Source of the DNA: Synechococcus sp. CBW1108
GTDB lineage: Bacteria > Cyanobacteriota > Cyanobacteriia > PCC-6307 > Cyanobiaceae
Direction: 5' to 3'
Length of the DNA: 64,000 bases
NCBI RefSeq assembly: GCF_015840335.1
Contig: NZ_CP060395.1
Location: forward strand, 2,579,277-2,643,276
A model generated the notes under the pieces. It had not been told where the DNA came from. It did not search any database and saw only the letters and a program-made list of their open reading frames with translations. The number at the start of each line of letters is the position of its first letter. Positions within the stretch are counted from its first letter, which is position 1. Shown here in pieces: positions 1 to 64,000 of this stretch. The position numbers were made by a program, and so were the translations under genes.

Positions 1-239
1 TGGGCATCGACCCGGTCTGGGCTGAATCGTTCCAGGGTTTTGCCGAGTTCTGCGACGGCTGACCGGCTGAGCACCCCAGCCGAATCCAGGACCCTCTCCT
101 GGGGCGGAGCAGCGGGGAGGTTGCTGGCTGAAACGGCCAGGGCCGGTGTGGCGAGCAAAAGGCTGAGCAGGCTGCCGGTCAGGGCAGCAAGCAGACCCAG
201 GAGGGGGAGCCAACGGCTCGGTTGCGAAGAATGCAGCAA
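1..239 (-). CDS. TPM-domain protein (TLP18.3/Psb32 type), 3' end beyond window
   Basis: Partial gene; only the N-terminal 79 or so codons lie in the window. Reading from a TTG at 239 gives a short basic start, a hydrophobic stretch of about 20 residues ending in TPALA, which looks like a signal peptide, and then the stretch PQERVLDSAGVLSR. That stretch is typical of the start of the TPM domain found in TLP18.3/Psb32 and related thylakoid or periplasmic proteins linked to photosystem II repair. An in-frame TAG lies just upstream, so the start must be TTG 239 or the CTG next to it. It is divergent from the CCB gene, 68 bp away. The family call is good; the role in PSII repair is inferred from homologues. 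Confidence 0.7.
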   Translation of the reverse strand, partial: MLHSSQPSRWLPLLGLLAALTGSLLSLLLATPALAVSASNLPAAPPQERVLDSAGVLSRSAVAELGKTLERFSPDRVDA

Positions 240-307
240 CGGAAGAGGCCACGCTTCGCCCTAGTTTGCCTCTAGCTGACCCTGTTGTCGCCTCCTGCTG
301 TGTGGAC

Positions 308-1009
308 ATGACCGCCTCCATCCCCGCGCGGATCTGTCTTTGCTCAGGTGGGCTGGCTCTGGCATTGGTGGTGCTCAACCAGACCACCGCCGCCTCGATT
401 GATCCGGCCCTGGAGAGGGCAGCCGTTCTCGCCAGCATGCTGGCCGTTGGTTTGATGCTGGTGGGGGTGGTGTGGACCCGGGCGGTACCTGAGGCGGCGG
501 CCCGGGTGGAGCTCCAGGGCAGCCAGGGGTTGGAGCTGGCCGCTGGACTTCCCGCCGAGCTGGCCGAGGAGCTCGGCTGGGGCAGCCAGATGCTGCTCAC
601 CGCCAGCGCTGCGGCAGTGGTCGTCGTGTTCTGGCAGGGACGCTGTCTGCTGCGCCGGGGCCTGCTGGCAGAAACCGCATTTGTGCCCGGAGCGACCTGT
701 GAGCTTGCCCAGAGCAGGGGCAGGGTCGTTTCTCTAGTGGATCTGCGGCTCTATCCGGGGCGTTCCGAATTTGAGCGCCTGAGCCCCGGTTTACCGGCCG
801 TGGTGGTCCAACCCTTTGGCTCCCAGGGTCTGGTGGTGCTCGGGGGCTGGTCGCCGCGCTGCTTCAGTCGCAGCGACCTCAGCTGGCTGGAGGGCTGGAC
901 CCGCCGCCTTACGGGGCGAATGGAGGGGGTTGGGCCGATCGACGGGGCCCCGATCCAGACCGGGGTGGCACCTTCACCTGACTCAGCACCCGATTCCCCG
1001 GATTGCTGA
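308..1009 (+). CDS. CCB2/CCB4-family cytochrome b6f cofactor assembly protein
   Basis: A protein of 233 aa with an N-terminal hydrophobic helix, a second one (about residues 35-56), and the stretch GWGSQMLLTASAAAVVVVFW followed by a basic LLRRGLL. This matches my recollection of the cyanobacterial family related to plastid CCB2/CCB4, which attaches heme c(i) to cytochrome b6. The ATG at 308 follows an upstream in-frame TTG (266) and GTG (302); I prefer the ATG because the membrane helix begins right after it. The C-terminal tail is Pro/Ser/Asp-rich, and its last 101 bp overlap the convergent lptC gene. The family is fairly sure; exact orthology to CCB2 or CCB4 is not resolved. Confidence 0.65.
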   Translation: MTASIPARICLCSGGLALALVVLNQTTAASIDPALERAAVLASMLAVGLMLVGVVWTRAVPEAAARVELQGSQGLELAAGLPAELAEELGWGSQMLLTASAAAVVVVFWQGRCLLRRGLLAETAFVPGATCELAQSRGRVVSLVDLRLYPGRSEFERLSPGLPAVVVQPFGSQGLVVLGGWSPRCFSRSDLSWLEGWTRRLTGRMEGVGPIDGAPIQTGVAPSPDSAPDSPDC

Positions 1010-2099
1010 ATTCGGCTCGTCCCTCTTTGCTCAGCAGACCCGTGAGCCGCTCGGCTCGGGTGATCTGGTTGAGGCTCTGGCGGCGCAACACCACGCCCCC
1101 ATCGGCGGCAACCTCGTTGGTCTGCCAGTTCCAGCTGCACCTGTTTGCCTCCAGGGAATCTCCGGGCTGCTGGATCCGGCAGACCTGGGGAATCAGCACG
1201 GTGTGGCTGCGTCCCAACACCTCAAAGCCCTGGCCGCTCAAACGGGACTGGTCGAGTTGGGCAGTGAAGGGGTGGGGACTGCTGATGCGCTCAAGGGCCA
1301 TTTCAATGCGGGTGTCGCTGGCATCGAGGCGGGCCTTGCGGCTCGGGTCGAGCAGTTGCACGGGGGCAGCCAGATCAATCACCCGCGTAAGGGAATTGCC
1401 GCTGAGGCGTGGTGCAGTGAGGGTCTGTACGACGTTGGCCGGGAGGCGCCGCTCCCCCCGAACCGGGCCCATGCCTACCAACTGGCCAGTGCGGGCATAC
1501 CAGTCGACAGCCTTCAGGGCCAGTTTCAGCTGGTCGCTGCCGCTGCGTTCCAGCACGGGTTTGCCGCGCAGTTCCAGTTTTTCCTGCTGCAACAACACCA
1601 GGGCTCGCCTCGATCTCAGGCGCAGATCCCCCTGGCTGGCCTGGGGGCTGTGATCAATCACCATGCGCTCCTGGCGCGGGTACCAGCGCAGCCTCTGGGC
1701 TGTGATCAGCAGGGGTTTGGGCCCCAGCTTGACCAACCTGGTCAGGCCTTCGAGCTGCACCACTTCGCCGTCATTGATCACCGTGCCACTGGTTGCCTTG
1801 AGGCGATAGGCGGGCTGGCCCTTGGCATAGATCGTGCCGCTGAGATCACGGGCCTGGGCCACCCTGCGGCCGAGGTCATAACGGGCTTCCGGACTGCTCA
1901 ACTCCCAGAGAGGCAGTCCATCGGTGCCCTTCTGGCGCAGGTTTAGGGAGCGAAACACAAAGGGCTGGGGAGGCTCTTCCTTAGCGTCCTGCGGTCGACA
2001 GCCGAGCAACAGCAGGGGCAGGGCCGCACTGCCCATGGCAAGGAGCAGAAGGGGGCTGGCCCATGGGGCTGAACCAGGCTTGCCAGCTGAACGCCCCAT
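909..2099 (-). CDS. lptC: LptC-type LPS export periplasmic protein
   Basis: A 396-aa protein starting with a hydrophobic segment that ends in a lipobox-like LLGC (Cys 34). It is followed by beta-rich sequence in which the LptC pattern occurs (WELSSPEARYDLGRRVAQA, then a second repeat with ITAQRLRWYPRQERMVI). Cyanobacterial LptC proteins are longer than proteobacterial ones because the beta-jellyroll is extended or doubled, and this length fits. Role: bridging the inner-membrane LptBFG transporter to the outer membrane for lipopolysaccharide. The ATG at 2099 overlaps the metG stop as ATGA, so the two are translationally coupled. The 3' end overlaps the convergent CCB gene by 101 bp. Confidence 0.7.
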   Translation of the reverse strand: MGRSAGKPGSAPWASPLLLLAMGSAALPLLLLGCRPQDAKEEPPQPFVFRSLNLRQKGTDGLPLWELSSPEARYDLGRRVAQARDLSGTIYAKGQPAYRLKATSGTVINDGEVVQLEGLTRLVKLGPKPLLITAQRLRWYPRQERMVIDHSPQASQGDLRLRSRRALVLLQQEKLELRGKPVLERSGSDQLKLALKAVDWYARTGQLVGMGPVRGERRLPANVVQTLTAPRLSGNSLTRVIDLAAPVQLLDPSRKARLDASDTRIEMALERISSPHPFTAQLDQSRLSGQGFEVLGRSHTVLIPQVCRIQQPGDSLEANRCSWNWQTNEVAADGGVVLRRQSLNQITRAERLTGLLSKEGRAEFSNPGNRVLSQVKVPPRSGSGPRRSAQPPPFAP

Positions 2100-3694
2100 C
2101 ACAGGGGTGAATCCAGCTCGAGCCGCCGCATCACAGGCTCGGGCTCGGGCAGGGCCAGACCAGGCTGGAGAACCCCCCACTGCTGGGCCGCAATCCAGGG
2201 GGACTGGCCTTGGGGTTCGTCAGAGGGAGGGCCAGACTCCTTTGGCGCATCGCTGTTGAAGGGCTGCTGGCCGAGTTGCACCAACATCCGACTGGAGAGA
2301 TCGGGCACGATCGGGGCCAGCAACACCGCCAGCCAGCGGCTGGCCTCCAGTACCGCGTAGAGGTCTGATCCCACCTGGTCCCGCTGGTCGTCGTGCTTCA
2401 TCCGCTGCCAGGGGGCCTGGTCGTTGAGATAGCCGTTGGCGGATATGGCTAGCTGCAGGCTGGCTTCCGCCGCCCCACGAAAATCCAGCGTTGTAAGTGC
2501 TTCGTTGACTTTGCCTGCCGTCTCAAGGGCGACAAGGGCCAGAGGATGGCTTGCTGCAGCGGCCCCGCCGGCCGGGGGCACCGCATCGGCAAACCAGCGC
2601 CGTGCCATCGATGAGGTGCGGTTGAGCAGGTTGCCGATCGTATTGGCCAGATCGTTGTTCACCAGGTCGACGAAGCGCTGCTGCTGGAAATCGCCATCGT
2701 CGCCGAAGGCAATGTCCCGCAGCAGATACCAGCGCACCGCATCCCGGCCACAGCGCTCCAGCAACACCTCCGGATCGAGCACGTTGCCAAGCGACTTGCC
2801 CATTTTCTGGCCTTCCCGGGTGAGGAAGCCGTGGCCAAAAACCCGCTCCGGCAGCGGCAGTCCTGCCGAAAGCAACATGGCGGGCCAGTACACAGCGTGA
2901 AATCGCAAGATGTCCTTGCCGATGACGTGCAGCTGGGCGGGCCAACCCCGCTCGAGTACCTGCTCTAGTAGGGCCGGCTTGTCTGGATCAAGCAGGGCGG
3001 TGAGATAGCCCAATAGGGCATCAAACCACACATAAAAAGTGTGGCCCGGGTGGCCGGGCACCGGGATCCCCCAGGGGAGGTCCAGCCGGGAGATCGAGAA
3101 ATCGCGCAGCCCCTGGTTAACAAAATTTTCCACCTCCTTCTGGCGAGTGGCCGGCAGGATGAAACCCGGCCTCTGGATCAGGGCCTCTACCTCGGCCTGA
3201 TAGCGGGAGAGCCGGAAGAAGAGATTGACCTCGTCGCGCCATTCCAGGGGTTTGCGGTGAATGCTGCATTCCGGGTCCTGGCTGCCCGGGGCGTCGTCCT
3301 TGAACTCCTCACAGGCGACGCAATACCAGCCCTGCTGGCGCCCCTCCACCACATCGCCATTTGCCTCCACCCGGGCAAAGAATTGCCGCACCAACTGCTG
3401 ATGCTGGGGGCTGGTGGTGCGGATGAAGCTGTCGTGACTGATTTGCCAGCGGCTCCAGAGATCGCGGTAACCGGCGCTGATGGCATCGCAGTGGGCCTGG
3501 GGACTGAGCCCGGAGGCTTCAGCGGTGCGCTGGATCTTCTGGCCGTGCTCATCGCAGCCGGTGATGAACACAACCTGCTCCCCTCTCAAGCGCTGAAAGC
3601 GAGCGATCGCATCGCACGCCAACGTGGTGTACGCGCTGCCTAAGTGGGCGCGATCGTTGACGTAATAGAGGGGGGTAGTGAGGGTGAAAGCCAT
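2099..3694 (-). CDS. metG: Methionyl-tRNA synthetase
   Basis: A 531-aa class I aminoacyl-tRNA synthetase. Near the N terminus it reads TPLYYVNDRAHLGSAYTT, the HIGH-type signature, with HLGS. The connective peptide carries a Cys pair (CVACEEFKDD) and a further Cys/His (CSIHR), as in metal-binding MetRS forms. The KMSKS-type loop is KMGKSLGN. There is no C-terminal tRNA-binding domain. An ORF extends upstream of 3694, but homology begins at the ATG at 3694 (MAFTLTTPLYY). It is the first gene of a unit with lptC and is divergent from the FAD oxidoreductase. Confidence 0.95.
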   Translation of the reverse strand: MAFTLTTPLYYVNDRAHLGSAYTTLACDAIARFQRLRGEQVVFITGCDEHGQKIQRTAEASGLSPQAHCDAISAGYRDLWSRWQISHDSFIRTTSPQHQQLVRQFFARVEANGDVVEGRQQGWYCVACEEFKDDAPGSQDPECSIHRKPLEWRDEVNLFFRLSRYQAEVEALIQRPGFILPATRQKEVENFVNQGLRDFSISRLDLPWGIPVPGHPGHTFYVWFDALLGYLTALLDPDKPALLEQVLERGWPAQLHVIGKDILRFHAVYWPAMLLSAGLPLPERVFGHGFLTREGQKMGKSLGNVLDPEVLLERCGRDAVRWYLLRDIAFGDDGDFQQQRFVDLVNNDLANTIGNLLNRTSSMARRWFADAVPPAGGAAAASHPLALVALETAGKVNEALTTLDFRGAAEASLQLAISANGYLNDQAPWQRMKHDDQRDQVGSDLYAVLEASRWLAVLLAPIVPDLSSRMLVQLGQQPFNSDAPKESGPPSDEPQGQSPWIAAQQWGVLQPGLALPEPEPVMRRLELDSPL

Positions 3695-3743
3695 GCACCC
3701 CACCCTGCCACGCTGGGCTGCACTGAGCCCTTGCCTGGCAGCC

Positions 3744-5561
3744 ATGGCGATCGCCCACGAGCAGGTTGATGTGGTGGTTTGGGGCGGTGGAACGGGCGGC
3801 GTGGCTGCAGCCCTGCAGGCCGCCCGCGGGGGGGCAGACACCCTGCTGCTCACCCCCGGAGCCTGGCTCGGCGGCATGGTGAGCGCCGCCGGGGTCTGCT
3901 GCCCCGATGGCAACGAGCTCAGCCCCTGGCAGACCGGGCTCTGGGGGGCCTTTCTGCGGGAGCTGCAGCGGCGGGAGCCGGGTGGGCTGGATCACAACTG
4001 GGTGAGTTGCTTCGGCTACCGGCCCGCCACGGCCGAGGCGGTGCTGCGTGACTGGTGCCGGGCCGAACCCAGGCTGCGCTGGTGGCCATCGACCACCCTG
4101 GCGGCGCTCCGGCGGCGGGGCGCCCGAATCGAGGCCCTCGAGCTCTGCCGCGGCGAGCGCACCATAAGGCTGGATCTGCAACTGCTGATCGACGGCAGCG
4201 ATCGCGGCGACACCTTTGCGCTGGCGGATGTGCCCTTTCGCTTTGGCTGGGAGGCGCAGGAGCAGTGGGGGGAACCCAGCGCCCCCAGCCGTCAGCGGCT
4301 CGAGACGGAGCCATTTTTCCGCCAGCAGCCGGTGCAGTCGCCCACCTGGGTGGTGATGGGCCAGCTGGCCGCTGACAGGCCACCAGGGCCCGATAGCGCC
4401 GGGCCCCATCCGCCCCTGCCAGCCCCATTCACCGATGCCGCCGCCGCCTTCGGCCTCGAGCGCACGATCACCTACGGGCGGCTGCCGGGTGGTTTGGTGA
4501 TGCTGAATTGGCCGCTGCACGGCAATGACTGGCATCAAGGGCTCGGCGAGCTATTTGGTCCCGATCCCCAGCGGCGGCAGGCGGTGTACGGGGCCATGCG
4601 GGCCCATAGCCAGGCTTTTTCAGCGGCGCTGCAAGCGGCCAGCGGCGGCTGGCTGCGGGCGGCAGCCTGCTTCCCCAGCCATGGCGCCAGTGATGGCCAG
4701 CTCAGCGGAGCGGAGGCCCTTGCCCTGATGCCCTACTGGCGAGAGGGCCGTCGCCTGGTGGGCCGGGAGTTGGTGCGCGAACAGGACCTGCTGCCCCAGG
4801 CTGCCGGTGCGTCGATTGCCCCCCCCAGCAGGGGCGATGACGGCCAGCTCAGTGCAATCGCGGTGGGCAACTACGCCAACGATCACCACTATCCCGGGCC
4901 CGATTGGCCTCTGGCCCCCAAGAGTTGCCGTTGGGGTGGCCGCTGGAGCGGCACGCCCTTCACCATTCCCTACGGAGCCCTGGTGAGCGCCGGGGTCGAC
5001 AACCTGTTGGCGGCCGATAAGGGCACCAGCACTAGTCACATGGCCAACGGCGCCACCCGCCTCCAGCCCCTGATCCTCAATACGGGCCAGGCAGCTGGTG
5101 CGGCAGCAGCGCTCTGTATCCGGATTGGCTGCCTGCCGGCGGAATTGGCGCCCCGGCTGCTGCAGGAGACCCTGATCGGTGATGCCCTCGCCCCGGCCGG
5201 GCCGATGCCCCTGTGGGACACCCCCTGGCACCATCCGGATTGGGCGGCCCGCCAGCGGGCCGCCTTGCAGGATCCGGCCCTGCTGGGCGCAGGCGGCAGC
5301 CTGCAGGGCTGGCCAGCCCGCCTCGATCCTGCGGTCGCTCCTGCCGAGCCGGCTGAGCAGCTGCTTGAGGGCGAGTTGCGATGCGACGGTGAGGGTGGTT
5401 ACCGGCTGCAGCGCAAGGACGGCTTAGGCGATTGGCAGTTAATCACCCTGGAGCCCGCCATGCACCATTGGCTGGCGGCCCAGCAAAGCGGCCAGCTGGT
5501 GGCCCTGATCGGCTGCTGCAATCCCTGGGGGCCGTGGCTGCGGGTGTCGCGGCTGGCTTGA
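3744..5561 (+). CDS. FAD-dependent oxidoreductase (FAD_oxidored family)
   Basis: A protein of about 605 aa. It begins with a Rossmann dinucleotide-binding motif (DVVVWGGGTGGVAAALQAAR), followed by LLTPGAWLGGMVSAAGV, the pattern of the PF12831-type FAD-dependent oxidoreductases. A second motif, LLIDGSDRGDTFALADVPF, fits the second FAD contact region, and the C-terminal part has ADKGTSTSHMANGATRLQP and NTGQAAGAAAALC, as in this family. The substrate is unknown. The ATG at 3744 is chosen because the FAD fold starts 8 residues later; an ATG at 3693 and a GTG at 3678 are also in frame but would overlap the start of metG on the other strand. Confidence 0.7.
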   Translation: MAIAHEQVDVVVWGGGTGGVAAALQAARGGADTLLLTPGAWLGGMVSAAGVCCPDGNELSPWQTGLWGAFLRELQRREPGGLDHNWVSCFGYRPATAEAVLRDWCRAEPRLRWWPSTTLAALRRRGARIEALELCRGERTIRLDLQLLIDGSDRGDTFALADVPFRFGWEAQEQWGEPSAPSRQRLETEPFFRQQPVQSPTWVVMGQLAADRPPGPDSAGPHPPLPAPFTDAAAAFGLERTITYGRLPGGLVMLNWPLHGNDWHQGLGELFGPDPQRRQAVYGAMRAHSQAFSAALQAASGGWLRAAACFPSHGASDGQLSGAEALALMPYWREGRRLVGRELVREQDLLPQAAGASIAPPSRGDDGQLSAIAVGNYANDHHYPGPDWPLAPKSCRWGGRWSGTPFTIPYGALVSAGVDNLLAADKGTSTSHMANGATRLQPLILNTGQAAGAAAALCIRIGCLPAELAPRLLQETLIGDALAPAGPMPLWDTPWHHPDWAARQRAALQDPALLGAGGSLQGWPARLDPAVAPAEPAEQLLEGELRCDGEGGYRLQRKDGLGDWQLITLEPAMHHWLAAQQSGQLVALIGCCNPWGPWLRVSRLA

Positions 5562-5576
5562 GGGACCCAGCCGGGC

Positions 5577-7574
5577 TCATCCGGAAGCTGCCACCAGCCG
5601 CAGCTGGTCCCGCAGCGAATCCACCTGCTGCACCCGCAGCAGCAGCGCTGCACCGGGTTGGGCACCCTGGGGACAATCCGCGGCCAGATCCATTGCCAGT
5701 TCGTCGATGCGCACCAGGCCCAGCCGGTCCTGGGGCCGCAGCCAGCGCAGGAATTCCGCTTGCCACTGGCCAGTGCGGTGGGTTTCAAACCACACCTGCT
5801 GCCAGTGGCGCTGATCTTCGCGGGATATGCCGATTCCTTCGCGCACGGCACAATCAAACTGCTCGATCAGGGCCCGTACCTCCGGCTCATCGAGCACCGG
5901 CCCGCCGCTGAGCTGGGCACCGATTTGGCGCTGCACCACCAGATCGCCGTAGCGGCGAATCGGGGAGGTGGCCTGCACATAGGCCGGCAGTCCCAGGCTG
6001 AAGTGGGGGGCCGGCTTGGTGCCCATCAGCCCACGGCTGAGGCAGCGCTTGATAGCGGCGAAGCGCACGGCCCCCTGGGGCAGGGCCTTGAGCTCAGCGG
6101 CCGGTGGCAGGTCTGCCGTCGGCTGGCTGCGATAAGGCAGGGCCAGGCCCTGCTCGATGCCGAAGCGGGCGGCGACGGCCCCGGCGAGCACCATCGCCTC
6201 GGCCACCAGCTGGCGTGATGGGCAAACTTCACTGACCTCCAGCACCGGCTCGCCGTCGCGGCAGCGAATGCGGCCTTCAGGCAGGTCAAGCAGCAGGGCT
6301 CCCTGGCCTAGCCGCCAGGTCCGGCGCCGCTGCAGGAGCCGCTCGAGATCGGCCAGGTCTGGCTCCTGGGGGGGGGCCAGCTCAATCAGCTCGTCGGCAT
6401 CGGCGTAGCTGAGCCTGAAGGTGGGTTTCACCCAGCTGCGCGTAATCCCATAGGCCGCGATGGCTCCGTCGTCGTCGAGCTCTACCCAGGTGCTCCAAGC
6501 GGCCGAGCGCACCCCCTGGCGCAGGCTCAAGGGGCCGGTGGAGAGGGCCTCCGGAAACATCGGCTGGTTGCCGCGTGCCAGGTAGAGGCTGCTGCCGCGG
6601 CGGCAGGCCTCGAGATCGAGCGGCGAGCCGGCCTCGATCAGCCGGTCGGGATCTGCCACATGGATCCAGAGGCGCAGGCTGCCGTCGTTGCGGCGCTCCA
6701 GGCCCAGGCCATCGTCGATGTCGCGCGTGTCGTCGTCGTCGATGGTGACGCAGCGCTGGCCGCTGAGATCCAGGCGGGCCCCATCGCTGGGCAGGGGGGC
6801 TAGGTGAAGGGCAAGCAGGCGGCTGGCCTCAGCCTCTTGGGCAGTGCTGAAGCCACTGCTCCAGGGGGTCCCCGCCATGGAGAGCAGCTGGTGGGGATCC
6901 CACTGGCCCAGCTCGACCAGCAGATGGCGCAGGGCGCCGTGGTCGCTGCCCAGGTGCAGGGCCGTGAGGCTCTGGCGCAGGGGCGCAGCCAGTTCGCTGA
7001 GCTCAATGCTGCCGCCGGCCAGCTGTTTGAGCAGCTCCAGACGCTGGCGATGATCTGGGTTCAGGCCCGGTCCAGGCGGCTGGCGGCGGCGCAGCAGCTC
7101 AAGCCAGGTCCGCTCCTGCTGCTCGATCAGGGCCTTGCGGCGCCGATCACGGCGCAGGTTGCGCAATTCCGCACCACGGCGGGCTTCAATTTGCCCCTGG
7201 CGCAGACGAAACCAGCTTTGGCCTCCCACCAGGGCCAGCCAGCAAGCCGCTACCTGGGCCGGCCCGGCCCCACCGCACACCAGGTCGGTGAAATCACCTA
7301 TCCCAATAGTCTCATCCGATTCCAGCAACAAGAGCCAGGCTGCGCCCCAGGCGCGACGCTCGGGACGGGCCCGTTCGATGGCCGCCGGATCCAGGGCCCA
7401 GGGCTCTGCCCCAAGCCGCAGGGGCGGAGCAGTGGCACCGCGCAGGGGGCAGAGCAGCTCCAGCTGGCGTTGCGGCAACAGCTGGGATTTGGCCTCGAAG
7501 CCAACCCTCAGGCGGGCCTTGCTGCCCTGCAGGCTCTCCACGACGGCCAGCTGGGCTGCGTGGGACTCCAGCAC
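5577..7574 (-). CDS. RNase II/RNase R-family exoribonuclease (RNB domain)
   Basis: A 665-aa protein with the RNB catalytic signature (CVTIDDDDTRDIDDGLG) whose clustered Asp residues bind the two metal ions. It also has SLYLARGNQPMFPEALSTGPLSL and YVQATSPIRRYGDLVVQRQI, both standard RNB landmarks. The C terminus ends with a short S1-like stretch (LVRIDELAMDL). It degrades RNA 3' to 5'. The start is a GTG at 7574, 43 bp after rpsR, so it is likely cotranscribed with the ribosomal protein genes. Whether it is the RNase II or the RNase R orthologue cannot be settled here; the short N-terminal region favours the cyanobacterial RNase II-like form. Confidence 0.85.
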   Translation of the reverse strand: MLESHAAQLAVVESLQGSKARLRVGFEAKSQLLPQRQLELLCPLRGATAPPLRLGAEPWALDPAAIERARPERRAWGAAWLLLLESDETIGIGDFTDLVCGGAGPAQVAACWLALVGGQSWFRLRQGQIEARRGAELRNLRRDRRRKALIEQQERTWLELLRRRQPPGPGLNPDHRQRLELLKQLAGGSIELSELAAPLRQSLTALHLGSDHGALRHLLVELGQWDPHQLLSMAGTPWSSGFSTAQEAEASRLLALHLAPLPSDGARLDLSGQRCVTIDDDDTRDIDDGLGLERRNDGSLRLWIHVADPDRLIEAGSPLDLEACRRGSSLYLARGNQPMFPEALSTGPLSLRQGVRSAAWSTWVELDDDGAIAAYGITRSWVKPTFRLSYADADELIELAPPQEPDLADLERLLQRRRTWRLGQGALLLDLPEGRIRCRDGEPVLEVSEVCPSRQLVAEAMVLAGAVAARFGIEQGLALPYRSQPTADLPPAAELKALPQGAVRFAAIKRCLSRGLMGTKPAPHFSLGLPAYVQATSPIRRYGDLVVQRQIGAQLSGGPVLDEPEVRALIEQFDCAVREGIGISREDQRHWQQVWFETHRTGQWQAEFLRWLRPQDRLGLVRIDELAMDLAADCPQGAQPGAALLLRVQQVDSLRDQLRLVAASG

Positions 7575-7617
7575 GCCGACCAGGTCGCCGTCGTGGAGGG
7601 TTGGGGAGGCCAGGGAA

Positions 7618-7839
7618 TCAGCCCTCTGGATTCACGAATGGCAGCAGGGCCACGATCCGGGCCCGCTTGACCGCGTTGGTGAGGTCGCGCTGCTGCTTGG
7701 CGGTGAGGCCGGTGAGCCGGCGGGGCAGGATTTTGCCCCTTTCGGTGATGAATTTCTTGAGTAGATCCACATCTTTGTAATCGATGGGATCGCCCGGCTT
7801 GATCGGCGAAAGGCGTTTTTTGAAGAAGGAACTGGACAT
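7618..7839 (-). CDS. rpsR: 30S ribosomal protein S18
   Basis: A 73-aa protein with the full S18 pattern: [22 protein letters not shown] followed by [26 protein letters not shown]. It binds 16S rRNA with S6 in the small-subunit platform. It lies in a minus-strand set rpmG, rpsR, RNase II with gaps of 47 and 43 bp, which looks like a single transcript. Length and sequence are normal. Confidence 0.98.
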
Positions 7840-7886
7840 GGTTGGGGAGAACGGCAGGTGACGAGAATCGGAAGTGCGTCAAGCAC

Positions 7887-8081
7887 TCACTTGATTTCCT
7901 TGTGCACCGTGGTGGCGTTGCAGTGGGTGCAGAACTTCTTCAGTTCCAGCCGTTCGGTGGTGTTACGACGGTTCTTCTCGGTGGTGTAGCGGGACACACC
8001 TGGAGAACGCTTGGCGGGGTTGGACCGGCATTCAGTGCACTCAAGAGTGATCACGATCCGGACGCCCTTGTTTTTAGCCAT
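7887..8081 (-). CDS. rpmG: 50S ribosomal protein L33
   Basis: A 64-aa protein with CTEC near residue 15-18 and CTHC near residue 52-55, the Zn-ribbon cysteine pairs of the C+ form of L33, plus [18 protein letters not shown]. It is the first gene of the rpmG-rpsR unit and is divergent from pheT. Confidence 0.98.
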
Positions 8082-8168
8082 GAAGGACGTTGCGCCGCTA
8101 ATGCGATGCGAAAGGACAAGGGCCTAGCTTACCTGCCCGCTGTACCCCTCCCCGTACCCCTCCCAGAC

Positions 8169-8183
8169 CGATCCCTAGGATCG
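8169..8183. promoter_or_regulatory. Short dyad upstream of pheT
   Basis: CGATCC and GGATCG arms (6 bp each) around CTA, 23 bp before the pheT ATG. Just before it lies a direct repeat of GTACCCCTCCC (8141-8168). This may be an operator or part of the 5' leader; there is no T-run, so it is not a terminator. Function unknown. Confidence 0.25.
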
Positions 8184-8205
8184 ACCTACTTGAAGCAACG
8201 GCTTA

Positions 8206-10656
8206 ATGCGCGTCTCGCTCCAGTGGTTGCAGGAGCTGGTGAGCGCCCCTGGCCAGTCCCTTGCCGCAGATGCCCTGGCTGAGCGGCTCTCGCTTGCAGG
8301 TTTTGAGGTGGACGCCATCGAAGACCTCTCTGCCCGTGCCGAGGGGGTGGTAGTGGGTTTTGTGCGCGATCGCCAGGCCCATCCCAACGCCGACAAACTC
8401 AGCGTCTGTCAAGTGGATGTGGGATCCAGCGAACCCCTTCAAATCGTCTGCGGTGCGCCCAACGTGCGGGCAGGGATCCACGTGCCAGTTGCCCTCGTCG
8501 GGGCAACCCTGCCTGCCGTCAAGCTCACAATCAAGCCGGCCGAGCTTCGCGGGGTAGCCAGCAGCGGCATGATCTGCTCCCTCGCCGAACTTGGGCTGCC
8601 GGCCGAAGCCGATGGCATTGCCATCCTCGATGATCTGCTGGCGGACCTGCCGTCTTTGGGCACAGCGGTGGGGCCCAGCCTGGGTCTGGACGACCAGGTG
8701 TTGGAGCTGGCGATCACCGCCAACAGGCCCGATGGAATGTCAATGCAGGGCATTGCCCGGGAAGTGGCAGCCCTGCTGGGCGGCCAAACCCACTTCGGCG
8801 CCCCAGCCGAGCCCATAACCAGCGCGTCCCTCAGCGTCGGGGAATCGACCAGGGCCGCCATGGAGCAGGGGGGGCTGTTCAGCATTACCGGGCTCAACTC
8901 CCTTGTGGTTGCCCCCTCCCCGCCCTGGCTGCAACAGCGGCTGGAGAAGGCTGGTCTCCGTCCCATCAACAATGTGGTCGACATCACCAATTTGGTGATG
9001 CTCGAAACCGGCCAACCCCTGCATGCCTTCGACGCCCAGCGGCTTGCTTCCATAACTGGTCCAGGCCTGGCCCAGGTCGACCGCATGGGCTTGCGTCAAG
9101 CCAGCAGCGGTGAAGCTTTCACCGGATTGGATGGCACCCAGCACCTGCTCAGCGCTGAGGCCCTGGTGGTGACCTATGGAGACAAGCCAATTGCCCTGGC
9201 CGGTGTCATGGGCGGCGCGGAGTCAGCCGTCCATGGCGGCACCACAGCAATCTGGCTGGAAGCGGCCGTGTTTGCCCCCCAGGCAGTGCGGCGTTCCTCC
9301 CGGAGCGTGGGGCTGCGCACCGAGGCGAGCAGCCGTTTTGAGAAAGGTCTGCCACCGGAAAACACCCTGTCAGCTGCTGACCGCGCCGTTGCCCTCCTAA
9401 CGGAACTCTGCGGTGCCCAGGTCACCGGGCGCTGGCTGCACCAGCGTCCCCAGATCCCTTTTCAACCAATCGAGCTGCGTCGGGATGCGCTCCACAACCT
9501 GCTGGGGCCGGTGCAGCAGGACGGCTCCTGGGCTGACCTCAGCGATGGACGCATCACTTCTACCCTCAGCGCCTTGGGCTGCTGCATGGAGGAGCTCGAA
9601 AGCGGCGAGGGATGGCAGGTGAGCGTCCCCCCAGCCCGTTCGATTGATCTGCAACGGGAGGTGGACCTGATCGAGGAAGTGGCCCGCCTAGTGGGCTACG
9701 ACCAATTCGCCTGCCACCTGCCCGACCCCCTCGAACCCGGTGGGCTCGATCCTGCCCAGCAGGCGGAGCGGCGGCTCAGGCGCCATTTGAGCGCTGCTGG
9801 GTTGCAGGAGGCCTGCAGCCTCTCCCTGGTGGCGGCGGGTCCTGGGCGCATTCCGCTGGCCAATCCTCTCCTGGCCGACTACGGCTACCTGCGAGACAAC
9901 CTCCATGGCGAGCTGCTTGCCGCTGCCCGCCGCAACTGTCAAAGCGGCCAATCAGGCTTTTGGGCCTTTGAAATCGGCCAGGTTTTCAGCTCCGATGCGA
10001 ACCAATCCGCTCGGCAGTTGCTGGTGGGGGTGATCTGCGGTGAACGTCGTTCAGAGCGCTGGAGCACCAGTGCCAAGCCCCAGCCGCCGACCTATTACCA
10101 GGCCAGGGGGGTGTTGCAGCAGGCCCTAGGGGCGCTGGCGATTCCCACGGAAGATCGGCCCCTGGCCAGCCATCCCCTGCTCCACCCGGGCCGGGCTGCC
10201 CAGCTGGTCGTCGAGGGTCGCCCCGGTGGCTGGTTTGGCCAACTGCACCCCCAGCAGGCCGGGGATTTGGATCTACCTCTGGGCACCTACGTGTTCGAGT
10301 TGGAACTGGACGCTCTGCTGACCGCAGCCACCCGTCGCAACCGCTGGCAGCCCGCCTTTGCGCCCTTTGCGACCGTGCCTGCATCGGATCGGGACCTGGC
10401 GGTTGTGGTTTCGGCCGATGTCTGTGCAGCCGACCTGCTCAAGCTGATCCGCAAGGCCGGCAAACCCCTGCTGGAGCAAGCTGAACTGGTGGATCGTTAC
10501 GTGGGTGAACAGCTGGCAAGTGGCCAATGCAGTCAGGCATTCCGGCTGCGTTACCGCGATGCCAAGCGCACCCTCACCGACGAGGAGGTGGACCTGGCCC
10601 ATGCAGGCATTCAGACCGCCTTAGAAAAACAGTTCGGGGCCCAGTTGCGCTGTTGA
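8206..10656 (+). CDS. pheT: Phenylalanyl-tRNA synthetase beta subunit
   Basis: An 816-aa protein with the complete PheT domain order: MRVSLQWLQELV start, an EMAP-II-like tRNA-binding domain (HPNADKLSVCQVDVG), B3/B4 editing domain (RPDGMSMQGIAREVAAL, then INNVVDITNLVM), B5 (RREALH-like segment), a catalytic-like domain (EVDLIEEVARLVGYD) and the C-terminal ferredoxin-fold anticodon domain (AFAPFATVPASDRDLAVVV). It pairs with PheS, which is not in the window. Its stop codon directly abuts that of the convergent methyltransferase gene with no intervening base. Confidence 0.97.
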   Translation: MRVSLQWLQELVSAPGQSLAADALAERLSLAGFEVDAIEDLSARAEGVVVGFVRDRQAHPNADKLSVCQVDVGSSEPLQIVCGAPNVRAGIHVPVALVGATLPAVKLTIKPAELRGVASSGMICSLAELGLPAEADGIAILDDLLADLPSLGTAVGPSLGLDDQVLELAITANRPDGMSMQGIAREVAALLGGQTHFGAPAEPITSASLSVGESTRAAMEQGGLFSITGLNSLVVAPSPPWLQQRLEKAGLRPINNVVDITNLVMLETGQPLHAFDAQRLASITGPGLAQVDRMGLRQASSGEAFTGLDGTQHLLSAEALVVTYGDKPIALAGVMGGAESAVHGGTTAIWLEAAVFAPQAVRRSSRSVGLRTEASSRFEKGLPPENTLSAADRAVALLTELCGAQVTGRWLHQRPQIPFQPIELRRDALHNLLGPVQQDGSWADLSDGRITSTLSALGCCMEELESGEGWQVSVPPARSIDLQREVDLIEEVARLVGYDQFACHLPDPLEPGGLDPAQQAERRLRRHLSAAGLQEACSLSLVAAGPGRIPLANPLLADYGYLRDNLHGELLAAARRNCQSGQSGFWAFEIGQVFSSDANQSARQLLVGVICGERRSERWSTSAKPQPPTYYQARGVLQQALGALAIPTEDRPLASHPLLHPGRAAQLVVEGRPGGWFGQLHPQQAGDLDLPLGTYVFELELDALLTAATRRNRWQPAFAPFATVPASDRDLAVVVSADVCAADLLKLIRKAGKPLLEQAELVDRYVGEQLASGQCSQAFRLRYRDAKRTLTDEEVDLAHAGIQTALEKQFGAQLRC

Positions 10657-12033
10657 TCACCGCCTCAGCACTGCCAAGGTCTCTACGTGGCTGGTTTGGG
10701 GGAAGAAATCGAACGGCTGCAGCGACTCCAACTGGTAGAGCCCCTCGGCCACAAGCATGGCCAGGTCGCGGGCCAGGGTGGCCGGATCGCAGCTGAGATA
10801 GATGAGGTGGGCAGGGGGATGTTCCCGGATCGCCCCAATCGTCACATGGTCGAGCCCCTTGCGGGGGGGATCTAGGAAGAGGGCGTCGCAGTGGCCCAGG
10901 TGCTCAGCCAGACATTGGGCCACCACACCGGTTTCAAAGGAAGCCCGACCGCTAAGGCCATTTTCGCTGGCATTGGTTTTTGCCTGATTCACCGCCTCCT
11001 GGCTGAGCTCGATGCCGTGCACATGCCAGCCCGCCGCGGCCACCGGCAGGCTGTAGGTGCCAATGCCGCTGTAGGCGTCAACCATCACTCCGGCTGGGAT
11101 GGCCGCCAGGGCCGATAACAGCAGGGGCACCACCCGCTCCGCCTGCTGGGTGTGGACCTGAAAAAAGGTGTCGGCCCCAATCCGCAACTGGAGATTGCAG
11201 AACGATTCCCGCAACCAGCCCCGGCCGGCAACCACCCTGGTCTCCTCTCCCATCAAGGTGTTGGTGGGATGGGGTTGGAGGTTTAGGCAGACCCCCACCA
11301 GCTCCGGCCAGCGCCCCAGCCATTGGCCAGCCAGGAACTCCAGCCCATCAAGATCGGCGTGACTGCTCACCAAGGTGATCAGCAGCTCGCCGCTGTGGTG
11401 GCCGATGCGAAGCGCCAGGTGGCGCAGCCCACCCCCCTCACAGCAATCCCGGTCAACTGGCCAGTCACTTGCCTCCAGGTCTGCCTTGAGAGGGGCGATC
11501 AGGCCATCTAGGCGCGGATCCAGTACCGGGCAGTGGTTCATATTGACGATGCTGTGGCTGCCCCTGCGGTAGAAGCCCGCCCGCAGTCGACCGTCTTCGC
11601 AGCGCTCCAGCGGGATGATGGCCCGATTGCGATAACCCAGGCCATCGGCGGAGGCCAGTAAAGGGGCCACGGGCTGATCCAGGTGGGCAATGCGCCGCAT
11701 GGCATCCACCACTTTCTGGTGCTTCCAGTGCTGCTGGCCCCGATCCTCGAAGTGCTGCAGGCTGCAGCCACCGCAGTTGTCGGCAAGGATGCAGGGGGGC
11801 TTGCGCCGCTCCGGAGCTGGGGTCTTCACCTCCTGAAGCTCCGCCAGCCAGTGGCGCCGGGCCCTATGGGTCAGCCGAGCCTGAACCTGCTCCCCCGGCA
11901 GGGCACCCGCCACAAACAGGACCCGATCGTCCAACCGGGCCACACCCTGGCCGTCATGGGATAGGCCGGTGATGGTCACCGCCACGCTGTTGCCGGTGGT
12001 GAGGCTTTCCAAGCGCGCTGGCCAATCCTTCAC
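10657..12033 (-). CDS. rlmD: TrmA/RlmD-family 23S rRNA (uracil-C5)-methyltransferase
   Basis: A 458-aa protein. It has an N-terminal TRAM-like beta-barrel (about residues 10-70), the iron-sulfur cysteine cluster CILADNCGGCSLQHF (about 80-95), an SAM-binding motif VDAYSGIGTYSLPVA and a catalytic loop YLSCDPATLARDL containing the nucleophilic Cys. These define the RumA/RlmD/TrmA group that methylates U1939 (RlmD) or related uridines. Choosing RlmD rather than RlmCD is by general similarity only. The stop codon abuts pheT; the start is divergent from apcD by 93 bp. Confidence 0.85.
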   Translation of the reverse strand: MKDWPARLESLTTGNSVAVTITGLSHDGQGVARLDDRVLFVAGALPGEQVQARLTHRARRHWLAELQEVKTPAPERRKPPCILADNCGGCSLQHFEDRGQQHWKHQKVVDAMRRIAHLDQPVAPLLASADGLGYRNRAIIPLERCEDGRLRAGFYRRGSHSIVNMNHCPVLDPRLDGLIAPLKADLEASDWPVDRDCCEGGGLRHLALRIGHHSGELLITLVSSHADLDGLEFLAGQWLGRWPELVGVCLNLQPHPTNTLMGEETRVVAGRGWLRESFCNLQLRIGADTFFQVHTQQAERVVPLLLSALAAIPAGVMVDAYSGIGTYSLPVAAAGWHVHGIELSQEAVNQAKTNASENGLSGRASFETGVVAQCLAEHLGHCDALFLDPPRKGLDHVTIGAIREHPPAHLIYLSCDPATLARDLAMLVAEGLYQLESLQPFDFFPQTSHVETLAVLRR

Positions 12034-12126
12034 CCTACGTCGTGCGAAGGGGCGTTACACCTTTGCCGCCCATGGCCTGGTTGAGCGGCTGAGTCGATAC
12101 AGTTAGAGGCGCATGTGGTCGCTGCG

Positions 12127-12621
12127 ATGAGCGTCGTTCGGGATCTGATCCTCCAAGCAGACGATCAGCTGCGCTATCCCAGTGGCGGCGAGCTGCGATC
12201 GATGGTGGAGTACCTCAGCCGGGGAGCCGAGAGGCTCACGGTGGTGAGGTCGCTGACAGACAACGAAAAGAAAATCGTGGATGAGGCGGCACGCCAACTC
12301 TTCCAACGCAACCCTGACTACGTGGCTCCCGGAGGCAATGCCTTCGGCCAGAAGCAAAGGGCCCAGTGCCTGCGTGATTACAGCTGGTATTTGCGGCTGG
12401 TCACCTACGGCGTGCTCGCCGGCAGCACCGAGATGATCCAGCAAATTGGTCTGGTGGGCGCCCGTGAGATGTACAACAGCCTTGGGGTGCCGATGCCGGG
12501 CATGGTCGAAGCAATGCGAACCATGAAGGATGCCGCCATCTCCCTGCTCAGCGCCGAGCAAGCCGCCTTGGCCGGACCCTACTTTGACTTCTTGATCCAG
12601 GGAATGCAGACCAGCACCTGA
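12127..12621 (+). CDS. apcD: Allophycocyanin alpha-B subunit
   Basis: A 164-aa phycobiliprotein. It starts with [23 protein letters not shown], nearly the textbook ApcD N terminus, and holds the bilin attachment stretch [15 protein letters not shown] (Cys near residue 80) and the conserved [17 protein letters not shown]. ApcD is a terminal emitter of the phycobilisome core that passes energy mainly to photosystem I and II. The ATG at 12127 is preferred to the GTG at 12115 because known ApcD proteins are about 161 aa. A rho-independent terminator follows. It shows that the host makes phycobilisomes. Confidence 0.95.
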
Positions 12622-12646
12622 AGCGCCTCCCCCACTGACACAACTT

Positions 12647-12682
12647 GCCCAGATGGCCGCGCGTCCCATCTGGGCCTTTTTA
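12647..12682 (+). terminator. Rho-independent terminator of apcD
   Basis: A perfect 10-bp stem, GCCCAGATGG (12647-12656) with CCATCTGGGC (12666-12675), a 9-nt loop, then CTTTTT. It starts 25 bp after the apcD stop codon. It is the clearest intrinsic terminator in the window and explains strong, discrete apcD transcripts. Confidence 0.9.
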
Positions 12683-13263
12683 TTGGACTCGCAAATGGTC
12701 TCAAATGAGATGCAAGATTGCGATCTCGACAGGCTATTGAAGGGCACCGCCCCTTGAAGCTTGCGTACCTGCGTAAGACACAGTTACGCAAGATCTATAG
12801 GCCAGTGGCTGGAATGCTTTTGAGGTAGGGATTTCCCTCTGGACCGAAGTCCATGCCAAGTGGACCCTGCTTTCGAGCGCTCCAGCTCTGTAGTTATGGA
12901 GAAATTTTTGGCTATCGCATGGGGAATTTGCCAATTTTCGTGATTTCTACGGGGTGTCTCTGATCAACCTCTGCCATGACCCCGCAACTCAACCGCGGAA
13001 ATGATGATCTCAGGCGTCTATGCCTGGACGCCTAATAGGTCTTAGAAGTGGACCTTGGTAAGCAGCGCAGGACGGAGCGTGACGCAAGCGTCTGGTTTGT
13101 TTTCCCGTCCGAGTCTCGCACTGGGTCGCTTAAGTGGTCTCACACTCGAGCAACGAGAACACAGTTTTCCCTGGCAGGGATAGACTTCCGCGTCGCCATC
13201 AGCTATCTCATCTGGGATTTTATTATAGACTTTTAATGCGTCCAAGTTGAAATTCGTGAGACA
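12683..13263. other. Long intergenic region with small dyads, no gene seen
   Basis: About 580 bp between the apcD terminator and the stop codon of the J-domain gene. Base composition is lower in GC than the surroundings. Short ORFs here (12734-12934, 13042-13245) have no recognisable features. It holds a compound dyad at 12760-12792 and a 7-bp stem hairpin at 13012-13033. It could contain a small RNA, a decayed gene or a promoter region, but nothing in the sequence decides this. Confidence 0.4.
12760..12792. repeat. Compound dyad TTGCGTA / TACGCAA
   Basis: CTTGCGTA (12760-12767) is the reverse complement of TACGCAAG (12785-12792). Nested in it, TGCGTAA (12770-12776) pairs with TTACGCA (12784-12790) across a 7-nt loop. 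The two half-sites on the left compete for the one on the right, as in an operator with three half-sites or a switchable hairpin. No T-run follows. Confidence 0.5.
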
Positions 13264-14304
13264 CTAGTTATTGCGGTAGAGCTCCTTGAGCAGTTGGTAG
13301 GCCTCATTGAGCCTTCGCATCGTTTCTTCGTTGCCACCGGAATCTGGATGGTGGCTCATGGCCAGTTCTCGATACGCATCCCGAATTTCGCCAAGGGTCA
13401 GTCGGTGCCCATGGACAGTTGGCAGCTTGAGCAATTTCAGGGCCCCATGCAGGGTCATCGTGTGCTCCAGGGTCTGGAATGAGGTTCCCTTGCGTCTCTT
13501 GCGGAACCGGTTGACAAAGCGATGGATCAGGGTGGGCAGGCGAAGTTGAAGTGTGGACGTACTGAACGGGTCCTCCAGCAGACCGGCCATCACCATTACG
13601 CGCTCAAAGCTGGCGGGTTCATTGCCCCAGCTGGGGGCAATATGCACCACAACGTCACAGGCCAGCGACCAGCTGAATAGTTGCCCTTCGCTCTGATCAC
13701 TCTGGGGCCAGATGTCCTGGGCCAACCACACCATGGCTGCTTCCAGCACGGCTTCATTGGCTCTTTTGCCATAGAGTTCAAACCAGTGGTCGCGAGCTCT
13801 GGCCAGGGCCTGCTCGAGGGCATCCCTTTCGAGCTGGGGCAGCAGTTCAACCGGTGACTCCTCCATAGGCCTGCGGGGCTGCAAGCTCTTTTTCAGCTGC
13901 TCCGACTGGCGACGCACAAAGCCCGGTAGATCGATGCCGACCTGGCGGGGTTCGGCCTGGGGCCTTGGCGCAGCTGGGGTGTTCAAGTCAACTTCGCCCA
14001 ACTCGAGGCAAAGATCTCCATTTACCCCACTGGACATCAGTACTAGGGCGCCCTGTTCATTGAATGTGGAGGCTCCTGCACTTCCGGTTAGGTCATCGGT
14101 TGCTCTGGCTTCTGGCTGGTCTGGTTGAGGTGTTGCTTGCTCAACTACTGACGTATCTGTGAATAGTTCATGCAAAAGCCTTTCAACAATATCTCCGCGA
14201 CTGCGCAATCCCCATTCTGCTTTTAACGCGTCAATCTTGCCGAGCAGTTCTACCGGTAGCTCCAGGCTGAAGCGGCGCCGCTGCGATTCATGGGTTGGAG
14301 CCAT
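13264..14304 (-). CDS. Ribbon-helix-helix-like N terminus fused to a C-terminal J domain
   Basis: A 346-aa protein. Residues 1-48 (RRRFSLELPVELLGKIDALK, then LRSRGDIVERLLHELF) read like a ribbon-helix-helix DNA-binding segment. A low-complexity linker (50-150) follows, then a helical middle region (about 150-290) with no family I recognise. The last 50 residues are a J domain: GEIRDAYRELAMSHHPDSGGNEETMRRLNEAYQLL, with the HPD triad at 319-321. J domains stimulate DnaK ATPase. The start lies 2 bp upstream of the DUF3370 stop codon region (the DUF3370 gene is downstream on the same strand), so the order of the genes on the minus strand is DUF3370 first, then this gene, tightly coupled. Function unknown. 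Confidence 0.75.
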   Translation of the reverse strand: MAPTHESQRRRFSLELPVELLGKIDALKAEWGLRSRGDIVERLLHELFTDTSVVEQATPQPDQPEARATDDLTGSAGASTFNEQGALVLMSSGVNGDLCLELGEVDLNTPAAPRPQAEPRQVGIDLPGFVRRQSEQLKKSLQPRRPMEESPVELLPQLERDALEQALARARDHWFELYGKRANEAVLEAAMVWLAQDIWPQSDQSEGQLFSWSLACDVVVHIAPSWGNEPASFERVMVMAGLLEDPFSTSTLQLRLPTLIHRFVNRFRKRRKGTSFQTLEHTMTLHGALKLLKLPTVHGHRLTLGEIRDAYRELAMSHHPDSGGNEETMRRLNEAYQLLKELYRNN

Positions 14305-14306
14305 CC

Positions 14307-15884
14307 CTAACGGCCCATCAGGCCGCGCAACATTTGCTGCTGTGCTTCCAGCGCCTGTTGATATCGATCGTAGAGAGATTGGCTCATGGGGCTGGGCTGG
14401 CTCCCGCGGTAACTAGGGGGTGGTGTCATGGGGGGAATCAGCGGGGGCACCGGGGTAAGGGGCGCCACAGGTGTGAATTCGATGGGTGCCAGCAACCCGT
14501 CTGCTTCCGTCAACTCAGGGGGGCTGATGGGCGCTGCGGCTGGGGCAGATCCTGCGGCGTTACGTGCCAGCTCTATTTGGCGCTCCCGCGCCTGGAATAT
14601 TGCATGTTGACTTGCAGGCAGAATGCTCAATAGATGGCCTGGGGTTGCATCGGCCGGATAAACCAGGCTGACTCGCACCGGGTTCAGTTGACCAGCGCGC
14701 AGGTTTAATTGTGCGAGCGAAAGGCTCTGACCTGAACGCATTCCCACGTGGACTTCCTGGAGGCCCTCCTCCGAACGGATTTGCAGGGAGCCACGAAAGG
14801 CTATGAATGGTTTTGAAGCGCCACTGGCTACCGGGTGGCTCAGCACCAACTCGTACGGCCCTGAACCCTTGAGATTGAGGTCGACGTCAAATCGCACTCC
14901 GTAGGTGCCGACGTTGTCTAGGGAGGAATCGATCATGCGACTGGCCAGGGGATTGACCTGCACTTCACGGGTGCCGAAGTTATGGCGAATGGTGCTGGTC
15001 AGGGGCACATGCAGCGGGCCATTGGCATCCAGGTCGTAAGTAAGGCTGGCCGTGTACCCATCCCCAATCGCCACGCCACCTACCCGGGAGAAGACTCGAC
15101 GCCCGTTGATGTCAGCAATGCGGTTGAGGTAAACCCTGCCTGGGGCCAGTCTCCCCTGGTCCAAAACCGTCAGCAGGTCACACTCGCTGGTGGCTTCCTT
15201 GGCCGCCACCACCGCCATTTGAAAGGGGCCGTCACTGCGTCCCTTGAGCAGGGCATTAGCTATACCCAGGGCGGGGAGCTGGGTTTGAAACAGAACAAGG
15301 CGACTGCGCGCTGGAATAGTGATTTCGTCGGCAAGTTTTGGATCAAGCCTGCCCCGCAGCACCTGGATGGCAGTCGCATCACCAGGGCCCGTATTCCAGG
15401 GCCTGGGCCCAAGCGGCCTGACCCCCATCTTGTATTCCTGGAGATAAGGTGCTTCAAAGCTGTTACGCACGGCTCCATTCTCAAATCGGATATGGACCGC
15501 GCGCCCACCTGGATTGATCAGAATCAATGCAAGGGTGAGTTCAGGCCGGCGGGATGAGCGGGAGAGCTGGCCCCGGTTAGGTGGAAAGTATTTGTGGTGC
15601 ATGTGCACCCCAAATTCGCCGTTGAAGTTGTATTGGGCGTTGCGTAGGGGTTGGCCGGTTTCGGCCGCATAGGCGTAGCCAGGGGCGGTGTTGATCAAGA
15701 TGCCGGGTCCCTCAACCTCCTCCGGTTGGTTGGAATGGAGAACGGGCACCTTGTTGAAGTTGCCATTGAGGGGCTGGGCTTTCTGGCCGGCCATCAAGGC
15801 CACATAGGCAGCTGCCGGGCGCGCCTCGAAGCCGATGCCACCCATGCCGAGGGCGAGGGCAAGGAGCAGGGGCAACGGGCCCAT
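14307..15884 (-). CDS. DUF3370-family secreted protein
   Basis: A 525-aa protein with an N-terminal signal peptide (MGPLPLLLALALGMGGIGFEA), then a long beta-rich domain beginning ALMAGQKAQPLNGNFNKVPV and FNGEFGVHMHHKYFPP, which I recognise as the cyanobacterial DUF3370 family. The C-terminal 100 residues are Pro/Ala/Gln-rich with repeated PP motifs. It is probably periplasmic or surface-exposed; the function of the family is not known. The ATG at 15884 is preferred over an upstream in-frame TTG at 15911. It is followed after 2 bp by the RHH-J-domain gene. Confidence 0.65.
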   Translation of the reverse strand: MGPLPLLLALALGMGGIGFEARPAAAYVALMAGQKAQPLNGNFNKVPVLHSNQPEEVEGPGILINTAPGYAYAAETGQPLRNAQYNFNGEFGVHMHHKYFPPNRGQLSRSSRRPELTLALILINPGGRAVHIRFENGAVRNSFEAPYLQEYKMGVRPLGPRPWNTGPGDATAIQVLRGRLDPKLADEITIPARSRLVLFQTQLPALGIANALLKGRSDGPFQMAVVAAKEATSECDLLTVLDQGRLAPGRVYLNRIADINGRRVFSRVGGVAIGDGYTASLTYDLDANGPLHVPLTSTIRHNFGTREVQVNPLASRMIDSSLDNVGTYGVRFDVDLNLKGSGPYELVLSHPVASGASKPFIAFRGSLQIRSEEGLQEVHVGMRSGQSLSLAQLNLRAGQLNPVRVSLVYPADATPGHLLSILPASQHAIFQARERQIELARNAAGSAPAAAPISPPELTEADGLLAPIEFTPVAPLTPVPPLIPPMTPPPSYRGSQPSPMSQSLYDRYQQALEAQQQMLRGLMGR

Positions 15885-16088
15885 TGGGGAGCGGCAGTCG
15901 ACTGGTCTCAAATGAAGGAGCTGGTGGGGCTTTTCGAGGGATTTGCCCTTGGAGGCAATTTGGTGAGCGCTGCTGAGCTTGAAGCATTAGTCACGCTAAG
16001 GCTGTTTCATGGCCATTTCCGGGGGAAACAAGGCACTCGGCCCACCGCTTTGGCTCGCTAGAACCATTGGGCTTTGATCCACTTTCTC

Positions 16089-16283
16089 ATGTTTCCCCCC
16101 TTTGGCTGCTGTCCAGTTGGCGACGAAGGCGGCCACGACAACTGGCGCCGCCACCAGCAGCGCAAACTGCGCATGCTTCAGTTTTGGCGCGACGGGGTCG
16201 AACGTCAGTTGGCCGCTGTAAATGCGGCGATCAGCACGCTGGAGCAACAGATTGTCCGCGATGGCGGCAGCTCGGGCAGCTGA
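16089..16283 (+). CDS. Small conserved cyanobacterial protein
   Basis: A 64-aa protein rich in charged and aromatic residues, with NWRRHQQRKLRMLQFWRDG and VERQLAAVNAAISTLEQQI, predicted to form an amphipathic helix pair or coiled coil. Similar small helical proteins with a WRDxxERRLAAxxAxI pattern occur widely in Synechococcus, as far as I recall; the function is unknown. The ATG at 16089 is used. The 3' end overlaps the convergent sigma-factor gene by 53 bp. A competing antisense ORF (15996-16247) looks less protein-like. Confidence 0.55.
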   Translation: MFPPFGCCPVGDEGGHDNWRRHQQRKLRMLQFWRDGVERQLAAVNAAISTLEQQIVRDGGSSGS

Positions 16284-17073
16284 CCGGGCTACTGAGCTGG
16301 CTGCTGATAGGTGGATTGGCCGAACGGCCCAGCCCTTGGCGCAGCTCAGCCAACCCGCGCTTGAGCCGCCTCTGCACCGTCATGGGACTCACCTTCAACA
16401 GGGCTGCGGTGCGCCGGTAAGTCCACCCAGATATGACTACTTTGTCGACCACTTGGCGAAGCTCGGGCTTAAGACAGGCCCACTGACGCTTCAGTCTCAA
16501 CTGGTACTCCCCCTCGCCATTTGGTTCGGCTGACCCTTGTTGAGCTGACCCGACTTCTCGATCGACAGCCTGTTCGGCCCAGGCCTCGATCACCCCATCT
16601 GCCAGACCGATCGGCCGAGCCATGGCCTTACCCCTTTGCAGCTCTTGCCACTGCGGGATACTCAGGTCCAGGGCCCTGCGCAGATCCTCCGAGTTGGCCT
16701 CTTGGCCATGGGTTTTGTGCCAGTTCGCCTGCACTTGACGCAGTTTGTCGTGGAGCTCCATCTGACGGCGTGGCAAGCGCACGGCCAGGGCGGAATCCCT
16801 GAGGTAGTGGAGGATTGCTCCGCGAATGTGGGGTCTGGCAAAGGCCTCGAAGGGAGTCCGGGTCTGGGCGTCAAAGAGTTCGGCGGCCCGCAGCAGACCC
16901 AGCAGACCAACTTGGATCAGATCTTCGATCGGTTCGGGGCAGCGGCGGCCGTAATGCACCGCGATAGGAGTCACCAAACTGCGGTATTGGTCGACCCTTT
17001 GATTGCGCTGGAGGTGAGCCTGGCTCCTCTGGGCAGCTGTTGGTGCGGCGGTGGCTCTGGACTTGTCGGACAT
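16231..17073 (-). CDS. Group 3 sigma-70 factor (SigF-like)
   Basis: A 280-aa sigma factor. Region 2 reads IEDLIQVGLLGLLRAAELFD and FEAFARPHIRGAILHYLRDS; a short region 3 follows; region 4 is PELRQVVDKVVISGWTYRRTAALLKVSPMTVQRRLKRGLAEL, a helix-turn-helix for the -35 element. It lacks region 1.1 and the long region 1.2-2 linker of housekeeping sigma factors, so it is a group 3 factor. In cyanobacteria such factors (SigF) control pili and stress or surface genes, but the target here is unknown. The last 30 residues are Cys/Ser-rich and may be dispensable. Confidence 0.85.
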   Translation of the reverse strand: MSDKSRATAAPTAAQRSQAHLQRNQRVDQYRSLVTPIAVHYGRRCPEPIEDLIQVGLLGLLRAAELFDAQTRTPFEAFARPHIRGAILHYLRDSALAVRLPRRQMELHDKLRQVQANWHKTHGQEANSEDLRRALDLSIPQWQELQRGKAMARPIGLADGVIEAWAEQAVDREVGSAQQGSAEPNGEGEYQLRLKRQWACLKPELRQVVDKVVISGWTYRRTAALLKVSPMTVQRRLKRGLAELRQGLGRSANPPISSQLSSPVSCPSCRHRGQSVAPAC

Positions 17074-17176
17074 CGAAATAGTGGGGCATCAGGCAGGGGA
17101 GTGGACCCCTTCCTTTCCAAACAGCCCCAACCTCTGCCCCTGCTGCAACCGTGGAATTACGGAATGCTCCCCAGAT

Positions 17177-18004
17177 CTACCCAGTTGCTGGACTGGCGAC
17201 CGCCTGCAGCAGCTGCCAGGGACCCTGCTGCTCTAGCCAGCTGAGATCGGATTTTTCCGTGGCAAGCAGGTATCCCGCAAAGGCCAGGGCGTTGATGCTG
17301 AAGCCAGCGCAATGTTCGCGGCTGCGCCGCACCGTCAACAACCAACGGTCATCGAACAGCAGGTTGTAGGGATGCAGGGGCTGGGAATCCTGCTGGGGCG
17401 AACCAAAGCCCAGTTGCTCGGCATGGTGCCGGTAGAGGTCAGGCAGATCGCTGCAGCCAATCGGGTCATGGCGCCTGCTGATTCGATAGGCCCATGGCCA
17501 CTGGCGCTGCTGTAGCTGGGCTTCACACAGGGCCGCCAGGGGACAGCTCGCCTCCCCTGCCCGCCTGGGCAGCAACTGCAGATGGCGGTGGGGCTGGCTT
17601 GCCCCAGCTGGGGCAGAACTGTTGAAAAACCACAGCCCAGCCGTATCCCCTGCCAGATGGCCCACGGCCTGCCAGTCCTCTGGCCTGATCCAGCCCGCCT
17701 GGGGCTGCCAGTCCGCGGTTATCAGCAACAGGTGGCCAGGTTGCACCGGGTACTTGTTGAGCAGCACCACATGACCTGTGCTGAGCCGCTCCACCTCCAG
17801 AGCCCCTTCCCAGGGCAGGAAGGGGTTGGCTTTGGGGCCGCCTTGGCGCAGATGCTTGGGCGTGGAACTCAAGAGGCGGCGCAGGACAAATGGCCCGATC
17901 CTCGGGTGCTCCAGCAGCTCGGTGGCCAGGGGCACTAGGGCGCCAGCCAGCTCTGCCTCAGCCGAGCGCTGCAGCGCCCGCCGCCACAGGAGCTCAGAGC
18001 GCAC
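17177..18004 (-). CDS. ATP adenylyltransferase (Ap4A phosphorylase, HIT superfamily)
   Basis: A 275-aa protein with the catalytic HIT-like motif SQPHRHLQLLPR (HxHxQ, residues about 137-148) and the upstream VVLLNKYPVQPGHLLLIT, typical of Ap4A phosphorylases. A second domain, TVRRSREHCAGFSINALAFAGYLLA, fits the C-terminal half. It cleaves Ap4A with phosphate to ATP and ADP, controlling a stress nucleotide. The start is a GTG at 18004 that overlaps the spoIID-like gene by 11 bp. It is the last gene of the gpsA-phzF-spoIID operon. Confidence 0.85.
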   Translation of the reverse strand: MRSELLWRRALQRSAEAELAGALVPLATELLEHPRIGPFVLRRLLSSTPKHLRQGGPKANPFLPWEGALEVERLSTGHVVLLNKYPVQPGHLLLITADWQPQAGWIRPEDWQAVGHLAGDTAGLWFFNSSAPAGASQPHRHLQLLPRRAGEASCPLAALCEAQLQQRQWPWAYRISRRHDPIGCSDLPDLYRHHAEQLGFGSPQQDSQPLHPYNLLFDDRWLLTVRRSREHCAGFSINALAFAGYLLATEKSDLSWLEQQGPWQLLQAVASPATG

Positions 18005-18947
18005 CGGCCTTGAGGCGTGCTAAGGATGCGCCCTGGTAGTAGTGGCCGAGGATCTGGTTGTAGCGGTAGCCCTGCTGGGCAAGATCCTGGGCCCCGTGCT
18101 GACTCATGCTGGCCCCCAGGTGACCATGGGCTTCCAGGCTGATCTGGCGGTTTGCCGCGTAGAGGCTTTCGACAATTCCTCCCTGGTAACTCAGGATCAG
18201 ACCGGCGGTGCTGGCTGTGGCTGAGCGGGTTCTGGTGTTGCTGCGCTCCAGCCCCTTGTAGGCCTGCCAGCGAGTGGTGTTGCCGAGGTGCCAATGGCGA
18301 TTGGCTGGCCTGGCCATGTGGGCCAGGGCATAGGAGCGAGCAGCCACCGCTTGGGCCCGCAGGGCCTCCATCGACCAGCTGCTCGGCATTTCGGCCCCTA
18401 CCACTGCGGCTATGTACATCTCCAGCCCCAGATGGTTCACCAGCCTGAGTCCTCCCTGCTCACGGATAAGGCGCAGCCTGCCGCCATAGGGCTGGCCATT
18501 GACCAGCAGGGCTGAGCCATTGGTCTGTAGCCAGGCTTCGGATTCGGAGCTGCCTAGGGCAGTGAGGGAAACCTGGTCTCCAGGACCTCCCTGCTGCAAA
18601 ACCATCCCTTGTCGATTCAGAAGTTGCCAGGCCCCGCTGGCCGAGAGGGTGGGGGTCGCACCGGCATTGAGCAGGGCCACGCGAATCTCCAGATCGACCG
18701 GCGGGCCGGCTTCCGGCTCCACCAGGCCCAGCTTGCCCGGGGCTGCTTGTGGATCTGGCACTGCGGCCCGGCGGGCCTCCACCGGCCGCAACTCGGCCGC
18801 TTCGCTGGCGGTATCAGCGGCGGGGGCTGGGGTGTCGATCAGGGCGTCGAGCAACTCCCCGTGGGCGGCGCCATAGGGCTGGGGCGCCAGCCCCTGGGCA
18901 GCAAAGCCAACTGCAACAGCCACTAGGGCCATCGGCGCCACCAGCAT
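17994..18947 (-). CDS. SpoIID/LytB-domain protein
   Basis: A 317-aa protein that starts with a membrane segment (MLVAPMALVAVAVGFAA), so it is anchored or exported. After a low-complexity region it has an SpoIID/LytB domain: YIAAVVGAEMPSSWSMEALRAQAVAARSYAL is the family signature, with the catalytic-type Glu in AEMP. The C terminus (HGHLGASMSQHGAQDLAQQGYRYNQIL) carries the conserved SQHGA motif. SpoIID proteins are lytic transglycosylases on denuded glycan strands. An ATG at 18947 overlaps the phzF stop as ATGA; an upstream ORF extension to 19103 is unlikely. Confidence 0.85.
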   Translation of the reverse strand: MLVAPMALVAVAVGFAAQGLAPQPYGAAHGELLDALIDTPAPAADTASEAAELRPVEARRAAVPDPQAAPGKLGLVEPEAGPPVDLEIRVALLNAGATPTLSASGAWQLLNRQGMVLQQGGPGDQVSLTALGSSESEAWLQTNGSALLVNGQPYGGRLRLIREQGGLRLVNHLGLEMYIAAVVGAEMPSSWSMEALRAQAVAARSYALAHMARPANRHWHLGNTTRWQAYKGLERSNTRTRSATASTAGLILSYQGGIVESLYAANRQISLEAHGHLGASMSQHGAQDLAQQGYRYNQILGHYYQGASLARLKAGAL

Positions 18948-19852
18948 CAGCCGGCGGCCAGCAGGGAGGCCCAGGAGCCTGCCCCGGAGCCATCGCTTTG
19001 CCCATGCAAGGTGCCGTTCCACAGAAGATGGCCCGAGCCGCTGAGACGGATCATGCCTGAGGATGCCAATTCGCAGACCATTCCGCCAGGTCGGTGTGAA
19101 CACTGCCAGCCCACCACGGAGCTGCGGCCGTGATGGTTGAGCCAGAACGGTGCCACCAGCGCATGGGCCGAGCCGGTAACGGCATCCTCGGCAATGCCCA
19201 GGCCTGGGGCAAAAAAGCGCAGCTGGTAATCGGCCGGTTGGCCGAGCACGGTTGGGCGTAGTTCTTTGGGCCTGTCACCGCAATCGAGCATCAAGATCAG
19301 GCCGCCGCGATCCTGGGGCTCCAGCTCCCCAGCCAGTCCTGCCATGGCCTCCAGGAGACTACCGGGTGGCAGCAGGGCCACCCGGTAGCCAAGCTCTGAT
19401 CTCCAGTAGGACACTGGGCCGGCGCCCAAGCGGGCCTCCAGCAGGCCAACCAGGCCGCTGGAGGCCTCAGCAGGGATCAGCCCCCCACTTGGCAAGACGA
19501 TCTGCCCGGTGCAGGCGGAGTTGCCGAGGGTCGCTTCCAGGGGGCCGCTGCGGCTGAGCAGGTGGCAGCGTTGGCCTGGCTGGAGAAGCCCCCAGTGGCC
19601 CAGGGCGAGCAGGGCCGCCAGGGTTCCATGGCCGCAAAGGGGCACCTCGCAGGTTGGGGTAAACCAGCGCAGGCACCACTGCCCCTGTTGGTGGAGCAGG
19701 AAGGCGGTTTCCGACTGGTTAAGGCTGCGGGCTATGCCCTGCAGCCAGCCATTACCCAGGGGCTGATCGAGCAGCACCACGGCGGCCCCATTGCCGCTGC
19801 AGGGGCCGGTCGCGAAGGCCTCCACCAGCAGGGCCGGCAGGGCCGTGTTCAT
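18947..19852 (-). CDS. PhzF-family isomerase/epimerase-like protein
   Basis: A 301-aa protein with the PhzF layout: an N-terminal VEAFATGPCSGNGAAVVLL, the catalytic Glu in LNQSETAFLL, LCGHGTLAAL, and the C-terminal GIAEDAVTGSAHALVAPFW. PhzF proteins fold like diaminopimelate epimerase and isomerise substrates by acid-base chemistry. The natural substrate in cyanobacteria is unknown, and a phenazine role is not implied. ATGA overlaps with gpsA (upstream) and the spoIID gene (downstream). Confidence 0.85.
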   Translation of the reverse strand: MNTALPALLVEAFATGPCSGNGAAVVLLDQPLGNGWLQGIARSLNQSETAFLLHQQGQWCLRWFTPTCEVPLCGHGTLAALLALGHWGLLQPGQRCHLLSRSGPLEATLGNSACTGQIVLPSGGLIPAEASSGLVGLLEARLGAGPVSYWRSELGYRVALLPPGSLLEAMAGLAGELEPQDRGGLILMLDCGDRPKELRPTVLGQPADYQLRFFAPGLGIAEDAVTGSAHALVAPFWLNHHGRSSVVGWQCSHRPGGMVCELASSGMIRLSGSGHLLWNGTLHGQSDGSGAGSWASLLAAG

Positions 19853-20772
19853 GGCTCGACCATTTCGGGCCGCAGGCCCCGCTCCATCAGGGCCTTCACC
19901 GCCTCTGCCGGGGTGGTGAGCCCATCGAGAACCCTCACCACCTGTTCACAGATCGGCAGGTGCCAGCTATGGCGTTCGGCCAGCTGCAGGGCAGCCCTGG
20001 CGGTGCGGGTGCCCTCAACCGTGGCCGCAATCTGGGCATTGGCCTGCTCTTCGTTGTAACCCTGAGCCAGGAGCAGGCCGCAGCGGTAGTTGCGGCTCAA
20101 GCTGCTGTTGGCCGTGGCGAGCAGGTCGCCGAGACCAGCCAGGCCGTAGAGGGTGCTGGTGAGGCCACCGAGGCCCTCGAGCACCACCCCGATCTCCGCC
20201 AGCCCGCGACAGAGCAGGGAGGCCTTGGCATTGGCACCAAGGGCCAGGCCATCGGAGATGCCCGCAGCCAGGGCCATCACGTTCTTGAGGGCACCGGCAG
20301 CCTCGGTGCCGATTGGATCCGTATTGGTGTAAAGCCTCAGTCCACGGTCGCTGAGTTGGAGCTGCATCGCAGTGGCCAGTTGGGGGTCGCTGCAGGCCAG
20401 CACCGATGCAGCCGGCAGTCCCTGCCGCACTTCCGTAGCCAGATTCGGACCGCTCAAAACCAGTAGGGGGGCATCCCCCAGGTGCGCTGCCCAGAGCTGG
20501 GTAGCTGTCGCCAGCTGGCGAAGGTCCAGACCCTTGCTGCAGCTCAGCAGGGGCAGCCCCGTAGGCCAGTGGGGTGCGAGTTCCGCTGCCAGGGGGAGCA
20601 CACCGGCCATTGCCACTGCCGAGACCACCAGGTCTTGATCGGTCAGCAGGTCGGGGGCGCTGCCGCCGGTGCGCCTGGACCAGCCCACCACGGTGTGGCC
20701 CTGGGCCTGCCAGCGCTCCAGAAGGGTTTCTCCCCAGGCTCCCAGGCCCAGTACGGCAATGCGAAGGCCCAT
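19849..20772 (-). CDS. gpsA: Glycerol-3-phosphate dehydrogenase [NAD(P)+]
   Basis: A 307-aa protein. The N-terminal Rossmann motif reads RIAVLGLGAWGETL; SCSKGLDL and LSGPNLATEVRQGLPAA are characteristic GpsA segments, as is ALKNVMALAAGISDGLALGANAKASLLCRGL with the catalytic Lys. It makes sn-glycerol 3-phosphate for membrane lipids. It is the first gene of a four-gene overlapping operon, with the start divergent from an SDR gene 78 bp away. Confidence 0.95.
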   Translation of the reverse strand: MGLRIAVLGLGAWGETLLERWQAQGHTVVGWSRRTGGSAPDLLTDQDLVVSAVAMAGVLPLAAELAPHWPTGLPLLSCSKGLDLRQLATATQLWAAHLGDAPLLVLSGPNLATEVRQGLPAASVLACSDPQLATAMQLQLSDRGLRLYTNTDPIGTEAAGALKNVMALAAGISDGLALGANAKASLLCRGLAEIGVVLEGLGGLTSTLYGLAGLGDLLATANSSLSRNYRCGLLLAQGYNEEQANAQIAATVEGTRTARAALQLAERHSWHLPICEQVVRVLDGLTTPAEAVKALMERGLRPEMVEP

Positions 20773-20850
20773 CGAACCAAAAGCAGTGGGCTGATAGCCC
20801 TGCCATCATGCGACAAGGATGCTGTGCCGCTCCAGCTAGGGGGTATTCGG

Positions 20851-21612
20851 ATGGGACCTGGCGCGGCAGGAGAGTGGTCTTCCTGGCAGGGATCGGCCCT
20901 GGTGGTCGGCTGCGGTGGCATCGGCCAGGCCCTGCTGGCGGAGCTCGAGCGGCGAGCTCCCCAGTTGACACTCTTGGGAGCTTCCCGCCAGGACTGGCGC
21001 CAGGGTGCTCAAGAGCGCTGGCAAGGCAGCGTTCACCTGCCGCTTGACCTGGGCAACGACGCCAGCCTGGCCAGCCTGGCCACAACCCTTGAGGCCTGGC
21101 AGCCGCTGCGCCTTGTCATCCACACCGCCGGGATCCTGCATGGGCCGGGCCTGCTGCCGGAGAAACGACTCAGCCAGGTGAATCGCCAAGCCCTGGAACG
21201 CAGCTTTGCGGTGAATGCCTTTGCGCCCCTCCTGGTGGCCCAGGCGGTCGAGGCCGTCTTGCCCCCAGATCAACCCTTCCACTTCGCCAGTCTCTCGGCC
21301 CGGGTGGGCAGCATCGGCGACAACCAGCTTGGCGGCTGGTATGCCTACCGGGCAGCCAAGGCAGCCCAGAACCAGCTGTTGCGCACCCTGGCCCTGGAAT
21401 GGCGCCGCCGCCGGCCCCAGGGGTGCGTGAGCCTGCTCCATCCAGGCACCACCGCCACGCCCCTCTCGGCCCCCTTCCAGGCCGGTGTCCCCCCAGACCG
21501 CCTGTTCAGCCCCGAGCGTTCGGCATGCCAGCTCCTGGATGTGCTGGAGGCCCTCGGTGCTGAGCAGACTGGCCACTTCTGGGCCTGGGACGGCCAGCAG
21601 ATCCCCTGGTGA
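20851..21612 (+). CDS. SDR-family oxidoreductase (CsgA/C-factor-like)
   Basis: A 253-aa short-chain dehydrogenase/reductase. It has an N-terminal cofactor motif ALVVGCGGIGQALL, the HTAGI stretch (NAG-type motif), the catalytic serine in FASLSARVGSIGDN and the YxxxK catalytic pair in WYAYRAAKAAQNQLL. The layout is that of the C-signal (CsgA)-like SDRs. The substrate is unknown. The ATG at 20851 is chosen because the Rossmann motif starts 15 residues on; upstream in-frame sequence overlaps gpsA. Confidence 0.8.
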   Translation: MGPGAAGEWSSWQGSALVVGCGGIGQALLAELERRAPQLTLLGASRQDWRQGAQERWQGSVHLPLDLGNDASLASLATTLEAWQPLRLVIHTAGILHGPGLLPEKRLSQVNRQALERSFAVNAFAPLLVAQAVEAVLPPDQPFHFASLSARVGSIGDNQLGGWYAYRAAKAAQNQLLRTLALEWRRRRPQGCVSLLHPGTTATPLSAPFQAGVPPDRLFSPERSACQLLDVLEALGAEQTGHFWAWDGQQIPW

Positions 21613-21618
21613 GCTGAC

Positions 21619-22002
21619 TCAGGCGGCGCTTGCCTGCAGCAGGGCCAGGGGAATCACCTCCAGGCTAGAGATCTCGGTGGCTTCAAGCCTCACCAGCGGG
21701 GCCATGCCATCTTCATGGGCCTCCAGCCAACGGGGAGCGCAGACACACCAGTGGTCTCCAGGTTTAAGCCCAGGAAAGTCGTAGGCCGGGGCCGGGGTGG
21801 TCAAATCGTTGCCCTGGGCTTGGCTGTAACGCAGGAAGGCTTCCGTCACCACACAGCAGACGCTGTGGCGTCCGAGGTCGGAGGCATTGGTGCGGCAAAA
21901 GCCATCCCGATGCCAACCGGTCATCGGCACGCAGCCACAAATGACCAGGGCATCCCCCAACACGTTGAGAGCAGGCTTGTTTGGGCTGGGGGATGGGTTC
22001 AC
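21619..22002 (-). CDS. DUF2237-family protein
   Basis: A protein of about 127 aa with LNVLGDALVICGCVPMTGWHRD, FCRTNASDLGRHSVCCVVTEAFLRYS and PGLKPGDHWCVCAPRWLEAHEDG, a close match to the DUF2237 pattern as I know it. It has several Cys residues in conserved positions. No function is known for the family. No ATG lies before the conserved region; a GTG at 22002 is the best start, although TTG or other starts are possible. It converges with the SDR gene, with 6 bp between stops. Confidence 0.7.
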   Translation of the reverse strand: MNPSPSPNKPALNVLGDALVICGCVPMTGWHRDGFCRTNASDLGRHSVCCVVTEAFLRYSQAQGNDLTTPAPAYDFPGLKPGDHWCVCAPRWLEAHEDGMAPLVRLEATEISSLEVIPLALLQASAA

Positions 22003-22200
22003 TGGCCTGGTGACGATTGGGGTATGGCAAGTCTGGCTGGGGGATCCGGCCTTTGGGCCGGGCCTTTCAGGGGCGCCCTTGAGCAGTTTGGAAAGGCAAC
22101 ACACCGGCACAAACTGGCACCTGGTGGTTGACGGATTCCGGGGGGTAGGCGTTAAAGGTCGGAGAGCGCGTTTCTCTTGTTTTTCAGCGCGGCCCCCTTC

Positions 22201-22428
22201 ATGAGCTGGGAATTCCCCGAAGATGCGGCCTTTCTGGCCCTCTGCGACGCCTACAAGGAAAGCGGTGAACCCTCCGCCATGGAATTCCTCGCCCATGGCG
22301 AAGGGGCCTTCCATTTTCAGGAACTCACCCAGAATGCCGCCGGTGAGGGCATTGATCTCAGCGACTCAGCCAACCTGGAGGAGTTCCAGCAGGAGGTTAT
22401 CGACGCCCTCGAGGAGATGTGCAGCTAG
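22201..22428 (+). CDS. Small acidic hypothetical protein
   Basis: A 75-aa protein, strongly acidic (repeated D/E), beginning MSWEFPEDAAFLALCDAYKE and ending LEEFQQEVIDALEEMCS. It is predicted to be helical, and I know no family for it. The ATG at 22201 is preceded by a 198-bp gap from the divergent DUF2237 gene. A tandem repeat follows the stop codon. Confidence 0.55.
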   Translation: MSWEFPEDAAFLALCDAYKESGEPSAMEFLAHGEGAFHFQELTQNAAGEGIDLSDSANLEEFQQEVIDALEEMCS

Positions 22429-22437
22429 GGGCTCGCA

Positions 22438-22501
22438 CCGGTTGAGCTATGAACCGGTTGCGCTCAGGGCCGGTTGCTCTCAAGACCGGTTGCGCTCAGG
22501 A
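22438..22501. repeat. Four-copy 16-bp tandem repeat
   Basis: Four units in exact 16-bp register: CCGGTTGAGCTATGAA (22438), CCGGTTGCGCTCAGGG (22454), CCGGTTGCTCTCAAGA (22470), CCGGTTGCGCTCAGGA (22486). The CCGGTTG core is identical in all four; the rest differ by 1-6 bases. It fills the intergenic space between two converging small genes, and the last unit covers the stop codon of the 22496-22768 gene. Copy number may vary between strains. Confidence 0.85.
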
Positions 22502-22768
22502 GTAGTAGAAGGCGATTTCCTTCGGCTTCAGCCCTTCCCAGCCGGCTGCCTGCAGGCGGGCATCGAGGCTCGCCTGGTCGAGGTGTTTTGAGCCAGTCTT
22601 GACAACTCGATTGCGCATTGACTTTTTCACCCCACTGCGGGCCCGCTGACTTTCAAGCTCCATGACCTCCTGGTAGAGCTCGACCATGGCGGCGGGAATC
22701 GGGGTGCCGTCAAGGTCGAGGCCTGAAGCGATCGCGGCGTCAACGCCGCCCGGGCCAGCGATGGCCAT
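22496..22768 (-). CDS. Small conserved hypothetical protein
   Basis: A 90-aa protein with a DLDGTPIPAAMVELYQEVMEL stretch and a basic centre (KKSMRNRVVKTGSKH), ending GWEGLKPKEIAFYYS. I recognise no domain. The ATG at 22768 follows the metH stop codon on the same strand by 55 bp, so it may be cotranscribed with ilvE-metH. The stop codon lies inside the last copy of the 16-bp tandem repeat. Confidence 0.55.
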   Translation of the reverse strand: MAIAGPGGVDAAIASGLDLDGTPIPAAMVELYQEVMELESQRARSGVKKSMRNRVVKTGSKHLDQASLDARLQAAGWEGLKPKEIAFYYS

Positions 22769-22823
22769 GGCGAATCAGCAAGGGGCCTCCACGATAGGTG
22801 CAGGCCCATGCAGCCCTGGGGGT

Positions 22824-25800
22824 TCAGGCTGAGAAGTAGCGGGCCTGGCTGTGCAGGGCCACCAGGGCGGTGGTGCTCTGTTCCGGCTCAAGCTGGTCGC
22901 TCTCATCCATCGTGAGGCCAATTCGCTGGGCGCCAAGCCAGTCAAGCTGCTGACGCGAGTCGGCGACGTTCGGACATGCTGGGTAGCCGAAGGAGTAACG
23001 ACTGCCTCGATAGCGCTGGGCTAATACATCGCGCAGCTCCAGCGTGGTCGGATCTGGATAGCCCAACTCCTTGCGGATACGGGCATGCACCCACTCGGCC
23101 AGGGCTTCGGCCATCTGGACGCCAAGGCCATGGAAGTAGAGATAGTCGGTATACTTGTCTGCCTTGAATAGGCTTTGGGCAAATTCGGTTGCTTTTTCAC
23201 CCATTGTTACTGCCTGCATGGGTAAAACATCGGTGGGCAATGGCGAGCCAGAGGCATCTTCTGCCAGGTCCATATAAAAGTCTGCAACGCAGTAGCGGTT
23301 GCCAGAGCGCTGGCGGGGGAGTTCGAATCGACCCAGCTGGCGCTCCTGGTTGGCCGGGTCAAACACCACAACGGCGTTACCGCTGCGGCCGCATGGGAAG
23401 TAGCCATAGGCCACCCGAGGTGTCAGCAAATCTTCACTCAGGCAGCGCTGCATCCATTGGCGCAGAACCGGTTCAGCTTTCTCAGCCAGCATGGCCTCAT
23501 AGCTCTCGCGGCTTTGCTGCTGGGTCTTACGGAGCTGCCATTGGCCGGCAAACAGGGCGTTGCGATCGAGGTAGGAGAAGACCTCTTCGAGATCGATCTG
23601 GGTTTCCACCAGTGTCTGACTGCCCCAGAAAGGCGGCTGCAGGGCAGGCTCCTCGGCCACCGCGGCTGAACGGTGGTCGTTGGTCTGGTTTTCGGCTGGG
23701 CTGTCAGTCGTGCTGTCAGCTGGACTGGGAGAGTCGACCTCTGCCAGCTCCTGCTTTGCCTGAGCTGGGGCAGACATGGAGCTCTCGGCTGGGTCTGGGA
23801 CGCTGAGACCAACCCCGTCCGGAATTTCACCGGTGAAGCCCCTGTGGTCGTCCCATTCTCCTGCTGCCTTGGCATCTACCAGGGCATCCATGAAGCGCAG
23901 ATCGGCAAAGGCATCCCGGCCGTAAACCACCTGGCCTCGATAGGCAGCCCGACAATCTCCATTTACAAAGCGAGGCGTGAGGGCCGCACCGCCGAGGATC
24001 ACCGGAACGGTGATATTGGCCTGATTAAAAGCCTCCAGATTGTCCTTCATGAAGGCAGTGGACTTAACTAGTAGACCGCTCATCGCGATGCAATCGGCCT
24101 GATGTTTGAGCTGGGCTTCAATGATGGCTTCACAGCTCTGCTTGATGCCTAGGTTGATAACTTCGTAGCCGTTATTAGTAAGAATAATGTCAACTAGATT
24201 TTTGCCGATGTCATGTACATCCCCCTTGACCGTGGCTATTAGAAATTTTGCCTTGGCCGAGCTCTCCCCTTCGATTACCTCCATATGGGGTTCCAGGTAG
24301 GCGACGGCCGCTTTCATGGTTTCGGCGCTTTGCAACACGAAGGGCAGCTGCATCTGGCCAGAACCAAACAGTTCCCCCACAACCTTCATGCCATCAAGCA
24401 AGAAGGTATTGATAATTTGTAGGGGAGGATAGGTGTGCAGGGCTTCATCGAGCGATGCGTCCAGCCCCAGCCGCTCCCCATCGATGATGTGCTGCTTCAG
24501 CCGTGCTTCTACGGCCAGGTCGGCCAGGGAAGGCCCGGAGGCCCGGGCTTCCTTGGCACTCACCCCCTCAAACAGGGTGGTGAGCTCAGTTAGGGGGTCG
24601 TAGGTGCAGATCGCCCCTGGTTGGTCAGACTCGAAGCGTCTGCGGTCGTAGATCAGATCTCGGCAGACCTGCTGGTGCTCGTTGCTGATCTTGACGAGGG
24701 GCAGGATCTTGGCCGGGCTGATGATTGCGGCATCCATGCCGGCCTCACAGCAGTCATGCAGGAAGACGGAATTCAGCACAATCCGTGCCGCTGGGGAGAG
24801 TCCGAAGCTCACATTGCTGACACCGAGCACCACATGGGCCCCGGGTAGGTCACTGCGGATACGCCGGATTGCTTCGATTGTTGCCGTGCCGTTGAGGCGG
24901 TCTTCCTCGATGCCTGTGGAGATGGGCAGGGCGAGGGGGTCGTAGAAGATCTCGTGGGCCGGGATGCCATATTCCACCGCATCCCGATAGGCCCTTTGGG
25001 CTATGGCGAACTTGCGCTCGGCCGTGCGGGCCATGCCCTCTTCATCGATGGTTCCGATCACCACACCGGCGCCGTAGGCTTTCGCCAGTTCCAACACCTT
25101 TAAGAAGCGTTCATCGCCATCCTCATAGTTGGTGGAATTGAGAATGCACTTGCCGCCAGCCACCTTCAGACCCGCCTCCATTTTTTGCCACTCGGTTGAA
25201 TCGAGCATCAGCGGCAGGTTGACATTGGTCACCAGTCGACTCACCAGCTCGTGCATGTCCCGTTCGCCATCTCGACCGACATAGTCGACATTGACATCGA
25301 GTACATGGGCGTTTTCCTTTACCTGGCTTCTGGCCACCCCCACCAGTCCATCCCAATCCTCCTCCGCCAGCAGGTCTCTTACTTTCTTGCTGCCGCTGGC
25401 ATTCAGCCTCTCGCCGATGATCAGAAAGGAATTGTCCTGGTGGTAGGGCGTGGTGCCGTAGAGCGACGCTGCCGATGGATCCCCCTGCAGCAAGGGGCGC
25501 GCGTGCCGGTTTTCCGGAGTTCGCACAGCCCTGGCTGCGGGCTTGAGTTCAGCCGTCAGCTCGGCCAGGGCATGGATGTGCTCGGGGGTGGTGCCACAGC
25601 AGCCACCGATTACCTGCACCCCGAGGTCTTCGACAAAGTGCATTAACTGCATCTTCATCTCCACCGGCGTCAATCGATAGTGGGCAACGCCGCCGATGTT
25701 CTCTGGCAATCCGGCGTTAGGGATACAGCTTATTACAAATGGACTACACCCGCTGAGGTAGCGGATGTGTTCCTTCATCTGCTCCGGGCCCGTTGCACAG

Positions 25801-26474
25801 TTCAGCCCGAGCACATCAATCGGGAAGGGCTCCAGGATCGACACCACCGCGGCGATGTCGGAACCCACCAACATGGTGCCTGTGGCTTCCATCGTCACAC
25901 TCACCATCAGCGGCCGGCGTTTGCCGGTCTTGCTGAAGGCCGCCTCAATGCCTTGCAGCGCCGCCTTGATCTGGAGAACATCCTGGCAGGTTTCGACGAT
26001 CAGCAGATCCACGTTCCCGGCCAGCAGGCCTTCGGCCTGCTCGGCAAAGGAGGCCTTCATGGTGTCGAAGTCGACATGCCCCAAGGTGGGCAACTTTGTG
26101 GTCGGGCCCATGGAGCCGGCCACGAAACGGGGCTTTTCTGGGGTGGTGTAGCGATCCGCCATCTCGCGGGCCAGCTCTGCGGCGCGCTGATTCATGGCAA
26201 AGCTCCGGTCGGCAATGTCGTATTCCGCCAGCACCAGTGAGGTGGCCCCGAAGGTGTCGGTTTCGATCACATCACAACCGGCCTCGAGAAACTGCCTGTG
26301 CACTTCCTGCACCGCGTCGGGCCGGGTGAACACGAGGTTTTCGTTACAACCTTCCAGGGCCGCCCCGCCGAAGTCTTCAGGACCCAGGCCCATCTGCTGG
26401 AGCGAGGTGCCGGTGGCGCCGTCAAACACCAGCACCGGCCTATCAACGCTGTGGAGCCGTTCGAGAAAATTCAC
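22824..26474 (-). CDS. metH: Cobalamin-dependent methionine synthase
   Basis: A 1216-aa four-module MetH. Homocysteine domain (about 1-330): [10 protein letters not shown] and the zinc-binding [10 protein letters not shown]. Pterin (methyl-THF) domain (about 350-640): [15 protein letters not shown] and [16 protein letters not shown]. Cobalamin domain (about 660-890): [10 protein letters not shown] with the axial His near residue 750. SAM-binding reactivation domain from about 960: [12 protein letters not shown] Ser/Pro/Gln-rich linker of about 55 residues separates the last two. The GTG at 26474 lies 5 bp after the ilvE stop; an ATG at 26510 overlaps ilvE by 31 bp and is less likely. Confidence 0.95.
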
Positions 26475-26479
26475 GTCTG

Positions 26480-27397
26480 TTACCCGTCTACCCGGATTCG
26501 TGTTACCCATGTGTCATAGGCGGAATCGCGGCCTTCTGTGATAGCCGTGAGCCTTTCGCGGATTGCGGCCATTAGGGGCCGCTCCAAGGGTAACTCGGTG
26601 CTCTCTACCTGGCGCACGGGGGTGACCTTCGCAGCAGTTCCACTCAGGAACACCTCGTCGGCGATGAACAGCTCACTTTTGTCCACTGGCCGCTCCAGCA
26701 CCTCAATGCCCATGGCCCGGGCTAACTCGATCACGCTGGCTCGAGTGATCCCTTCGAGGATGTCCTGGTCAACGCTCGGGGTGATCAGCACGCCGTCGCG
26801 GACAAGAAAGAGATTCATGCCACTGGCTTCGCTCACCTTGCCGCGGCTGTTCAGCAGCAGGGCCTCATCAAAGCCACTTTTGACGGCTTCGGTTTTGGCA
26901 AGGGAGCTGGTGATGTAGGCCCCACTTATCTTGCCGCGCAGGGGCAAGGAGCGATCCTCCTGGCGGGTCCAGGAGCTGATGCGGCAACTCACGCCGTCCG
27001 GGGAGAGGTAGTCGCCCAGTTCCAGGCCGTAGATGAGGAAGTCGGTCTCAATATCGTGCAATCGCGGCGCGATGCCCAGATCGCTCGTGTAGACGAAGGG
27101 CCTCAGATAGACCGGACAGGTCGGTTTGTTGGCCCGCAGAAACTCCCTGATCGCCTGGTGGATTGTGTCCTCGCTGAGCTCGGTCAGCAGCAGGCGGGCA
27201 CTCTGGCTCAGTCGCCGGGCATGGCGATCGGCGCGAAACAGGAGAATTTCGCCCGAATCTCTGGGATTGGGCAGGGCCCGCATGCCACCGAAGGCGCCCG
27301 TTCCGTAGTGAAGGGCGTGGGTTGCCACTGACAGGGTTGCCTCTGCAAAGGGCACACATTTGCCACCGAACCAGGCGAAGGGCAGGAACTGGTGCAT
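26480..27397 (-). CDS. ilvE: Branched-chain amino acid aminotransferase
   Basis: A 305-aa class IV PLP aminotransferase. It starts [21 protein letters not shown] and has [30 protein letters not shown], the PLP Lys region [27 protein letters not shown], and [14 protein letters not shown]. It makes the last step in Val, Leu and Ile synthesis. The ATG at 27397 gives the typical length; 15 extra N-terminal residues upstream are unlikely. It sits upstream of metH on the same strand and is divergent from cobN. Confidence 0.95.
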
Positions 27398-27483
27398 GGT
27401 GACAACGGAGCTGGCAGAGCAGTCGCGACACAAATGGGTCACGTTGACTTTGATCTTCTCACCGCACCCTGCAGGATGGAGTC

Positions 27484-30400
27484 ATGCATCGCTTGGCTTC
27501 GATACCAGGGGGGAGTGGGGCTGCTGACGCCGGAGCGCTGGTTGAACAGCCGGCGGCCCCCGTGTTGCTGCTCAGCAGCGCCGATACCGACCTGCTGGCA
27601 GTTGACCAGCTGCTCGAGCGGGAGCCCGATCTGCTGGGTGTCGAACTGCGGGGTCTGAACCTGGCCGCCCTGACCCATCCGGCCCAGGTTGACCACTACC
27701 TCAGCTCCACGGTGTGTCACTCCCGGCTTGTGCTGGTGCGCCTCTTGGGGGGCCGGGGCCACTGGAACTATGGGCTCGAGCGGTTGCAGCACTGGGCCGC
27801 GGATCACCCAGATCGGCAGTTGCTTGTGCTGGCTGGAACGGAGGAGGAGGAGCTCGTTTTGGCAGAGCTGGGTACGGCCCCAGTTGAGCTCTCGATCGCT
27901 CTGGCCCGCTGTCTGCGTGAAGGGGGGCCTCGCAACCTGCGAGTGCTGCTGGAGACCCTGCAGGACTTGCTGGCCGGTGGCACCCCGCAGCCGCCTGTGG
28001 CCGTGCATTTGGCCGATCCGTTGCCCCATGACTGGCGCCCGGAACCTGGCCCCCGGGTGGGGGTGATTGTCTATCGGGCCCTGCTGCAGGCCGGTGATCT
28101 GGCCCTGATGGATGCCACCCTCTTGGCTCTGCGCAGGGCGGGACTCAGCCCCCGGGCCCTGTGGGTGAGTGGTCTGCGCGAGCCGGCCGTCCAGAGCGGA
28201 GTCGCCGATCTGTTTCAGCGTGAGGGCGTCGAGACGGTTTTGTGCAGCACCTCATTTGCCTCGGTGCAGTTTGAGGAGGCGGGGCTCGGTGCCCCTCTCT
28301 GGGAGCGGTTGGGGGTGCCGGTGCTCCAATTGCTCTGTAGCAGCCAGCCCCGGCAGCGGTGGCAGGCCAGCAGTATCGGCCTGGGCCCGATTGACCTGAC
28401 CCTGCAGGTGGCCCTGCCCGAGCTGGATGGCCGCTTGACCACCCGAATCGGGGCCTTCAAGGAAACGGTGGGTGCCAGTGGCCGCCTCGCGGCTGCCCTG
28501 CAGAGCTATCAGCCTGATCCTGAGCGGCTGGCCTGGATCGCCCAGCTCACCGCCAACTGGATCAGCTTGCGCCAGACCCCAGCCGCCCAGCGGCAGATTG
28601 CCCTGGTGCTGGCCAACTATCCAACCCGCAACAGTCGACTCGCCAATGGGGTCGGCCTCGATACCCCGGCCTCGACTGCCCTGATGTTGCAGTGGCTTCA
28701 GCAGGATGGATACGCGCTCGGTGATGGTCTGCCCGCTGATGGAGAAGCCCTGATCCAGGCGTTGTTGGCTGGCCTTACCAATGATCCAGAGAGTGGCCAC
28801 CGCCAGGCCCTCGACCACCTGCCCTTGGCGGCCTACCAGAGCTGGTACCGGCAGTTGCCAGTAGCTGCCCGCTCAGCTCTGGAGTCTGTTTGGGGGCCAC
28901 CAGAAACGGATGCTGGCTTGCAGCCGGGCCCGGGGGGGACGCCTGCTTTCCCAATTCGCGGCTTGCGGTTCGAAAACGTGGTCGTGTTGATCCAGCCCGA
29001 GCGGGGCTACGACCGTGATCCCAGCCTCAGTTACCACAGCCCCGACCTGCCCCCCACCCACGCCTACCTGGCCCAATACCTCTGGTTACGCCAGTGCTTC
29101 GGTTGCCACGCCGTGGTTCATGTGGGCAAGCACGGCAACCTGGAATGGCTTCCAGGTAAGGGGCTGGGCCTCAGCGGCGCCTGCTTCCCCGAGCTGGCCC
29201 TCGGCCCCATGCCCCATCTCTATCCATTCATTGTCAACGACCCTGGTGAGGGTTCCCAGGCCAAGCGCCGCAGCCAGGCCGTGATCCTCGACCACCTCAC
29301 CCCCCCCCTGGGCAGGGCTGGACTCCACGGTGAGCTCCAACTGCTCGAGGTGTTGCTGGATGAATACTGGGAGGCCACCCAGTTGGGTAGCGAGCGCGCT
29401 GGTCCCCTGCGCAAGCAACTGGCCCAGCGGCTTGAGAGCCTCCAGCTTCCCCTGGGGCCAGGCCTGGAGCTGGATGGGCGGCTCGATGCTGCCGACGGTT
29501 ACCTGTGCGAACTCAAGGAGGCCCAGATTCGGCTAGGGCTCCACACCTATGGCACCCTGCCGGAGCAGGGGAAGTTGGCCGAGCTTCTGCTCTGCCTGGC
29601 CCGCTGCCCACTGGCCCAGCAACCCGGGCTCACCCAGGCCCTCGCCACCGATCTCCAGCTGGGCTTTGATCCCTGGGCCGATGGGGACGACATGCCCCTC
29701 GATCCGGCAGACCAGCAGCGCCTGCTGGCCGCATTCGGTGGCCAGAGCCCCAGACGGGTTGGCGACGGAACGGCCCTGCTGGAATCTCGGGCCCTGGCCC
29801 TGGTGCAGCTGGAGCTGGGAGGCCAAAGGCAGGAGCCCGGCGGCGCTGCCGAGGCAAAGGCCCTGGAGCATCTTCGCCAGGAGTTACTGCCCCGCCTTCT
29901 GGCCTGCGCTCCAGCCGAACGCGGGGCCTTCCTGCGGGGTCTTGGCGGTAAACGGATTGCGGCGGGGCCCTCCGGCGCGCCCACCAGGGGACGACCTGAC
30001 CTGTTGCCGACAGGGCGCAATTTCTACAGCGTGGATCTGCGCGGCCTGCCCACCGAGGCCGCCTGGGACCTGGGCCGCCGCAGTGCCGAGTTGCTGCTCG
30101 AGCTCCACCTCCAGGAGCAGGGCGAACACCTCCAGAACCTTGCCCTCTCGGTATGGGGTACGGCAACCATGCGCAATGGCGGCGAGGACATCGCCCAGAC
30201 CCTTGCCCTACTCGGGGTCCGACCCGTTTGGGATGGTCCCACCCGGCGGATGGTGGATCTGGAGGTGATTCCCCTTTCCCTGCTGGGCCGTCCGCGGGTG
30301 GATGTGACCCTGCGTATCTCCGGCCTATTTCGGGATGCCTTTCCCCAGCTGGTCGCCTGGGTAAATAGGGCTACCGAGCTGGTGGCCCGCCTCGAGGAGG

Positions 30401-31176
30401 CAGATGCCGAAAATCCCCTTGCCGCCGCCTGGCGACGGGAGGGCCAGAGCGCCCGGGTATACGGCTCTGCACCAGGTGCCTACGGAGCCGGCCTGCAGGG
30501 TTTAATCGATGGGGGTCATTGGGAAGACCGCGGCGACCTCGGCGACGCCTTTCTCAACTGGAGCAGCTGGCGTTATGACGGCCAGGCTGGAATCGAGGCC
30601 CGGGCCGATCGGGCCGGACTTGAGCAGCGGCTGGGCGCCGTGCAGGTGGTGCTGCACAACCAGGACAACCGAGAACATGACCTGCTCGACTCCGATGACT
30701 ACTACCAATTCCAGGGGGGCCTGAGCGCCGCCGTGGAGCGAGTCTCCGGCCAGCGGCCGGCCCTTTGGTTTGGCGACCACTCCCGCTCGGCCCGGCCGAG
30801 GCTCCACCGCCTGGAGCGGGAATTTGACAAGGTTTTGCGCAGCCGAGTGCTCAATCCCCGCTGGATTGGGGCCATGCAGCAGCACGGCTACAAGGGTGGT
30901 TTCGAAATGGCCGCCAGCCTCGATTACCTGTTTGCCTATGACGCCAGCACCGGTTGTGTTCCCGATTGGGGTTACGGCGCTATCTGCGATCAGTGGTTAG
31001 GGGATAGGTCGGTGCGGAGTTTCCTGGAACAAGCCAACCCCTGGGCCCTGCGCGATATGGCTGAGCGCTTGCTGGAGGCCCATCACCGGGGCCTGTGGGA
31101 GGGGGCCAACCAAAACCAGCTGGAACACCTGCGCCAGCTGGTTTTGACAAGTGAAGCGAAGATTGAGCAGGGCTGA
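27484..31176 (+). CDS. cobN: Cobaltochelatase CobN subunit
   Basis: A 1230-aa protein of the CobN/ChlH/BchH class. It has LLSSADTDLLAV at the N terminus, the CobN-type segment FENVVVLIQPERGYDRDPSLSYHSPDLPP, HVGKHGNLEWLPGKGLGLS, and the C-terminal VWGTATMRNGGEDIAQTLALLGV with VTLRISGLFRDAFP. It inserts cobalt into hydrogenobyrinate diamide in aerobic B12 synthesis. I place it as CobN rather than magnesium chelatase ChlH because of the N-terminal sequence and length. It is divergent from ilvE-metH, which use cobalamin. Confidence 0.9.
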   Translation: MHRLASIPGGSGAADAGALVEQPAAPVLLLSSADTDLLAVDQLLEREPDLLGVELRGLNLAALTHPAQVDHYLSSTVCHSRLVLVRLLGGRGHWNYGLERLQHWAADHPDRQLLVLAGTEEEELVLAELGTAPVELSIALARCLREGGPRNLRVLLETLQDLLAGGTPQPPVAVHLADPLPHDWRPEPGPRVGVIVYRALLQAGDLALMDATLLALRRAGLSPRALWVSGLREPAVQSGVADLFQREGVETVLCSTSFASVQFEEAGLGAPLWERLGVPVLQLLCSSQPRQRWQASSIGLGPIDLTLQVALPELDGRLTTRIGAFKETVGASGRLAAALQSYQPDPERLAWIAQLTANWISLRQTPAAQRQIALVLANYPTRNSRLANGVGLDTPASTALMLQWLQQDGYALGDGLPADGEALIQALLAGLTNDPESGHRQALDHLPLAAYQSWYRQLPVAARSALESVWGPPETDAGLQPGPGGTPAFPIRGLRFENVVVLIQPERGYDRDPSLSYHSPDLPPTHAYLAQYLWLRQCFGCHAVVHVGKHGNLEWLPGKGLGLSGACFPELALGPMPHLYPFIVNDPGEGSQAKRRSQAVILDHLTPPLGRAGLHGELQLLEVLLDEYWEATQLGSERAGPLRKQLAQRLESLQLPLGPGLELDGRLDAADGYLCELKEAQIRLGLHTYGTLPEQGKLAELLLCLARCPLAQQPGLTQALATDLQLGFDPWADGDDMPLDPADQQRLLAAFGGQSPRRVGDGTALLESRALALVQLELGGQRQEPGGAAEAKALEHLRQELLPRLLACAPAERGAFLRGLGGKRIAAGPSGAPTRGRPDLLPTGRNFYSVDLRGLPTEAAWDLGRRSAELLLELHLQEQGEHLQNLALSVWGTATMRNGGEDIAQTLALLGVRPVWDGPTRRMVDLEVIPLSLLGRPRVDVTLRISGLFRDAFPQLVAWVNRATELVARLEEADAENPLAAAWRREGQSARVYGSAPGAYGAGLQGLIDGGHWEDRGDLGDAFLNWSSWRYDGQAGIEARADRAGLEQRLGAVQVVLHNQDNREHDLLDSDDYYQFQGGLSAAVERVSGQRPALWFGDHSRSARPRLHRLEREFDKVLRSRVLNPRWIGAMQQHGYKGGFEMAASLDYLFAYDASTGCVPDWGYGAICDQWLGDRSVRSFLEQANPWALRDMAERLLEAHHRGLWEGANQNQLEHLRQLVLTSEAKIEQG

Positions 31177-31196
31177 TCGGCCGGGTTGGGCCCCGC

Positions 31197-31742
31197 TCAG
31201 CTGGTCAGATCGCGCACCATTTGCTTGAAGGGGTCGATCTCGCCTGCCTTGCCGGAGGCCTGCTTGCTGATCTGGGGCTGGCTGGGAGCCTGGGCACTGG
31301 CCGAGCGCTCCTGCTCCTGTTTGATTGCCGCCGGCCCCCCAGGCACATTGACGCCAAAGGCCGACCCCTTTTTGCGTTGCTCGAGCTCCGCGGCAGACAT
31401 GGTCTGGGCAAAGGTCTTTTTGACCGGTTTGGGGATGCCGCCGCTGAGGTCAACGGTTTCCGGCTGGCTGCTGATGCCGGCCAAACCCTCAGACATCATC
31501 TCCAGCTTGGATTCCATTGATGCCACCTCGGCAATCATCTCCTTGTTACCAGGGCTGTCAGCGGTACCTGGAAAGGTGTGCCGGATGGTGTTGGAGCGGC
31601 GCATGAAGTCGACGTTGCCCATGCTGCTGGAGGCATCGGCGTCGAGAAAGAAGCTTTCAACTTCTTTTTTCGGTTTGGCGGGAGTGTTGTTGGCGGGAGG
31701 GGTGCTGCCGCGAGGTGCAAGCAGGCGATCGAACAGACCCAT
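31197..31742 (-). CDS. Conserved hypothetical, mostly disordered protein
   Basis: A 181-aa protein, MGLFDRLLAPRGSTPPANNT to KAGEIDPFKQMVRDLTS. It is rich in Ser, Pro, Ala, Gln and Lys, with a conserved-looking segment (VESFFLDADASSSMGNVDFMRRSNTIRHTFPG). It has no signal peptide and no membrane segment. I recognise no family. It converges with cobN (20 bp between stops). Confidence 0.6.
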   Translation of the reverse strand: MGLFDRLLAPRGSTPPANNTPAKPKKEVESFFLDADASSSMGNVDFMRRSNTIRHTFPGTADSPGNKEMIAEVASMESKLEMMSEGLAGISSQPETVDLSGGIPKPVKKTFAQTMSAAELEQRKKGSAFGVNVPGGPAAIKQEQERSASAQAPSQPQISKQASGKAGEIDPFKQMVRDLTS

Positions 31743-31771
31743 CGTGCAGCAGGTGAAGACTCCCTACAACC

Positions 31772-32437
31772 CTAGCGGCCGTGGAGGGTCAAGCCATGGG
31801 TATCGGTGCCACAACTCATCAATAGGCCCCGCTCCCGCAGCTCGGCTGCGATTGTTTCGCAGACGATGGGAGTAGGGGTCCAATTGTCGTTTTGCTCGTA
31901 GTCGTACCAGGCCTCAGCCCCATCGAAGCCAAGCTGATCGGCTGCACTGATGAGCCACTTGAAAGGGATCCGGTAACGGGCGGGATGGGCAAGCAGCATC
32001 AGGGCTCCCGCGTGTTGGCCGGCCCGCAGGACGGCCTCGGCCCGCAGCGCCGGCCCCACCGCAGCATGGCCCTGCAGGTAGGGCTCCAGGCTGGGATGGT
32101 CTTCACCGAAGCCAAGTGCCAGCACATGGACCAGGCAGCCCTCCAGGAGGCAGCTGATCTCGACTCCCCGCCAGAATCTGGGTACGGGCCCGCCTCTATC
32201 GGCTATGGCGCGAAACAACGACGTGACGGGGGCATGGGCGGCGATGCTGTGGTGGTCAGTGATCGCCAGATGTTCCAGGCCCAGCTCTAGGGCCCTCTGA
32301 GCAAGTTGGTCGGGACTGAGACTGCCATCGCTGAAGGTGGTGTGGCAGTGAAAGTTCACCCTGCCCGGGCAGCAGGTGGGAGTGATCTGCTCCAGCACCG
32401 GGCGCAGGGGGTGCAGTGGCGAGCCAGCATCAGCCAT
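31772..32437 (-). CDS. PHP-domain phosphoesterase
   Basis: A 221-aa protein with the PHP metal-binding motifs: NFHCHTTFSDGSL (HxHxxxSDG), LAITDHHSI, SCLLEGCLVHVLALG and the C-terminal CGTDTHGL. PHP proteins hydrolyse phosphoesters, for example nucleoside 3',5'-bisphosphates or 5' nucleotides, but the substrate here is unknown. Its start overlaps the hemJ stop by 8 bp, so it lies in one transcript with hemJ and the photolyase. Confidence 0.8.
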   Translation of the reverse strand: MADAGSPLHPLRPVLEQITPTCCPGRVNFHCHTTFSDGSLSPDQLAQRALELGLEHLAITDHHSIAAHAPVTSLFRAIADRGGPVPRFWRGVEISCLLEGCLVHVLALGFGEDHPSLEPYLQGHAAVGPALRAEAVLRAGQHAGALMLLAHPARYRIPFKWLISAADQLGFDGAEAWYDYEQNDNWTPTPIVCETIAAELRERGLLMSCGTDTHGLTLHGR

Positions 32438-33047
32438 TTGCAGCCAGCCCCTCAGCCCTCAACCGCCGCCAGCGGGCATAAAACTGAATTGAGGCGGCCA
32501 TGAACACCACCAGGGCCACCATGAACCAGGTGGCGGCACCAGTGGGGAATTGGTTCTTGAACACCACCAGCATCACCACGACCACCAGCAGCAGGGTGGG
32601 CAGCTCGTTTAACGCCCGCAATTGCTTGGGGCTCCAGCTGCAGGCTCCCCTGTTGAGCTGGCCCATCAACCGATAGCAAAAGGCGTGATAGGCCAGCAGT
32701 GTCGCCACGAAAGCCAGCTTGGCGTGCATCCAGCCCTGCTGAAGCCAGGTCGGGTTGACGCTCAGCAACCCCGCCGCACAGACAACGGCCACCACCATGC
32801 CCGGGGTAGTGATGATGTTGGCCAGCCGGCGCTCCATCAGCGCGTATTGGTCTTGAAAGGCCTGCCGCAAGGGGGCTTCAAGCTCTCCAGCCTCGCGGTG
32901 ATAGATGAACAGCCGCACCAGGTAGAAAAGTCCGGCAAACCACACCACCACCCCCACGATGTGGAGGGTCTTGAACCAGAGATAGGCCTCCGGGGGCCAA
33001 CTCATGGCCAGCAGGGGCATGGCAGGGGTTGGTTGGGCATCCATCAA
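32430..33047 (-). CDS. hemJ: Protoporphyrinogen IX oxidase HemJ
   Basis: A 205-aa membrane protein with WFKTLHIVGVVVWFAGLFYLVRLFIYH at the start, which is the HemJ signature with the conserved His, then RRLANIITTPGMVV and HAKLAFVATLLAYHAFC, and four predicted membrane helices. It oxidises protoporphyrinogen IX in heme and chlorophyll synthesis and replaces HemG/HemY in cyanobacteria. An ATGA overlap (33044-33047) couples it to the upstream photolyase gene. The N terminus has an extra Met-Asp-Ala-Gln stretch typical of the lineage. Confidence 0.9.
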   Translation of the reverse strand: MMDAQPTPAMPLLAMSWPPEAYLWFKTLHIVGVVVWFAGLFYLVRLFIYHREAGELEAPLRQAFQDQYALMERRLANIITTPGMVVAVVCAAGLLSVNPTWLQQGWMHAKLAFVATLLAYHAFCYRLMGQLNRGACSWSPKQLRALNELPTLLLVVVVMLVVFKNQFPTGAATWFMVALVVFMAASIQFYARWRRLRAEGLAANG

Positions 33048-34573
33048 GATAGGTTCCTGGCACCCGCGACAGCAGCAGCAGCCCGGATCGCCGCCAGCTC
33101 TTCGTCGGGGATCCGCTCGAGCTGCTTCATCACCAGGGCCATGCGGGGGTTGCGGCGCAGCTCCTGGGCATGACGGGCTAAAAAGTCCCAGTAGAGGGTA
33201 TTGAAAGGGCAGGCCGTCGGGCCCGTGCGCTGTTTGGGGTTATAGCGGCAGCTCTTGCAGTAGGTGCTCATCCGGTTGATGTAGTTGCCGCTGGCGGCGT
33301 AGGGCTTGCTGGCCAGCAGGCCGCCATCGGCGAACAGCCCCATGCCGAGCACGTTGGTCTGCATCACCCAGTCATAGCCATCAATGAACATCCGGTGAAA
33401 CCAGGCGGTGAAGGCCTGGGGATCCAGCCCAGCTATCAGGCCGTAGTTGGCCAGCACCATCAACCTTTGAATGTGGTGGGCGTAGCCACTGGCGTTGAGC
33501 TCGGCCAGTACCGTGTCCATACAGGCCATGCCACTGCCGCCCAGCTGCTCCAGCCATTCGGGCAGGGGGAGATTGGCAGCGAAGTGATTGTGCTGGGGAT
33601 AGTCGGCGCCAAACCACCAGTAGAGGCCGTTGGTGTATTCGCGCCAACCCAGGATCTGGCGGATCACCCCTTCGAGGCAGGCCAGGGGGGTGCCCTGCTC
33701 CAGGCCCGCCTGCTCCAGCCGCTGGATCACCTCAAGCGGATGCAACAGGCCAATGTTGAGATAAGGGGAGAGCAGGGCGTGCCACAGGCTGGGTTGGCCG
33801 CTCACCATGGCGTCCTGGAAAGGTCCGAAGCCATCGAGGCGGGTGGCGATGAAGTGCTCCAACACCGCCAGTGCCTGGCTGCGGGTCACGGCCCAGCCGA
33901 AGGGTTCACTCTGCCCAGGGAGAGGACCCACCCCATCCGCCTCCAGCTCCGTGGCAAGGCGCTCCACCTTGGCGATCACTGCGCCGGTGGTCCCATCCGG
34001 CGCAAAGGCCAAGGGTTCTGGGCCGGCCAAACCCTTGGGCGGGGCCTTGCGGTTGTCGTGATCAAAATTCCACTGGCCGCCGAGGGGTTGACCGTCGTCG
34101 CCCATCAACACGTCAAAACGCTTGCGGCCCTGCCGGTAAAACAGCTCCATGCGCAGCTGCTTGTAGGGCCGCGCCCAGGCCGCGAATTCCTCCCGGCTCC
34201 AGAGGAAGGCATTGGAGCGATGCCATACCAACGGCACTGCCAGGTCCAGCCGCTCGATCGCCATTCGGAAGGGGCGCTCGGCTGGCTCCATCAGATGCAG
34301 TTCGCTGATGCCCTGTTCCGTGATCCAGCTCTGCAGAGCATCGGCAAAGGTGGAGGCTTCGCGGTGGTCAACGCTCCAGCCGCTCTGGCGCAGCTCGGTG
34401 GCGAAGTGGCGCATGGCACTCCACACCAGCACCAGCTTCTGGCGGTGGTAGCGGCGGTTCTGCAGCACCGAAGTGCTTTCGATCAACAGCACTCTTGCTT
34501 CTGCCGCAGCGAGGCTGGCGAGGGCCGCCTGGCTTGGCGAGAGCTGGTCGCCGAGCACCCAGACCCCCTTCAC
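33044..34573 (-). CDS. FeS-type cryptochrome/photolyase (FeS-BCP, PhrB class)
   Basis: A 509-aa photolyase-like protein of the class named cryptochrome/photolyase family or FeS-BCP. It begins VWVLGDQLSPSQAAL and has the [4Fe-4S] cysteines: one in SGMACMDTV and three in YCKSCRYNPKQRTGPTACPF. FAD-site residues lie in LGWREYTNGLYWWFG and NVLGMGLFADGGLLASKPYAASGNYINRMS. Members such as PhrB repair (6-4) photoproducts under blue light; whether this one repairs or signals is open. The start is divergent from nothing close: a small membrane protein gene lies 31 bp upstream on the same strand. Confidence 0.9.
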   Translation of the reverse strand: MKGVWVLGDQLSPSQAALASLAAAEARVLLIESTSVLQNRRYHRQKLVLVWSAMRHFATELRQSGWSVDHREASTFADALQSWITEQGISELHLMEPAERPFRMAIERLDLAVPLVWHRSNAFLWSREEFAAWARPYKQLRMELFYRQGRKRFDVLMGDDGQPLGGQWNFDHDNRKAPPKGLAGPEPLAFAPDGTTGAVIAKVERLATELEADGVGPLPGQSEPFGWAVTRSQALAVLEHFIATRLDGFGPFQDAMVSGQPSLWHALLSPYLNIGLLHPLEVIQRLEQAGLEQGTPLACLEGVIRQILGWREYTNGLYWWFGADYPQHNHFAANLPLPEWLEQLGGSGMACMDTVLAELNASGYAHHIQRLMVLANYGLIAGLDPQAFTAWFHRMFIDGYDWVMQTNVLGMGLFADGGLLASKPYAASGNYINRMSTYCKSCRYNPKQRTGPTACPFNTLYWDFLARHAQELRRNPRMALVMKQLERIPDEELAAIRAAAAVAGARNLS

Positions 34574-34604
34574 GGCTCACTCCAGGGGCTGCGATGCCTG
34601 GGCG

Positions 34605-34862
34605 TCACTGCCGGAAGCGGCGGTCGGACTCGATCCAGCGCTCGAAGGCGGCTAGCCCTTCGATCAGTGCCCAGACGCTGAGGACGAATGCAACCACCCC
34701 GCCCACGGCGAACAAGGTGGCCACTAATAGGGGGATCGCTGCCAGGGCCACCAGGGGAATGACCACCAGAGCTCCCAGGGCGGCCAGGCCCAGGATCGGG
34801 GCCACGATGGCCGGCGGAGGGCCGTTCCTGCTGGCAACCCGGAGGGGTTGGGTCGGAGCCAT
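34605..34862 (-). CDS. Small membrane protein, unknown
   Basis: An 85-aa protein from the ATG at 34862. Residues 20-75 are almost entirely hydrophobic (APILGLAALGALVVIPLVA, then LLVATLFAVGGVVAFVLSVWALIEGL), giving two or three membrane helices, and the C terminus is charged (FERWIESDRRFRQ). A longer ORF to 35045 reads into non-coding sequence and has no typical start. It is not recognised. It lies upstream of the photolyase gene on the same strand and may share its transcript. Confidence 0.55.
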   Translation of the reverse strand: MAPTQPLRVASRNGPPPAIVAPILGLAALGALVVIPLVALAAIPLLVATLFAVGGVVAFVLSVWALIEGLAAFERWIESDRRFRQ

Positions 34863-34944
34863 GGCAACCCTTGCTGAAATCATTGTCAATTCTGGGGCTC
34901 CAGCTGCAGCGGCAACGCCGGCCCATGGGCGGAGAACCGGCCGC

Positions 34945-35256
34945 TTAGGCGCGTGGGGTCTCACCGGCCAGGCGGCAGGCGCGTCGCGCCACGGCAGCGA
35001 TATAGCCCCGCTCCACGGGGCCAGCAAGGGGGCTGACTCCACCATTGCGGCAATCCACCACTAGGCGCTCATGCTGTCCCTGCTGGTCGCTCACCCGCAG
35101 GCGCAGCTGCCAGTGGTGCTTGGCGCTGCGACTGATCTCATCAGCACAGACCGGCCCGACGCAGACCCCGGGAGCAGCCCAGGCTGGACCAACCGGCAGC
35201 ACCTGCAGGAGCCACAGCAATAGGGAAAGCAGCAGTAAACCTGCAAGGCGCTTCAA
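34945..35256 (-). CDS. Small secreted hypothetical protein with Cys
   Basis: A 103-aa protein with a clear signal peptide ([20 protein letters not shown], cleavage near PAWA), then [28 protein letters not shown] and a paired VDCRNGG and RRACRL, four cysteines in all, likely two disulfides in the periplasm. The family is not recognised. It starts with ATGA coupling to the uvrC stop (35253-35256), so it depends on uvrC translation. Confidence 0.65.
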
Positions 35257-37214
35257 CTGGCCAACTCCTCGCCGGCGGGGTCGTCACTGGGATGAAAGTA
35301 ATCCCACACCTGGCGGGCCAGGGCCGGGCCAACCCCTGGTGCCGCAGCGATCTGGGCGGGACTGGCCAGCTGGATGGCATCGATCGAACGGAAGTGGGCA
35401 AGCAGCTCCTTGACCCGCTTGGGCCCTAGGCCGGGAATGTCGGAGAGCCGGGAGCGCTTCATCCGCTCGCCCCGTTGCTGGCGGTGGAAGCTCACGGCGA
35501 AGCGATGGGCTTCGTCGCGCAGACGCCGCAACAGCTGGACGCCCAGCTGGTCGGGTTCACTCTCCAGCGGCAGCTTCGCCCCCGGCACGAAAACCTCCTC
35601 CCGCTGCTTGGCCAGGGAGCAGACCACCAGATCTTCATCGAGGTTGAGCTCCCGCAGGGCCTCCATCACGGCTGAGAGCTGACCCTTGCCGCCGTCGATC
35701 ATCACCACATCTGGCCAGTCGTTGAGGCCGCCGGTGTGGAGCGTGCTGTTGGCAGCCCGGCGCAGCTGGCGCAGGTCGGCACCCTCGGCCTTGGCCTGGG
35801 CCCAGCGGCGGAAGCGGCGGCGCATGATCTCGGCCATGGCCATGAAGTCGTCGGAGTGGCCGGAGTGGATCGAGCTACTCTGGATCTTGTACTTGCGGTA
35901 GTGCTGCTTGGCCGGCAGCCCATCGATGAACACCACCTGGGAGGCCACGGCGTCGCTGCCCTGGATGTGGCTGATGTCGTAACCCTCGATGCGCCGTGGT
36001 GGGCTGGGCAGCTCCAGCAGCTGGGCCAGGTCTTCGGTGGCCAGCAGTTGCTGCTCGGCGCCGCGTTGGGCCCGCTGCAGCTCATAGCTGGCATTGCGCT
36101 CCAGCAGCTCGATCAGGTCGGCTTTCTGCTGTCGCTGGGGCACGGCCAGTTTCACTTTGCGGCCGCGGCGCTCCGCCAGCCACTCCTCGATCAGGGGCTG
36201 CTGGGGCAGGACGTGCTGCAGCAGCAGCTCGGGGGGAATCTCCACCGGCTCCACCTGGCTGTAGTGCTCTTCCACCACCCGCTGCAGGATGCGGCCGGGC
36301 TCCAGGAGCTGGCCATCGGCGCCGACGGCATCGGCGGCGAAGCCGAGCCGGCCCACCAACTTGCCGGCCCGCATCTGGAACAATTGGACCGCCGCCACCC
36401 GATCATCGGCGGCCAAGGCGACCACGTCACGGCTCACTGAGCTGTCACCGAGGCTCATTTTCTGATCAGCAGTGAGGGTGTCGATGCCCTGAAGCTGATC
36501 GCGCACCCCAGCGGCACTCTCAAAGTCGAGGCGCTCGGCATACTTGCCCATCTGCTCGGTCAGCAGCTCGAGCAGCTCCTCGTTGCGCCCTTGAAACACC
36601 ATCGCTACCTGGCGCAGGGTTTGGTGGTATGCCTCGGAGCTGATCTTTTCCTGGCAGACGCCTGGGCAGCGGCCGATGTCGTAGTTGAGGCAGGTGCGCT
36701 CCCTGTAAAGCGGCTGGGGCCGCTGGCGCAGCGGAAAAACCCGCTTCACCAAAGTGAGGGTGCGGCGCAACAGCCCCACATCCACATAGGGTCCGTAGAA
36801 GCGATCCAGGGGTGAGCGGAAGCGGCGGCGGCGGGTGATGAAGATGCGCGGATAGGGCTCACTCCAAGTGATACACAGATAGGGATATTTTTTGTCGTCC
36901 TTGAGCAGCACATTGAAGTGCGGCTGGTTCTGCTTGATCAGGTTGGATTCGAGTGCCAGGGCCTCGGCTTCGCTGTCGGTGACAATGAATTCGATCTCGC
37001 ACACCTGGCGCACCATCAGGGAGATGCGCGGGCTGTGGCCATGGCCGCTGCCGCTTTGGAAATAGCTGCGCACCCTGGGGCGCAGCAGTTTGGCCTTGCC
37101 GATGTAGAGGATGCGGTCCTCACTGTCCCGCAGCAGGTAGCAGCCCGGCTCAGAGGGCACCTCGCCCAGCCGGGCCTTGAGCCGTTCCGGTTGTTGCAGC
37201 AGGGGCAGTGCCAA
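35253..37214 (-). CDS. uvrC: Excinuclease ABC subunit C
   Basis: A 653-aa protein. It has the GIY-YIG nuclease domain near the start ([30 protein letters not shown]), a Cys segment [10 protein letters not shown], an UVR domain around [26 protein letters not shown], the RNase-H-like endonuclease domain ([45 protein letters not shown]) and two helix-hairpin-helix motifs at the C terminus ([16 protein letters not shown]). It makes both incisions in nucleotide excision repair. TTG 37214 gives [16 protein letters not shown], the usual N terminus; ATGs at 37271 and 37265 overlap the flavin reductase gene. Confidence 0.95.
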
Positions 37215-37215
37215 C

Positions 37216-37710
37216 TCAGCCGCCGTACTGCCAGCCCGTAGTGCCCAGCTCGAGGGCGGGGCCATCCCCATGCAGGGTGGCGGTTTTTACCTCACCGACA
37301 AAGACGGTGTGGTCCCCATGGGCGACCTGGCCTACGAGCTCGCATTCCACGGCGCCAATCGCGTCGGTGAGGATCGGCAGACCCAGGGCCCCCAGGCTGA
37401 ACGGTGCGGCATCGAAGCGCCCACCCACCCCCTTTTGGGGCTTGAAAAAGACCGCGGCCAGGTCTTTTTGATCTGCCTTGAGCACATTGAGGCAAAATTT
37501 GCCCGTGCGCTGGATCATGCCGTTGCTGGTGCTGTCTGCCCGCACGGCCATCACCACCAGGGGCGGTTCAAAGCTCCCCTGGGTGACCCAGCTGGCGGTG
37601 AACCCGTTCACCTCATCGCCCTCGGCCACGCCACAGATGAACACGCCATGGGGGATCTTGCGCAGCAGGGTCTTTTTGGCTTCGGCGTTGAGAGTGGCGT
37701 TCTGGGCCAT
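37216..37710 (-). CDS. Flavin reductase-like FMN-binding protein
   Basis: A 164-aa protein with the flavin reductase fold: [40 protein letters not shown], then KFCLNVL and [23 protein letters not shown]. This is the pattern of the FMN-binding flavin reductase domain seen also at the C terminus of cyanobacterial flavodiiron proteins. It likely reduces flavin with NAD(P)H. The reading frame continues upstream to 39027 on the antisense of another gene, but the ATG at 37710 (MAQNATLN) is the sensible start. The stop lies 1 bp before the uvrC TTG start. Confidence 0.85.
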
Positions 37711-37755
37711 GGTGGCAGGGGCACCCTGGGGCGCGGGAAACTCAGATAACTCTAG

Positions 37756-38271
<516 letters not shown>

Positions 38272-38280
38272 CACCTCCCC

Positions 38281-39159
38281 ATGGCCGAGGCCACCATCAC
38301 CGCCTTCGATCAGCTCGACCAACTCGAAGAGATAGTGCTGGAAGGCAGCCGGATCCCCTTCAGCGGTGGTCGGCTGGTGAACGAACAGGATGCCATCGAG
38401 GTTCTCGACACCCTGCGCGAGTCCCTGCCGGTCCAACTGGCCCAGGCCGTGGAGCTGATCCGTCAGCGGGAGGAATTCATCAACCAGGCCCGCCAGCAGG
38501 GCGAGGAGATCATCGCTTCGGGGAAACGGGAAAGGGAGCAGCTGATCAACAGTGCCTCGATCCGCCAGGAAGCCGAACGCCATGTGGCGGAATTGAGAGA
38601 GCAGGCCCGGCAGCAGTGCGAACAGCTGATGCTGCAGGCACGCAATCAGGTTGCCCAGACAGAGCAGGAGCACCAGGCCCGCATGGCCCAGATGGAGCAG
38701 CAGTTTGCCTCCCGCCGCCAGCAGCTGGAGCAGGAAAGCGCTGAACGCAACCGCCAGTTTCTGGAGCAACATGAGCGCAACCGTCAGCAGGCGATGGGGG
38801 AGCTGGAGCAGATCCGCCAGGAGGGCGTACGGGTCCAACGGGATAGCCAGGCCGAGGCTGAGCGGTTGCAAAATGACGCCCTGCAATTCCGCCAACAGAC
38901 CCAGCAGCAGTGCGACGCCCTCCTGGCACGCAGCCGTCAGGAAGCGGGCGCCACTGAGGAGGGTGCCAATCGCTACGCTGAACAGGTGTTGGGCGAACTG
39001 GAAGGCCGCCTCAAGGAACTCAGCCAAGTAGTCCTGGGAGGCCGCAGGGAGCTGGTCCGGCTCCAGTCCCCTGAAACGATCACCCCTCCCCCCGCCGCCG
39101 ATCTGACGGTCAGCCGTAGGCGTCGCCTGGCCAAAGGGGTCAAGCAGATGGCCGGTTAG
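38281..39159 (+). CDS. DivIVA/Cdv3-like coiled-coil protein
   Basis: A 292-aa protein. The N terminus FDQLDQLEEIVLEGSRIPFSGGRLVNEQDAIEVLDTLRESLP matches the start of cyanobacterial Cdv3/DivIVA-like proteins as I recall them. Residues 65-260 form a long coiled coil of heptads rich in Gln, Glu and Arg (RQREEFINQARQQGEEIIAS onward). The C terminus is basic. Cdv3 in Synechococcus elongatus is needed for correct division-site placement; the role here is inferred by resemblance. It lies 9 bp after coaD. Confidence 0.5.
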   Translation: MAEATITAFDQLDQLEEIVLEGSRIPFSGGRLVNEQDAIEVLDTLRESLPVQLAQAVELIRQREEFINQARQQGEEIIASGKREREQLINSASIRQEAERHVAELREQARQQCEQLMLQARNQVAQTEQEHQARMAQMEQQFASRRQQLEQESAERNRQFLEQHERNRQQAMGELEQIRQEGVRVQRDSQAEAERLQNDALQFRQQTQQQCDALLARSRQEAGATEEGANRYAEQVLGELEGRLKELSQVVLGGRRELVRLQSPETITPPPAADLTVSRRRRLAKGVKQMAG

Positions 39160-40430
39160 GGCGGGCAGAGCCTAGTGTCCTGGGTCTCGCGCAGAACCAG
39201 CCCGATGGTCTCGTTGGGGGAGCTTGCCCCGTTGCTGATGGCACTGACATAGCGGGGCCCATCGCTTGTGACAAGTACGCCGCTGATGGCCCGGACCCCA
39301 GTGATGGTGCCGGTCTTTCCATAAAACTTGCCCTGCAGTGGTGTGCCTACATAAAGATTGCGCAGGGTGCCGCGTTTTCCTGCCACCGCCATTGAGGCCA
39401 GGTAGTCACGGCCGTAGGGATGCTGGTCCATCCGCAGGAGCAGGGCCGCCAGGAAGCGACTGGTGAGGCGATTGGCCCGGTCCAGGCCACTGCCATCCAC
39501 CACCCGCACACCCTGCATTGGCAAACCTTGCTGGGCTAGCCAGAGGGTTTCGCGTTGGGCTGCCTGGCCAAGATCCCAGCTGCCCGCACCCTGGCGCAGC
39601 AGCACCTCGGCGGTGAAATTGTGGCTTTCCGTGTTGGCCAGGCTCAGCAGATTGTGCATCGGAGCCGAGTTTTCCTGGTGCATCAAAACCGCATCATCCG
39701 GCAGGGGCGCCCGGGCTGATATCAGCGATACCTGCACCTTGGCACCCTGCTGCTGCATGGTTTTCTGCAATAGGTTCTGGAGCCGGGAGGGGGGATTCAT
39801 CACCGCCTCGTGGATCGCATTGGAGGTAAGCGCGAGCCGGGTGATCGGCGCGCCATAGGCGTAGTAGCGATCATCGGGATGCCAACCCTGGGGCCACCAG
39901 GACTGGCGCGGTTCCTCGGCGATCTGCAGTTTCAGCAGCGATGGCAGCTGGCCGCTGCCACCACCGGAGCCCAGCGCCAACTTTGCGAAGCGCTGCAACT
40001 GGGGCAGGGCTAGGTCGGGGTCTCCCTCGCCGGTGAGCCGGAAGCTGCCATCACTGAGCCGCCACAACTGGGTGCTGAGGCGATAGTCGGTGCCGAGCCT
40101 GTCGAGGGCATAGGCCGTGCTCACCAACTTCTGGTTGGAGGCAGGGATCCGGGGCCGGCTGCCATTGAGGTCGGCCAGGAGCCGGCCCTGGGAATCGGCA
40201 ATGGTGATACTCCAGACGGAGGCTTGGCCGCCAACCGCTGCCAGCAAGCGTTGTTGCAAGGCGGGACAGCTCAACTGGCTCTGCAGCTGGGGCAGGCCGA
40301 TCGGCGGTGGCGCTGCCGGCATGGTGGCCAGGGTCTCCGGCCCCTGCTGGGCAATGACAGCGGCGGGCAGCAGGGTTGCTGCTGGCAGAAGCAGCGCGGC
40401 AAGTAACCGGACAGGCTTCGGATAAGCCAT
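39156..40430 (-). CDS. dacB: D-alanyl-D-alanine carboxypeptidase (PBP4/S13 family)
   Basis: A 424-aa protein with a signal peptide (LLAALLLPAATLLPAAVIA). The active-site motifs are PASNQKL (SxxK, Ser in the first third of the protein), SHNFTAEVLL (SxN equivalent) and YGKTGTITGVRAISG (KTG). It trims D-alanine from peptidoglycan stem peptides and may also act as an endopeptidase. The ATG at 40430 lies 1 bp after the stop of the DUF4330 gene. The 3' end overlaps the convergent coiled-coil gene by 4 bp. Confidence 0.85.
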   Translation of the reverse strand: MAYPKPVRLLAALLLPAATLLPAAVIAQQGPETLATMPAAPPPIGLPQLQSQLSCPALQQRLLAAVGGQASVWSITIADSQGRLLADLNGSRPRIPASNQKLVSTAYALDRLGTDYRLSTQLWRLSDGSFRLTGEGDPDLALPQLQRFAKLALGSGGGSGQLPSLLKLQIAEEPRQSWWPQGWHPDDRYYAYGAPITRLALTSNAIHEAVMNPPSRLQNLLQKTMQQQGAKVQVSLISARAPLPDDAVLMHQENSAPMHNLLSLANTESHNFTAEVLLRQGAGSWDLGQAAQRETLWLAQQGLPMQGVRVVDGSGLDRANRLTSRFLAALLLRMDQHPYGRDYLASMAVAGKRGTLRNLYVGTPLQGKFYGKTGTITGVRAISGVLVTSDGPRYVSAISNGASSPNETIGLVLRETQDTRLCPP

Positions 40431-40431
40431 C

Positions 40432-40971
40432 TCAGTTGGCTCCAATCTCAAGGCCGCTCACCGTGCCACTGAGCCGGTATTGCTGCCCCTCGATTTCAAC
40501 AGGAGTACCGATCTTGAGATTCTGGTTGCCGAACACAACGCCGCCGCCGCTCTTGCGGCCCTGGCCTTCAAGCACAAAGCGGGCATCCAGACTGCCCAGC
40601 CTGAACTGGTTTGGATCGGTGGCTGTGACCACAGTGCCGTTGGGTTGGACTGCCACCAGTAGCCTTTGCAGGGGCTGAACCTGCTTGACCACCACCGAGC
40701 CGTGGGGCTGGTTGCGGATCACGATGGCTACCCTCCCCTCCTCTTTGGCAGCCTCAATCAGGGCGCTGGGATTGGCCACGGGCACCCCACGCACATCCAC
40801 AAACACCGTGACCGGAGTCAGGGCACCGGTGGCCCTGGCCAGGGCGCCGCTGAGTTTGGGGCTCCAGATCACCCCAACGGCGGCTAGGACTACGGCGGCG
40901 GCGGCAGCTGCATCCACCAGGCTCCAGGAGCGGCCGCTGGGGGCGGAAGGCAGGTCACTGTTGGCGGCCAT
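40432..40971 (-). CDS. DUF4330-family membrane protein
   Basis: A 179-aa protein starting MAANSDLPSAPSGRSWSLVD, with one membrane helix (AAAAAAVVLAAVGVIWSP) followed by a periplasmic beta-rich domain (VTVFVDVRGVPVANP, VVIRNQPHGSVVVKQVQPLQR, KIGTPVEIEGQQYRLSGTVSGLEI). This is the cyanobacterial DUF4330 architecture. Function unknown. A longer frame to 41097 runs into the IS-derived left end, so the ATG at 40971 is taken. It is probably translated with dacB. Confidence 0.65.
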   Translation of the reverse strand: MAANSDLPSAPSGRSWSLVDAAAAAAVVLAAVGVIWSPKLSGALARATGALTPVTVFVDVRGVPVANPSALIEAAKEEGRVAIVIRNQPHGSVVVKQVQPLQRLLVAVQPNGTVVTATDPNQFRLGSLDARFVLEGQGRKSGGGVVFGNQNLKIGTPVEIEGQQYRLSGTVSGLEIGAN

Positions 40972-41020
40972 CGGTCTCAGCGGCGTTCGAGGCAGTGTAA
41001 GGAGGTCGGTGCGAGCCCAC

Positions 41021-41038
41021 CTAGCTAGGGCTTGCTGA
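41021..41038 (+). repeat. Left terminal inverted repeat plus target duplication
   Basis: CTAGCTAGGGCTTGCTGA, exact reverse complement of 42775-42792. The outer CTAG is read as the duplicated target site. Confidence 0.85.
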
Positions 41039-41132
41039 ATTTCATTCGCGGGTTTTTCGTCCGCGTCAAGGGCCGCGATCTCAGCCTGCAGCGCCAAGCG
41101 CTGGTGACCTCAATTTTACTCCTAGAAGCTGA

Positions 41133-42671
41133 CTAAGCAGCCCACAGAAGCGCTGGACGGCGCCAGGAGGCGAGCAAATAGAGCATCAGGATGTACACAG
41201 AGACAAGAATAGAGAATAAGAGGCGCAGTAGCCTGAGAACCTTCTCGGCATTCATCACAAAGAACGCCATCGTGATCACCGTTCTTGATGTTTCAATCAG
41301 CTTGGTCATGATCCGATCCAGTCCATATTTCCGTTTGCTCGTTCCGATTCTTCCTTCGATCACGGAACGCTTTCTCAAGTCTGATTTAAAAAGCTCTTGT
41401 TGCTCTGCTGTCTGCACCTCGGCCTCTACCTGCTTCTTGCGTGGACGGCCACTGAGCCTGATGTTATTTTCTGCGCAGAACTTCTTGTTGCCTAATGTCA
41501 TATAGATTGAATCGGCACAGATTCGTGCTGGATAGTACCCTCGCTCTTCCTTGTATTGCTTGGCACGTGTGATCAGGTCGTTGGCTTCATTGTAGTTGTC
41601 CCAGCTGATTCGATCCACATCTACAAAACCATTATCATCTGATATTGAGATCTTCGCACCGAACTCTGTTCGCCTTCCTGCCTTGCCCCTCACGATCGGC
41701 CGCACGTGTGGTTTTGACAAATTGACAATCCGATCGTCGATGCGCCGGCTATCAGCGTCATACATCTCCTGCTGCTGCCGGTACAGTTCACTGGTGATCA
41801 GCAGCTTGCGGTAGAGCTGGGTTCCAAGCTCCAAAAGCATGGCACCGCAATGGATCATCTGATCAATTGCTCTGAGGTTTCTCCGGATCTCGTTGAGCTG
41901 AAAGCGCTTGACCTCCCGGATCTCTGCGCATTTGGGCCTTTTCTTCTTGATGATGGCCAGAAACCGATTCCGAGCTTTATCCCGGTTGCAGCGGGGTTTA
42001 CGATTGATCTTTCCCTGCAACTGCTTGAACAGTTCGTCGATGATCTTCTCAGTCGCCTCTCTCGCTTCGTTCAGCAACCTCAGATCTACTGGGTAGGGAA
42101 TGTCATCAGGCACGCAGGTTGCATCGAGAATCAGAGTACCCCAGTTACATTCAGGATCCAACGTTGCAGGCTTCACCCCTAGCGCTTCGTCGATGGCAGC
42201 AAGCTGTTGCTCCTCTTCTTGTTCGCTATCATCCTCCTCCGCCGAAACCAGCATCTCTTTAATCATCGCAATGCCATTGGCCTTGGTCATGTCATTGCAG
42301 ATCTTGAACAGATCAGGGCCAATGCGCTTACGAAAATGCACCATCATCGATGGATCAAACGGTGGCATTGCCTGGTACGCACTCAAGCCAATGAAAAATT
42401 GTAGATACGGTGATTCCGTGATCAGCTGAACCGTTTCGCGGTCTGTCACTCCCAGGCGTTGCTGGATGTACAGCGCACCGAACGCCATCTGAAACGGCTT
42501 GGCCGGTGCTCCTGTCTTGGCACTGAATTGGGGTGCATACTGGCCTTCCAGCGGCATCCATGGAATCAGGTTACGAAGCAGAACCCAGCGATTATTGGCA
42601 TCCAGCTTGCCGCCGAAGGGCGTGTAAAACTCCTCGATCGATAGCTGACCTGCGTGCTGAAAAACGTACAT
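41133..42671 (-). CDS. IS5-like DDE transposase (DUF772 N terminus)
   Basis: A 512-aa transposase. The N-terminal half holds the DUF772-type pattern: LGVTDRETVQLITESPYLQFFIGL and PPFDPSMMVHFRKRIGPDLF. The catalytic acidic residues fit a DDE layout: D in TLILDATCVPDD, D in RICADSIYMTLGNKKF, and E in SVIEGRIGTSKRKYG. Between the first two there is a long insertion rich in Lys and Arg. The reading frame is intact, so the element may be active. The C-terminal 40 residues are hydrophobic, which is odd for a transposase. It sits inside the 18-bp inverted repeats of the element. Confidence 0.85.
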   Translation of the reverse strand: MYVFQHAGQLSIEEFYTPFGGKLDANNRWVLLRNLIPWMPLEGQYAPQFSAKTGAPAKPFQMAFGALYIQQRLGVTDRETVQLITESPYLQFFIGLSAYQAMPPFDPSMMVHFRKRIGPDLFKICNDMTKANGIAMIKEMLVSAEEDDSEQEEEQQLAAIDEALGVKPATLDPECNWGTLILDATCVPDDIPYPVDLRLLNEAREATEKIIDELFKQLQGKINRKPRCNRDKARNRFLAIIKKKRPKCAEIREVKRFQLNEIRRNLRAIDQMIHCGAMLLELGTQLYRKLLITSELYRQQQEMYDADSRRIDDRIVNLSKPHVRPIVRGKAGRRTEFGAKISISDDNGFVDVDRISWDNYNEANDLITRAKQYKEERGYYPARICADSIYMTLGNKKFCAENNIRLSGRPRKKQVEAEVQTAEQQELFKSDLRKRSVIEGRIGTSKRKYGLDRIMTKLIETSRTVITMAFFVMNAEKVLRLLRLLFSILVSVYILMLYLLASWRRPALLWAA

Positions 42672-42774
42672 TGGCGTGTCAGCAGATTATTCTAAGCCAG
42701 GAATGGCTACATTTGGCTCATTTTAACGTGAGACCACCCCTGGAATCAACTGCAGCGCAATGGATATTGGTTCC

Positions 42775-42792
42775 TCAGCAAGCCCTAGCTAG
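42775..42792 (-). repeat. Right terminal inverted repeat plus target duplication
   Basis: TCAGCAAGCCCTAGCTAG, exact reverse complement of 41021-41038. The TAG stop codon of the DUF1995 gene (42791-42789) lies in the outer CTAG, and would be the same before insertion. Confidence 0.85.
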
Positions 42793-43481
42793 TTACGAAG
42801 CCCTTCAATGAAGGCGTCGATCACCCTGAGGTTGGCGCCCAGGCCCAGGCCGGCCTCCCCTGCCAGGGCCAGGGCCTGTTCTTCCAGGTCGGGTTTCTGC
42901 TCAAAGCTGGCCACCGCGCGATAGCCATCTGGATCCGAGCGGTAGAGCTGCCATTGGTCGGGGAAGGCACGGCGCAGGGCGCCATCGGCTGTAGGGATAA
43001 GGGCGTAGGCCGTTTGCAGCTCGTTCAACAAGCCCTTACGGCGCTCCCTGGCAACGCTGCCGATGCCGACAGCCCCATCTTCGAGGCTGGCATTCAGCAA
43101 TACGACGCTTCCCCGGTGGAGGGCGCAGACCTGCTCCACCTGGTCGTAGTCGGAGGGGGCTGGCCCTACCAGCACCAGCACGCCCTCACTGCCGCCATCG
43201 GCCTGTTGCAGGCGCATCTGGTCTCTGAGGCTGGCAATGCTGGCGGCAAGGTCCGGAGCGTCGCGCCTGGCCAGGGCCGTGGCACCGGCATCGGCGCAGA
43301 GCAGCCTTGCGCCAGGCAGCACGGTTGTGAGTGCCCTATGCAGCCTCAGGGCCAGCGGGAGCAGCCGCAACCCCTCAAACCGTAGTTCCACGGTCCATAG
43401 CCCCCTTTGGCCTGACTCCAGGGCAGCCTGGATGGCCCCGAGGGCTTCAGCTTCGGCACTGCGCAGATCGGCGGGAAGCAT
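42789..43481 (-). CDS. DUF1995-family protein
   Basis: A 230-aa protein: MLPADLRSAEAEALGAIQAALE, ELRFEGLRLLPLALRLHRAL, ARLLCADAGATALARRDAPD, and a C terminus ending VIDAFIEGLRN. This matches the cyanobacterial/plant plastid DUF1995 pattern, with no known biochemical role. The stop codon TAG overlaps the CTAG duplication at the IS end, and removing the element restores the same TAG, so the protein is unchanged. It follows the cysteine desulfurase gene on the same strand with a 14-bp gap. Confidence 0.65.
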   Translation of the reverse strand: MLPADLRSAEAEALGAIQAALESGQRGLWTVELRFEGLRLLPLALRLHRALTTVLPGARLLCADAGATALARRDAPDLAASIASLRDQMRLQQADGGSEGVLVLVGPAPSDYDQVEQVCALHRGSVVLLNASLEDGAVGIGSVARERRKGLLNELQTAYALIPTADGALRRAFPDQWQLYRSDPDGYRAVASFEQKPDLEEQALALAGEAGLGLGANLRVIDAFIEGLRN

Positions 43482-43495
43482 CCATTCCAGGGCGT

Positions 43496-44701
43496 TCAGA
43501 TGACCCTAGGGGGGCTGGGCTGACGGGCCCGTTCCAAGGCCGCCCCCACCCCGGCCAAATCCGCAGCCCGGTGCCAGGGCCCCAGGCTGAATCGCAGGCC
43601 GCTGGCCGCAACCTCACTGGTGTGCCCCATGGCCAGCAGGATTGGGCTCGGTGTCAGACCATCAGGGCCGGCAGTCTGACTACTGCTGCAGGCGGAGCCG
43701 CTGCCTACGGCATAGCCCTGCTGCCAGAGGTTGCGCACCAGCCGACGGCCCGAGAGGGGCTCGCCACCCGGGCCTGCCAGCAGGAGGCTGAGGTGGTGGG
43801 GCAGGCGCTCAGGGGCCTCCAGATCGCGGGGATCGGGCCCCGAGAGCCTGACGCCTTCCTGCTGCAGCAGCTGCTCCAGCAGGGCATTGCGCAGGGGCTC
43901 CACCGGATCGCTGCCCCCATGGGCAACCAATCGGTCCGCACAGAGTTCCAGGGCCCTGGTCAGGCCCGCCACCAGGGCCACGGGCTCCGTTCCGCCCCGC
44001 CGTCCCGCCTCCTGCCCGCCTCCGCCGATAAGGGGGCTGAGCTGGAGGTCAGGGCGCAGCAGCAGGGCACCAATCCCCCTGGGCCCCTGCAGCTTGTGGC
44101 CAGCCAGGCTGAGCAGATCGACGGGCAAGGCGTTGAAGTTGAGCTGTTGGTGGCCAATCACCTGCACCGCATCGACGTGCAGCAGCACACCAGCCGCCCT
44201 GCATTTGCTACCAATGGCCTGCAGGGGCTGGATTGTGCCCACTTCGCTCTGGCCCCAGATCAGCGACACCAACCGGGTGGGCGGCACCAGCAATTGCTCG
44301 AGCAGCTGCTGATCTACCAGCCCGAGCCCATCCACCGGCAACCGTTCAACCTGCCAGCCGCGGCTTTGCAGCTGCTTTGCTGCAGCCAGGGTGGCCGGGT
44401 GTTCCACCGCTGAGATCAACAGGCGACCCGCAGGCAAAGCGGTTGCCACTCCCAGCAGGGCGGTGTGGATTGATTCGCTGCCGCCCGAGGTGAACAACAC
44501 CTGGTGGCTGGCGCAGCCGAGCAGTTCCCCTATCCTTTGGCGGGAGCGTTCCAGCTGTTCGGCGGCAGCCAGACCAAAACCATGCAGGCTCGATGGGTTG
44601 GCCCAGGCCCCGGCATGGACCGCCGCCATGGCCTCAAGCACTTCAGGTGCCGGTGGTGTGGTGGCACAGGCATCGAGATAGTTGGCCCAGCAGCTAGCCA
44701 C
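43496..44701 (-). CDS. Cysteine desulfurase (IscS/NifS-like)
   Basis: A 401-aa PLP aminotransferase-class V protein. It has YLDACATTPPAPEVLEAM at the start, ANPSSLHGFG, TSGGSESIHTALLG, the PLP-binding Lys in LLSLAGHKLQGPRGIGAL and the catalytic loop Cys in VGSGSACSSSQT. It abstracts sulfur from cysteine for Fe-S clusters and other thio-cofactors. The GTG at 44701 is chosen over a TTG at 44713 that would overlap dapF by 8 bp. It is cotranscribed with dapF. Confidence 0.9.
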   Translation of the reverse strand: MASCWANYLDACATTPPAPEVLEAMAAVHAGAWANPSSLHGFGLAAAEQLERSRQRIGELLGCASHQVLFTSGGSESIHTALLGVATALPAGRLLISAVEHPATLAAAKQLQSRGWQVERLPVDGLGLVDQQLLEQLLVPPTRLVSLIWGQSEVGTIQPLQAIGSKCRAAGVLLHVDAVQVIGHQQLNFNALPVDLLSLAGHKLQGPRGIGALLLRPDLQLSPLIGGGGQEAGRRGGTEPVALVAGLTRALELCADRLVAHGGSDPVEPLRNALLEQLLQQEGVRLSGPDPRDLEAPERLPHHLSLLLAGPGGEPLSGRRLVRNLWQQGYAVGSGSACSSSQTAGPDGLTPSPILLAMGHTSEVAASGLRFSLGPWHRAADLAGVGAALERARQPSPPRVI

Positions 44702-44705
44702 CGCC

Positions 44706-45809
44706 CTAGTCAAAAGCGTCCTGCTCCCCTGGCGCCCCGTTCGCTTTGGAGATCCTGGCCCGGATGCGGGATTCGAGCGAGTTGCTTGCCAGCGCCACCA
44801 GGTCGTCTAGGGAATTGGCCTCGAGCATGGCCTGCACCCTCGCCCGGGCATCCGCAGATGCACAGGCCTCAGGCTGGATACACCCTTGGATGCAGGCGCT
44901 GGCGCAGTCGACCTCGGCTGCCTTTGGACTGGGCTCCCCATGGCTGCCGCCCCATAGTTCGGGCGTTACCACCCCGTCAAAGACGGCCAGGGCCGGGCCG
45001 GTCATGAACAGATGGTCAGTCCGGCCATCCCACTCAATTTCGAGGCTGCCCCCAGGCAGATCGAGCCTGGCGATCCGGTTGGCCAGGCCGAAGCGATGGG
45101 CCACCACCAAGGTGGCGCAGGCGCCAGTGCCACAGGCCAGGGTCGGACCTGCCCCCCGCTCCCACACGCGCATGACCAGATGGCTGGGGCTCAGCACCTG
45201 CACAAAATGAACATTGGTTCGGGCCGGAAAGGCCGGATGCAGCTCGAGGGCAGCGCCGAACCGCTCCAGGTCAATCGCAGCAACATCCGCAACGGGAACC
45301 ACCACATGGGGATTGCCCATGCCGACGGAGCCAACATCAAATTGGCTCCCAGCTATCTCCAGGCACCCTTGGGCGACCCCAGCTGGGCCGAGCTCCAGGG
45401 TTGTGGGGATGGCAGCAGGTTCCAGGAAGGGAACTCCCATGTCCACCCGGATGGTGCCGTCCTGACGGAGTTCCGGAACGATCCTTCCTGCCAGGGTCTC
45501 GATCTGCCAGCAGCGTCCGGCAGGGTCACCATCGCTGTCGGCCAGGAACCTGGCCAGGCAGCGGATGCCGTTGCCGCACATTTCGGGCTCGCTGCCATCG
45601 GCATTGAAAATCCGCATCCGCAACTCCCCCTCGCCCCGGGCGGGCAGGGCCAGGATCACTCCATCAGCCCCAACGCCAAAGCGCCGCTCGCATAGCCGTT
45701 GAATCCGCTCCGGGGTGAGCCCCAGATCGTCCTGATCCCTGGGGCTGAGCCGCCCATCAAGGATGAGGAAATCGTTTCCCAGGCCTTGATATTTGCTGAA
45801 CTGGAGCAC
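44706..45809 (-). CDS. dapF: Diaminopimelate epimerase with Cys-rich C-terminal extension
   Basis: A 367-aa protein. Residues 1-285 are a complete DapF: QFSKYQGLGNDFLILDG, catalytic Cys 78 in EPEMCGNGIRC, GMGNPHVV, and the second catalytic Cys 226 in LACGTGACATLVVAH; the usual end FMTGPALAVFDG lies near 279. Beyond it, residues 286-367 are an extra 80-residue tail with cysteines 302, 306, 310 and 316 (C-x3-C-x3-C-x5-C) followed by a helix (ARVQAMLEANSLDDLVALAS). It makes meso-DAP for lysine and peptidoglycan. The start is GTG 45809 (VLQFSKYQ); GTG 45830 is an alternative. The tail is unusual and unexplained. Confidence 0.9.
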   Translation of the reverse strand: MLQFSKYQGLGNDFLILDGRLSPRDQDDLGLTPERIQRLCERRFGVGADGVILALPARGEGELRMRIFNADGSEPEMCGNGIRCLARFLADSDGDPAGRCWQIETLAGRIVPELRQDGTIRVDMGVPFLEPAAIPTTLELGPAGVAQGCLEIAGSQFDVGSVGMGNPHVVVPVADVAAIDLERFGAALELHPAFPARTNVHFVQVLSPSHLVMRVWERGAGPTLACGTGACATLVVAHRFGLANRIARLDLPGGSLEIEWDGRTDHLFMTGPALAVFDGVVTPELWGGSHGEPSPKAAEVDCASACIQGCIQPEACASADARARVQAMLEANSLDDLVALASNSLESRIRARISKANGAPGEQDAFD

Positions 45810-45841
45810 GATGGAGGCAAGCACAGCCACAGCAGAATCCT

Positions 45842-46081
45842 ATGCAGAGCTTTTTCGAGAAGCACTCGATCGCTCTCGATACGTCCCAGCCCAGCATTCG
45901 CCATCTGCAGGATTTGATTCGCCATCGCACCCCCGTGGCGATCCAGGTGGTGGGGATCGGTGAACTGGAAGGCACCCTGCACTGGCAGGACGGCAGCTAC
46001 CTGGCCCTCAGCCAGGCGGAGGGCCGTCCCCTGACCCTGATCAACCGCTCAGCTGCCAGCACGATCCGGGCCCTGGGTTGA
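45842..46081 (+). CDS. hfq: Cyanobacterial Hfq-like RNA-binding protein
   Basis: A 79-aa Sm-fold protein with [61 protein letters not shown]. This matches the cyanobacterial Hfq pattern (PSIRxxQxxI, GTLxWQD, LxxxxAxxxIR). Cyanobacterial Hfq binds RNA weakly and works with the type IV pilus machinery for motility. The ATG at 45842 is divergent from dapF, and leuS follows on the same strand after 58 bp. Confidence 0.8.
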
Positions 46082-46139
46082 GAAACTTGGCTCTGCTGGG
46101 CTGTGGCACGATCAACGCTCCGATCCTGGCCTGGCTGCC

Positions 46140-48752
46140 GTGAGCGAATCACCCCGGTACCAACCCCAGGCCCTTGAAGCCCATTGGCAGCGGCAATGGA
46201 GCGACTCCGGCCTCTACGCCACCGAAGAGGGCGCTGCAGCTGGCGAGTCTTTTTTTGCCCTTTCGATGTTTCCCTACCCGTCGGGGAACCTGCACATGGG
46301 CCATGTGCGCAACTACGTCATCACTGATGTCATAGCCAGGGTTCAGCGGATGCGGGGCCAGCGGGTGCTGCATCCGATGGGATGGGATGCCTTCGGGCTG
46401 CCGGCTGAAAATGCTGCCATTGAAAGGGGCATTGACCCCGGCCTCTGGACAGACCAGAACATTGCGTCAATGCGGACCCAGTTGGAGCGGCTGGGCCTGT
46501 CGATCGACTGGGACCGAGAAATCGCCACCTGTCACAGCGACTACTACCAATGGACCCAGTGGCTATTTCTTCAATTCCTTGAGGCGGGCCTGGCCTACCA
46601 GAAGGATGCCACCGTGAATTGGGACCCGATCGATCAGACCGTACTGGCCAATGAACAGGTGGACAGCGCTGGCCGCTCCTGGCGCTCCGGAGCTCTGGTG
46701 GAAAAGCGGAAGCTGCGCCAATGGTTTCTGAAGATCACTGCTTACGCTGACCAGCTGCTCGACGATCTTGTCAAGCTCGATGGCTGGCCGGAGCGGGTGC
46801 GCACCATGCAGGCCAACTGGATTGGACGCAGCACGGGGGCAGAGCTGCAGTTTGACGTGGTGGACGGAGATGGCCGACCCAGCGGCAGCAAGATTGCGAT
46901 CTTCACCACCAGGCCAGACACCATTTATGGAGCCACCTACCTGGTGCTCGCTCCTGAGAACTCCCTGGTGCCAGAGCTGACTGCGGCCGCTCAGCAGTTA
47001 CCGGTGCAGGCCTTCTGCAACTTGGTGAGTCGCCAGAGCGAGCAGGAACGCACAGCCGAGGACAAACCGAAGCGGGGTGTGGCCCTTGGTTCCCAGGTTC
47101 GTAACCCCGCCAGCGGGGAGTTGATGCCGATCTGGATCGCCGACTACGTGCTGGCCGACTACGGCACGGGGGCGGTCATGGGCGTGCCTGCCCACGACCA
47201 GAGAGATTTTGTCTTTGCCCGCCAATACGAACTGCCAGTGCGGCAGGTGATCATTCCAGAGGGCAGCGATGAGCACGCCTATGGGGGTGGAGTCTGGAGC
47301 GAAGCGGGCGTGCTGATCCATTCCGGCCGCTTCAGTGGCCTGGCCAGCGGAGCTGCCAAAACAGCGATCACCAAAGCGGCAGCGCAGGAGGGCTGGGGAG
47401 AGGCGCGCACCAGTTACCGGCTGCGGGACTGGCTGATTTCACGACAGCGCTACTGGGGCTGCCCAATTCCGGTGATCCATTGCCAAGCCTGTGGCACCGT
47501 GGCCGTTCCAGCCGAGCAGCTGCCGGTCAAGCTGCCCGAGGCTGCCAGTTTGGCCGCGAAGGGAGGTTCGCCCCTGGCCCAGCTGGAGAGCTGGTGGAAG
47601 GTCGATTGCCCCCGCTGCGGCAAACCGGCTAGGCGGGAAACGGACACCATGGACACTTTTATGTGTTCCAGCTGGTATTTCCTTCGCTATAGCGATCCCC
47701 ACAACACAAATCTGCCATTTAAGCGTGAACTGGTAGATCGCTGGCTGCCCGTTGATCAGTATGTGGGCGGAATTGAGCATGCAATCTTGCACCTACTTTA
47801 CGCCCGCTTTTTCACCAAAGTTTTACGTGATCGTGGTTTGCTGGGCTTTGATGAGCCCTTCAAACGCCTCCTCACCCAGGGAATGGTCCAGGCAATCACC
47901 TACAAAAACCCTCACAGCGGCAAGTACATCGCTCCTGCGGATGTGGCCGACCCCAGCGACCCTCGGGATCCACTAAGTGGCGAAGGGCTTGTCACTTTCT
48001 ACGAAAAGATGTCGAAATCGAAATACAATGGTGTCGATCCGGCCCAGGTGATCGAAAGATACGGCGCCGACACTGCCCGCATGTTCATCCTGTTCAAAGC
48101 GCCACCGGAGAAGGATCTGGAATGGGATGACGCCGACGTGGAGGGACAGTTTCGCTTTTTAAATAGGATCTGGCGTCTGGTGGACGGCGCTTGCGAACGG
48201 GGCCTCCAGCTGGAACTCGAGCCTCAAGTCATAGACCGCAGCAATCTATCGGCTCCAGAAGTGGAGCTGCGCAGAGCCGTGCATACGGCGATCGCGGCGA
48301 TCAGCGAAGACCTCAGCGGTGACTATCAATTCAATACCGCCATTTCGGAGTTGATGAAGCTCAGCAATGCGATGGCCACCCATCTGGAATCCTCCTCCAG
48401 GCCGGTGGCCTGTGAAGCCCTTGCCAACTTGATGATTCTGCTTGCACCCTTTGCCCCTCACCTGGCCGAAGAGCTCTGGGTGCGCTTGGGGGCAAACCCT
48501 GCTGGCACCAACAGCATTCACCTGCAAGCCTGGCCCAGCGTCGATGGGGATGCCCTCAGTAAAGAGACGATCCCGGTGGTGATCCAGGTGAAGGGCAAGG
48601 TGCGGGGCAGTCTTCAGGTGCCTGCTGATGTGGATCAGGCAACGCTTGAAATGCTGGCTTTACAAAGTGAGATTGCAGTTAAATGGCTGGAAGGAAAGCC
48701 TCCCAGCCGAGTGATCGTGGTGCCGGGGAGATTGGTCAATCTGGTGCCCTGA
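46140..48752 (+). CDS. leuS: Leucyl-tRNA synthetase
   Basis: An 870-aa class I synthetase: [16 protein letters not shown] (HIGH), the editing domain (about 230-420) with [18 protein letters not shown], a zinc-type insert with CQACGTV and [23 protein letters not shown] (KMSKS) and the C-terminal anticodon-binding and LeuS-specific domains ([14 protein letters not shown]). The start is GTG 46140 ([17 protein letters not shown]). Length is standard for bacteria. Confidence 0.97.
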
Positions 48753-48770
48753 AGGCACCAGCTAGACGGC

Positions 48771-49910
48771 TCAGAACCATTCGGCCAGCTCAGCCTCCTC
48801 CGCTTTGTTTACATTGGCTTCGGGCGTGGTGCGGTTGAAGTTCAGCGTTATGTGCCTGGTCTGTTCCCCATCTGCCGCAACTGCCGTAATCGGATAGAGC
48901 TGTTGGCCATCCCGAAACGGCACCTGGATGCGGAAGGTGCCGTCTTCAGCCAGGGGTACTATTTCATCGCCGATTCTCAAGGTGGCGGCTGGATCGGTGG
49001 CGCCGTAGACGACCAACTCAGCATCGGCAACTAGCCAGAAGGATCTGGGGCGGGCTGCCACAAGGCCAGATCCAGATTCACTGCGCCCACTTGCCCATCT
49101 GCCAACGCCTGAAGCATGCAGGCCCTGGTCATTCAAAGAAAAGGAATCGCTGGTGTGGAAGGCCTCAGATCCCCTACCTAGGGTGCGGCTGGTTGAGGTG
49201 GCAACCTGATAGATCCGCTCGTGGATGCCGGCGGTGGCAGCGGGTACGGAGAATTTCTCATCTGAAACCGGAGCCACCGCATCGAGGCTGAATGGCACAA
49301 ATTGGTCCAGCACCTGCTCGCTGGGGTGGAGGGCTGGAACGCGGGCCACTCCAGAGAAGGCAAGGGAGCGCCAGCTGGAGCTGGCCACGCGATAGCCAAG
49401 TTCCACCCGGTAATCGCGGTCGCTGAGGGGCACCGGCAGGTACCACTCGGTGGCATGGCTGTTGACAACCACTTCCATCAAGGTGTGCTGGTGGGCCGCT
49501 CCACCGCCCAGACCCGTTACATCGGCTACTCGCAACACCAGCTGGGTCGAGCCGTCGGCCATGGCCTGCCTCCGGTCAACGTCTGAGAGCTCCCAAAACA
49601 CATAGGCCCACTGGGGATCACGGGGGAGGAATACGACTGTCGTCTGCAGCTCCGGACGGGGAGCGGGCACCATCTCGGCCTCAATTGAACGGAGTTGCTC
49701 TGGCTGGTCCGGTGAGTCGGCCCCGGCGTCTGATCTGCGCTGAATGGCGCTCAGCAACTGGTCCTTGAGCATGCGGCTGTAGCGGCCGATGCCCAGGTCG
49801 CTGGCCAGCTGGCGCAGCTGGCGCAGGCTCAGCTGACCAATGTCAGGCCTATTGGCATCGTCTTGATTGCCAAAGTCTTGATTGGATAGGGGAAAGCCTG
49901 ACGTCACCAT
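48771..49910 (-). CDS. DUF4912-domain protein with an N-terminal Rho_N/SAP-like segment
   Basis: A 379-aa protein. Residues 20-60 (DIGQLSLRQLRQLASDLGIGRYSRMLKDQLLSAI) read like a Rho N-terminal/SAP-type helix pair. Residues 85-200 (TVVFLPRDPQWAYVFWELSDVDRRQAMADG and LPVPLSDRDYRVELGY) are the DUF4912 domain, as found in cyanobacteria. The C terminus has a further beta-rich region (GDEIVPLAEDGTFRIQVPFRDG). Function unknown. It converges with leuS, 18 bp between stops. Confidence 0.7.
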   Translation of the reverse strand: MVTSGFPLSNQDFGNQDDANRPDIGQLSLRQLRQLASDLGIGRYSRMLKDQLLSAIQRRSDAGADSPDQPEQLRSIEAEMVPAPRPELQTTVVFLPRDPQWAYVFWELSDVDRRQAMADGSTQLVLRVADVTGLGGGAAHQHTLMEVVVNSHATEWYLPVPLSDRDYRVELGYRVASSSWRSLAFSGVARVPALHPSEQVLDQFVPFSLDAVAPVSDEKFSVPAATAGIHERIYQVATSTSRTLGRGSEAFHTSDSFSLNDQGLHASGVGRWASGRSESGSGLVAARPRSFWLVADAELVVYGATDPAATLRIGDEIVPLAEDGTFRIQVPFRDGQQLYPITAVAADGEQTRHITLNFNRTTPEANVNKAEEAELAEWF

Positions 49911-50098
49911 GACGGACTCGCTGGAAGGTCTCGGACAAGGATCCCGCCTATTCCCTTAACTTTCGAGGGTCTGTCAGCAGTTCCCAACCGGTCTCAGCGG
50001 CGACCCTGCCATCGGTACCGGGGCAATGGTGCTCCACCTTTCCTGTCAGATGGGGGTTCTTGGCCGCCTAGCCCTGGCTGCCCCCGATGTCAGCGGGA

Positions 50099-50758
50099 TC
50101 AGATGGTTTGGCCGTTGCCGTAGGCAACCACGCAGGCGGCGTTGAGCAGGTTGGCGTTGGCGGCGGTGGCAGGGGCGCCGTTGAGGCTTCCTTGGCGGCA
50201 GTTGCCGCTGGCGGCCTGGCTGAGGGTGCCGTTGGTCCAGGTGAAGCTCACAGAATCGGGCTCGATCGCCTTCACCGAGGCGTAGTTGAGCTGGAAGCCT
50301 GTCTGCGGCACCACGATCACGGTGGACTGCTGGGCGGCGGCGGCGTTTACCGAGTTTGTGATGGCGGCTGCGCTGGCCATGCCCGCCACGCCCCAGGCCA
50401 GCGGAGCGGTGCCATACCAGCCGTAGGGCCAGGGCCTGGTGGCCAAGTAGCCGCCCGTGGCCCAGCCCCCATGCCATACCCCGGCGCCATATGCCCCGGC
50501 AGCCGGCCTCACGCCGACACCGGCTGGGCCACCGATTCCGCCCGCGCCGACCCCGGCCCGGGGGGTGATGCCAGCCCCGGCAGCTCCAAAGCCTGCCCCC
50601 GGGCGAGCCCCTGCCCCCGAGCCTGCTCTGCCGAAGCCCCCGGCACCGCCAAAGCCTCCGGCACCGCCCGGCCGTGCCTCAGCTTCCCAGGGCAAGTGCA
50701 GGAAAAGGGCTGTGGCAGCTGAGGCAGCCAGCAGGGTGTGGCGGAACACGCAGGTCAT
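50099..50758 (-). CDS. Secreted Gly/Ala-rich hypothetical protein
   Basis: A 219-aa protein with a signal peptide (HTLLAASAATALFLHLPWEA), then a low-complexity region of Gly-Ala-Gly-Phe repeats (GGAGGFGGAGGFGRAGSGAG and similar, about residues 28-80), and a distinct C-terminal domain with QSTVIVVPQTGFQLNYASVKAIEPDSVSFTWTNG and two Cys (NCRQ, ACVV) that probably pair. It is not a known family to me. ATG 50758 is used. The repeats suggest an extracellular or outer-surface protein. Confidence 0.6.
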   Translation of the reverse strand: MTCVFRHTLLAASAATALFLHLPWEAEARPGGAGGFGGAGGFGRAGSGAGARPGAGFGAAGAGITPRAGVGAGGIGGPAGVGVRPAAGAYGAGVWHGGWATGGYLATRPWPYGWYGTAPLAWGVAGMASAAAITNSVNAAAAQQSTVIVVPQTGFQLNYASVKAIEPDSVSFTWTNGTLSQAASGNCRQGSLNGAPATAANANLLNAACVVAYGNGQTI

Positions 50759-50858
50759 TGGGGAAGGCTTGGGCAGAGCTCCAGGGTGGTTGCTCCTGAC
50801 CTCACTTCTATCTGGTCCCACTGCTAGCCGCTGTCCCATTGGGTTTAAAGCTCTGAAG

Positions 50859-51185
50859 CTAAACGGATGCGGCGTCGAAGCGGGCAGCCAGCACGGCATC
50901 GGCGCGGGTCAGTCCATCAACCTTATGGGTGTAGATCAGGGCCTCGGCGTGGCCCCAGCCCAGGGTGAACTCCGCGTGATGGCCCTCGGCTTCGCAGATC
51001 GCGCCTGCCCTGTTGACCCACTCGAGGGCCTGCTGGAAATCTGGGAAGGGCCAGGATTTCAGCAGGTGATGGCCGTCCACCACCTGCCAGCCAGGCAGTT
51101 CCAGCATCAGTTCATCAAGCTCTGCTTGGCTCAGCGTGGGGGCGCCATCTCGACAGGGGATGCAGGTTTCCTGGGAAAGGGTCAT
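50859..51185 (-). CDS. Pterin-4a-carbinolamine dehydratase
   Basis: A 108-aa protein with the PCD/DCoH signature ICEAEGHHAEFTLGWGHAEALIYTH (active-site His pair, EGHHAEF), and an N-terminal LPGWQVVDGHHLLKSWPFPDF. It has an extra N-terminal tail with two Cys. It recycles 4a-hydroxytetrahydropterin; cyanobacteria often have it without phenylalanine hydroxylase, so its in vivo role is not certain. Confidence 0.9.
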   Translation of the reverse strand: MTLSQETCIPCRDGAPTLSQAELDELMLELPGWQVVDGHHLLKSWPFPDFQQALEWVNRAGAICEAEGHHAEFTLGWGHAEALIYTHKVDGLTRADAVLAARFDAASV

Positions 51186-51245
51186 CGGCCAAGCCTGGAT
51201 GCAACCATCCCATCATGGCCGGCCTAGGTTGGTGACTCTCGGGCG

Positions 51246-52289
51246 GTGGAGATGCCTTACCCCGATTTCCCCATCCCCCAAGACGAGCTTGAGCGCCAGC
51301 GCGACCTCGAGCGGCAGGGAATCCTCAACCTCCCTAGGGATGAACACTTCGACCGTCTGGTGCGGTTGACGGCCACCGTGCTGGAAACGCCGATTGCCCT
51401 GATCTCCCTGGTGGATGGGGAGAGGCAATGGTTTCTGGCCCGCCACGGCCTGGATGCAACCCAAACCCCAAGGCAGATGGCCTTCTGTGCCCACGCAATC
51501 GCCGGAGATGAACCGCTTGTCGTGCCCGATGCAAGACAGGATTCCCGTTTTTGCACCAACCCCCTGGTGACCGGTGATCCCTTCGTGCGTTTTTATGCAG
51601 GAATACCCCTGCAGAGCAACCAGGGCCACAACCTCGGCACCCTCTGCGTCATTGACAGGCAGCCGCGCCACTTCAGTAACAACCAGGTGGCCCTGCTCGA
51701 CGATCTCGCCAAATTGGTGCTGCGGGAGTTCGAGCTACGCCGCTTGGCAACGGTGCAGCCGATCAGCGGATTTCCTATCCGCGCCAGCTTCCTGGAACAG
51801 GCAGAACCTGAACTTGCCCGGGCTCGTCAGGGGGACTCCCCCCTGGCCCTGCTGGTAATCGAGCTTGACCACTTCAACCAGCTTCGCCAACGCTGGGGCC
51901 AGCAGGCTTCCGACCAGGCCCTGCTGGATGTGGCGGCTCTGCTTAGCTCCCAGCAATGCCCCCAGGATCTGCTGGGCCAGATCGGTGAGCAGCAGTTCGC
52001 GCTGCTGATGGCCAATACCGATGTGGATGCAGCCCTGGAGCGCGCTGATGCAATCCGCTGCGGCATTAACGAAATGTCCGGGGTGTTTACGGCCAGCGGC
52101 CATCGCCTCGGGATCAGTGGGGGCTTGACCCAATTGGCGCTGGCTGATCAGGGCCCCCAAGACCTCTTGCACCGTGCTGAAAAGGCCCTGACACTTGCCC
52201 AGGGAAACGGTCAGAACCAGATCGCCAAATTGCTGGACAATGCACCCTTGTCAGCCGGCGATTATCCGGAGCGACGTAACCGGTCCTAA
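51246..52289 (+). CDS. GAF plus degenerate GGDEF-domain protein
   Basis: A 347-aa protein. A GAF domain (about residues 22-165) has RLVRLTATVLETPIALISLVDGERQWF, FCAHAI and PFVRFYAGIPL. A diguanylate cyclase-like domain (about 180-335) has LALLVIELDHFNQLRQRWG, but the GG(D/E)EF active-site loop is replaced by QIGEQQFALLM, so it is probably not an active cyclase. It may bind GTP or a ligand and act as a sensor or receptor. The start is GTG 51246, with an in-frame ATG at 51252. Confidence 0.8.
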   Translation: MEMPYPDFPIPQDELERQRDLERQGILNLPRDEHFDRLVRLTATVLETPIALISLVDGERQWFLARHGLDATQTPRQMAFCAHAIAGDEPLVVPDARQDSRFCTNPLVTGDPFVRFYAGIPLQSNQGHNLGTLCVIDRQPRHFSNNQVALLDDLAKLVLREFELRRLATVQPISGFPIRASFLEQAEPELARARQGDSPLALLVIELDHFNQLRQRWGQQASDQALLDVAALLSSQQCPQDLLGQIGEQQFALLMANTDVDAALERADAIRCGINEMSGVFTASGHRLGISGGLTQLALADQGPQDLLHRAEKALTLAQGNGQNQIAKLLDNAPLSAGDYPERRNRS

Positions 52290-53119
52290 GTGGGCGCATA
52301 GGGGCCAAACACGGTTGCGCAGGCTGCGCCGCAGCGGCTTCCCAGGCAGATGGCCTCAGCAGATGACCAACCTGCTGCCAGTCCAGCTGTCACCCCCGCG
52401 GCAAAGCTGTCGCCACAGCCGTAGCTATCAACCAAAAGTCCCGGCAGCGCCTGGGCTGGGTAGCGTCCCCCCGGCTCACTCCATCCCCCGGCTGCCCCTT
52501 CGGTGGCAATGCGGAGACGGGGTGGCTGATGCAGTTCCCCTGGCTCAACCCGCTCGGCTGGATCGAGGGCACTGCCGATCAAAGCATCACAGCTGACCCC
52601 GCTGGCCGCGACCAGCGCCATGGACAACCGGGGCGTGACGGTGAGCAGCCTGGCTTGACGGCAGAGGTGTAGGCCGGGGGCGTCAGTTGCGGTGACGAAG
52701 ACCCCATCACGGAGTGCCAAATCCGCCCAAGGCAGGGGGTCGCTGGCCTCGGGCTGAAGGCGCTGGCCGATCACCGTGATCGCCCGGTCGCCGGCTGGAT
52801 CGACAAAACTCACGCCCCGCCTGGTGGGGGCGTCGCGCCAGGCCACTTCCAGGTCGAGGCCGAGGGCCCGGAGCCTGGCCGCCGCCTGCTCGCCGATGCC
52901 ATCCATACCAAGCGCTGTGTAGAACTTGACCGGCCGGCGGCTAAGCCTCGCCAGCTGCACGGCAGCCACGGCTCCGCCGCCAGCCGGCTCCTCCCGAAAT
53001 GCCTGGGCCTGGCAGATCGAGCCCGGACCCGGCAGCTCTGCGACCGACAAAAAGCTGACCCACTCAACGTGACCAACCACCGCTAAGGAGAGGCCCTCCA
53101 GTGCGGAATCGAAGCCCAT
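52286..53119 (-). CDS. PfkB-family sugar kinase
   Basis: A 277-aa protein with the PfkB layout: PAGGGAVAAVQLARL near the start, VKFYTALGMDGIGEQAAARLRALGLDLE, and the C-terminal catalytic DSYGCGDSFAAGVTAGLAAG (GxGD with the catalytic Asp). The sugar substrate is unknown; the absence of ribokinase-specific motifs leaves fructokinase or adenosine kinase-like activity possible. The ATG at 53119 is used. It overlaps the 5' flank of the divergent PPC-glutaredoxin gene. Confidence 0.8.
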   Translation of the reverse strand: MGFDSALEGLSLAVVGHVEWVSFLSVAELPGPGSICQAQAFREEPAGGGAVAAVQLARLSRRPVKFYTALGMDGIGEQAAARLRALGLDLEVAWRDAPTRRGVSFVDPAGDRAITVIGQRLQPEASDPLPWADLALRDGVFVTATDAPGLHLCRQARLLTVTPRLSMALVAASGVSCDALIGSALDPAERVEPGELHQPPRLRIATEGAAGGWSEPGGRYPAQALPGLLVDSYGCGDSFAAGVTAGLAAGWSSAEAICLGSRCGAACATVFGPYAPT

Positions 53120-53160
53120 GGCAACCGGGGCGGGGCCTGCGTTTGACTGGTTTAGTCTGC

Positions 53161-53742
53161 ATGGCCGAGCAACCCTTGCGAGCCATGCGCGCTGCACCGC
53201 TCCATCTCGAAGCTGGCAGCGATGTGCGGCTCACACTCGAACAGTTTGCCCGTCAGAGCAAGGCCACTGGTTTTGTGCTGAGCGTGGTGGGCAACCTTTC
53301 CCGGGCAGCCTTTGCCTGTCCCGACAGGCCAGCGGCCACGATCATCTCCGGTGAGCTGGAGATAATCACCCTGCAAGGCACTATCAGCCCCAACGGTGTC
53401 CATTTGCACCTCAGCTTCTCTGATGTCGACTGTCAGGTTTGGGGCGGGCATTTGGAACCCGGCACCCTGGTATTGAGGGGGGCTGACCTTCTGGTGGGAC
53501 TGCTCGAAGAGGCGGCAAGACCGACGACCGGGCCCAGGGTGAAGATTGCAGTTCTTCCTGGCTGCCCCTATTCGATTCGGGCCCTACGAATGCTTCGAAC
53601 CCTGGCCATCCCATACCTAGAGATTGAACCTGATGGGGCAGGCCCGGTTCCCCAGTTGTTCATTGATGGGGTGGCAATCGGTGGCTACGACGCCCTTGCC
53701 GAGCTCCATGGCCGTGGCGAGCTCGAAGCACTTCGCCCCTAA
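53161..53742 (+). CDS. PPC-domain (DUF296) protein fused to glutaredoxin
   Basis: A 193-aa protein. Residues 10-125 are a PPC/DUF296 domain (LHLEAGSDVRLTLEQFAR, SVVGNLSRAAFACPD, GVHLHLSFSDVDCQVWGGHL). Residues 127-193 are a glutaredoxin-like domain: VKIAVLPGCPYSIRALRMLR with CPYS at 135-138, then VPQLFIDGVAIGGYDALAELHGRGEL (cis-Pro and GG motif). PPC domains are found in plant AHL proteins and bacterial DNA-binding-like proteins. The fusion is not one I recognise as common. ATG 53161 is used; ATG 53182 is an alternative. Confidence 0.8.
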   Translation: MAEQPLRAMRAAPLHLEAGSDVRLTLEQFARQSKATGFVLSVVGNLSRAAFACPDRPAATIISGELEIITLQGTISPNGVHLHLSFSDVDCQVWGGHLEPGTLVLRGADLLVGLLEEAARPTTGPRVKIAVLPGCPYSIRALRMLRTLAIPYLEIEPDGAGPVPQLFIDGVAIGGYDALAELHGRGELEALRP

Positions 53743-53766
53743 ACATTGCCGCTAAAGCATTTACCT

Positions 53767-54342
53767 ATGAAATTGCGGCGCTGGATCGATTGGACTGGGC
53801 TGAATATCCTTATTCCAGTTTTCATCCTGCTGATCCCCTGGGTTCAGGAGCTTATCGACCAGCTGTTTTATGGCGGTCAGTGGAATTTGCCGATGGCTCC
53901 TGGAGGTTCATTCCTGGGGGTCTTGACAGCCCCATTCAGCCATGGCGGCTTTGGCCATCTGCTGGCCAATTCACTTACCTTCCTACCCCTTTCCTGGTTA
54001 GTATTGCTACGCGGACGCGGCGATTATCTGGCCGTCTGGCTGGGGGTCTATGCAGCGGCAATACCAGTGTGGTTGATCTGGCCTGTTGGCAGCCATGGGC
54101 TCTCTGGAGTTGTTTATGGATTGCTCGGTTATTTGCTATTAATCGGCTGGCTGGAGCGTCGCATCCTTTCACTTGTTCTTTCCCTTACAGTGCTACTGAC
54201 CTACGCGGGGATTTTACCGAGCCTGCTGCCGATCTTTTCGCCACCTGGAGTAAGTTGGATCGGCCACATCAGTGGCTTTATGGGCGGGATGCTGGCGGCC
54301 TGGGCCGTGGCTCGCCAGAATTTGCCAGATCCCAGGGTGTGA
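53767..54342 (+). CDS. Rhomboid-family intramembrane protease
   Basis: A 191-aa membrane protein with six predicted helices. FSHGGFGHLLANSLTFLPLSW, GSHGLSGVVYGLLGYLL (catalytic Ser in GLSG) and IGHISGFMGGMLAAW (catalytic His in GHISG) are the rhomboid motifs. It is an intramembrane serine protease, substrate unknown. The ATG at 53767 follows the PPC-glutaredoxin stop by 24 bp. Cotranscription is likely. Confidence 0.85.
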   Translation: MKLRRWIDWTGLNILIPVFILLIPWVQELIDQLFYGGQWNLPMAPGGSFLGVLTAPFSHGGFGHLLANSLTFLPLSWLVLLRGRGDYLAVWLGVYAAAIPVWLIWPVGSHGLSGVVYGLLGYLLLIGWLERRILSLVLSLTVLLTYAGILPSLLPIFSPPGVSWIGHISGFMGGMLAAWAVARQNLPDPRV

Positions 54343-54382
54343 CGATCAGCAGATCTGCCGCATAAGTGCAGCAGATCTACCT

Positions 54383-54396
54383 ATTTGCGCGCAAAT
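54383..54396. promoter_or_regulatory. Perfect 14-bp palindrome
   Basis: ATTTGCGCGCAAAT reads the same on both strands. It lies in an AT-rich gap after the rhomboid gene. A partial copy (ATATTTGCGCCCAT) occurs near 54449. It could be a binding site for a dimeric regulator of the small downstream gene; no T-run follows. Function not known. Confidence 0.35.
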
Positions 54397-54518
54397 GGTG
54401 TGCTTCGGCACAGACTTTCTGTCTGCCATGGCCCAAGGTCAGATCGACATATTTGCGCCCATGGATGGATTTCTGTCATTACTCTTGCCTTTGTCATTAC
54501 CTAAACAAAAGTAGGTAT

Positions 54519-54698
54519 TTGATAATTTTAAAACTCATTTATGCAGATAAAATTCTGCTTGAAAAGGTGCTCTTCCCCTTTGAGGAATGGTATTTTGACG
54601 CCCCGGTTGAGGCCCATGTGGAGCTCTGGAGCAATGGCCTATCTGGCGCAGAACTGCTAGATCGATTTGAGGCTGGCTCCCTTGCCAATGCCCTATAG
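54519..54698 (+). CDS. Small hypothetical protein, TTG start
   Basis: A 59-aa protein that reads LIILKLIYADKILLEKVLFPFEEWYFDAP, then VEAHVELWSNGLSGAELLDRFEAGS. It is acidic and partly amphipathic, and looks like a real small protein because of the coherent length and composition, but the ORF continues upstream through improbable sequence. A TTG at 54519 is the best start; no ATG is available. Not recognised. Confidence 0.4.
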   Translation: MIILKLIYADKILLEKVLFPFEEWYFDAPVEAHVELWSNGLSGAELLDRFEAGSLANAL

Positions 54699-54702
54699 GG
54701 GC

Positions 54703-54894
54703 CTATCCGGTAAGGGCAGTGCCGGCCTGATCGGCCTGGGCAAGCCGCTCGAGTACCAGTTGTAGATCCAGGTCGGTCAGTTCACCATTGGCTTGCCACT
54801 TCAGGCAGGTGCGGCCAAGGCAATTGAGCTGGGTCGGTACCAGGTTGCCTGGCCAGGGCTTTTGCTGGATTGGGCGGTGGGATGAGTTGGCCAT
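54703..54894 (-). CDS. Small hypothetical protein
   Basis: A 63-aa protein from ATG 54894: basic and polar N-terminal half, LNCLGRTCLKW with two Cys, then an acidic amphipathic helix (ELTDLDLQLVLERLAQADQAG). No family recognised. It converges with the small gene ending at 54698, 4 bp between stops. The evidence is only a plausible ORF with a good start. Confidence 0.4.
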   Translation of the reverse strand: MANSSHRPIQQKPWPGNLVPTQLNCLGRTCLKWQANGELTDLDLQLVLERLAQADQAGTALTG

Positions 54895-54937
54895 GGAGCT
54901 GGTGATATCCGATTTATTTATTATCAGCGAGTAGCCA

Positions 54938-54965
54938 CCCCCCCGGATGCCCCCATCCGGGGGGG
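54938..54965. promoter_or_regulatory. Very strong GC hairpin
   Basis: A 12-bp perfect stem, CCCCCCCGGATG with CATCCGGGGGGG, and a CCCC loop. It lies between two divergent small genes, upstream of the TerB-like gene. There is no T-run on either strand, so it is not a standard terminator. It may affect transcription or translation of the gene starting at 55054, or be a protein-binding site. Confidence 0.6.
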
Positions 54966-55053
54966 ATTGGCACCATTTCTGCACCCCTTTCCTGTTACGG
55001 CCGCTGCCTTTGCTGGCCAGTCTGGGCAGAATGGGATCCCTCTCCAAAAGCCC

Positions 55054-55563
55054 ATGGCCAGTGCCCATGATCGTCAGCTCGACCTGCTCAGGATCGTCTG
55101 CTGCGTGGCCTGGGCTGACGGGGAGGTCTCTGGGGAGGAAAGGCGGCTACTCGAAAAACTTGAAGCCCGCTATTTCATGGCTGGGGAGGAAACTGGCGGC
55201 AGTTCTGTTTCCAGCCAACTGGCCTCCTGGAGCCAGAACGGATTGAAGCTTGAAGACCTGATGGAGCGACTTGATTCTGTGGAGGACAGGCTGCTGGCGG
55301 TGAAATTGGCAAACATGGTTGCCCGGGTGAGCAAGCGTGCCGAAGACACTGACTTGATTAACCCACAGGAAAAGGCCCTCTATCGAGGGCTTGTGGAGGG
55401 GCTGGGCCTCAGTGAGAGCCAGATCCAGGAGGCGGAATGGGCCGCCGAACAGGAATTGGCAAGCGGCCGCAATGTATGGAGTTTGATAGGTGACGCCCTC
55501 TCTGGCCTGGGGGCCTGGCCCAGCTCCGAGATGCTGGAGAAGCCCGGTATCCAATGGCTCTGA
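55054..55563 (+). CDS. TerB-like (tellurite resistance/TerB fold) protein
   Basis: A 169-aa protein of mostly helices: LLRIVCCVAWADGEVSGEERRLLEKLEARYFMAG near the N terminus is the TerB metal-binding-type motif (AxADGxxxxxE), followed by LDSVEDRLLAVKLANMVARVSKRAEDTDLINPQEKALYRGL. TerB-fold proteins occur in stress and other contexts; tellurite resistance is not implied. The ATG at 55054 gives the proper start. The stop lies 18 bp before the convergent recQ stop. Confidence 0.7.
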   Translation: MASAHDRQLDLLRIVCCVAWADGEVSGEERRLLEKLEARYFMAGEETGGSSVSSQLASWSQNGLKLEDLMERLDSVEDRLLAVKLANMVARVSKRAEDTDLINPQEKALYRGLVEGLGLSESQIQEAEWAAEQELASGRNVWSLIGDALSGLGAWPSSEMLEKPGIQWL

Positions 55564-55581
55564 GTGCCAAACACAGGCCGA

Positions 55582-57462
55582 TCAGGTAGCCGCCGGGGGA
55601 TGGGGGTTCTGCCATTTGCCCAGGGCTTCGAGTAGGGACAGGCCGTAGCGCTCGAGTTTGACCTGGCCCACACCGCCTATCTGGCCAAGTTCCTCCAGGC
55701 AGCCTGGCCGCCGTTGGGCCACCTCTACCAGGGTGCGGTCATGGAAGACCACATAGGGGGGGACCCCCTGGTTGCTGGCCTGCTGTTTGCGCCAGGCCTT
55801 GAGCTGGTTCAGCAGCTCGCTATCGCCAGGCTCGAGTATGGCCGGTGCGGTGCCCCTTGCGCCGTCGGATTGGCGACCCCGGCTGCGCTCTTGGCTGCAC
55901 TCCCGGCTGGTTTGTGGCGGCAGGCGCAACTCCAGCCTCTCGTCCCCCCGCAACAGGCGTTTAACCCGCTCTCCCTCTGCGAAGGCCAGGGCGCCGTAGC
56001 GCTCCGGGTCAGCGCGGAGCAATTTCACCGCCACCAGCTGTCGAAACAGACTGCGCCACTGGCCGCGATCCAGCTCTTTGCCAACGCCATACACGCTCAG
56101 AGCGGCATGGCCCAGCTCCCTGATCCGTGCCGTATCAGCTCCGAGCAGTACATCGGTGAGATGGGCCGCCCCGAAGCGACTGTCGCAGCGATAGACGGCG
56201 GAGAGCGCCTTGCGGGCGGCTTCGGTGACATCCACTGCCGTAGACGGTTCAAGACAGGTGTCGCAGTTGCCGCAGGGGTCTGCCAATACCTCACCCAGGT
56301 GCTGCAGGAGCAGCTGGCGCCTGCAGGTACCAGCCTCCGTGAAGCCAATTAGGGCATCCAGCTTGCCGTGTTCAACCCGCTTCTGGGCCAGATCGGCATC
56401 GGATTCGTCAATGAACCGTCTCAACTGGGGCACATCCCCGCTGCCATGAACCATCCAGGCGAGCGCAGGCAGACCATCCCGGCCAGCCCGCCCCGTCTCC
56501 TGGTAATAGGCCTCCAGACTTTTGGGCAGGTCCAGATGGGCGACGAAGCGTACGTCTGGCTTATCTATACCCATGCCGAAGGCGATGGTGGCCACCACCA
56601 CCACGCCACTCTCGCGGCGAAAGCGATCGAGGGCTGAGTGCCTCACCTCGGCATCCAGGCCTGCGTGGTATGCAACCGCGTCATAACCAGCTGAGCGGAG
56701 CTCGAGGGCGAAGCGGTCAACCCGGTTGCGCGACCTGGCGTAGACAATGCCCGCCTCGCCCCGATGGTCGGCCAGGAGGGCCAGCAGCTGGCGCCGGGGG
56801 TTGTCCTTCTCGCGCAGGAGGTAGCGAATGTTGGGCCGATCGAAGCTGGCCAGAAATACGGCTCCCTGCTCCAGCTGGAGTCGTTTGCGGATCTCCTCCC
56901 TGGTGCGCGGATCGGCTGTGGCGGTGAGGGCCAGCCTGGGCACCGCCGGAAACTGGTCTGCCAACACGGCCAGTTGCAGGTATTCCGGTCGAAAATCATG
57001 GCCCCACTGGGAGACACAATGGGCCTCATCAATGGCAAATAGGGCCAGGGAAAGCTGGGCCAGGCGCCCCAGGGTGCTGCCTGAAAGCAGGCGCTCAGGG
57101 GATAGGTAGAGGAGGTCGAGTTGGCCAGCTTCGATGGCACTCCAGCTGGCCCGGGTTTCGGCGGCGGAACAGCCCGAGTGGATCGCCGCGGCACGCACAC
57201 CCGCCTGGAGCAGGGCCTCCACCTGGTCCTGCATCAGGGCGATCAGGGGTGAGACCACCACCGCAAGGCCAGCACGACACAGGGCCGGGATCTGGTAGCA
57301 AAGAGACTTGCCACCGCCAGTTGGCATCAACACCAGGGCAGACCCACCGGCCACCACGTGTTCGACGATCGCCTGCTGGGGACCGCGGAAAGCGTCGTAT
57401 CCAAAGACCTGACGCAATACCTGTTGCGGAGACGGCAGGGCCTCCGGGTTCGGCATCGACAT
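55582..57462 (-). CDS. recQ: RecQ-family ATP-dependent DNA helicase
   Basis: A 626-aa protein with Walker [18 protein letters not shown], motif Ia [20 protein letters not shown] box [20 protein letters not shown], motif VI-type [10 protein letters not shown], a Cys-rich zinc-binding region (CRRQLLL to CGNCDTC), RQC winged helix and a C-terminal HRDC domain ([30 protein letters not shown]). It unwinds DNA 3' to 5' in recombinational repair. ATG 57462 ([12 protein letters not shown]) is chosen; the ORF extends a few codons upstream. It follows pgi on the same strand with a 14-bp gap. Confidence 0.93.
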
Positions 57463-57476
57463 CGGGGCGGCCCTAC

Positions 57477-59072
57477 TCAGGCCCTGCCGAAGCTCATCGC
57501 CGCAGGTTGGGACCAATCGCCGCTTGCCCGGTAACCCCTTGGATTGGCGCAGAGATGGCGCAGGATCCAGAACAGGGGTTCTGGGCTACTGGTGCCGAGG
57601 GCGTGCTGTAGCTCCTGCAGGCTGCGGGTTTTGCCATCACCCAGCAGGGCTTCTAAGCGCTCCTGAAGGCCAAGAATCTCCGCGGCTGCCTTTTTGCCTG
57701 CTTCCACCCCAGGCTGGTCGTAGGCATTGACATTGACCAGCTCGGCATAGAGGCCTACCGCTCGCTCGAACAGGGCGATCAGGGCGCCCAACGCCCTTGC
57801 ATCGAAGCGGCGCAGGGTGATCGACATGCTCTGGCGCCCTCCTTCCATCAGGGCGGAGCGGGTGCCCTGGAGGAAACCGTCGAGGAAGTCGCCTGGAATT
57901 TCATCGCCAATCGGGGCTATGTCGCTGGGTTCCTCGAGGGCTTCAATGAAGGTCACAAAGAAGTTGTCAATGCCATCGCGCAGCTGTTGCACATAGGCGT
58001 GCTGGTCGGTGGAACCCTTGTTGCCGTAGACAGCGATGCCCTGGTGTACAACGTTCCCATTGCGGTCCAGTTTCTTGCCCAGGCTCTCCATCACCAGTTG
58101 CTGGAGGTAGCGACTGAACACTTCGAGCCGGTCCCGGTAGGGCAGGACCACCATGTCCCGTTTGCCTTCGCCATGGCCTGCCACATACCAGGAGGCGGCC
58201 ATCAGGGCTGCCGGATTGCGGCGCAGGTCCGGGACCCGGGTGACGCAATCCATCTGGGCTGCTCCTGCCAGGAAGCCGCGGATGTCTGCCCCAATCAGGG
58301 CACCGGGCAGCAGGCCAACCGCACTGGTGATGCTCGTGCGCCCTCCCACCCAATCGAACATGTCGAAGCGGCGCAACCACTCACCGGAGACGGCCAGTTT
58401 GTCAAGTTTGCTATCCACCATGGTCACGGCCACGGCTTGACCCGCCCATTGACCCCCGCGGGCCTCAAGCCTTGCCTGGGCCTGCTCCATGCTGATGTGG
58501 GGCTCGGGAGTGCCACCCGACTTGCTCACCACCACTACCAAGGTGGTACTCAGGTGACTGTCGAGGGAAGCCAGGGTGCGGCTCATCCCCGCCGGGTCGA
58601 CGTTGTCAAAGAAGTGAAAGGGCAGTCCCACGCCTGCGTCCTGCAGGGCCCTCACCATCAGCAGGGGCCCCAGCCCCGAGCCCCCGATACCGATCCAGAG
58701 CACGTCGGTAAATGGCTGGCCGTTGGGGGCCAGGAGGCTGCCCTCCAGAATGGCCTGGCCGAAGGCTTCAATCCGCTCCAGCTCAGCCTCAATGTGATGG
58801 CTGATTGCCGCTTCCGGAGCCAGCTCAGGCTTGCGCAGCCAGTAGTGGCCCACCTGCCGCTGTTCATCAGCATTGGCTATGGCACCGGCCTCCAGGGCCT
58901 CCATCGCTGCAAAGGCCTGGTTGAAGCGGGGGGAAAGGCTGTCGAGGTCCGCCTGGCCGATAGCCATGCGACTGACGTCCAGCCAGATACCGAGGTCGGC
59001 TTCGTACCAGAGCAGCTCGCAGAACCGCTGCCACTGGGTTTCTGCGCTGGAGCCATTGAAATTGGCGAGCAT
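57477..59072 (-). CDS. pgi: Glucose-6-phosphate isomerase
   Basis: A 531-aa protein. It has [24 protein letters not shown] at the N terminus, [22 protein letters not shown] (PGI signature with catalytic residues), and [12 protein letters not shown] with the C-terminal [14 protein letters not shown]. It interconverts glucose-6-phosphate and fructose-6-phosphate. The ATG at 59072 (MLANFNGSS) is chosen. The 3' end precedes recQ, and both are on the minus strand. Confidence 0.95.
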
Positions 59073-59220
59073 GGCGTTGCGGCTCAAGCCGCTCACGATG
59101 CCAAAACTTAGGGCTGAATCTCCCCCAACACCAAGCCATGGGCCGAAGTGGGGGCCGTTCTGTTGCAACTTAGGGGTCAGGGAAAATTGCGTATGCTCGA
59201 ATTACTTCATTTGGTTACGG

Positions 59221-60024
59221 GTGCGATTCGCCAGAGCCCTCCATCAGCGTCGCTTCGGCCTGGTCGCCCTTCTGGTTGGCCTGGCTGCCATCCCCTTTGC
59301 GGTCACCCCCAAACGCCAGCTGCTGCTGCTCGACCCAGGCCTTAGCGGCAGCATTAGCACCCCTGTAGGGGAGGGCGAAGCCTACGATCCACTGCGGTTT
59401 TCAGCGGCCGAGCTGCTCGAGTTGAAGCGTCGCTTTGGCGTGCATGGCCCCCAGCCCCGCCTGGCCCAGCTCTTCACCAGCGGCATTGACCAACTGGAGC
59501 CCTTGCGCACCCACACCCTCGGGCGGATTGCCGATCTGCGGCCGCTGATCATCGCCGAGTGCCGCCGCCAGCGGGTCAATCCGATGTTGGTTGCTGCCGT
59601 GCTGTTCGACGAAATGCGCCATGCCAAGCCCGGCGAGGACATTCCGCTGGCGGCCCATTCCGGCCTTTTCAGCACCCACGGCCCGGCCCAGCTAGGGCTT
59701 GGCGAGCTGGTCCATCAGGGGCTGCTCAAAGAGAATGCATCCGAGGCAGAAATCAGCCAGGCCCGCACTGAGCTGCTGGATCCGCAGCGGAACGTTATTT
59801 TGCTAGTTGGAAAATTCGCGCGACTCAGCCGCGAACTCAACCTGCCCGAGCGCACCCTTGAGGCCAGCAGCAGCCAGCGGGATGCCAAGGCCCTCGCCAC
59901 CCTGGCCTACCTGCACAACGGCAAACTCGACTATCCAAGACGCATCCTGCGCACGATGCAGGACCCCGAGTTGCACGCCCTGATGTACGCCAGCCGCAAG
60001 CAACCCCCTGCCCCACTGATCTGA
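59221..60024 (+). CDS. Membrane-anchored lysozyme-fold-like protein
   Basis: A 267-aa protein from GTG 59221. An N-terminal membrane helix (FGLVALLVGLAAIPFAV) is followed by an extracytoplasmic helical domain: PLIIAECRRQRVNPMLVAAVLFDEMRHAKPGEDIPLA, then SGLFSTHGPAQLGLGELVHQGLLK. The DExxR and GPAQLGLGEL arrangement resembles lytic transglycosylase-type lysozyme folds. Family not confirmed. It is divergent from pgi and converges with the amidase gene. Confidence 0.45.
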   Translation: MRFARALHQRRFGLVALLVGLAAIPFAVTPKRQLLLLDPGLSGSISTPVGEGEAYDPLRFSAAELLELKRRFGVHGPQPRLAQLFTSGIDQLEPLRTHTLGRIADLRPLIIAECRRQRVNPMLVAAVLFDEMRHAKPGEDIPLAAHSGLFSTHGPAQLGLGELVHQGLLKENASEAEISQARTELLDPQRNVILLVGKFARLSRELNLPERTLEASSSQRDAKALATLAYLHNGKLDYPRRILRTMQDPELHALMYASRKQPPAPLI

Positions 60025-60063
60025 GCCAATACTTCACAGATCCCAGATTCAACGCGCCAAGCT

Positions 60064-60942
60064 TCAACGCCTACAGAGCAGGCCGAGGTTCTGAAGCCGC
60101 TGCTGCAGGGCCTGCCAGTTGAAACTACGGGGGTCCGCCCGCTCGCCACCGAGATCCACGGCTCGGTGGGTGGTGATGTTTGCGGCGGGGATCCCATAGC
60201 GCCGCATCCAACTGGCCAGCTGGGCGGCGAGGGCGTCGTACTGGACGGCGGAATAGCCACTGTGGGATGGGTCGCTGTCCTCCCCGTCGAGGGGCGTTTC
60301 CAGGCTGATGTGCAGGGCGAAATTGTTGACCGAGCCGCCCACCTTGGCATTGGTCTTGACCCAGCGACCATTAAAAGCAGAATTGCCCGCACCAAAGGCC
60401 CGCTTGGCTGGATCGAGCACCTGCACGATCGCACCATTCTCACCAATCAGGCTGTGGTAGCTGACCTGGTCCTCATCGCGGGGATGGGGGGTAGTGAAGG
60501 TGTTAATGGCCGATCCGATCCCGTAGACCGTCTCGTGCAGGACGACCAACTGGGGGGTGGGGTCAACCGGGTTGCCGTAGGCATCAAGGCTGAACCGTTC
60601 GCCGTAATTGGTCGGGTGAATTCGCACCTGTACCGGCGAGGTCTCCACCTGACCCACCAGCTGGTGCAGCTTCTTACCTTGGCTTGGATCCGTGATCGCG
60701 CAGCTGGAGCGCAGGGGGGACTGCCAGCTGGGATGGGGCGGGGGCCCTGGGGCCCTCCTGCGTCCTGGCTCAGGGGAGGCGGGGGGTTGGCGCATCTCCT
60801 CCAGCAGTTCAAGCAGGCTGGGATTGCCGCTGCGCTCCCCGGTCTGGGGAGTCATGTCACGGGCCAGCCAGCCCAGGCCGCCTAGTAACACCAAGCCAGC
60901 TGCTGAAACGCAAACCAACAGGGGCCTGGGCACGGATCTCAC
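60064..60942 (-). CDS. N-acetylmuramoyl-L-alanine amidase (Amidase_2 type)
   Basis: A 292-aa protein: an N-terminal membrane helix (PLLVCVSAAGLVLLGGLGWLA), a Pro-rich linker (about 50-80) and an amidase domain with VVLHETVYGIG (zinc-ligand His), SYHSLIGENGAIVQVLDPAKRAFGAGNSAF, FALHISLETP and ITTHRAVDLGGERADP (zinc-ligand His and Asp). This matches AmiD/PGRP-type amidases that cleave the MurNAc-Ala bond. A GTG at 60942 overlaps the M61 peptidase stop codon as GTGA; TTG 60963 is less likely. Confidence 0.85.
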   Translation of the reverse strand: MRSVPRPLLVCVSAAGLVLLGGLGWLARDMTPQTGERSGNPSLLELLEEMRQPPASPEPGRRRAPGPPPHPSWQSPLRSSCAITDPSQGKKLHQLVGQVETSPVQVRIHPTNYGERFSLDAYGNPVDPTPQLVVLHETVYGIGSAINTFTTPHPRDEDQVSYHSLIGENGAIVQVLDPAKRAFGAGNSAFNGRWVKTNAKVGGSVNNFALHISLETPLDGEDSDPSHSGYSAVQYDALAAQLASWMRRYGIPAANITTHRAVDLGGERADPRSFNWQALQQRLQNLGLLCRR

Positions 60943-62672
60943 GGCGCTTCCAGGGTCAACCAACGAAGACGTTGCTGCGCCATGGTCTCAGTCCCATCAG
61001 GGTCTAGCAAGAGGCTCCAAGCCACCGGGGCGGGTGGATCTGGGGTGATGGTGGCCGTGCGTACAAGTCCATCGCGACTGAACAGCAGTTGACGGGCCCG
61101 CGGAGATTCCCCAGCCGTCACCATCGCAAGGGCATCCTCTGGGGTTCGCAGCCTGATCCCATCGAGTGCCAACCATTCATCCCCAACAGTCAGGCCAGCC
61201 CGGGCGGCCGGCCCATCCCGCTGCACCCCCCCGGCGCAGGGCGCACCCGTGCCTGAATCCAGCCGGCAGCCGAGCTCCTGGCTCGCGCCCAGCGTGACCT
61301 TCAGGCCCAGGCCCACATCGGCCAGGTAGTTGGCCAGGGGTGGGTCCCCATCGCCGGCCAACCAGGTGGGCAGCAGTTCGGCCAGATCGGGAGCATGGCG
61401 GGTAAATGCTGCGATCAGGTCGGCCTCGCGGTAGCCCCGCCCCACAGCACCGTGGCTGCTCCAGAGCTCCCGCAGAATCACGGGCAGGCAGCTGCCGGCG
61501 CGGCGCAGGTGCAGATCTAGAACCAGAGCCAGTACTGCCCCCTTTAGGTAATAACTGATCTGACTGTTGGCGGAAAAGGCATCGGGTCGATAGAGCTTCA
61601 CCCAGGCCTCCTCACTGCTGGCACGCAGGCTCTGGATGCGGCGGCCCGGGCTCAGCAGATAGCGGCTCAGGTCTGCGCCCAGATCCTCGATGACCTCGGC
61701 TTCGGTACAGCAACCGGCAGTGAGCGGCAGCAGCCGGTCGACATAGCTGGTGATGCCTTCAGCAAACCAGAGACTGGGAACCACCACGGCCTGGTCGTAG
61801 CGGTAGGGAGTGAGTTCGGCGGGCCTCAGCCGACGCACGTTCCACTGGTGCAGGTATTCGTGGGCGGCCAACTGCAACAACTTGCGGCGCCCCTCCGGCC
61901 GGGCTAGGGCGCGGCGACCGAACTGCAGCACCGTGCTCAGGTCATGTTCCAGGCCGCCATAGCCAGCGTCGCTGAGATGGAGCACAAACAGGTAGTGGGC
62001 GGCGGCAGGGCGGTCCACGCCCATCAGGCGGCAGCAGGCCAGGCAGACCGATTCAAGGTGTTTGAGCCAGTGGGGATCGCTCTCAACCAGTTCGCAGCCC
62101 TCCAGCACCGGGCCCCAGCTCACCCAGCGGTGGGGCACACCGGCAACACTGAAGGAGTGGCAGCGGTGTGGCCCCACCTCGATCGGCGTATCCACCAGCT
62201 GGTCGAAGTTCTGGGCTAGCCAGCCGCCACCCGGATCCTCGGCCAGGGGCACGAAGGCCTGCCAACTCGGCGGCAGGTTGAGCTGGAGCCGATGGCAGGA
62301 CCAGCGCTCCCCCTCAATCTCCAGGGCCACGGCCGCCAGCGCCAGGAAGCCGTGCTCGCCGTTGAGGTGGCAGGTACGCACCGTCAACTCTGCCGCCAGG
62401 AGCGTGTAGCTGATCTCGATGGGCTGGAGGCTGGACAATTCCAGCTGCCAGCTACTGGGCGTGAGCCTCCTGAGCGGCAGGACGGACCCTCCCTGCCCAA
62501 CCTGCCTCACCTCAAGCCCCTCCAGCTGGCGAACGTAGTCGCGGATCAGGTAAGAGCCTGGCGTCCAGCTGGGCAGGGAAAAAACGAGCCTGCCCTGTCG
62601 TGGCCGATGGCTGATCCGGACCCGCACCAGGTGCTGGTGGCAGGCGGTGAGATCGAGATTCAGCTCTGGCAC
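60939..62672 (-). CDS. M61-family peptidase (glycyl aminopeptidase type) with PDZ
   Basis: A 577-aa protein. The N-terminal beta domain (FSLPSWTPGSYLIRDYVRQLE) is typical of M61. The catalytic zinc motif is LAAHEYLHQWNVRRLRP (HExxH, about residue 270), and LWFAEGITSYVDRL supplies the third ligand. A C-terminal PDZ domain (GPAARAGLTVGDEWLALDGIRL) follows. It lacks an obvious signal peptide. The start is GTG 62672. It lies in the order DUF1257, M61, amidase, all minus strand. Confidence 0.9.
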   Translation of the reverse strand: MPELNLDLTACHQHLVRVRISHRPRQGRLVFSLPSWTPGSYLIRDYVRQLEGLEVRQVGQGGSVLPLRRLTPSSWQLELSSLQPIEISYTLLAAELTVRTCHLNGEHGFLALAAVALEIEGERWSCHRLQLNLPPSWQAFVPLAEDPGGGWLAQNFDQLVDTPIEVGPHRCHSFSVAGVPHRWVSWGPVLEGCELVESDPHWLKHLESVCLACCRLMGVDRPAAAHYLFVLHLSDAGYGGLEHDLSTVLQFGRRALARPEGRRKLLQLAAHEYLHQWNVRRLRPAELTPYRYDQAVVVPSLWFAEGITSYVDRLLPLTAGCCTEAEVIEDLGADLSRYLLSPGRRIQSLRASSEEAWVKLYRPDAFSANSQISYYLKGAVLALVLDLHLRRAGSCLPVILRELWSSHGAVGRGYREADLIAAFTRHAPDLAELLPTWLAGDGDPPLANYLADVGLGLKVTLGASQELGCRLDSGTGAPCAGGVQRDGPAARAGLTVGDEWLALDGIRLRTPEDALAMVTAGESPRARQLLFSRDGLVRTATITPDPPAPVAWSLLLDPDGTETMAQQRLRWLTLEAP

Positions 62673-62697
62673 GGCAGGGCTCCAGGCGGGGCGGGGC

Positions 62698-63042
62698 TCA
62701 GGTGCTCACGCTCACTTGAGTCCCGGCGCAGAGGGTGGAGGCTTGCCGCAGGGCCATTTCAGCTGCGTAGCGGCGGGTGATGCGGCCCAGCAGCTGCTGC
62801 AACTCCTGGGCGCGGCTGAGCCGCTGCAGGTCGGCCACCAGGGCGAGGGAACCATCGCCCTGGCGCATCCAGCCCAGTCTCTCCCCGCCAACCAGGCAAA
62901 CCTGCAACAGCACCTGTTGGGCCTCATCTGCAAATCCCGGAACCGTTCCACCCCACTGGGGCGAGAGCTTCAGGGCCTCCAGGCTGGAAGCAAGTCCCTC
63001 GGCATCGCGCAGCACGGTTGGCAGGATGGAGAGGTGGGACAA
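62698..63042 (-). CDS. DUF1257 (Ycf35-like) protein
   Basis: A 114-aa protein starting MSHLSILPTVLRDAEGLASSLEALKL, with a mid region (VCLVGGERLGWMRQGDGSLALVADLQ) and LGRITRRYAAEMAL at the C terminus. It matches the DUF1257/Ycf35 pattern of cyanobacteria and algal plastids. No function is established. It begins 6 bp from the divergent purN start, and the M61 gene follows after 25 bp. Confidence 0.7.
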   Translation of the reverse strand: MSHLSILPTVLRDAEGLASSLEALKLSPQWGGTVPGFADEAQQVLLQVCLVGGERLGWMRQGDGSLALVADLQRLSRAQELQQLLGRITRRYAAEMALRQASTLCAGTQVSVST

Positions 63043-63048
63043 GGCTCA

Positions 63049-63696
63049 ATGACCGCTTCCTTAGAACCTAGCGATCATGGACAGGCAGTCCAGTGGCCGT
63101 TGCCACCGGATGGGGTTCTTGCCTCGATGCCCCTGCGGCTGGGGGTGATGGCCTCCGGCGCCGGGAGCAATTTCGAGGCATTGGTTGATTGTTTCCGTCA
63201 CGGCAGCCTTTGCGGTGAGGTGGCGCTGCTGGTTGTGAATAATCGCGATTGCGGTGCCCAGAAGCGGGCCGAACGGCTGGGCATTCCGTGGGAACTCCAC
63301 GACCACCGGCTCCAGCCAAACCGTGAACAACTCGATCAGGCTCTGGTGCAGGCCTTCAGGATCGCCTCGGTGGATTTGGTGGTGATGGCTGGCTGGATGC
63401 GGGTCGTCACCCCGATCCTTATTGGCGCCTTCCCCAACCGGCTGATTAACATTCACCCCTCCCTGTTGCCGAGCTTTCGCGGCCTCGATGCGGTGGGCCA
63501 GGCCCTGGCGGCGGGAGTCACCCTGGCGGGGTGCACGGCCCACCTGGTCAGCGAGGAGGTGGATGCGGGCCGCATCCTCGTGCAGGCGGCCGTGCCCGTG
63601 CTCAGTGGCGATGACCACGCCAGCCTCAGTCGACGCATCCAGGTGCAGGAGCATCGGATCCTGCCGGTGGCGGTAGCACTCGCCGCTCAGGGGTAA
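63049..63696 (+). CDS. purN: Phosphoribosylglycinamide formyltransferase
   Basis: A 215-aa PurN. The core reads LGVMASGAGSNFEALVD, ALLVVNNRDCGAQKRAERLGIPW, the catalytic region INIHPSLLPSFRG (HxxLLPxF) with the conserved His in GCTAHLVSEEVDAG. It transfers formyl from 10-formyl-THF to GAR in purine synthesis. ATG 63049 is the longer start; ATG 63127 (MPLRLGVMASG) also gives a normal PurN. The 3' end overlaps the convergent argC stop by 10 bp. Confidence 0.95.
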   Translation: MTASLEPSDHGQAVQWPLPPDGVLASMPLRLGVMASGAGSNFEALVDCFRHGSLCGEVALLVVNNRDCGAQKRAERLGIPWELHDHRLQPNREQLDQALVQAFRIASVDLVVMAGWMRVVTPILIGAFPNRLINIHPSLLPSFRGLDAVGQALAAGVTLAGCTAHLVSEEVDAGRILVQAAVPVLSGDDHASLSRRIQVQEHRILPVAVALAAQG

Positions 63697-64000
63697 AAGG
63701 GCAGCAGCGGGAGCCCGGTGGTGGCTTCCAGGCCTGCCATCAGGTTGAGACACTGCACCCCCTGGCCCGCCTGGCCCTTGATCAGGTTATCGATGGCGAC
63801 CATCACGATCAGCTGGTCGGTGCGGGGATCGAGTTGGACCGAGAGCAGGGCCCGGTTGGTCTGGCGCACCCACTTGGTGGAGGGATAGGTGCCAACAGGC
63901 AACACCTCAACGCAGGGGGCCTGGCGATAGGCCGAGGCCAGTAGGGTGGCGCAGTCCTCGGCGGTCAGCCCCGGGTCGCGTAGGCGGCAATAGATTGTGG
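63687..64000 (-). CDS. argC: N-acetyl-gamma-glutamyl-phosphate reductase, C-terminal part
   Basis: Only the 3' part of the gene is in the window; the 5' part lies beyond 64000. It reads TIYCRLRDPGLTAEDCATLLASAYR, then VLPVGTYPSTKWVRQTNRALLSVQ and the ArgC-specific VAIDNLIKGQAGQGVQCLNLM, ending LPFYP. It reduces N-acetylglutamyl phosphate in arginine synthesis. The reading frame is open to the window edge. Confidence 0.95.
   Translation of the reverse strand, partial: TIYCRLRDPGLTAEDCATLLASAYRQAPCVEVLPVGTYPSTKWVRQTNRALLSVQLDPRTDQLIVMVAIDNLIKGQAGQGVQCLNLMAGLEATTGLPLLPFYP

Follow-up and report, generated by a model that had tools for sequence, protein, structure and literature searches.

J proteins decide where DnaK acts. 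Those of class C (type III) combine a J domain bearing the HPD motif with a private targeting region, and CbpA of E. coli, a J protein that binds curved DNA, carries an N-terminal J domain together with DnaJ-type C-terminal domains. Ribbon-helix-helix (RHH) proteins are commonly repressors, and RHH is also a common antitoxin fold. In Myxococcus, the RHH nucleoid protein CdbA is functionally tied to PilZ-DnaK chaperones, with RHH and chaperones residing in separate proteins (PMC10313047). In Nostoc, the DnaK1-DnaJ3 pair provides an example of a specialized cyanobacterial J protein with a process of its own, and marine picocyanobacteria are reported to have no DnaK1 orthologues (PMC9239167). Here, in a 64,000-nt stretch of the genome of Synechococcus sp. 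CBW1108 (the window), we analyzed a gene whose product has an RHH segment and a J domain in one chain and which, unlike DnaK1 of Nostoc, is present in marine picocyanobacteria. This RHH-middle-J architecture was found under no known name, in keeping with the sequence-only reading, to which the joint family was unfamiliar. Our search, whose sources were accessible in part and which left subscription literature mostly outside its reach, returned no published description of such a protein, nor any publication on DUF3370, the family of the secreted protein encoded next to it.

The two open reading frames lie where the sequence-only reading had put them, on the same strand with DUF3370 upstream, the DUF3370 stop being separated from the gene for the 346-aa J protein by 2 nt (14305-14306). 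The features of the locus are as follows.

13264..14304, (-) strand: gene for the RHH-middle-J protein, 346 aa, ATG start (open reading frame list, Pfam)
14307..15884, (-) strand: DUF3370 secreted-protein gene (Pfam DUF3370, synteny; signal peptide judged by eye)
14161..14280, (-) strand: ribbon-helix-helix domain, residues 9-48 (Pfam RHH_1, model, covariation of residues 11/15)
13942..14151, (-) strand: acidic, poorly conserved linker, residues 52-121 (pLDDT, charge, dN)
13882..13941, (-) strand: GIDLPGFVR motif and short helix, residues 122-141 (alignment, model)
13480..13842, (-) strand: middle domain of five helices with a basic last helix, residues 155-275 (alignment A3, model)
13267..13458, (-) strand: J domain at the protein C terminus, residues 283-346 (Pfam DnaJ, structural match)
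13342..13350, (-) strand: HPD triad, residues 319-321 (invariance in 72/72)

The DUF3370 frame scored 300.1 bits against its Pfam model (cut-off, 25) and has, besides the ATG at 15884, which is followed by a signal-peptide-like stretch (by eye), an alternative longer TTG start at 15911. Conservation of the J protein was assessed in an alignment (A2) of 72 sequences, namely, the window sequence plus 71 taken from the best 80 of 371 relatives; omitted were L071 (length filter), L075 and L123 (chosen start inside the RHH), and the near repeats L082, L089, L100, L103, L105, and L115. An AlphaFold monomer model built from the 72 sequences had a mean pLDDT of 73.4 and a pTM of 0.52, and as a whole it returned no Foldseek match at an E value of ≤0.001. 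In all 8 close pairs compared, dN stayed below dS in each of three segments (RHH, middle, and J); single ratios from such short segments are noisy. The linker evolved faster (high dN). The repetition of the Pfam matches across relatives, together with dN below dS per segment, argues that the RHH-plus-J architecture is real and more than a product of chance.

In the J domain, Pfam DnaJ matched residues 303-340 at 31 bits (cut-off, 27.8), and all 72 relatives, scanned singly, gave a DnaJ match at an E value of up to 1, while in three of 19 genomes examined (G071, G075, and G112) the orthologue scored slightly below the Pfam cut-off. The HPD triad (residues 319-321), G323, G324, R308, and Y311 were invariant in 72/72 sequences, and residue 312 was R or K in every one; we take R308, Y311, and residue 312 to align with R22, Y25, and K26 of DnaJ, which contact DnaK. 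In J helix II, residue 309 was E or D in 72/72 and residue 313 in 57/72, at positions that presumably correspond to K23 and R27 of E. coli DnaJ; judged from sequence, these acidic residues may weaken, redirect, or tune DnaK binding. Ten-residue mean pLDDT values ran from 73 to 90 from residue 281 onward, and the modeled domain (residues 283 to 346) superimposed on 2guz_B, chain B of the Tim14-Tim16 complex (Z, 10.4; root mean square deviation [rmsd], 1.7; 63 residues aligned), and on the DnaK-bound DnaJ of 5nro_B (Z, 7.3; rmsd, 2.5; 57 aligned). A J domain with an intact HPD triad, as originally proposed, is thus borne out by a Pfam score over the cut-off, by invariance, and by structural matches. 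Like class C J proteins, the protein has an HPD J domain plus a private targeting region and no other DnaJ domain; unlike them, it uses as a targeting region an RHH and a helical domain confined to Cyanobiaceae in the cyanobacterial samples searched. It resembles CbpA in being a J protein linked with DNA (the docking here being predicted) and differs from CbpA and DnaJ in that its J domain is C-terminal and that neither a G/F region nor DnaJ-type C-terminal domains were found with Pfam and NCBIfam. Assignment to class A or B DnaJ or to CbpA was rejected, the J domain being the last 64 residues and the NCBIfam DnaJ score being 24.7 versus 377.2 bits. Nineteen examined genomes each carried 4 to 8 J-domain matches (E value up to 0.001), so the RHH-middle-J protein is not the sole J protein there. 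Six genomes were examined for HSP70, and each had two full-length genes; DnaK partners are therefore available to the protein.

At the other end of the chain, Pfam RHH_1 matched residues 11-47 of the full-length protein at 23.3 bits (cut-off, 20.5) and the isolated N-terminal segment at 28.8 bits; among relatives scanned singly, a match at an E value of up to 1 was obtained for 50/72, and the N-terminal segment on its own matched in 33 of 36. Among solved structures, the first four places for the RHH-segment profile went to NikR, two CopG entries, and a CopG-family regulator, at weak E values of 0.12 to 0.18, and the whole-family profile reached NikR at an E value of 0.018. AlphaFold predicted helices at residues 18-31 and 36-48 and left the ribbon strand unassigned, a strand that a monomer model would show poorly. 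Residues 11 and 15 covaried: R was combined with E or D in 54/72 sequences and with another residue in 9/72, S or T with K in 8/72, and T with T in 1/72, while E or D at 15 never occurred without R11 (Fisher P = 6e-7, for related sequences and uncorrected for kinship). Such a pattern would fit residues placed opposite each other in an antiparallel ribbon. Kin sequences enter these counts, which may amount to one or two events. The earlier RHH call for residues 1-48, made on a short motif, gains from the Pfam score over the cut-off, the ranking of NikR and CopG at the top (with weak E values), the two predicted helices, and the covariation. The segment is akin to CopG/NikR-type RHH proteins in its N-terminal RHH_1 match over the cut-off and, weakly, in its top solved relatives; it departs from them in its fused J domain and in a third ribbon residue that is acidic in 54/72 sequences, and from NikR in that Pfam detected no NikR-type ligand domain in the J protein.

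Whether this RHH would bind DNA is a separate matter. R11 was present in 63/72 sequences, basic residues predominated at positions 9 and 10, and the turn residues R34, R36, and G37 were nearly invariant across the 72 sequences; positions such as these often hold DNA in RHH proteins. The presumed DNA face, however, mostly reads R-S/T-E/D, and the RHH has a net charge near zero (mean, 0.4, in 72 sequences). From the sequences, an acidic third ribbon residue and a near-zero charge are unusual for a DNA binder, and the acidic position in 54/72 makes DNA binding by the RHH uncertain.

Between RHH and J domain lies a linker (residues 52-121) with a pLDDT mostly below 50 and, over residues 52-122, a mean net charge of -10, which the model suggests is probably disordered. 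It leads into a GIDLPGFVR motif, of which I124, L126, P127, G128, and F129 are invariant in the alignment, with a helix predicted at residues 128-141. The middle domain (residues 155-275) was predicted with a mean pLDDT of 93.1 as five helices; in 40 sequences (A3), 19 of its 121 columns were invariant, four of them Trp, and its last helix carried a net charge of +5 to +10. No convincing relative emerged from Pfam scans of single relatives, from a profile search of the PDB (one row, an ABC transporter protein, at an unconvincing E value of 0.37), from Foldseek with the domain model (nothing at an E value of ≤0.001), or from VIA-align 2 (best Z, 3.9, with no convincing fold match). Transcription-initiation structures were considered as relatives (9m9d_F, Z 4.7; 3ugp_A, Z 2.5) and set aside as rows too weak to believe. 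Absent or weak matches to a predicted model do not prove a new fold.

Most Cyanobiaceae keep the J protein, streamlined Prochlorococcus included. Strong matches (best E value of ≤1e-30) were obtained in 160 of the 201 Cyanobiaceae genomes sampled and in 120 of 131 good ones (≥90% complete). Thirteen of the BLAST matches listed begin after residue 48, and in 13/13 the RHH was present in the same frame. The 11 good genomes lacking a strong match comprised seven of genus g9, a genus without the J protein, plus G021, G025, G049, and G185; a family-profile search of 19 genomes including those 11 yielded nothing in two and, in the other 17, no more than short matches to the J domain or the RHH alone. 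The best 80 of 371 relatives carried the labels Cyanobium, Synechococcus, Prochlorococcus, and a few others, such as Aphanothece. One relative's record is labeled Bifidobacterium breve and is probably a misnamed bin. Of the 242 genomes in the class sample, 29 Cyanobiaceae members had the middle domain; elsewhere there was one doubtful match, that of G208 (E value, 0.005), which contains an internal stop and dropped out when the full profile was used. A single-protein search of the class outside Cyanobiaceae gave matches around the J domain only; one of them, in G308, extends to residue 225 and has four stops inside it. All 36 long matches in the phylum sample (292 genomes) belonged to Cyanobiaceae, and two J-domain matches lay outside; a hit in G586 (E value, 6e-13; residues 256-340) was, judged by eye, a 428-aa protein that shares the J domain and differs elsewhere. 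The Cyanobiaceae, class, and phylum samples overlap, and noncyanobacteria were covered only through the best 80 of 371 relatives and a scan of viral contigs, which held 78 relatives with matches confined to residues 262-346 and none of full length.

The DUF3370 gene is distributed more narrowly. With close orthologues defined at an E value of ≤1e-160, the next matches being distant paralogues, 104 of the 201 Cyanobiaceae genomes had one, and the J protein was present in 104/104 of these. Conversely, among the 160 genomes that have the J protein, 56, some of them incomplete, lacked a close DUF3370 orthologue, as did 31 of the 120 good ones (89 had one). The J protein is a core gene and DUF3370 an optional neighbor, and DUF3370 as an obligate partner was rejected on co-occurrence. 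Among the named loci of the best 80 of 371 relatives, DUF3370 was directly upstream of the J gene in 64/80, and in 64/64 loci with a DUF3370 match the two genes were codirectional, DUF3370 coming first and no other gene intervening. The other 16 loci comprised ten labeled Prochlorococcus, two starting too near a contig end (L087 and L110), and four in other metagenome-assembled genomes (L117, L118, L126, and L137); the Prochlorococcus-labeled locus of MIT 0701 (L135) retained DUF3370. In the ten Prochlorococcus loci, the SigF-like gene was absent from that place as well, and Ap4A phosphorylase preceded the J gene, as it also did at the Prochlorococcus locus L253. Adjacency is thus conserved in the named loci with DUF3370, while homologous J genes without DUF3370 beside them refute the sequence-only reading in part. 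The adjacency is itself partly general synteny, because the block also keeps Ap4A phosphorylase, the SigF-like gene, RlmD, and PheT: the order SpoIID, Ap4A phosphorylase, SigF-like, DUF3370, J protein, phycobiliprotein (opposite strand), RlmD, PheT (opposite strand; identified by sequence) is widely conserved from SpoIID to PheT. Gaps between DUF3370 and the J gene, measured at 62 of the 64 loci, had a median of 23 nt and were ≤50 nt in 61/62, one being 124 nt. Joint translation is plausible at the 2-nt gap of the window and at four 4-nt overlaps, whereas 49 of 62 gaps span 8 to 45 nt. From this arrangement, the two genes likely form an operon where DUF3370 exists.

We infer that the protein is a class C J-domain co-chaperone that works as a homodimer and carries its own targeting module; it would dock on DNA and recruit DnaK. 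We assign this reading a probability of about 0.42. Two N-terminal RHH segments would pair to form the dimer, which would perhaps dock on DNA, as other RHH proteins do, or on a partner. The flexible acidic linker would join the RHH to the Cyanobiaceae-specific helical middle domain, which, with its basic last helix, may bind a client or further nucleic acid and so add specificity. The C-terminal J domains would then recruit one of the two DnaKs to the site and trigger ATP hydrolysis, upon which DnaK would remodel a nucleoprotein or regulatory complex there. In a stronger form, the dimeric RHH protein, of nucleoid or regulatory type and equipped with a J domain and a new helical domain, would be a core protein of picocyanobacteria that tethers DnaK to chromosomal DNA; this appears rather doubtful to us.

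The RHH could instead be a dimerization device only, with the middle domain alone picking a photosynthetic, ribosomal, or membrane client and no DNA bound at all, a possibility that we take seriously, if tentatively. The acidic residue on the presumed DNA face in 54/72 sequences, the near-zero charge of the RHH, and a possible ribbon salt bridge between R11 and E/D15 all suit this explanation, as do the high conservation of the middle domain (19/121 columns invariant in 40 sequences) and its strongly basic last helix; it sits less well with R11 in 63/72, the mostly basic residues 9 and 10, the nearly invariant R34, R36, and G37, and the K15 found on the presumed DNA face in eight sequences. 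A role as transcription regulator (perhaps for its own unit), with DnaK tuning repression through the J domain and free DnaK reporting folding stress, seems improbable. HspR-DnaK works in such a way, repression is a common role of RHH proteins, and a 323-nt gap precedes the J gene at Prochlorococcus locus L253; a small divergent gene lies in that gap, though, and no operator-like repeat was recognized in, or evidently shared among, the aligned upstream regions. Inverted repeats amounted to one imperfect copy in the upstream gap of the window and eight AT-rich ones in the L253 gap, and a simple promoter scan gave one promoter-like site (1.3 expected) and two terminator-like sites (3.3 expected). 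The large middle domain, moreover, would be left without explanation.

Both remaining alternatives stem from the sequence-only reading. A chaperone dedicated to the secreted DUF3370 protein and translated with it would account for the invariable placement of the two genes (64 of 64 loci among the 80, with short gaps), but the J protein is kept in 56/160 genomes (31/120 good ones) without a close DUF3370 orthologue, which disfavors DUF3370 as its client, and the adjacency partly reflects the synteny of a wider block; we regard this role as very unlikely. Hardly any credence attaches to an antitoxin-like role within a toxin-antitoxin pair: the BrnA antitoxin model does match the J protein, but at 14.5 bits against a cut-off of 60, and no toxin-like gene is found among the neighbors (DUF3370, SigF-like, Ap4A phosphorylase, SpoIID, phycobiliprotein, RlmD, and PheT). 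The suggestion of an antitoxin-like N terminus falls with these results. Most toxin-antitoxin loci are not kept family-wide at a syntenic place, and the J protein occupies such a place in most Cyanobiaceae.

Returning to the homodimeric co-chaperone, its broad retention among Cyanobiaceae, its DNA-binding-type module, and its private domain point to a task of Hsp70 in abundant ocean phototrophs that is important and seems not to have been studied. The importance of that task is suggested by Prochlorococcus, which keeps the J protein even where its operon neighbor DUF3370 is gone. If the protein does tether DnaK as proposed, it would provide a direct link between Hsp70 and the chromosome or transcription in some of the smallest free-living phototrophs.

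Two genes lie next to the gene for the DUF3370 secreted protein, which itself stands just upstream of the gene for the J protein (the 346-aa protein that joins a ribbon-helix-helix [RHH] segment to a J domain):

16231-17073, minus strand: SigF-like sigma factor gene, adjoining the DUF3370 gene.
16089-16283, plus strand: 64-aa ORF, apparently overlooked, divergent from the DUF3370 gene; it overlaps the SigF-like gene at that gene's end.

The small ORF was present in 77 of the 80 named loci (the best 80 of 371 relatives of the J protein), at the Prochlorococcus locus L253, and in the window, in each case with the J protein encoded on the other strand, and its helical core was conserved from GC-rich Cyanobium through AT-rich Prochlorococcus. 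Beyond the family, matches at an E value of ≤0.01 were found in 47 genomes of the class sample (n = 242), the weakest of them doubtful. No family in Pfam or NCBIfam scored above its cut-off against this ORF.

The SigF-like gene and the DUF3370 gene were both missing at the J-protein locus in ten Prochlorococcus-titled loci, and four loci (L117, L118, L126, and L137) retained the former without the latter. In many genomes of the family (e.g., G009 and G131), a second DUF3370 match was a distant paralogue (~30 to 34% identity; E value, ~1e-22 to 1e-30), several copies of which carried TGA stops within the matched stretch. One locus from the same genus, L255, encoded a standalone protein close in sequence to the RHH of the J protein, with a transposase-like ORF, identified by eye, nearby:

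L255, 1047-1274, minus strand: standalone RHH protein, 75 aa, scoring 55 bits against the RHH profile of the family.

Genus g9, which belongs to the family (G008, G063, G091, G114, G133, G149, and G164), lacked both the J protein and a close DUF3370 orthologue (E ≤ 1e-160), yet its genomes were 95 to 99% complete. The 64-aa ORF did not always adjoin the J protein, lying 29 kb from it in G039 and 11 kb in G001, and was kept in all seven g9 genomes tested, every one of them devoid of the J protein.
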